A DNA stretch of 22,572 nucleotides from a virus. The notes below the pieces were generated by a model. The model did not search any database. It saw nothing but the letters and a program-made list of their open reading frames with translations, and had not been told where the DNA came from. The first letter of the stretch is position 1; each line of letters opens with the position of its first letter. Shown here one piece after another: positions 1 through 22,572 of the stretch. Location of the stretch: the IMG/VR virus record IMGVR_UViG_3300032304_000351, positions 1 to 22,572 of that record; one strand, given 5' to 3'. A program made the position numbers and the translations under genes.

Positions 1-462
1 GCAGGAACTGCTAACCAAGGCTACGCTGGAGGAACTGGTGCTCAGGCTGGTAACGGTGGGGGAACTGGTGGAGGTGGAGGAACTGGTGCTGTCGGTGGCA
101 ATGGTTCTGGAGCAACCCCTGGTAATGGTGGTAACGGTGTAACAGTTCTAGGAACAGTTTACGGCGGTGGTGGCGGTGGTTCTGGTGACGCTGGGAATAG
201 CACAGGCGGAACTGGTGGCGGTGGTATAGGTGTTACTAGCGGCACAGGGGGAAGCGGAGTCGCAAACAGAGGCGGCGGTGGTGGCGGAAACAGAGAAGCC
301 CAACCTGGCGGTTCAGGCGGTTCAGGTATCGTTATCCTTAGATACCCTGATACAAAAACTATAACTATTGGTGCGGGACTAACAGGCTCTACACCAGCAC
401 CTTCAGGTGGATTTAAAACAACAACAATAACTTCAGGCACAGGAAATGTGAGTTGGTCATAA
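1..462 (+). CDS. Glycine-rich tail fibre/adhesin, 3' end only (5' truncated by window edge)
   Basis: Frame 1 is open from base 1 to TAA at 460-462, giving about 153 residues with no start in the window. The protein is dominated by Gly runs broken by Thr, Asn and Ala, and ends with a beta-rich tail containing GGSGIVILRYP and ITIGAGLTGSTPAPSGGF. The same C-terminal block occurs in the complete glycine-rich gene at 4904-5854 (GGSGVVILKYP.., ITIGAGLTGSTPSPSGGF), so the two are paralogues. Glycine-rich proteins of this type in tailed phages are fibre-tip adhesins, in which polyglycine-II helices can carry receptor-binding loops. The adhesin role is inferred. The stop overlaps the next start as TAATG. 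Confidence 0.8.
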   Translation, partial: AGTANQGYAGGTGAQAGNGGGTGGGGGTGAVGGNGSGATPGNGGNGVTVLGTVYGGGGGGSGDAGNSTGGTGGGGIGVTSGTGGSGVANRGGGGGGNREAQPGGSGGSGIVILRYPDTKTITIGAGLTGSTPAPSGGFKTTTITSGTGNVSWS

Positions 463-782
463 TGGCGCATTATGCATTCTTAGATGAAAACAATACAGTA
501 ACCGAGGTAATCGTCGGTATAGATGAAACAGAACTCATTGAGGGCTTAGCCCCTGAGACTTGGTATGGCAACTTCAGAGGTCAGACTTGCAAGCGGACTT
601 CATACAACGCTGCAACCAATGGCTTTAGAAAAAACTATGCTGGCATAGGCTTTGAATATGACTCATACCGTGACGCATTCATTGCCCCTAAGCCAACTTG
701 CCACCCTGAAAAAGTTTTATTCAATGAGGAACTTTGCACCTGGTCTTGCTTAGATGATTCACACAAGATAATTAAGGGGTAG
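462..782 (+). CDS. Small conserved phage virion-associated protein (106 aa)
   Basis: It starts at ATG 462, overlapping the previous stop by one base (TAATG). A TTG in the same frame at 453 lies inside the upstream gene and is less likely. The N-terminus reads MAHYAFLDENNTVTEVIVG and the middle contains RKNYAGIGFEYDSYRDAF. This pattern (a short MAHxA..DENNxVTxVIV opening, then RKNYAGIGYxYD..RDAFI.PKP) recurs in small proteins beside fibre genes in marine and freshwater tailed phages. The biochemical function is unknown. Its place directly behind a fibre gene suggests a tail-associated or fibre-assembly role. The protein has several Cys residues but no clear zinc motif. Confidence 0.7.
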   Translation: MAHYAFLDENNTVTEVIVGIDETELIEGLAPETWYGNFRGQTCKRTSYNAATNGFRKNYAGIGFEYDSYRDAFIAPKPTCHPEKVLFNEELCTWSCLDDSHKIIKG

Positions 783-784
783 TA

Positions 785-1705
785 ATGACAACCACATTAA
801 CTGATCTAATCAATGAGGTTCAACTCAACCTTTCAGGTTATACCTTTAATCAAGATAGAGCCACATATCTTCGCACTGCTGTTTCTACAACAACATCAAC
901 TAGTGCATCACCTACCATTCTTGACCTAGGTTCTACTGACAACGTAGGTAAGGGTGTAATTGAAATTGAAGAAGAGTTGATGTGGATTGATTCATTTGAC
1001 CGTATCTCTAATACTGCAACTATCTCTCCCTTCGGTAGAGGCTACCTAGGAACTACTGCTGCTACTCACGCTGCTGACCTTAAGGTTACTATCTCACCAA
1101 CATTTCCACGCTATGTAATTAAGAAAGCAATCAACGATACTATCAGAGCCGTTGGCTCTAGCATCTTTGCTGCTAAGTCAACTACCTTTGTTTTTAACGC
1201 CGCTAAGACAACTTATGATTTCAATGATTTGAATATCCAAAACATCCTAACCATTATGTGGCAATCAGTTGGCCCATCTGAGGAATGGATTCCTGTCCGT
1301 CGTTGGTCTTGGGATTCATTAGCAGATGCTACAGCCTTCGGAGCAAATGCCCAAACCATAACCATTGGTGACTACATTACCCCTGGCAGAACCGTAAAGG
1401 TTATCTACGCTACAGACCCAGAAGCATTTACAACTAACGCTCAAGACTTCTCAACACAAACTGGCTTGCCAGAATCTTGCAAAGATGTTGTAACTCTTGG
1501 GGCTTCCTATCGTTTGCTTACCTACCTTGACCCAGCACGTGCTGCACAGGTTAGCCCACAAGCAGACGAAACAGACGCTAAGCGTCCATACGGATCATCT
1601 CAATCGGCAACTAAACAACTTTACGCTCTATATACACAACGCTTAAACGAAGAAACCCAAAGACAACAAACGCTCTATCCAATCCGCGTCCATTACAGCC
1701 GATAG
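785..1705 (+). CDS. Phage structural protein, possibly connector/adaptor-like (306 aa)
   Basis: ATG 785 follows the previous stop by two bases, with a GGGGT ribosome-binding site at about 776-780. The N-terminus (TLTDLINEVQLNLSGYTFNQ) and the C-terminal helical part (LPESCKDVVTLGASYRLL) resemble actinophage virion proteins with a connector or adaptor-like layout. The middle has a beta-rich segment with EEELMWIDSFDR and SPFGRGYLGTTAATHAA. No enzymatic motif is visible. Its position between fibre genes is odd for a head-tail adaptor, so a tail baseplate role is also possible. The structural class is fairly sure; the exact role is not. Confidence 0.55.
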   Translation: MTTTLTDLINEVQLNLSGYTFNQDRATYLRTAVSTTTSTSASPTILDLGSTDNVGKGVIEIEEELMWIDSFDRISNTATISPFGRGYLGTTAATHAADLKVTISPTFPRYVIKKAINDTIRAVGSSIFAAKSTTFVFNAAKTTYDFNDLNIQNILTIMWQSVGPSEEWIPVRRWSWDSLADATAFGANAQTITIGDYITPGRTVKVIYATDPEAFTTNAQDFSTQTGLPESCKDVVTLGASYRLLTYLDPARAAQVSPQADETDAKRPYGSSQSATKQLYALYTQRLNEETQRQQTLYPIRVHYSR

Positions 1706-1713
1706 GTAAATAA

Positions 1714-2982
1714 ATGACAACTAGAAAATATTCCTCAAAAGCCCAGCAAACAACACTGAGCGCCCCTATTACCTCTACGGCTGGAACAATGACAGTAGTC
1801 AATGGTGCAGCGGTTATGGGTGGTAAAACACTTACTGGCACACAGACCTATACAGTAGTTATTGACCCTGATACAGCCCTTGAAGAAATTGTAAACGTTA
1901 CCCTATACTCATCTGGTAACACGCTAACAATTGCTAGAGGTATTGACTCAGCATCTCCTGGCACTGGTTCTGCTCACTCTGCTGGAGCAGTAGTGCGGCA
2001 TATGGCAATCGGTAGAGATTACCAAGAAGCCAATGACCACATTGAGGCAAGCACTGGAGTTCACGGTATTTCAGGTTCTGTAGTAGGAACCACTGATAGT
2101 CAGACTTTAACCAATAAAATTATTGCCGCTGGAAGCAACACCATCACTGGTATCACCTCAGCAATGATTACTGACGGAACCATTGTTGCAGGAGATATTG
2201 CAAATGGAACTATCACTGCAGCCAAGTTAGTTGCCGACCCTTTTGCTCGCGCTAACCACACTGGAACACAGACTGCTAACACAGTATCTGACTTTGATAC
2301 CCAGGTTCGCACATCTCGCTTGGACCAAATGGCTGCGCCTACTGGCTCACTATCTTTGAATAGCCAGAAGATTACCAACCTTGCCACACCTACATCTAAT
2401 ACAGATGCCTCAACCAAGGCTTATGTAGACACATCCATCAGCAACTTGATTGCTAGTGCTCCATCTACTCTTGATACCCTTGATGAGATTGCTGCTGCCC
2501 TAGCAGATACAGCAAACTTCTCAGACACTGTAGTCCTCAAGTCTGGCTCTACGATGTCTGGTGCTCTTGCAATGGGAACTAATAAAATTACAGGTCTTGG
2601 CGACCCAACAAATGCACAAGATGCTGTTACAAAAAATTATCTTGATAATACAACTCTTGCTCCTAGCAACCTAACTGGTCCCATCACATCATCAGGTTCA
2701 GCAACATCTGTTGCTGCTCAGACTGGAACTGGGTCAACCTTTGTAATGAATACTAGCCCTACTCTTGTTACCCCAGTATTGGGCATAGCAACAGCAACTA
2801 GCATCAACGGAACTCTTATCCCATCTAGCAAGACTTTGGTCGCTACTGATTCAACTCAATATGTAGTTCCTTCTCAGGCTAGCAACGCAGGTAAATATCT
2901 AACAACAGACGGAAGCACAGCATCTTGGGCAACCGTAACAACTGACCCAACGGCTGACATCTTTATGATGATGGGCGCTTAA
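1714..2982 (+). CDS. Tail fibre protein with repeated 'NKITGLxDPTxxxDAxTKxYxD' motif (422 aa)
   Basis: The first 115 or so residues form a beta-rich domain with NTLTIARGIDSASPGT and AHSAGAVVRHMA, a layout common in actinophage fibres. HGISGSVVGTTDSQTLTNK follows, then two fibre-shaft repeats: KITNLATPTSNTDASTKAYV and KITGLGDPTNAQDAVTKNYL. This repeat type is typical of trimeric phage side-tail fibres. The C-terminus ends with ADIFMMMGA, probably a short assembly or attachment tail. The protein should contact the host surface or connect the tail tip to the adhesins encoded downstream. Start ATG 1714 lies eight bases after the previous stop. Confidence 0.8.
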   Translation: MTTRKYSSKAQQTTLSAPITSTAGTMTVVNGAAVMGGKTLTGTQTYTVVIDPDTALEEIVNVTLYSSGNTLTIARGIDSASPGTGSAHSAGAVVRHMAIGRDYQEANDHIEASTGVHGISGSVVGTTDSQTLTNKIIAAGSNTITGITSAMITDGTIVAGDIANGTITAAKLVADPFARANHTGTQTANTVSDFDTQVRTSRLDQMAAPTGSLSLNSQKITNLATPTSNTDASTKAYVDTSISNLIASAPSTLDTLDEIAAALADTANFSDTVVLKSGSTMSGALAMGTNKITGLGDPTNAQDAVTKNYLDNTTLAPSNLTGPITSSGSATSVAAQTGTGSTFVMNTSPTLVTPVLGIATATSINGTLIPSSKTLVATDSTQYVVPSQASNAGKYLTTDGSTASWATVTTDPTADIFMMMGA

Positions 2983-3002
2983 GAAACTAAGGAGAAATAC
3001 AA

Positions 3003-3323
3003 ATGGCAAAAAAAGTTCTTGGACAAAGTAATCCATCGGCAACAACAGCAACAACTCTATACACAGTTCCTTCTGCTAAGAGCGCGGTTGTTTCAACTTT
3101 AACTATATGTAATCAAGCAGCAAGCGCTGCAACATTCCGTATAGCAGTGCGTCCAGCAGGTGCTACATTGGCAGCAGTTCACTATGTTGCTTATGATGTA
3201 ACTGTAGGTGCTTCTGATACTACTGCTCTAACACTAGGTATCACATTGGCAACAACAGATGTTATTACTGTCTATGCTTCAACTGCAACACTTTCATTCC
3301 ACGCTTACGGAGATGAGTCCTAA
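3003..3323 (+). CDS. Small beta-rich virion/tail-tip protein (106 aa)
   Basis: ATG 3003 is preceded by AAGGAG at a good distance. The sequence is Ala/Thr/Val-rich with alternating hydrophobic residues, consistent with a compact beta-sandwich. The motif TLYTVPSAKSAVVSTLTICN followed by TFRIAVRPAG is seen in small tail proteins of many phages. It contains no Trp and no catalytic motif. It opens a run of small tail-tip genes that ends with the glycine-rich adhesin at 4904-5854. Role inferred: fibre or tip component. Confidence 0.6.
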   Translation: MAKKVLGQSNPSATTATTLYTVPSAKSAVVSTLTICNQAASAATFRIAVRPAGATLAAVHYVAYDVTVGASDTTALTLGITLATTDVITVYASTATLSFHAYGDES

Positions 3324-3326
3324 ACA

Positions 3327-3896
3327 ATGGCAACCTCCCGCGTAAAGACATCATCTATACTGCAGGGATTTCCCAAGAGTAGGTCTTTACTTGCGGGGAA
3401 TGCTTTCTTTGACCCAGGCGCTTTTGCATCTATTGCAACCACAACTGTCGGCGCAGGTGGCGTATCAAGTGTAACTTTTAGTTCAATTCCTGGCACCTTC
3501 ACGCATTTACAATTAAGAATAATGGCAGTTACTAACACCACAGCCCAGTCAGCAACAACGACTTTCAATGGAGCAAATGGCGGAACACACTGGTTAACAG
3601 GTAATGGTTCATCGACACAATCCGCTTATGATGGCACGAAAATATATTTTCCATTAACTCAAGGTTCTACAACTGCTCCCGTTGCTGGAATTATGGATAT
3701 TTTAGATTATGCAAACACAAATAAATACAAAACTACACGAACATTAGAAGGTTATGACGCTAACGGTTCTGGTAACGCATCTTTAACATCTGGCTTATGG
3801 CTCTCTACTTCTGCCATTACTTCAATAACTGTTACCGCCGTTGGAACTTTTAATCAATACTCATCTTTCGCTCTATACGGAATAAAGGGAGCATAG
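3327..3896 (+). CDS. Tail-tip/adhesin-like protein, paralogue 1 of 3 (189 aa)
   Basis: It starts at ATG 3327, three bases after the previous stop, with no strong ribosome-binding site, so translation is probably coupled. After an N-terminal extension of about 45 residues (MATSRVKTSSILQGFPKSRS..) the core reads GGVSSVTFSSIPGTFTHLQL and ends SSFALYGIKGA. The same opening (VTFSxIPxTYTDLxL) and ending (ITSxxxx..GTFN..SSFxLYGI) occur in the next two genes, showing tandem duplication and divergence. The N-terminal extension is absent from the next two copies but resembles the start of the glycine-rich gene (TSLKTGSSFTNLQKYENF), suggesting a shared docking segment. Likely a virion appendage that contacts the host surface; function inferred. 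Confidence 0.65.
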   Translation: MATSRVKTSSILQGFPKSRSLLAGNAFFDPGAFASIATTTVGAGGVSSVTFSSIPGTFTHLQLRIMAVTNTTAQSATTTFNGANGGTHWLTGNGSSTQSAYDGTKIYFPLTQGSTTAPVAGIMDILDYANTNKYKTTRTLEGYDANGSGNASLTSGLWLSTSAITSITVTAVGTFNQYSSFALYGIKGA

Positions 3897-3899
3897 ACA

Positions 3900-4391
3900 A
3901 TGGCTGCTGGAACAACTTACGAACCAATAACAACCCAAACACTAGGCTCTAGTGCATCAACAGTAACCTTTAGTTCTATCCCATCAACTTACACAGATTT
4001 AGTTCTTATTTGTAATGCCACAGGGTCATCGGCTAATCAGGAACTAAGATTACAATTCAATGGAGATACAGGTTCAAATTATTCACATACCGTTCTTTAT
4101 GGTGATGGCTCATCTGCTGCTACTGCCAGAGCAACTGGTCAAACTTCTGCCGTAACAGGAAACATTAGCGCAACGAACCCAACCTATTTTGCTGCAAACA
4201 TAATGAATTACAAGAACACCACAACTTACAAGACAATCATTAGCCGAAATGGTCCATCCTTTGCCGTTACATCTTATGTATCGTTATGGCGAGCCAGTCC
4301 TCAGGCAATATCTTCTATGGTTCTTTTGCTAAGCGGAGGCACATTTAACTCTGGTTCTACCTTTACCCTTTACGGAATCGCGGCGGCATAA
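3900..4391 (+). CDS. Tail-tip/adhesin-like protein, paralogue 2 of 3 (163 aa)
   Basis: GGAG lies eight bases before ATG 3900. The core shares SASTVTFSSIPSTYTDLVLI at the start and STFTLYGIAAA at the end with its neighbours. The middle (NFGDTG-type loop, SHTVLYGDGSSAATAR) differs strongly, which is the pattern expected of variable binding loops on a conserved beta scaffold. Its stop overlaps the next ATG by one base (TAATG), so the copies are translated as a coupled set. No cysteines or catalytic motif are visible. Function inferred as receptor binding or virion decoration. Confidence 0.65.
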   Translation: MAAGTTYEPITTQTLGSSASTVTFSSIPSTYTDLVLICNATGSSANQELRLQFNGDTGSNYSHTVLYGDGSSAATARATGQTSAVTGNISATNPTYFAANIMNYKNTTTYKTIISRNGPSFAVTSYVSLWRASPQAISSMVLLLSGGTFNSGSTFTLYGIAAA

Positions 4392-4894
4392 TGGCTAATA
4401 CATATACTCTGATTGAAGCAAAGACTTTAACCTCATCGGCTGCAAGCGTTACGTTTTCTGCTATTCCAGGAACTTATACAGATTTGAAATTGGTGTCAAG
4501 TATAAGAAGCACAGTAACAAATCAATCAAATGTGCTAGTAACTTTTAATGGTTCTTCCTCATCTTTTTCAGCAATTATTCTTTATACATTTTCAAACGCA
4601 GCCTATTCCTATTCTGACACTAATGGTTTTGGTGCTTTGCAAAACCCTTCAAACACCACATCTAATACATTTTCATCTGGAGATTTATACATTGCTGGTT
4701 ATGCTTCTTCTAATTACAAACCTATTTCTACCGATACCGTTACTGAAAATAATGGCAACGCTCAACAAATTATTGCTGCTTCACTTTGGTCAAACACAGC
4801 AGCAATCACAAGTTTAACAATGACACCTCAAGGCGGCACAGGTTCTATTGATACAGGCTCATCATTTTATTTATACGGCATCAAGAACTCATAA
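4391..4894 (+). CDS. Tail-tip/adhesin-like protein, paralogue 3 of 3 (167 aa)
   Basis: It starts at ATG 4391 within the TAATG overlap. Conserved landmarks are SSAASVTFSAIPGTYTDLKL near the N-terminus and SSFYLYGIKNS at the C-terminus, with AAITSLTM before it. The central region is rich in Ser, Thr, Asn and Tyr and unlike the other two copies. It ends just before the ribosome-binding site (GGAG) of the glycine-rich adhesin, so the set probably forms a tail-tip cassette. Function inferred from context. Confidence 0.65.
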   Translation: MANTYTLIEAKTLTSSAASVTFSAIPGTYTDLKLVSSIRSTVTNQSNVLVTFNGSSSSFSAIILYTFSNAAYSYSDTNGFGALQNPSNTTSNTFSSGDLYIAGYASSNYKPISTDTVTENNGNAQQIIAASLWSNTAAITSLTMTPQGGTGSIDTGSSFYLYGIKNS

Positions 4895-4903
4895 GGAGAA
4901 ACT

Positions 4904-5854
4904 ATGGCAATTACCAGTCTTAAGACAGGCTCTAGTTTTACTAACCTACAGAAGTATGAAAACTTTTTAACTACTAACCTTCCGCCATTTTCTGTTGAAT
5001 ATTTAGTTATTGCAGGAGGCGGCGGTGGCGGTGGTGGGTTTGCCACAGGCGCAGGTGGTGGTGGAGGTGGTGCTGGAGGATTTAGAACCTCTACATTTTC
5101 TCAACTTTTTACTGGAACAAGTTTTACTGTAACCGTTGGTGCAGGTGGAGCAGGTTCAACTGCTTCAAATACATCTGGAGTTTCTGGTTCTGACTCAGTA
5201 TTTTCTACCATAACTTCAACTGGTGGTGGATTTGGTGCTAAATATAATGTTAGTGGTGGCACTGGTGGCTCAGGTGGTGGTGGTGGCAATAACACAGGTA
5301 TATTTGGCGGTGCTGGAAATACTCCTTCAACTTCTCCAAGTCAAGGCAACAATGGTGGAACTGGAACCTCTTATACCGCTAGCACAAGTTCATCTTGTGG
5401 TGGTGGTGGTGGTGCTGGTGGAACAGGCGCTAATGGTGTTAGCGGTGCTGGTGGCGCAGGCGGTGCGGGAACAGCATCTTCTATAACTGGAACTTCTGTA
5501 ACCTACGCTGGTGGTGGAGGTGGTGGTGGTGGAACCTCTGGTGGCACAGCAACTGGTGGTGGTGGTGCTGGTAACTATGACAGAGGCACTCAACCAGGTG
5601 CGGGTTACGTAAACGGCGCTCCTGGAACTGCAAATACTGGCGGTGGCGGTGGAGGAACTTTTGTTGATACTGGTGGTGGTGGTGGATGGTGGCAGTATGG
5701 TGGCAATGGTGGTTCAGGTGTAGTAATACTTAAGTATCCTGACAGCAGAACAATTACAATTGGTGCTGGTTTAACAGGTTCAACACCATCACCTTCTGGT
5801 GGTTTTAAGGTAACGACAATAACCGCTGGCACTGGAACTATAAGTTGGGCATAA
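4904..5854 (+). CDS. Glycine-rich tail adhesin (316 aa, complete)
   Basis: ATG 4904 follows GGAGAAACT. The N-terminal part (TSLKTGSSFTNLQKYENF) is a short docking segment. FSVEYLVIAGGGGGGGG then opens a long Gly-rich body containing several runs of five or more Gly, separated by Ser/Thr/Asn-rich loops. The C-terminal block GGSGVVILKYP..ITIGAGLTG matches the partial gene at the left edge of the window. YLVIAGGGGGG and GGSGVVIxxYP are hallmark sequences of glycine-rich phage and environmental surface proteins. Such proteins stack polyglycine-II helices, as shown for the adhesin of Salmonella phage S16, and display variable loops for receptor binding. Antisense Pro-rich ORFs over this gene are mirror images of the GGN codons. 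Confidence 0.8.
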   Translation: MAITSLKTGSSFTNLQKYENFLTTNLPPFSVEYLVIAGGGGGGGGFATGAGGGGGGAGGFRTSTFSQLFTGTSFTVTVGAGGAGSTASNTSGVSGSDSVFSTITSTGGGFGAKYNVSGGTGGSGGGGGNNTGIFGGAGNTPSTSPSQGNNGGTGTSYTASTSSSCGGGGGAGGTGANGVSGAGGAGGAGTASSITGTSVTYAGGGGGGGGTSGGTATGGGGAGNYDRGTQPGAGYVNGAPGTANTGGGGGGTFVDTGGGGGWWQYGGNGGSGVVILKYPDSRTITIGAGLTGSTPSPSGGFKVTTITAGTGTISWA

Positions 5855-5879
5855 TTAAAACTACAATAAGGAGATACAA

Positions 5880-6110
5880 ATGACTAGACCAACACGTGTA
5901 GAAGTTAACTGCATAACTGGAGAAGTTTTAGAAATAGAATTAACTGATGCAGAAATTCTTGCATTAGAAACAGCACAGGTTCAGGCTGAAGTAGACCGCG
6001 TAGCCAGAGAAGCAGCAGATGCAGCAGTCGCTGCAGCCAAAAAAGCAGCACACTCTAAGTTAGCAGCACTAGGACTAACAGCAGAAGAAATCGCTGCACT
6101 AAGCAAGTAA
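5880..6110 (+). CDS. Small Ala/Glu-rich helical protein behind tail fibre genes (76 aa)
   Basis: ATG 5880 has AAGGAG at seven bases. The N-terminus (RVEVNCITGEVLEIELTDAE) is followed by a long amphipathic helix rich in Ala, Glu and Lys, ending KLAALGLTAEEIAALSK. Short proteins of this design (VxNCxTGEVxxxxLTxxE plus an alanine-rich coiled coil ending LAALGLTxEEIxAL) are often found beside tail fibre genes in tailed phages and are annotated as hypothetical. They may act as fibre chaperones or small virion components; that role is inferred. Confidence 0.6.
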   Translation: MTRPTRVEVNCITGEVLEIELTDAEILALETAQVQAEVDRVAREAADAAVAAAKKAAHSKLAALGLTAEEIAALSK

Positions 6111-6143
6111 GCAATACCCAAAACTATTTGATGGAGGTGTGCC

Positions 6144-8363
6144 TTGGCGGGTAGAGATATAACCGAAGGACGTGGCTCGTCCACACCAGACGTTGGTTTA
6201 GCAATTGCGACTGATATTGGAATCGTATCTACTGGAGGAATCTGGCAGAATACAAATGAGTCCTATGACGTTGCACTAGGTGGCTTGCCATTCTTCTATG
6301 CTATCAATGACTCACGTCCTTACATTAGGCAGACTGCTCCATTCCGTAAGGAACAATTTGATAACGGGGCAGAACCAGGTGAGCAATCACTTACTGGTTG
6401 GTGGCTAAGAAGTCAGTCATCTTTTCACGGTGGTTCTGGTATTAAATTTTATGACCCATCTGCTGGTGAAACAGTGGCACATAGGTTCACAGATAGCAAG
6501 GGTGTCAATGTCTGGACTAAGGGACAAGTAACCCTACTCAAAGATACTGCTACTACACATTATACAACTGGTCCAATACAGACTAATGGTAAACCATTTC
6601 AGATTGCTCGTTCTATTGAGTATGGCGGAACCAATGGTGTCTTACTATGGGATGAGTATGATGTAGACAAGATTGCAGAAGATGGAACAGTTACTCACTT
6701 TGTAGACTATATTGCTGGCACAGATAGCGCTGTATACGCTATATGTGATGATGGCACTAATGCTTATTGGGTTACCAACGTAGTTCACTCTGGTAGCAAC
6801 AAGTTACACGTCTATAAAAAAGCATTAACTGCCGATTCTACAGTTGCTGAAACTTTTATGTTTAGGGAAAATGGAATTACTGTAACTAATGCAGTAATGG
6901 AATATATTAAAGACCGTATTGTTATGGCTGCTAATAACAAGGTATATGAGTTTTCTTCTAGCGCAACTAACTTAACCTCTGCACTATATACACACAGCGA
7001 TACCGATATTGTATTCTCAAGTATTACCGCCTCTGGTCCAGCCATCTATGTAGCAGGTTATAGTGGAACACAGTCAAGTATATTCAAGTTTACTCTCAGC
7101 ACTGCTGGTGTTATGCCAACTCTTACATCGGCGATAACTGCAGCAGAAATGCCAGTCGGTGAGATTATCCATAAGATTTATTACTATCTTGGCTATATGA
7201 TGATAGGAACCAATAAGGGTATTCGTGCAGCAACCGTTTCAGACCAAGATGGTTCTATTGGATACGGTCCACTTATTGTAGAAACTACTCAACCTTGCTA
7301 TGACTTTGCAGCTCGTGACCACTATATATGGTGTGCAACTGGAGTGGATGGAGCACCTGGAGTTATCCGTATTGACCTTAGTAACGAGATAGAGCCTTTG
7401 CGTTTTGCTTATGCTAATGATTTATATGTCAGCGGAACTAGTGGATATAGCACAACAACTTGTGCATTTTCTGGTTTAACAGAACGATTAGTGTTTGCCA
7501 CTACAGCTCTTAATGCTGGTTCAGTAAGCAACAAAGCACTCACAACTAACGTAGCTACCTTAACTACATCTGCAGCACATAACCTAGCCGTTGGTAATGA
7601 AGTATGGGTAGAAGGCGTTGACTCCACATTTAATGGTAAGTATACAGTTACTGGAGTGCCAACTACTACAACATTTACCTATGCAAAAACTGCTTCTAAC
7701 GTAGCATCTACTGCTGTATCACCTGTCGGCAAAGTGAATAAAGTTGGCAGTATCAACATAGAAGCAAGTGCAACATTAACTTCTACTGGCTATATAACCA
7801 GTGGTTACATTCGTTACGCAACATTAGAACCTAAAAACTTTAAGCGCCTTCTGGCGCGTGGTGATTACAATAAAGGTTCAATGACTCTTGAAACTGTAGA
7901 CAAAGATGGAACTGAGTATGACCACATTACATATGACTCTGTTATCTTTCCTATTGAAGTTACTACCTCTCAACCTGCTACAGCCCAGGAATATGTAGCC
8001 TATAAATTTATTCTTAATCGTGATGCAACAACTACATCTGCTGGTCCTATATTCAAGGGCTATCAGGCTAAGGCAACAATCGCTACACCACGTCAGCGCA
8101 TTATGAAGTTCCCAGTCTATTGCTTTGATGTTGAAACAGATAGATACAATGTTCAAGTTGGTTACGAAGGTAAAGCACAGACCCGTCTTTTGGCTCTTGA
8201 AGAGTTAGAAAGCAATGGAGATGTTCTTACCTGGCAAGACCTAACTACTGGCGAGCAGCGTCAAGTTGTTATTGAGCAAACTTCATTCACTCGTATGACG
8301 CCACCTGATAAGCGATTTGACGGTTTTGGTGGGGTCATTGACATAACCATTAGGACAGTATAA
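6144..8363 (+). CDS. Large minor tail protein / tail tubular-like structural protein (739 aa)
   Basis: TTG 6144 is chosen because GGAGG at 6133-6137 sits six bases before it and the conserved N-terminus begins there (MAGRDITEGRGSSTPDVGLA). The block LPFFYAINDSRPYIRQTAPF with EPGEQSLTGWWLRSQSSFHG is characteristic of actinophage minor tail proteins. The middle (about residues 170-430) contains repeated VYAICDDGTNAYW- and IVMAANNKVYEFSS-like blades suggesting a beta-propeller. Around residues 470-530 is an inserted domain with TTSAAHNLAVGNEVWVEGVD and a TFNGKYTVTGVP..TTFTYA pattern, common in actinophage tail proteins. It ends in a compact beta domain. Expected in the tail tip, with possible host-specificity functions. 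Stop TAA overlaps the next ATG. Confidence 0.75.
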   Translation: MAGRDITEGRGSSTPDVGLAIATDIGIVSTGGIWQNTNESYDVALGGLPFFYAINDSRPYIRQTAPFRKEQFDNGAEPGEQSLTGWWLRSQSSFHGGSGIKFYDPSAGETVAHRFTDSKGVNVWTKGQVTLLKDTATTHYTTGPIQTNGKPFQIARSIEYGGTNGVLLWDEYDVDKIAEDGTVTHFVDYIAGTDSAVYAICDDGTNAYWVTNVVHSGSNKLHVYKKALTADSTVAETFMFRENGITVTNAVMEYIKDRIVMAANNKVYEFSSSATNLTSALYTHSDTDIVFSSITASGPAIYVAGYSGTQSSIFKFTLSTAGVMPTLTSAITAAEMPVGEIIHKIYYYLGYMMIGTNKGIRAATVSDQDGSIGYGPLIVETTQPCYDFAARDHYIWCATGVDGAPGVIRIDLSNEIEPLRFAYANDLYVSGTSGYSTTTCAFSGLTERLVFATTALNAGSVSNKALTTNVATLTTSAAHNLAVGNEVWVEGVDSTFNGKYTVTGVPTTTTFTYAKTASNVASTAVSPVGKVNKVGSINIEASATLTSTGYITSGYIRYATLEPKNFKRLLARGDYNKGSMTLETVDKDGTEYDHITYDSVIFPIEVTTSQPATAQEYVAYKFILNRDATTTSAGPIFKGYQAKATIATPRQRIMKFPVYCFDVETDRYNVQVGYEGKAQTRLLALEELESNGDVLTWQDLTTGEQRQVVIEQTSFTRMTPPDKRFDGFGGVIDITIRTV

Positions 8364-8560
8364 TGACAATCGCCAACTGGGCATCACTAATCGTAGCAAT
8401 CATTGCAATTGTCACAGCATTCGCTGGGGCGATCAGATGGTTGGTAAAACACTTTCTTTACGAACTTCGTCCCAATGGTGGCGGTAGTCTAAAAGATCAA
8501 GTGAACCGATTAGAAAAGCGCGTTGACGAAATCATAGATATGTTGTTGGACCGCAAATGA
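8363..8560 (+). CDS. One-TM small membrane protein of the lysis cassette (65 aa)
   Basis: It starts at ATG 8363, overlapping the previous stop by one base. Residues 5-27 (NWASLIVAIIAIVTAFAGAI) form one clear transmembrane helix. A basic stretch RWLVKHFLYELRPN follows, then a short coiled coil (LKDQVNRLEKRVDEIIDMLL). This topology is common in small actinophage proteins beside endolysins, annotated as holin-like or membrane accessory proteins. Together with the second hydrophobic protein at 9042-9257 it may form a two-component holin system. That pairing is an inference. Confidence 0.65.
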   Translation: MTIANWASLIVAIIAIVTAFAGAIRWLVKHFLYELRPNGGGSLKDQVNRLEKRVDEIIDMLLDRK

Positions 8561-9045
8561 GTCAAGTAGAAACATTCCTAGAGATAGCCAAGGCTGAAGT
8601 CGGCGTAGCCGAAGCAGAAGGCAACAAGGTTAAATACAACAAGAACAACGGACAACCTTGGTGTGGTTACTTTGTCAATTGGTGTGCTACAAAAGCCAAG
8701 ATAAAGATTCCTAACTGCGTTTACACACCTGCTGGCAAGTCAGGATTCCAAGGCTTAGGCACTTGGTTTAATGCGGCGACCGAGAAGCCACAGCCTGGCG
8801 ACATAGTTTTCTTTGACTTCCCTGGAGGCGAGAAGGTAGACCACGTTGGTATCATCCTCAAGGATAATGGCGATGGAACGGTAACTACTATTGAGGGTAA
8901 CACCTCACCAGAAAAGAAGCCCAAAGGCTCACAAGCCAATGGGGGTGAAGTTGCTGAGCGCATTCGTGCGTATAAGGCAAACAATAAACGCCAACTTACG
9001 GTCTTTATCGTAGGGTATGGCAGACCGAAATGGAGCAAGAAATGA
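8557..9045 (+). CDS. CHAP-domain endolysin (162 aa)
   Basis: ATG 8557 overlaps the previous stop as ATGA. The protein is a single CHAP cysteine peptidase/amidase domain. The catalytic Cys is C36 in QPWCGYFVNWC, the His is H96 in KVDHVGIIL, and the acidic/Asn position lies in TIEGNTSP (E113/N115). PGDIVFFDF (about residues 80-88) is a typical CHAP strand. It cuts peptide or amide bonds in peptidoglycan during lysis. There is no separate cell wall-binding domain, so it is a short single-domain enzyme. No signal peptide is visible, so export through a holin pore is expected, which fits the flanking membrane protein genes. Confidence 0.85.
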   Translation: MSQVETFLEIAKAEVGVAEAEGNKVKYNKNNGQPWCGYFVNWCATKAKIKIPNCVYTPAGKSGFQGLGTWFNAATEKPQPGDIVFFDFPGGEKVDHVGIILKDNGDGTVTTIEGNTSPEKKPKGSQANGGEVAERIRAYKANNKRQLTVFIVGYGRPKWSKK

Positions 9046-9257
9046 ATGACCTAATCAATAAACTAAAAAGCCCTAAGACCAAGGCTGCTCTTATGTCCTA
9101 CCTGCGGGCTGTTCTAGCATCAGCAGTAACTATGGCTATTGCTCTGGCTGCCGATGTTGCACCTGAATACGCAATCTTCATTGGCTCTGTTGCTGCACCA
9201 TTAGCCAAATGGGCAGATAAGACTGAAAAAGAGTTTGGACTAGGCTCCAAGAAATAG
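9042..9257 (+). CDS. Holin-like protein (71 aa)
   Basis: Two in-frame ATGs exist, at 9030 and 9042. The second is chosen because it overlaps the endolysin stop as ATGA and has GGAG at 9033-9036 as ribosome-binding site. The protein starts MNDLINKLKSPKTKAALMSY. Residues from about 21 to 58 are hydrophobic in two stretches (VLASAVTMAIALAADVA, YAIFIGSVAAPLAKWA), giving one or two transmembrane helices, and the C-terminus is charged (DKTEKEFGLGSKK). Size, hydrophobic pattern and place directly after the endolysin fit a holin. It is the last gene of the late operon before the terminator. Confidence 0.7.
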   Translation: MNDLINKLKSPKTKAALMSYLRAVLASAVTMAIALAADVAPEYAIFIGSVAAPLAKWADKTEKEFGLGSKK

Positions 9258-9294
9258 CCCTTAAACGGCTTTAAACGCCCCTTAGAACGACGAA

Positions 9295-9337
9295 ACCCCC
9301 TTACCTTAGTGATTATACTAGGGCGAGGGGGTCTTTT
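9295..9337 (+). terminator. Rho-independent terminator ending the late operon
   Basis: ACCCCCT at 9295-9301 pairs with AGGGGGT at 9326-9332. The stem extends inward with a GU pair and CC/GG pairs around an AT-rich loop, and is followed by CTTTTG. It lies 38 bases after the holin stop and just before the end of a convergent leftward gene (9352-9516). An AAA flank on the other side could let it also act on leftward transcripts. Confidence 0.7.
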
Positions 9338-9351
9338 GTCATTTCTGGAGG

Positions 9352-9516
9352 TTAATCGGGATCATATTCTTCGGCAGATTCCAAGATATCTAGGACGTAG
9401 GCCAACTGTTTTTCTTCTCGGCGACGTCGGTATTCATTAATCAACTCTTCGGCGACTCGGATTGCCACACCCGATGCTAGGGTTGCGTAAAAGACTGGTA
9501 GAAATAAATCGGACAT
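9352..9516 (-). CDS. Small leftward membrane-associated protein (54 aa)
   Basis: Read on the minus strand from ATG at 9516 to TAA at 9352, with AAGGAG six bases upstream. The protein begins MSDLFLPVFYATLASGVAIR, a hydrophobic segment that could span or dip into the membrane. A strongly charged helix (EELINEYRRRREEKQ) and an acidic C-terminus ending EEYDPD follow. Good ribosome-binding site, codon structure and a near-consensus promoter upstream (9611-9640) support a real gene. It is the only leftward gene between the two rightward modules. No family recognised. Confidence 0.6.
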   Translation of the reverse strand: MSDLFLPVFYATLASGVAIRVAEELINEYRRRREEKQLAYVLDILESAEEYDPD

Positions 9517-9528
9517 ATTACTCCTTAG

Positions 9529-9610
9529 AGATATATATTATATATATTATAATATATTATATACGAACGCCTTAAAGCGTTCGTTATATCATATAATATC
9601 TTATAGATTA
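9529..9610. other. Extremely AT-rich segment with a strong stem-loop (8-bp stem at 9563-9584)
   Basis: Bases 9529-9562 are almost pure A/T. ACGAACGC at 9563-9570 then pairs perfectly with GCGTTCGT at 9577-9584 around the loop CTTAAA, and more A/T-rich sequence follows to 9610. The stem-loop lies in the predicted leader of the leftward gene at 9352-9516, downstream of its promoter. No T-run follows on either strand, so it is a poor simple terminator. It could be an RNA leader structure, a protein-binding site or a duplex-unwinding element of a replication origin next to the replication module. No choice can be made from sequence alone. Confidence 0.5.
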
Positions 9611-9640
9611 ATTATACTCATACCAACTGAGAAGTGTCAA
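9611..9640 (-). promoter_or_regulatory. Near-consensus sigma-70-type leftward promoter
   Basis: On the minus strand, a perfect -35 TTGACA (plus-strand 9635-9640) is followed by an 18-base spacer and a perfect -10 TATAAT (plus-strand 9611-9616). Transcription would start near 9603 and run left through the stem-loop at 9563-9584 into the 54-aa gene at 9352-9516. This is the best canonical promoter seen in the window. Confidence 0.75.
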
Positions 9641-9686
9641 CTTTATAGGAGGTCCCAGTAAAGTTCCATTATCAGACCCTATGGGT

Positions 9687-9692
9687 CATAAT
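9687..9692 (+). promoter_or_regulatory. Possible -10 element for a leaderless rightward transcript
   Basis: CATAAT at 9687-9692 ends six bases before ATG 9699. This would place the transcription start on the start codon and give a leaderless mRNA, a common arrangement in Actinobacteria. No good -35 is visible. A GGAGG at 9649-9652 lies too far upstream to serve ATG 9681 or 9699. Inference from spacing only. Confidence 0.35.
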
Positions 9693-9698
9693 ACACCT

Positions 9699-9890
9699 AT
9701 GACAATCCAACTTGAAGAATACACGCTGCCCGAGCACATTTCATACTCGGCTATCACTACGTTCATTGACTGTGGCTACCAATACTACTTGGGTAGGTTA
9801 CTCCAGAAGCAAGAAGAACCATCGGTTTGGTCGGTCGGTGGTTCTGCTTTTCACCTTGCTTGTGAGAACTACGATAAGAGCACACTATGA
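9699..9890 (+). CDS. Cas4/RecB-like PD-(D/E)XK nuclease, N-terminal part (63 aa)
   Basis: This ORF holds the N-terminal motifs of a Cas4/RecB-type exonuclease: SYSAITTFIDCGYQYYLGRL (S-x-S-x-x-x-x-F-x-x-C, Cys25, then YYL.R) and GGSAFHLACE (GxxxHxxxE; H52, E56). It stops at TGA 9888-9890. The rest of the domain, with the catalytic D, D-x-K and three more Cys, is in the next ORF in another frame, which starts inside this stop as ATGA. I chose ATG 9699 over ATG 9681 because a -10-like CATAAT lies at the right distance for leaderless start; neither has a nearby ribosome-binding site. It may be one half of a two-subunit enzyme or a frameshifted gene. Confidence 0.7.
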   Translation: MTIQLEEYTLPEHISYSAITTFIDCGYQYYLGRLLQKQEEPSVWSVGGSAFHLACENYDKSTL

Positions 9891-10510
9891 TGCAAGACCC
9901 AGTAAGACAATTATGGGATGAAGCATGGGTTGAGTCCAAAGGTGATATAGATTTAACTAATGCTAGAGTAGGTGGTCGTGCTACTAAGGCTAACCCTAAC
10001 AAGGAAGATGTAAACTTTTGGCAGAGCACTGGTCCAACTTGGGTTCAGAACTATATCAACTGGCGTAAGGCCAACCCTGAGTGGAAGATATGGACAACCC
10101 CGCAAGGGATTCCTGCAATCGAACTTGCACTAATGCCTGTTGTTAATGGTGTTACTATCAAGATGATTATTGACCGAGTGTTTGAAGTCAATGGGCAACT
10201 TGTAGTGGTTGATCTTAAAACATCACAGCAACTACCAACTAGCAGTCTGCAACTAGGCTTTTACAAGATGGGCTTAGAACAACAGTTTGGCATTGAGGTT
10301 AACTGGGGCAACTACTATATGTCCCGTGACTCAGGCACAGCCTCTATGATTGACTTGCGTCAATACAGTAGAGACAAGATGGAGTATCTAGTTGATACTT
10401 TCGATAGAGCCCGTAAGGCTCAGATTTTTCTACCAAACACTAATAACTGCCAGTATCGGTGTGGACTCACACAGTTCTGTCAGTTCTCGACAAAGAAGGA
10501 AGATAAATGA
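9887..10510 (+). CDS. Cas4/RecB-like PD-(D/E)XK nuclease, C-terminal catalytic part (207 aa)
   Basis: It contains the catalytic core TIKMIIDRVFEVNGQLVVVD followed by LKT: D96, then D109-x-K111, then the Q122-x3-Y126 motif (QLGFY). Near the C-terminus, C188-x3-C192-x5-C198, with the Cys25 of the upstream ORF, completes a four-Cys set of the AddB/Cas4 iron-sulphur type. This family degrades or processes DNA ends in phage recombination and replication. The ORF starts at ATG 9887 in the ATGA overlap; its frame is closed upstream by TAA at 9875-9877. The enzyme needs both pieces for the full fold, so termination-reinitiation coupling and subunit assembly are the simplest reading. Confidence 0.8.
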   Translation: MMQDPVRQLWDEAWVESKGDIDLTNARVGGRATKANPNKEDVNFWQSTGPTWVQNYINWRKANPEWKIWTTPQGIPAIELALMPVVNGVTIKMIIDRVFEVNGQLVVVDLKTSQQLPTSSLQLGFYKMGLEQQFGIEVNWGNYYMSRDSGTASMIDLRQYSRDKMEYLVDTFDRARKAQIFLPNTNNCQYRCGLTQFCQFSTKKEDK

Positions 10511-10890
10511 GCGAAGAATGGAAACTGCAGGTGTCCTACAAAACACCGTCAGGGGACATGATAAATGTCCGCGCCAATACATCTGATGAACTCAGTGTAT
10601 TACTTGAAGGAGTTGGTGACTATGCAACTCAAATTGCGTCAGTTCAAAAGTTGGTATTAGGAGCGTATAATGCACTCCCTTTATCGACGCCGAGTATCAC
10701 TACAAGCATAGAGCAACCGCAATACTCGGCTCCGACCCAGGCGGGGGAAGCACCAAATACCTCAGCCCCAACATGTCAACACGGGGCTCGCAAATACAAG
10801 GCGGGAGTATCAGCCAAGACGGGCAAGCCATACGCGATGTGGGTATGTCCGATGCCACAGGGCGCAGACCAATGTCGTCCAGTGAACTAA
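10507..10890 (+). CDS. Small protein with C-terminal zinc-binding motif (127 aa)
   Basis: ATG 10507 overlaps the nuclease stop as ATGA. The N-terminal 60 residues form a compact alpha/beta part (EEWKLQVSYKTPSGDMINVR..). A Pro/Ser/Thr-rich linker (about 58-88) leads to a C-terminal Cys-rich unit: C-QHG..KYKAG, then MWVCPMP and DQCRPVN. The last unit looks like a degenerate zinc ribbon found on small proteins in actinophage replication modules, sometimes annotated as ssDNA-binding or recombination accessory. Adjacent to the nuclease and the ATPase, it may load or regulate one of them. Function inferred. Confidence 0.55.
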   Translation: MSEEWKLQVSYKTPSGDMINVRANTSDELSVLLEGVGDYATQIASVQKLVLGAYNALPLSTPSITTSIEQPQYSAPTQAGEAPNTSAPTCQHGARKYKAGVSAKTGKPYAMWVCPMPQGADQCRPVN

Positions 10891-10933
10891 CACAAGAGTT
10901 CTTTCCGTTTTAAATATTAGGTAGGGGGTAGCA

Positions 10934-11716
10934 ATGAGAACGTTAGTAAGGTCAGTAGGCCGAGCATCAATCGGGGGCGAACCCCTACCTAGTTGCTTTA
11001 AAGCATTTGAAGCCAATAAGATTATAATTCGTAGGTCTGAGGTTTCAATGTTTGCAGGTGCGCCAGGGGCAGGCAAATCAACGCTTGCCCTTGCGTTAGC
11101 ACTTAAGACCAATGTTCCAACGCTCTATATATCAGCCGACACAAACGCTCACACAATGGCTATGCGCTTGGCTTCTATGATATCTGGTAAGTCTCAGAGC
11201 GATGTAGAGCAAAAACTTAATACTGATATTGGTTGGACTAAGGCTGTCTTGCAAAAGGGTAGCCACATTGTGTGGTCGTTTGAATCATCACCCACACTAG
11301 AAGATATATCAGAAGAAGTATTAGCATTTGAAGAAGTCTGGGGTTGTGCCCCGTCAATGATCATTCTTGATAACCTTATGGACGTAGCCACAGATGGTGG
11401 CGAAGAGTTCGCGTCAATGCGAGCCATCATGAAGGAGTTAAAGTATCTTGCCCGTGCCACTAACGCTGCGATTGTTGTATTACACCACACTTCTGAGGCT
11501 ATTGCAGGCACTCCCTGCCAGCCTAGGTCCGCTATCCAGGGTAAAGTTTCTCAACTCCCTGCTCTTATCTGCACACTCGGAACGGTTGGCACTTCAATGG
11601 GTGTTGCGTCAGTTAAAAACCGATACGGTAGAGCAGACGCAGGTGGAACGCTGATGACTTGGTTAGCATTCAATCCTGAGTATATGTATATCGAAGATAT
11701 TCCAGAGAACTCATAA
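10934..11716 (+). CDS. RecA-fold/DnaB-RepA-like ATPase, probable replicative helicase or recombinase (260 aa)
   Basis: Walker A is GAPGAGKST (G42-T50) and Walker B is MIILDNLMD with D146; IVVLHHTSEA downstream resembles the third RecA-core strand. The layout matches the AAA_25/RepA-like hexameric helicase group, which is shorter than full DnaB because it lacks an N-terminal primase-binding domain. It should unwind DNA or load other proteins at the phage fork. GGGGGT sits six bases before ATG 10934. The gene is followed directly by the 168-aa gene (TAATG overlap) and later by the primase genes, supporting a replication role. Confidence 0.75.
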   Translation: MRTLVRSVGRASIGGEPLPSCFKAFEANKIIIRRSEVSMFAGAPGAGKSTLALALALKTNVPTLYISADTNAHTMAMRLASMISGKSQSDVEQKLNTDIGWTKAVLQKGSHIVWSFESSPTLEDISEEVLAFEEVWGCAPSMIILDNLMDVATDGGEEFASMRAIMKELKYLARATNAAIVVLHHTSEAIAGTPCQPRSAIQGKVSQLPALICTLGTVGTSMGVASVKNRYGRADAGGTLMTWLAFNPEYMYIEDIPENS

Positions 11717-12222
11717 TGATAACATCATACGCACTTACTCCACAAGAAGAAGCCACCGCCGTTGAGGTAGGATACCAACGTCAAAAGCCTTACTTCGGAG
11801 ACCCTACAAAGAACATTAACTACTCAGAGGGCGATCTTTGGGAACTATGGCAACATGCTGTTGCTGCTGGTAGTGAGTTAGCATTTGCTCGCATGGTTGG
11901 TAAGACAGATTTTGTTCCCCACTTTAACAAGTGGAAGAATGAACTAGATATTCCTGGACTTGGGGAAGTTCGCTACTCGTTCAATGAGCAACCCAAGTTA
12001 AGATATACCAACCGCGATGATGACACACTTGTATACATCTTGATGGCAGATGGTATGCGCCATAAGACTAGACGTGTAGGACCTGAATGGCTAGGAGTTC
12101 CTTACAGAGCCCTAGGCTGGGCTTACGGAAGCCAATGCAAGAAGGAAGCGTTTAGATACAACGATAAGTCTTGGTATGTCCCTGCATCACACCTACAACC
12201 TATGCACCTACTACCATTATGA
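11716..12222 (+). CDS. Conserved actinophage protein of unknown function, possible degenerate PD-(D/E)XK fold (168 aa)
   Basis: ATG 11716 overlaps the previous stop (TAATG). The middle has GLGEVRYSFNEQPKLRYTNR, then DDDTLVYILMADG, and the C-terminus ends YGSQCKKEAFRYNDKSWYVP with SHLQPMHLL. A charged beta-strand, acidic loop and strand followed by a tryptophan- and proline-containing C-terminus occur in small actinophage proteins coded next to replication genes. The E-x-R and D residues hint at a nuclease-like fold, but no clear D..E-x-K is present. I do not assign a function. Confidence 0.45.
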   Translation: MITSYALTPQEEATAVEVGYQRQKPYFGDPTKNINYSEGDLWELWQHAVAAGSELAFARMVGKTDFVPHFNKWKNELDIPGLGEVRYSFNEQPKLRYTNRDDDTLVYILMADGMRHKTRRVGPEWLGVPYRALGWAYGSQCKKEAFRYNDKSWYVPASHLQPMHLLPL

Positions 12223-12773
12223 CATATCCTAATTGGTTTGCTGGAGCAGAGTATAACTTTAAAACTTACCTTGCGCATTTTAAGGGTAAGCCCGACTTAA
12301 AATTTATTCAGATAGGTGCATTTACTGGAGACGCAACCGTATGGTTGCTAGATAATATTCTTACAAATAAATCTTCTATTCTGATTGATGTTGATACTTG
12401 GCTAGGCTCAGATGAAGAAGAGCATAAAAAGATGGATTTTGAAGATGTGTTTTCTTACTATGAAGAACGCACCAAAAGTTATCCTAATCTAGCGGTAGTT
12501 AAAAGCAAGTCAGAAGATTACCTGCCAACAGTAAAAGAGGATACAGTAGATTTTATTTACATAGATGGAAACCATACTGAAAAGGCAGTTAGTTTAGATA
12601 TAGCAAACAGTTGGAAACTGTTGAAATCTGGTGGCATACTAGCCTTTGATGATTACCTGTGGCGTGGCAATGCAGATTGCCCTAAGCCAGCCATAGATAA
12701 GTTCCTAGAAGAACACAGCAATGATATAGTTATATTAGAGCACGGCTATCAAGTATGGGTGCAAAAGAAATGA
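12219..12773 (+). CDS. SAM-dependent methyltransferase, Methyltransf_24/FkbM-like (184 aa)
   Basis: ATG 12219 is chosen because it overlaps the previous stop as ATGA; an upstream GTG-led frame extension is not needed. The Rossmann fold shows FIQIGAFTGDAT (SAM loop, about residues 29-40), an acidic strand end SSILIDVDTW, the downstream DFIYIDGNHTEKAV and GGILAFDDYLW. YIDGNH and FDDY are typical of the Methyltransf_24 group, which acts on small molecules or sugars. It has no DNA-methyltransferase catalytic motif (no N/DPPY or PCQ). Within a DNA metabolism operon it is unexpected; it could modify a nucleotide-linked or surface sugar. Substrate unknown. Confidence 0.7.
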   Translation: MTYPNWFAGAEYNFKTYLAHFKGKPDLKFIQIGAFTGDATVWLLDNILTNKSSILIDVDTWLGSDEEEHKKMDFEDVFSYYEERTKSYPNLAVVKSKSEDYLPTVKEDTVDFIYIDGNHTEKAVSLDIANSWKLLKSGGILAFDDYLWRGNADCPKPAIDKFLEEHSNDIVILEHGYQVWVQKK

Positions 12774-13132
12774 CAACTAGAAAATCGCACAAGGCAAGGG
12801 GAGCAACTTTTGAAACAGACATTCGTGATTGGTTTCGTAGCAGGGGCTATGACGCTGAGCGTCTTGCTCGTGCTGGTGCTAAAGATGAGGGAGATATTTC
12901 AGTTCGGGCGGATTTTCTCGGACACATTGGAGTTATCGAATGCAAGGCCCCAGGGGCGGGCAACGCTATTGACCTCAGCGGTTGGACGAAAGAGGCGCAA
13001 ACGGAAGCGGCGCATTATTCGGAAGCAAGACAGATTGATCGCAAGGCAGTCTTACCAGCAGTGGTAATTAAAGCAAGAGGCAAGTCCATAGACGATGCAT
13101 ATCTAGTATTGAGGTTAGGCGATGTATTCTGA
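12770..13132 (+). CDS. PD-(D/E)XK nuclease, Holliday-junction-resolvase-like (120 aa)
   Basis: ATG 12770 overlaps the previous stop (ATGA); an upstream GTG at 12755 would add five residues. The catalytic core is GATFETDIRDWF (E15), DEGDISV (D42) and IGVIECKA (E57-x-K59), spaced as in small archaeal-type Hjc resolvases and VRR-NUC-like proteins. The N-terminus is basic (TTRKSHKARG). Such enzymes cut branched DNA during replication and packaging. It lies directly before the primase genes, overlapping the first by 11 bases. Confidence 0.7.
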   Translation: MTTRKSHKARGATFETDIRDWFRSRGYDAERLARAGAKDEGDISVRADFLGHIGVIECKAPGAGNAIDLSGWTKEAQTEAAHYSEARQIDRKAVLPAVVIKARGKSIDDAYLVLRLGDVF

Positions 13133-13496
13133 TAATGATTTACCAGACATAGTAACAGTGCTAGAGCACTATGGTGCAGTAGTTCGTAGAACAACAGGGC
13201 AAGTTAATATCAAGTGTCCGTTCCACGATGACTCCCACGCTAGTGCTAGTTTCAATACAAGAGAAAATATATTTAATTGTTTTGCGTGTGGTATGCAAGG
13301 CAACAGTTTGCAAATCATAGCCAAACAGGAAAGGGTTGATATACGTGAAGCAAAATCTTTCGCAGAGGGAATTACTGGCCAAAGCAACACTCAAATACGC
13401 GGCAAATATTCATCTGGCCGAAGACTACCTAGCAAGTCGGGGTATAACAAGGGAGGTGGCTCGGGTGGCACGATTAGGCGTAGTCTTGGAGCCTGA
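13122..13496 (+). CDS. Primase zinc-finger (CHC2) ORF of a split DnaG-like primase (124 aa)
   Basis: The CHC2 zinc ribbon is complete: C32-x2-H35 in VNIKCPFHDDSHAS, C53-x2-C56 in FNCFACGMQG. It binds template DNA and sets primer start sites. After residue 85 or so the sequence becomes low-complexity (SSGRRLPSKSGYNKGGGSGG), as expected where a domain has ended, and it stops at TGA 13494-13496. The TOPRIM domain is in the +1 frame of the overlapping ORF at 13336-13968. Either the two proteins act as partners or a +1 ribosomal frameshift joins them. Confidence 0.75.
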   Translation: MYSDNDLPDIVTVLEHYGAVVRRTTGQVNIKCPFHDDSHASASFNTRENIFNCFACGMQGNSLQIIAKQERVDIREAKSFAEGITGQSNTQIRGKYSSGRRLPSKSGYNKGGGSGGTIRRSLGA

Positions 13497-13968
13497 GGTT
13501 GGACACGAAGCATTCCAAGGAAGATTATCCATACCGTATATTACCAAGACTGGTGTTGTCGACTTGCGTTTTCGCAGTCTTAATCCTGCTGTTGAACCGA
13601 AGTATATGGGTATGACTGGTGTTGAAACTAGAATGTATAATGTAATCGATACTGAGCGAGCAGGCGATTGGATTGGTGTGTGTGAAGGCGAATTGGATAC
13701 TATCACTCTTAGTCATTGTATTGGCATTCCTTGCATCGGGGTTCCTGGTGCTAACAGTTGGAAAAAACATTACAATAGAATTCTTGCAGATTTTGAACGA
13801 ATATTTGTCTTTTCAGATGGAGACCAACCAGGAAAAGAGTTTGCCACTAGCCTTGCCAGAGAGTTACCAGTTACGATTGTAACAATGCCTGATGGTGAGG
13901 ATGTCAATAGTTGCTACGTAAAATATGGAGCAGATTATATCAGAGAAAGAGCAGGACTAAATGAATAA
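13336..13968 (+). CDS. Primase TOPRIM-domain ORF of a split DnaG-like primase (210 aa)
   Basis: The N-terminal part HLAEDYLASRGITREVARVA with RLGVV and GRLSIPYITKTGVVDLRFRS is the DnaG-like RNA-polymerase N-subdomain. The TOPRIM site is VCEGELDTITL (E117, D121) and FVFSDGDQPG (D161, D163). TTG 13336 has AGGA five bases upstream (13327-13330); GTG 13345 is an alternative with AAGGG nine bases upstream. This frame overlaps the zinc-finger ORF by 161 bases. The enzyme lays RNA primers on the phage fork together with the zinc-finger protein and probably the ATPase at 10934-11716. Confidence 0.75.
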   Translation: MIYVKQNLSQRELLAKATLKYAANIHLAEDYLASRGITREVARVARLGVVLEPEVGHEAFQGRLSIPYITKTGVVDLRFRSLNPAVEPKYMGMTGVETRMYNVIDTERAGDWIGVCEGELDTITLSHCIGIPCIGVPGANSWKKHYNRILADFERIFVFSDGDQPGKEFATSLARELPVTIVTMPDGEDVNSCYVKYGADYIRERAGLNE

Positions 13969-14308
13969 GATTCCACCTTGTCCTGTTTGCCACGAAGAGT
14001 TTGAGAACATCTTCGATGCAACAGATCATTTACTAGAAGAGAGTGAATCAGAGTTTGACCCTAAGTTAATATTACCAAATGGGTATTCACTCATGATAGG
14101 TTCTTTACTACGTTGTATCTATGGTGTAGCAGGTGATGAGAAGCAAGTAAAGGATATATGTGAAACTACATACGCAACATTATATGCAGCCGAAACTAAT
14201 CCAGGAGCAATGAAAGATATTATTCAAGACATAGTAGTAGATCAAAACATGGCTAACATCGACGAGGAATTGAAGCAGTTAATAGATGAAACAAAGAATG
14301 GAGAATGA
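13961..14308 (+). CDS. Small acidic protein with N-terminal CxxC (115 aa)
   Basis: ATG 13961 overlaps the primase end by eight bases. It begins MNKIPPCPVCHEEFENIFDA with C7, C10 and a later His23, resembling half of a C2H2 or zinc ribbon finger. The rest is helical and acidic (VDQNMANIDEELKQLIDETK). It could bind DNA or the primase. No family recognised. Confidence 0.55.
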   Translation: MNKIPPCPVCHEEFENIFDATDHLLEESESEFDPKLILPNGYSLMIGSLLRCIYGVAGDEKQVKDICETTYATLYAAETNPGAMKDIIQDIVVDQNMANIDEELKQLIDETKNGE

Positions 14309-14314
14309 GGAAAT

Positions 14315-14746
14315 ATGGCAGATTATAGAACATCTAAGGAACCAAGGTATCCAGGTGAAACAATACCAAGTGGAAAACAAATCTTTGATAATAACCCTAG
14401 ACGTGCCGTTATTAAGCCTAAACCAATAGAGGATGAGAAGTATGCTGAAGCAAGGAAGAAAAATGCTGAGAGCAGATTCGTAAGTGATGTGACTTTAATT
14501 TACACCGAGTTGGAAGATTTACTTCTATCCAAGCATAAAGATTACGGCCCAAGCAACATCTCAAACGCACCTGGGGGTGCACTTAACGGCCTCCGAGTAA
14601 GAATGCACGATAAGTTGGCTCGTATAAATAACTTAGTAGATGAGAATAAAAATCCAGAGCACGAAAGTTTGGAAGATTCATTCAAGGATATGGCTAACTA
14701 CGCAATCATCGGATTGCTAGTCTTGAGAGGAAAGTGGGATAAATGA
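14315..14746 (+). CDS. DUF1599/Nmad1-like nucleotide-modification-associated protein (143 aa)
   Basis: The C-terminal 90 residues match the DUF1599 (nucleotide modification associated domain 1) pattern: LLLSKHKDYGPSNISNAPGG, RVRMHDKLARINNLV, then ESLEDSFKDMANYAIIGLLV. This all-alpha fold is MazG-like, and the family has been linked by gene context to phages with modified bases. The N-terminal 55 residues are basic, proline-rich and probably disordered. It may control nucleotide pools or act on a non-canonical nucleotide. The activity is not shown by the sequence. ATGA overlap with the next gene. Confidence 0.7.
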   Translation: MADYRTSKEPRYPGETIPSGKQIFDNNPRRAVIKPKPIEDEKYAEARKKNAESRFVSDVTLIYTELEDLLLSKHKDYGPSNISNAPGGALNGLRVRMHDKLARINNLVDENKNPEHESLEDSFKDMANYAIIGLLVLRGKWDK

Positions 14747-15018
14747 AAATCTTTGGACCTTATAAAGGTAGCAAACAAAATGGTGGCAGACCAATCTATG
14801 TCATTAAGCGCAAGAAGAAAGATGGCACTACTGAAACAACATCTACCAACAAGGCACGTCTTGATTACAAGAAGGCTACTGGCAAGAAGTTAAAGCGTGA
14901 CCAAGAAGTAGACCATAAAGATAATGGTGGTCGTAAAGGTAGCGATAGAATATCTAACTTAGGCATACTATCTAAAAAGAAGAATGTCGCCAAAGAGAAT
15001 AAGAGACGAGCAAAGTAA
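14743..15018 (+). CDS. HNH endonuclease (91 aa)
   Basis: The catalytic unit reads QEVDHKDNGGRKGSDRISNL: D57-H58 and N61 open the motif, N72 is the central Asn in SNL, and N81 and N86 in KKKNVAKEN occupy the last positions, so this is an HNN-type variant. The N-terminus is very basic (RKKKDGTTETTSTNKARLDY). Such small HNH enzymes in tailed phages are free-standing homing nucleases or act in packaging. Its place inside the replication operon, far from terminase genes, favours a homing or replication-linked role. ATG 14743 overlaps the previous stop (ATGA) and its own stop overlaps the next ATG (TAATG). Confidence 0.75.
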   Translation: MKIFGPYKGSKQNGGRPIYVIKRKKKDGTTETTSTNKARLDYKKATGKKLKRDQEVDHKDNGGRKGSDRISNLGILSKKKNVAKENKRRAK

Positions 15019-15758
15019 TGAAAACTATTGTTTGCATTTCCGATTTGCAGGTGCCTTACCACGATGTAGAAGCAACCAAGGCTGTCGCTAGATTCATTAA
15101 GGCATACCAACCTGATACTGTTGTATCTTGTGGTGATGAAATGGATATGCAGACAATCTCGAAATGGAGTAAGGGAACTGAACTAGAGTTTGAACGCTCC
15201 ATTGGTCGTGATAGAGACCTAACTCGTCAAGTTCTATATGACTTAACTGTTGAGCACATGGTGCGTAGTAATCATACTGATAGATTATTCAACACTGTTG
15301 CTATGAGAGCACCAGGATTACTTGGCTTACCTGAATTACAATTAGAAAACTTTTTAGGTTTGAAAGAACTTGAGATACAATATCACGCTGATCCTTATGA
15401 ACTGGCTCCAGGTTGGCTTCTAATGCACGGAGATGAAGGCAACGTTCAACCTACTGCAGGAGCAACTGCTCTAGGCTTAGCCAAGCGTTCAGGTATGTCA
15501 GTAGTGTGCGGACACACGCACCGTATGGGGCTGACACATCAGACTCAAACATATCGTGGTGGCAAGCCACGCACAGTGTGGGGTATGGAACTCGGGAACC
15601 TAATGGATTATCGTAATGCAAAATATATTAAGGCTGGCTTGTTCACTTGGCAACAAGGCTTTGGTATCTTAAAGGTTGATGGTAAGACAGTAATACCTCA
15701 GTTAGTTCCAATTGTAAATAATTCATTCACCGTTGATGGAAAGACTTGGAAGTGGTAG
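15018..15758 (+). CDS. Calcineurin-like metallophosphoesterase (246 aa)
   Basis: The metal-binding motifs run in order: ISDLQVPYHD (D9, H15), CGDEMD (D40), VRSNHTDRL (N85, H86), LLMHGDEG (H137) and CGHTHRM (H166, H168). This is the full set expected for a two-metal phosphoesterase. The third block lacks the usual G before NH (SNHTDR rather than GNHD). Members in phages act as nucleotidases, DNA end-processing or RNA phosphatase enzymes. Substrate unknown here. It starts at ATG 15018 in a TAATG overlap with the HNH gene. Confidence 0.75.
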   Translation: MKTIVCISDLQVPYHDVEATKAVARFIKAYQPDTVVSCGDEMDMQTISKWSKGTELEFERSIGRDRDLTRQVLYDLTVEHMVRSNHTDRLFNTVAMRAPGLLGLPELQLENFLGLKELEIQYHADPYELAPGWLLMHGDEGNVQPTAGATALGLAKRSGMSVVCGHTHRMGLTHQTQTYRGGKPRTVWGMELGNLMDYRNAKYIKAGLFTWQQGFGILKVDGKTVIPQLVPIVNNSFTVDGKTWKW

Positions 15759-15766
15759 TAAAGGAA

Positions 15767-16435
15767 ATGATTGACTGGAATCGTATAGAGCCTTGGGATT
15801 ATGTAGTCGTTGGTGTGGCAGCCGAATACCATAAGAAGTATGACATGGTTGAACTCGAAGACATTAAGCAATCATTGTATCAGTGGTTTGCTGAACATCC
15901 TAACAAGTTAGATACTTGGGAAGCAATCGGCATGAAGGACGCTAAAAACCTTATATATCGCTCACTTCGTAACCAGGCCTTGGATTACTGCCAGCGGTGG
16001 AAGGCCAAGTCAATAGGCTACGAGGTGTCAGATAACTACTACTATGATACAGAATTAGTCGAAGCAATCTTGCCTTCAGTATTGCGTGGAGAGATTGGTG
16101 TTACCCATCAACTTAATCTAGGCGGTCCGTCTCGCCCATCCGCGCCTGCTGAAGGTGGTAACATTACAGTTATCATGATCGAAGTTGATTATGGTTATTG
16201 GAAATTAAATAAGGAAGATAGACGTATCCTATTCCTTAAGTATGCTGAGGCTATGCCATTTGCTGAGATAGCCAAGGAGTTGGATATACCTAGTGAAGAT
16301 GCCGCTAGAATGCGTTGTAACCGAGCCATTCGTAGATTGCTAAATCATATAGGTGGATACAAGCCTTACCGTGATGAAGATACAGTTGGCCAAGAAGAAG
16401 CAACTGAAGAAGTCCCAATAGTTGAACTAGAATAA
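15767..16435 (+). CDS. Sigma-factor-like HTH protein (222 aa)
   Basis: The C-terminal part, LNKEDRRILFLKYAEAMPFA followed by EIAKELDIPSEDAARMRCNR, is a sigma-region-4-type helix-turn-helix with a following positively charged helix (AIRRLLNHIG). The N-terminal half is helical and could match region 2 weakly. It may direct host polymerase to late promoters. The start is unsure: ATG 15767 has AAGGA too close; TTG 15746 or GTG 15752 upstream, overlapping the previous gene, have GGAAAG at better spacing. It is the last rightward gene before the convergent junction. Confidence 0.6.
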   Translation: MIDWNRIEPWDYVVVGVAAEYHKKYDMVELEDIKQSLYQWFAEHPNKLDTWEAIGMKDAKNLIYRSLRNQALDYCQRWKAKSIGYEVSDNYYYDTELVEAILPSVLRGEIGVTHQLNLGGPSRPSAPAEGGNITVIMIEVDYGYWKLNKEDRRILFLKYAEAMPFAEIAKELDIPSEDAARMRCNRAIRRLLNHIGGYKPYRDEDTVGQEEATEEVPIVELE

Positions 16436-16450
16436 AATCCAACACAAACT

Positions 16451-16484
16451 AAAAAGGGCCAGCCAGCGATATGCTGGCCAGCCC
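16451..16484 (-). terminator. Terminator at the convergent junction, acting leftward
   Basis: The inverted repeat GGCCAGC (16457-16463) and GCTGGCC (16473-16479) forms a stem; longer alternative pairing reaches 16456-16484. On the minus strand it is followed by a TTTTT run (AAAAA on the plus strand at 16451-16455), so it should stop leftward transcripts. A rightward effect is less clear. It lies between the last rightward gene (ends 16435) and the last leftward gene (ends 16504). Confidence 0.7.
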
Positions 16485-16486
16485 CT

Positions 16487-16501
16487 GTATGAATTTCATA
16501 C
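16487..16501 (-). promoter_or_regulatory. Palindromic repeat, copy 1 of 9
   Basis: The leftward-sense sequence is GTATGAAATTCATAC, symmetric except for the central base. It lies between the stop of the 34-aa leftward gene and the leftward terminator, so it is downstream of all leftward genes and cannot be an ordinary promoter operator. The ATG inside it opens a 16-codon frame (MKFIQGLASISLAGPF) reading into the terminator. Confidence 0.85.
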
Positions 16502-16503
16502 AC

Positions 16504-16608
16504 TTATTCTTGCAGTTCTTCCAAGTTCTTACTGATGATATCTAGTGATTGATTTATCTCAGCGATTAGTTTTGCTCGTAGTTCTTGATCTTCTATTGAC
16601 TCTTCCAT
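16504..16608 (-). CDS. Tiny acidic helical protein (34 aa)
   Basis: Minus-strand ATG at 16608 to TAA at 16504, with GGAGG four bases upstream in GGAGGATAATG. The start overlaps the stop of the FmdB-like gene by one base (TAATG), which supports coupled translation. The protein is MEESIEDQELRAKLIAEINQ plus SLDIISKNLEELQE, an amphipathic coiled-coil-like helix. It is the last leftward gene before the terminator. No family recognised. Confidence 0.55.
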   Translation of the reverse strand: MEESIEDQELRAKLIAEINQSLDIISKNLEELQE

Positions 16609-16784
16609 TATCCTCCAGTTGAATAGAACCCGCTACCCTTGAACTGAGCAGGTGTTGCTAGTATGACCCGTATAGTTTTTTCTTGACAGTATTGACATTT
16701 AGGCGTGTCGTCCCTATTGTCTATTGACCTATAGTGGTCCTCGGATGTTTCGCATTTAGTGCATTTATATTCATAGTTCGGCAT
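16608..16784 (-). CDS. FmdB-family zinc ribbon protein (58 aa)
   Basis: It starts MPNYEYKCTKCETSEDHYRS and continues DDTPKCQYCQEKTIRVILAT before FKGSGFYSTGG. The two CxxC knuckles (CTKC, CQYC) and the closing FKGSGFYxTGG are diagnostic of the FmdB/CxxC zinc ribbon family, whose role is regulatory or unknown. I chose ATG 16784 over ATG 16793 because MPxYEYKC is the usual family start. It overlaps the upstream gene by 14 bases. Confidence 0.8.
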   Translation of the reverse strand: MPNYEYKCTKCETSEDHYRSIDNRDDTPKCQYCQEKTIRVILATPAQFKGSGFYSTGG

Positions 16785-17007
16785 CGTTATCATTCTCCAC
16801 TGTTGGTGCTGTTGCTACGCTATCACATAACGGACACCACATATTCATGAAATACATGCCTATGTTGTCGTCGTCATCCCACATAACTTGCAGATTCCAT
16901 ACCTTGGAACCGCATATACATACCTTGATTGGTTCACCGCGTAAGTCCATAGCGGTATTCTTTAACTTGTCGGTATCTACACCACCGACTCTAAACACAT
17001 CTTTCAT
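16771..17007 (-). CDS. Small zinc-ribbon-like phage protein (78 aa)
   Basis: The N-terminal 28 residues (MKDVFRVGGVDTDKLKNTAM..) precede a CxC...CxxC metal site: KVCICGSKVW and MNMWCPLCDSVATAPT. An acidic loop WDDDDNIGMYF lies between them. Proteins with C-x-CGS-x2-W, an acidic loop and a C-terminal C-x2-C..ATAPT are common small actinophage genes of unknown role. ATG 17007 directly follows the previous stop (TAAATG), with AAGGGG as ribosome-binding site. Confidence 0.65.
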   Translation of the reverse strand: MKDVFRVGGVDTDKLKNTAMDLRGEPIKVCICGSKVWNLQVMWDDDDNIGMYFMNMWCPLCDSVATAPTVENDNDAEL

Positions 17008-17397
17008 TTAATACCACCCCTTCCTTATGTGATGCTTCCAGGCCTGACAAGGCGTGAGATATCTGTATTCGATATAGGATAACCCTCTATCAATCTGATA
17101 GGTAGGTTTGAGTTTAGGCGACATATCGAGTATCTGCGGTATGCCACCAGCATTCTTGCCCATTACTTTTACGTCATTGTATGCTTCCCTTCGCCAGTTT
17201 GATTCTCTTGTCCATAGTTTATCTAAGCAGGCCCATTGTTTATCTGCATATACTTGTATTTGATCCCTAGCATAAGCCTTACTATCTTCTACTGTCCATG
17301 CTCTAGTTTCTTTACTCTTGGGCTCACCAACTTTATTGACACCAAGAATAATGAATAAGATTGCTAGCATGAGTATTACAGGGCGTATGAATTTCAT
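17008..17397 (-). CDS. Signal-anchored lytic transglycosylase-like protein (129 aa)
   Basis: Residues 5-20 (RPVILMLAILFIILGV) form a membrane anchor or signal peptide. The domain contains WTRESNWRREAYN with catalytic E65, KNAGGIPQI and ITPCQAWKHH-like ending (YLTPCQAWKHHIRKGWY). E-S-x-W..A-x-N with a following AGGIPQ pattern is the goose-lysozyme/SLT-like core. C57 and C117 could form a disulphide outside the cell. It would cut glycan strands from the outer face of the membrane. The start ATG is inside palindrome copy 2, with AAGGAGG six bases upstream. Unlike the endolysin, it sits in the leftward arm with the regulator WhiB. Confidence 0.7.
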   Translation of the reverse strand: MKFIRPVILMLAILFIILGVNKVGEPKSKETRAWTVEDSKAYARDQIQVYADKQWACLDKLWTRESNWRREAYNDVKVMGKNAGGIPQILDMSPKLKPTYQIDRGLSYIEYRYLTPCQAWKHHIRKGWY

Positions 17398-17399
17398 AC
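17385..17399 (-). promoter_or_regulatory. Palindromic repeat, copy 2 of 9, containing a start codon
   Basis: GTATGAAATTCATAC in the leftward sense. Its ATG at 17397 is the start of the transglycosylase-like gene (MKFI..). AAGGAGG lies six bases before the ATG, so this start is well supported. A protein bound here would cover the start region of this gene, and the mRNA could also fold GTATG/CATAC around the start codon. Confidence 0.85.
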
Positions 17400-17400
17400 A

Positions 17401-17730
17401 CTACCTCCTTAGGTAAGGTTGTAACTTGTATAGCATATTAAGGGCATCCCCTTGGGGGGTGGACCTATGATGAGAATCAGGTTGCTCACCTGCTTCGATC
17501 AATCGTTCACCAGCCATAAGCCCGCCCCATATACCATAACTTCTATTCTCGAACTTCATGCCCTCTTCAAGGCATTCAGTTTTTACAGGGCAAGATTTAC
17601 ATATAGCCATAGCAACGTTACATTCTTTTGCTAATTGCTGTAACTTTTCTTTCATACCGAAAGTCCCACGACCTATTTCAGGGAACCATAAGTCGGGGTT
17701 ATCGTGTCCCCTACAAGCACCTTCTATCAT
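17401..17730 (-). CDS. whiB: WhiB-family iron-sulphur regulator (109 aa)
   Basis: The four WhiB cysteines are visible: the first in GACRGHDNPDLWFPE, then one in AKECN, and the pair plus last in ICKSCPVKTEC (CxxC-x5-C). The typical turn YGIWGGLMAGERL follows. These proteins bind a [4Fe-4S] cluster and work with the major sigma factor in Actinobacteria; phage WhiBs can block host septation or superinfection. ATG 17730 is chosen over 17745 because GGGGGG at seven bases serves it. A TATAAT lies upstream (17761-17766). Its last codons contain the ribosome-binding site of the next gene. Confidence 0.85.
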   Translation of the reverse strand: MIEGACRGHDNPDLWFPEIGRGTFGMKEKLQQLAKECNVAMAICKSCPVKTECLEEGMKFENRSYGIWGGLMAGERLIEAGEQPDSHHRSTPQGDALNMLYKLQPYLRR

Positions 17731-17760
17731 ATTAACACCCCCCATATATATATTAGTAGT

Positions 17761-17766
17761 ATTATA
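17761..17766 (-). promoter_or_regulatory. Possible -10 of a whiB promoter
   Basis: A perfect TATAAT on the minus strand ends about 30 bases before ATG 17730. No good -35 is found at 16-18 bases, so it may be activator-dependent or use an alternative sigma. The nested stem-loop 17781-17821 lies just upstream. Confidence 0.4.
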
Positions 17767-17780
17767 AGTAGCATTCCTGG

Positions 17781-17821
17781 TGGGCTAGCCCCGCCTAGTA
17801 TACCTAGGCAGAATAGGCCCA
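17781..17821. other. Nested stem-loop upstream of whiB
   Basis: An inner perfect hairpin GCCTAG (17793-17798) / CTAGGC (17804-17809) sits inside an outer stem TGGGCTA / TAGGCCCA with one bulge. No T-run follows, so it is not a clear terminator. It lies between the 37-aa gene and the -10 element of whiB and may be a processing site, attenuator or DNA-binding site. Within 17767-17839 I see no coding sequence. Confidence 0.45.
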
Positions 17822-17839
17822 TCGATAGTTTAATGAATC

Positions 17840-17953
17840 TCAATAAGCAGAATTCATTTCATCGTAGAGAATGTCAGGGTCGGGATAATCGAACCCACAT
17901 TCGCCATCTTCGTGAACTTCATCGCACATGCCACATTCTTCTTCGTCACTCAC
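17840..17953 (-). CDS. Tiny Cys-rich acidic protein (37 aa)
   Basis: It starts at GTG 17953 with AAGGAG six bases upstream, inside the end of the previous gene (overlap of 8 bases). It reads MSDEEECGMCDEVHEDGECG then FDYPDPDILYDEMNSAY. C7-x2-C10 and C19 suggest a metal knuckle, and the protein is strongly acidic. The GTG start with a correctly placed ribosome-binding site makes translation likely. Function unknown. Confidence 0.5.
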   Translation of the reverse strand: MSDEEECGMCDEVHEDGECGFDYPDPDILYDEMNSAY

Positions 17954-18221
17954 CTGTATCTCCTTCCGTAATGCAATCAACTATATACGGGAACTCGGGG
18001 TTAGTGGCCAGTTCTAGCAGGTCGGTAGGTGGAACACCATCCCATTCCATAACGTAGCCGTCTTGCATACTCCATCTTAGACGACCTTTATATGAGCGTT
18101 TTTCTTTATCAACAAAGAACATGGTTTTGACCCAGCCACTATATTCTACGAAGCGTAAGTCTACATCATATTTACTGGTGATATCTTTTATAGTTACTTC
18201 ATTTGCCTGTATGAAATTCAT
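17946..18221 (-). CDS. Hypothetical protein starting within a palindrome copy (91 aa)
   Basis: ATG 18221 is inside palindrome copy 3 (MNFIQ..), and AAGGAG lies upstream at a workable distance, with eight or so bases between. The protein is a small alpha/beta domain with KYDVDLRFVEYSGWVKTMFF and GRLRWSMQDGYVMEWDG, and an acidic C-terminus. No family recognised. It follows the amidotransferase gene by 12 bases, so it is probably in the same operon. Confidence 0.6.
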   Translation of the reverse strand: MNFIQANEVTIKDITSKYDVDLRFVEYSGWVKTMFFVDKEKRSYKGRLRWSMQDGYVMEWDGVPPTDLLELATNPEFPYIVDCITEGDTGE

Positions 18222-18223
18222 AC
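18209..18223 (-). promoter_or_regulatory. Palindromic repeat, copy 3 of 9, containing a start codon
   Basis: This is the only copy with the other central base: GTATGAATTTCATAC in the leftward sense. Its ATG at 18221 starts the 91-aa gene as MNFIQ. The single-base difference changes Lys to Asn in the encoded peptide while keeping the dyad. Confidence 0.85.
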
Positions 18224-18233
18224 ACCTTGCTCC

Positions 18234-19088
18234 TTACTTGTAGTAGTTGTGGTATTCGGTATACGGCTTGTCATAATCAAACCAAGTGTCATTCTGACCA
18301 CTAGCAGACCTTAAAGCGTAAGCGTGTTCATCCTTTTCGGGTAGATAGCATAGGCAGTCATCTTGATAAGTGCCGAAGCAATCATAGCATATCATACAGA
18401 ACTCACAGTAATACGGATTACCATCCTCTAAGAGGAAGGCACCACAGCCTGGACATTCCGTTTCGGTATCTAGTATGGATGCAGATGGGTCGGCCTTGGG
18501 CAGACCTAGATATTGCGACCAACTAGATTCCTTGTAAGTAGTATTACTCCACCAGATACCAGCATTGTCCCAGTGGCCAGATGATTCGTTGATGATATAG
18601 CAGGAATACTTGGCACGTGGATCGAGTGTGAGTATTGCTATCTTGCTACCACTGGCCCACTTGCTTGTAATATCCCAGATATGCTCGTTGTCGAGACCAT
18701 CCACGCCACCCATGAGTGGAAGTATGTCCTCGGCAAATACACGCGTATCACTACGCTTGTCATTGGCTGGAATCTTGATATCCAGTATCCCGTTGTGTGC
18801 GAGATAAGTTTGTGTCGAGCCACCCACAGGGAAGGGATGGCAGTTTTCTACGTTCTTGACACCATGCGTAGCATACCTAGCATGGAACATGGCATACCCA
18901 TTAGGGTATTGCTTGCGAACTGATAGGAACTCAGATATAACCTTCTTAGCAGACATACCGCGACCAGTGATAATCTCACCGTTGGCGATTACTGCATATC
19001 CGAATCCATGCGGGTTGTTACAAGAGGCACATTCCAAGTCCTTGCGCTTGGGTGTAGAGCCTGGCTCACATACTGCGAGTAAACACAT
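18234..19088 (-). CDS. Class II glutamine amidotransferase-like protein with C-terminal zinc fingers (284 aa)
   Basis: The Ntn-hydrolase signature is clear: N-terminal MCLLAV with C2 as nucleophile after Met removal, NPHGFGYAV, FHARYATHG, ENCHPFPVGG, LAHNGIL and SDTRVFAEDI. This domain releases ammonia from glutamine or cleaves amide bonds. ATG 19088 is chosen because C2 must follow Met and GGAG sits 10 bases upstream; a 90-base extension further upstream would bury C2. From about residue 210 come ECPGCGAFLLEDGNPYYCEF and CMICYDCFGTYQDDCLC, two or more zinc knuckles resembling those on the neighbouring amidoligase. The 10-base gap to that gene suggests one transcript and a joint pathway. Confidence 0.8.
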   Translation of the reverse strand: MCLLAVCEPGSTPKRKDLECASCNNPHGFGYAVIANGEIITGRGMSAKKVISEFLSVRKQYPNGYAMFHARYATHGVKNVENCHPFPVGGSTQTYLAHNGILDIKIPANDKRSDTRVFAEDILPLMGGVDGLDNEHIWDITSKWASGSKIAILTLDPRAKYSCYIINESSGHWDNAGIWWSNTTYKESSWSQYLGLPKADPSASILDTETECPGCGAFLLEDGNPYYCEFCMICYDCFGTYQDDCLCYLPEKDEHAYALRSASGQNDTWFDYDKPYTEYHNYYK

Positions 19089-19098
19089 AGTATATCTC

Positions 19099-20304
19099 CT
19101 ATTCTGTATCTGATTGAGTAGCGATGAACAATCTGTCCATGCGCGATATGAGATGAGCGTATGTATCCTTGTTATCATGGATATACTGTATGAATTTCAT
19201 ACGCTCTAGTGCACCATTTACTATCTGACCCACAGTAAGACTACGTGTGTATTCAACACTGGCATGTGCTAAATCTAACGCAGACTTGATAGTGTCAGAG
19301 TTCAGGGTGCTCCTAAAGATTCTCATCTCTAGGGTATTGCGATTGAGAGTATTTACGGCAGAGTAACGGTCTGAATGGTTATCACCATACCGCGCTAACT
19401 TATGCTTGAATGTTTTGACATACCTATCGCTCTCGGTGTCATAGCGTTGGATATCGTCAAACTTAGCCCATCTATCGGAACTACGGCCAGCCATCTTGGA
19501 ATAGAAGTCTGGATTAGCATAGACGAGTTGCAAGAATCGGTGGATATGAGCACCGTTATTGAAACCTGCCCTAGATAGATGGATGTGAAGGCCAGCAGTG
19601 CGAGCAGACCAAGCCTTCATGCGGAAGTCATTACGTAAGCCGTCAATCACTTCCCAAAACTCGGGAGCGTGATTCTTGAAGTAGTCATGGGTCATTGGGT
19701 GGGTTACAATCTCGAAGCCACACTCAAGTGAGCCATCAGATTTAAGATACGCTAAGCCATGATCCTCTAGGTTAGAAGCATACTCGGCAGCGTTGTTTCT
19801 AGTTTCGTATTCCCCATTGGGGGATTCGATTTCAATCTCCACGCCAAGATATAACACATCGGCAGGAGTAACAGGGTTCTCATTACTATTGTGGAACTTT
19901 AAGTCGGGTGTATAGGAATAGTCATGAATGAATCGTTCATCCTCTGCATCCATGCAACCGCAAGGGTCGTAGTAATACTCACCGCAACCTTCGCAATAAG
20001 TAAGAACATCCATCCAACACGCGTCACACCAAGTCCCGTTTCTGTCCTCGGCATAGTAGATGTCGCCAGTGTGCCACACTTCGCAATTATCACACCAACG
20101 GGCGTAATAATCAGAACATGAATCACACCATATAGCAGTATCATCTACCACTCGGAAGTCATCATCTACACTTCCGATTGTTTCGCAACGCTCACATATT
20201 CGGACACATTCGTGGCAGAGTATATCACCGTTGCTTGCTGTTTCAGTTTCATCGCTTACGCCCCTACTGCAACTTACGCAAGTAAGGACCTCATCAGTTT
20301 CCAT
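19099..20304 (-). CDS. Putative amidoligase (PF12224-like) with N-terminal Cys-rich zinc domain (401 aa)
   Basis: The N-terminal 115 residues hold many CxxC knuckles (TCVSCSRG, CHECVRICERCE, CDSCSDYYARWCDNC, CDACWMD, CEGCGEYYYDPCGC), forming several treble-clef or ring-like sites. The catalytic part shows LYLGVEIEIESPNGEYE, KSDGSLECGFEIVTHPMTHD, AGLHIHLSRAGFNNG and NTLEMRIFRSTLNSD, the motif series of the glutamine-synthetase-fold putative amidoligases. ATG 20304 has AAAGGA at six bases; ATG 20319 lacks one. Family members are known to lie next to amidotransferase-like thiol peptidases, matching the downstream gene. Its target is unknown. Palindrome copy 4 lies in frame at its 3' end. Confidence 0.75.
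   Translation of the reverse strand: METDEVLTCVSCSRGVSDETETASNGDILCHECVRICERCETIGSVDDDFRVVDDTAIWCDSCSDYYARWCDNCEVWHTGDIYYAEDRNGTWCDACWMDVLTYCEGCGEYYYDPCGCMDAEDERFIHDYSYTPDLKFHNSNENPVTPADVLYLGVEIEIESPNGEYETRNNAAEYASNLEDHGLAYLKSDGSLECGFEIVTHPMTHDYFKNHAPEFWEVIDGLRNDFRMKAWSARTAGLHIHLSRAGFNNGAHIHRFLQLVYANPDFYSKMAGRSSDRWAKFDDIQRYDTESDRYVKTFKHKLARYGDNHSDRYSAVNTLNRNTLEMRIFRSTLNSDTIKSALDLAHASVEYTRSLTVGQIVNGALERMKFIQYIHDNKDTYAHLISRMDRLFIATQSDTE
19188..19202 (-). promoter_or_regulatory. Palindromic repeat, copy 4 of 9, in frame inside the amidoligase gene
   Basis: GTATGAAATTCATAC in the leftward sense. It encodes MKFI within ..NGALERMKFIQYIHDNKD.., about 35 codons before the amidoligase stop. No ribosome-binding site precedes the internal ATG. 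This is the only copy fully inside a longer gene body. Confidence 0.85.
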
Positions 20305-20327
20305 ATCGTATCCTTTCATAAACTACC

Positions 20328-20342
20328 GTATGAATTTCATAC
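20328..20342 (-). promoter_or_regulatory. Palindromic repeat, copy 5 of 9
   Basis: GTATGAAATTCATAC in the leftward sense, 24 bases upstream of the amidoligase start. Its ATG opens a five-codon frame (MKFIR stop) that ends before the amidoligase start. It lies in the 68-base gap after the 56-aa gene. No promoter motif is clear nearby. Confidence 0.85.
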
Positions 20343-20372
20343 AGTAGGCAGTGCTTGATTACAGGAACCATA

Positions 20373-20543
20373 CTACACTACCGCCTTAGCATTGTCAATT
20401 ACCGCGTCCGATATATATGAGCGCAGGTTAGAGGCTTCGACTTGTAGTATGCCGAAGTCATTGCGCTTATGCGCTTCCTCTTGAAGGCGTAGTGCTTGAC
20501 GTATAACCTCGGCTTGTCTCTCGGTTAGTTGAAGTTCGATCAT
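20373..20543 (-). CDS. Small helical protein (56 aa)
   Basis: Minus-strand ATG 20543 to TAG 20373, with AAGGG nine bases upstream at the end of the 67-aa gene, whose stop is one base away. The sequence is MIELQLTERQAEVIRQALRL, then QEEAHKRNDFGILQVEASNL and RSYISDAVIDNAKAVV. It is a helical, probably coiled-coil protein. The ribosome-binding site and tight spacing make it credible. No family recognised. Confidence 0.55.
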   Translation of the reverse strand: MIELQLTERQAEVIRQALRLQEEAHKRNDFGILQVEASNLRSYISDAVIDNAKAVV

Positions 20544-20544
20544 C

Positions 20545-20748
20545 TTAATACCCTTCTACTAATAGGCTAATCTGTGCGCCTTCTTCATCTTCGACTAACT
20601 GATTATATTCATCTGCTACTCGATTGAATAAGGATATGAAAGAGCGTTGGTGCCAATCCTCTGCCCTTTCATGATTAAGTATCAGGTCTGATGAATTTTC
20701 TAGCCCGATAAGAATCATGAGTAATTCATGCTTGCTATCTACATTCAT
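20545..20748 (-). CDS. Small acidic helical protein (67 aa)
   Basis: ATG 20748 overlaps the stop of the membrane protein gene upstream (ATGA). It reads MNVDSKHELLMILIGLENSS and then DLILNHERAEDWHQRSFISL, ending acidic (VEDEEGAQISLLVEGY). Helical, with no metal or membrane motif. It is part of a chain of short coupled genes. Function unknown. Confidence 0.6.
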   Translation of the reverse strand: MNVDSKHELLMILIGLENSSDLILNHERAEDWHQRSFISLFNRVADEYNQLVEDEEGAQISLLVEGY

Positions 20749-20882
20749 CGGCGTAGTTCCCTACGATACTTGATTGCTTGCTTCTCTAGCACGTAGATTC
20801 TGCGGAAAGCCAGAGTCAATACAGAAGTGCTAGCGAATAGTGCTATTGCTAAGGCGAACAAGTCGCCACTTGATAGATACAT
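20745..20882 (-). CDS. Small one-TM membrane protein (45 aa)
   Basis: Minus-strand ATG 20882 to TGA 20745. AAGGAG lies about six bases upstream. Residues 7-26 (DLFALAIALFASTSVLTLAF) form a transmembrane helix, followed by a basic tail (RRIYVLEKQAIKYRRELRR), so the C-terminus is probably cytoplasmic. Its stop overlaps the next ATG as ATGA. Possible role in superinfection exclusion or membrane anchoring; inferred from topology only. Confidence 0.6.
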   Translation of the reverse strand: MYLSSGDLFALAIALFASTSVLTLAFRRIYVLEKQAIKYRRELRR

Positions 20883-20905
20883 GCCATTCTCCTTGCTTAG
20901 TTAGT

Positions 20906-20920
20906 GTATGAATTTCATAC
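20906..20920 (-). promoter_or_regulatory. Palindromic repeat, copy 6 of 9
   Basis: GTATGAAATTCATAC in the leftward sense, with TGT before and CA after, giving an extended near-symmetric core. It lies between the tRNA-like sequence (ends 20925) and the membrane protein gene. Its ATG opens MKFIH stop, a five-codon frame ending upstream of the gene's ribosome-binding site. Confidence 0.85.
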
Positions 20921-20924
20921 ACAG

Positions 20925-22572: not shown

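Follow-up and report, generated by a model that had tools for sequence, protein, structure and literature searches.

Dyads dispersed along one gene arm of lytic-looking phages are likely operators of a 223-residue protein and follow one of its residues

The leftward gene arm of the virus record analysed here carries nine copies of one dyad, which comparison of related sequences marks as likely dispersed operators of a phage-encoded global regulator. The candidate regulator is the 223-aa product of the first gene of that arm (21811..22482, minus strand). Across relatives, the letters of the dyad appear to follow one residue of this phage protein, which amounts, at the level of sequence, to a partly readable protein-DNA code.

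The window, that is, the whole stretch of DNA analysed, is a 22.6-kb virus record (IMGVR_UViG_3300032304_000351). Its rightward genes end at a sigma-like gene (15746-16435), and the leftward arm then spans 22482 to about 16500 (about 16.4-22.5 kb); in whole relatives (~40 kb), this arm lies between the terminase and the sigma-like gene. The arm carries a WhiB-like gene (PF02467). Judged by the helicase (79%), the closest isolated relatives are the two phages obtained on Candidatus Planktophila; both caused lysis of their host and were presented as the first Nanopelagicales phages brought into culture (PMC10202952). Because these nearest isolated relatives infect Candidatus Planktophila, the host of the window's phage is probably a freshwater actinobacterium. 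Searches for a tyrosine integrase, a serine recombinase or ParA (PF00589, PF00239, PF13614) returned none in 14 relatives, with positive controls and in records that are not certified complete, and a search with the sigma-like protein found no relative in species genomes. On these grounds a temperate lifestyle was rejected, and the phages of the dyad group look lytic. Within the arm, the amidoligase gene (PF12224) is adjoined by a class-II glutamine amidotransferase-like gene; the products of these two genes (18234-20319 together) may act on peptides, of the cell wall or otherwise, as modifying enzymes.

Computation defines the set of sites sharply. Exact copies of GTATGAAWTTCATAC occur nine times in the window, all inside the leftward arm and none elsewhere. 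The dyad has the perfect form GTATGAA-W-TTCATAC of 15 bp; with up to three mismatches allowed, 0.98 matches were expected, and no shuffle reached nine. Six of the copies precede genes or follow a stop codon or terminator. Copy 1 (16487..16501, GTATGAATTTCATAC) is flanked by the stop of a 34-aa ORF, the last leftward gene, and by a terminator-like hairpin; copy 8 (21713..21727) comes directly after the hairpin, also terminator-like, that belongs to the 223-aa gene. Copies 5 (20328..20342), 6 (20906..20920), 7 (21477..21491) and 9 (22510..22524) are located upstream of the amidoligase gene, a small ORF, the ORF at 21289-21453 and, at a distance of ~30 bp, the candidate regulator gene, respectively. 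Copy 4 (19188..19202) is embedded in the amidoligase ORF at its 3' end; the glutamine-amidotransferase gene follows ~100 bp further downstream, and relatives with other dyad letters keep a site at this place. Copies 2 (17385..17399, reading GTATGAAATTCATAC on the minus strand) and 3 (18209..18223, reading GTATGAATTTCATAC) overlap the start codons of two genes and are taken up below. Copy 6 is directly downstream of a conserved sequence resembling a tRNA T-arm (GGTTCGATTCCTG plus an acceptor-like end, 20920-20980), which is also conserved in relatives having other dyads; a tRNA at this place was rejected, as ARAGORN and Rfam call none.

Close relatives have the dyad of the window, and more distant ones have other dyads in the same arm. 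In total, about 20 dyad types were found in about 80 loci, always in this arm, including GTATTAA, GCCGTAT, GTCTGA, GTACGAT, GTAAGAT, GTCCGAT, GTTTGG and GGTCGG. The dyads are perfect, with arms of 6-8 bp, and mostly number 4-11 per genome. Between relatives they switch as a whole set, with some places kept, for example the site at the 3' end of the amidoligase gene. Because the whole set changes together, and at kept places, a trans-acting reader is indicated. Two further kinds of site were observed: hybrid dyads in L161, L292, L341 and L372, in which one half-site is of another type (e.g. GTATGATAATCGTAC) and which are possibly sites caught mid-switch, and dyads of even spacing in L331, L346 and L349 (GTTTGG) and in L290 (GTCGGG), which have no central base and half-sites one base further apart.

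The dyads are coupled to the family of the 223-aa protein, as computed over 81 non-redundant loci, namely those spanning the sigma-like gene to the terminase. Protein and dyads occur together in 56 of these loci and both are missing from 23; two have the protein only, one of them with three dyad copies, and none has dyads only. All dyads of these loci lie inside the arm (441/441). The association gives a Fisher p of 3e-18, a value that overstates independence because the loci are related. A clade comprising L164, L177, L205, L229, L232 and others has the same arm genes without the 223-aa protein and without a repeated dyad. The isolated relative ct2KA10 (LanE43-AprE7) is likewise without the protein and without dyads in the 25.9 kb examined.

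Within the half-site, base 3 is matched to a single position of the protein. Residue 93 carries all information about this base (MI 1.51 of 1.51 bits, z 15.2); for five control genes of these loci, the top column per gene gives z 3.6-8.4 and MI 0.34-0.82. Where base 3 is A, residue 93 is Gln in 33 cases and His in one; where it is C, the residue is Glu (14) or Asp (4), accounting for 18/18; and where it is T, it is Pro, Ser, Lys, Gly, Ala or Asn (15/15). Residue 69 follows base 1, with Arg or Lys accompanying G (65/65) and Glu accompanying A (2/2). The residue-93 rule predicted base 3 for 7/7 regulators fetched later, one of which is just 28% identical to any earlier member. When the tree is built with the contact columns removed, base 3 and the class of residue 93 change seven times each and every independent pair agrees; with so few independent base-3 switches (7), the sign test on the tree is unable to reach 0.05. 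A recent switch is shown by one sister pair, L318 with GTTGGA and Pro93 and L319 with GCAGGA and Gln93. At bases 2, 4 and 5, couplings were not clearly above those of the control genes, and residues 68, 70, 118 and 130, whose coupling to bases 2 and 4 had looked strong, were set aside for that reason.

The 223-aa protein does not fall into a known family. Pfam and PHROGs returned no family for these proteins, with stray single-member matches only, tblastn with three members found no homologs in isolated phages, and a PDB sequence search gave nothing significant. A structure model based on 65 members (pLDDT 84) has a helical domain at 35-150 (~95), which is the predicted DNA-binding domain, a loose linker and a C-terminal helical hairpin (176-219). 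The model places the predicted contact residues, 69 and 93, close to the N-terminal ends of consecutive helices that a long loop connects. Foldseek gave no match at E 0.001 or better and one viral protein of unknown name at E 1.5e-3.

Dyads and promoters of the arm stand in a recurrent geometry. Strict promoters number 103 on the arm strand and 18 on the other, and 84 of the 103 have a dyad within 60 bp, as opposed to 17% of random places; none of these dyads lies within 30 bp, and none overlaps the promoter core. Dyads are usually centred 40-50 bp downstream of the -10 box, at about +30 of the transcript, and a second dyad is often present 46-54 bp upstream of the -10. Two copies in the window fit this geometry: the centre of copy 5 is 40 bp downstream of a promoter-like TTGACA-17-TAGTAT (20370..20398, minus strand; p 0.003 against random arm positions), and copy 7 follows a promoter-like TTGCAT-17-TATTAT (21531..21559, minus strand; p 0.032). 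A promoter above the 95th percentile of random places accompanies only 114/461 dyads, and many sites therefore have no link to a promoter. A dyad is found just upstream of the regulator gene in 45/57 loci, and this position suggests autoregulation, that is, control by the regulator of its own gene.

These observations are consistent with a mechanism in which a dimer of the 223-aa protein would read the two half-sites, with two helix N-termini (~67-72 and ~89-93) entering the major groove. Residue 93 would read base 3, Gln selecting A, Glu or Asp selecting C, and small residues, Pro or Lys selecting T, and Arg69 would read the G at base 1. At arm promoters, the protein would be bound ~30 bp past the start of transcription, often with a second copy upstream; it would also occupy the site at its own gene and extra sites within genes or behind them. 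Bound in this way it would repress or roadblock the early arm, the regulator gene included. We infer dimerisation, direct binding and repression rather than activation, and the action is most likely repression, partly by roadblock. An activator or antiterminator of the arm promoters seems unlikely. Such a role would suit the dyads that many relatives have ~46-54 bp upstream of the -10, near the usual activator distance, and an arm that may need ordered switching on. However, the commonest place of the dyad is downstream of the transcription start, many promoters have that site alone, the arm promoters possess strict -35 and -10 boxes, and dyads also occur inside genes and after the last gene.

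We consider it very unlikely that the dyads serve mainly to organise or partition DNA in the manner of parS, or to support replication, with regulation being secondary. This alternative draws on the spread of the dyads over 6 kb and on a faint resemblance of the predicted domain to the DNA-binding domains of ParB, KorB and SopB, which recur among the weak structural matches, none of them significant. In whole-domain alignments with VIA-align, Z was 4.4 for KorB (101 residues), 3.9 for ParB and 3.7 for SopB, below the level that means kinship, and we treat this modelled likeness as a weak lead rather than as membership. Against partitioning, no ParA-type ATPase was found in the 14 relatives, none of the 65 members matched a ParB family, including the N-terminal (CTPase) domain, at E 0.01 in Pfam, and the spacing of the dyads is set by genes and promoters and does not form a clustered array.

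Copies 2 and 3 had first drawn attention through their position. As the preliminary description had seen in the letters and ORFs, they hold the ATG of the MKFI gene (17008..17397, minus strand; 129 aa, transglycosylase-like, phrog_12661, E 1e-16) and of the MNFI gene (17946..18221, minus strand; 91 aa, without known family). It had also rightly noted that both genes have good ribosome-binding sites, and that the two copies differ at the central base, so that the codon reads Lys in one and Asn in the other with the dyad intact. The ribosome-binding sites are AAGGAGG 6-7 bases upstream for MKFI and AAGGAG ~8 bases upstream for MNFI, and the central bases are A and T. Copy 4 likewise encodes MKFI, but within the amidoligase ORF. 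From the overlap of dyad and start it had been supposed that DNA binding and translation could be coupled. DNA binding is strongly supported, the letters of the dyad co-varying across relatives and matching one protein residue, whereas translation coupling was rejected as the general function of the dyad. A start (counted when preceded by a Shine-Dalgarno sequence and opening an ORF of at least 40 aa) is held by 8/523 dyads examined in relatives, all at the MKFI and MNFI places and all in the window's clade. In most relatives the same genes begin at their own ATG without a dyad; an MKFI homolog is recognisable in 34 loci, 28 of which lack a dyad near the start of that gene, and in L131 and L130 ~60 bp separate the dyad from the start of the 91-aa gene downstream of it.

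It had further been suggested that GTATG and CATAC pair in the mRNA and hide the AUG. The 19-nt RNAs at the two starts are predicted to fold at -7.1 and -5.6 kcal/mol, so that a hairpin could form, and either a hairpin or bound protein could act locally on the MKFI and MNFI genes. As a conserved feature the RNA hairpin was rejected, since pairing is broken in 17 of the 28 dyads with a single mismatch. That the dyad works at the start codon, through a hairpin in the mRNA or a DNA-bound block that couples binding to translation, is thus highly improbable. This idea can point to the ATG and good ribosome-binding site at both start dyads, to the predicted folding energies, and to L160, where the MKFI-start site is a hybrid whose left half GTATGAA retains the ATG while the other half is of a new type, with RNA pairing retained through one wobble. 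The small number of dyad-held starts, confined to two homologous places in one clade, the many MKFI homologs without a dyad at the start and the imperfect sites that lose pairing speak against it, as does the phage represented by L132 and L162 (GTATTAA type), in which the dyad at the MKFI start is kept but has lost its ATG. The dyad there is GTATTAAATTAATAC, at unchanged Shine-Dalgarno spacing, so the codon at this start is ATT, a rare start codon, if used. Near the MKFI start of L132 there is no in-frame ATG, GTG or TTG with a Shine-Dalgarno sequence, and the start of the MKFI homolog (L132:9985-10030) is apparently the ATT inside the dyad. The overlap is incidental, with the start codon a passenger, and is a quirk of one small phage lineage, which could put sites on two gene starts because the GTATGAA half-site contains ATG. 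Operator and start codon nevertheless constrain each other, and the constraint runs in the reverse direction too: a gene of one relative has seemingly lost its ATG to the operator.

That another reader of the dyads, such as the WhiB-like or sigma-like protein of the same genomes or a host factor, is at work and the 223-aa gene merely hitchhikes is hardly credible, because the 23 loci lacking the 223-aa protein have the sigma-like gene and no dyad set, ct2KA10, reported with whiB and sigma-70 genes (PMC10202952), has neither protein nor dyads in the stretch read, and the coupling of residue 93 to base 3 is not matched by any WhiB or sigma column.

Dispersed operators of the 223-aa protein, as we read the dyads, have counterparts in known systems. 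In Cluster A mycobacteriophages (L5, Bxb1, TipsytheTRex), many copies of one site, the stoperator, are spread across the genome in short intergenic gaps and gene ends, mostly away from promoters, and the stoperator sequence differs between related phages, following the repressor (PMC6550527). In the solved Cluster A repressor, both helices of a variant helix-turn-helix enter the major groove (PMC9283540). The dyads described here resemble stoperators in being dispersed, in intergenic gaps and gene ends and mostly away from promoters. They differ in that Cluster A sites are asymmetric 13-14 bp sequences (13-mers), read by a monomer in one orientation and present at 20-30 per genome, whereas ours are perfect dyads at mostly 4-11 per genome. 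Cluster A phages are temperate, while our sites are confined to one arm in phages for which no integrase was found in 14 relatives; because they look lytic, these phages are set apart from Cluster A despite the similar layout. Alignment by hhalign against six repressors (L5 gp71 / Bxb1 gp69) revealed no homology (probability 0.2%, E 0.34), and a short HGEY/HAQY match to a Cluster A repressor was discarded, as it lies in a different helix. KorB of plasmid RK2 represses several operons from dispersed OB operators, both near promoters and distant from them (PMC11790492). The layout proposed here is similar, with one candidate protein and dispersed operators near promoters and far, though the structural match is weak, and KorB is a ParB-type CTPase, while Pfam finds no ParB N-terminal domain in the 223-aa protein. 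Finally, the SAS/ESAS repeats of Cluster K mycobacteriophages are associated with translation starts, and some of them contain inverted repeats (PMC3203893); SAS occur at 11-19 starts per genome, whereas here the overlap with starts concerns only two of nine dyads and is not conserved among relatives.

Taken more broadly, the evidence leaves us evenly divided over a larger proposal: that the 223-aa proteins form an undescribed family of global regulators in lytic-looking phages, each with private dispersed operators, whose specificity has been re-written many times by a simple residue-to-base code, with the site sets re-written alongside. If true, coexisting phages of one host group would run mutually blind regulatory networks. 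A further question is why a dispersed operator network, of a sort familiar from temperate phages, should be maintained in phages in which no integrase is detectable. About twenty natural versions of one regulator and its operators, all kept in register, would be at hand, together with a partly readable code (Gln for A, Glu or Asp for C) in a protein without known family. They would provide a natural series for asking how a genome alters eight to eleven operators when its regulator changes.
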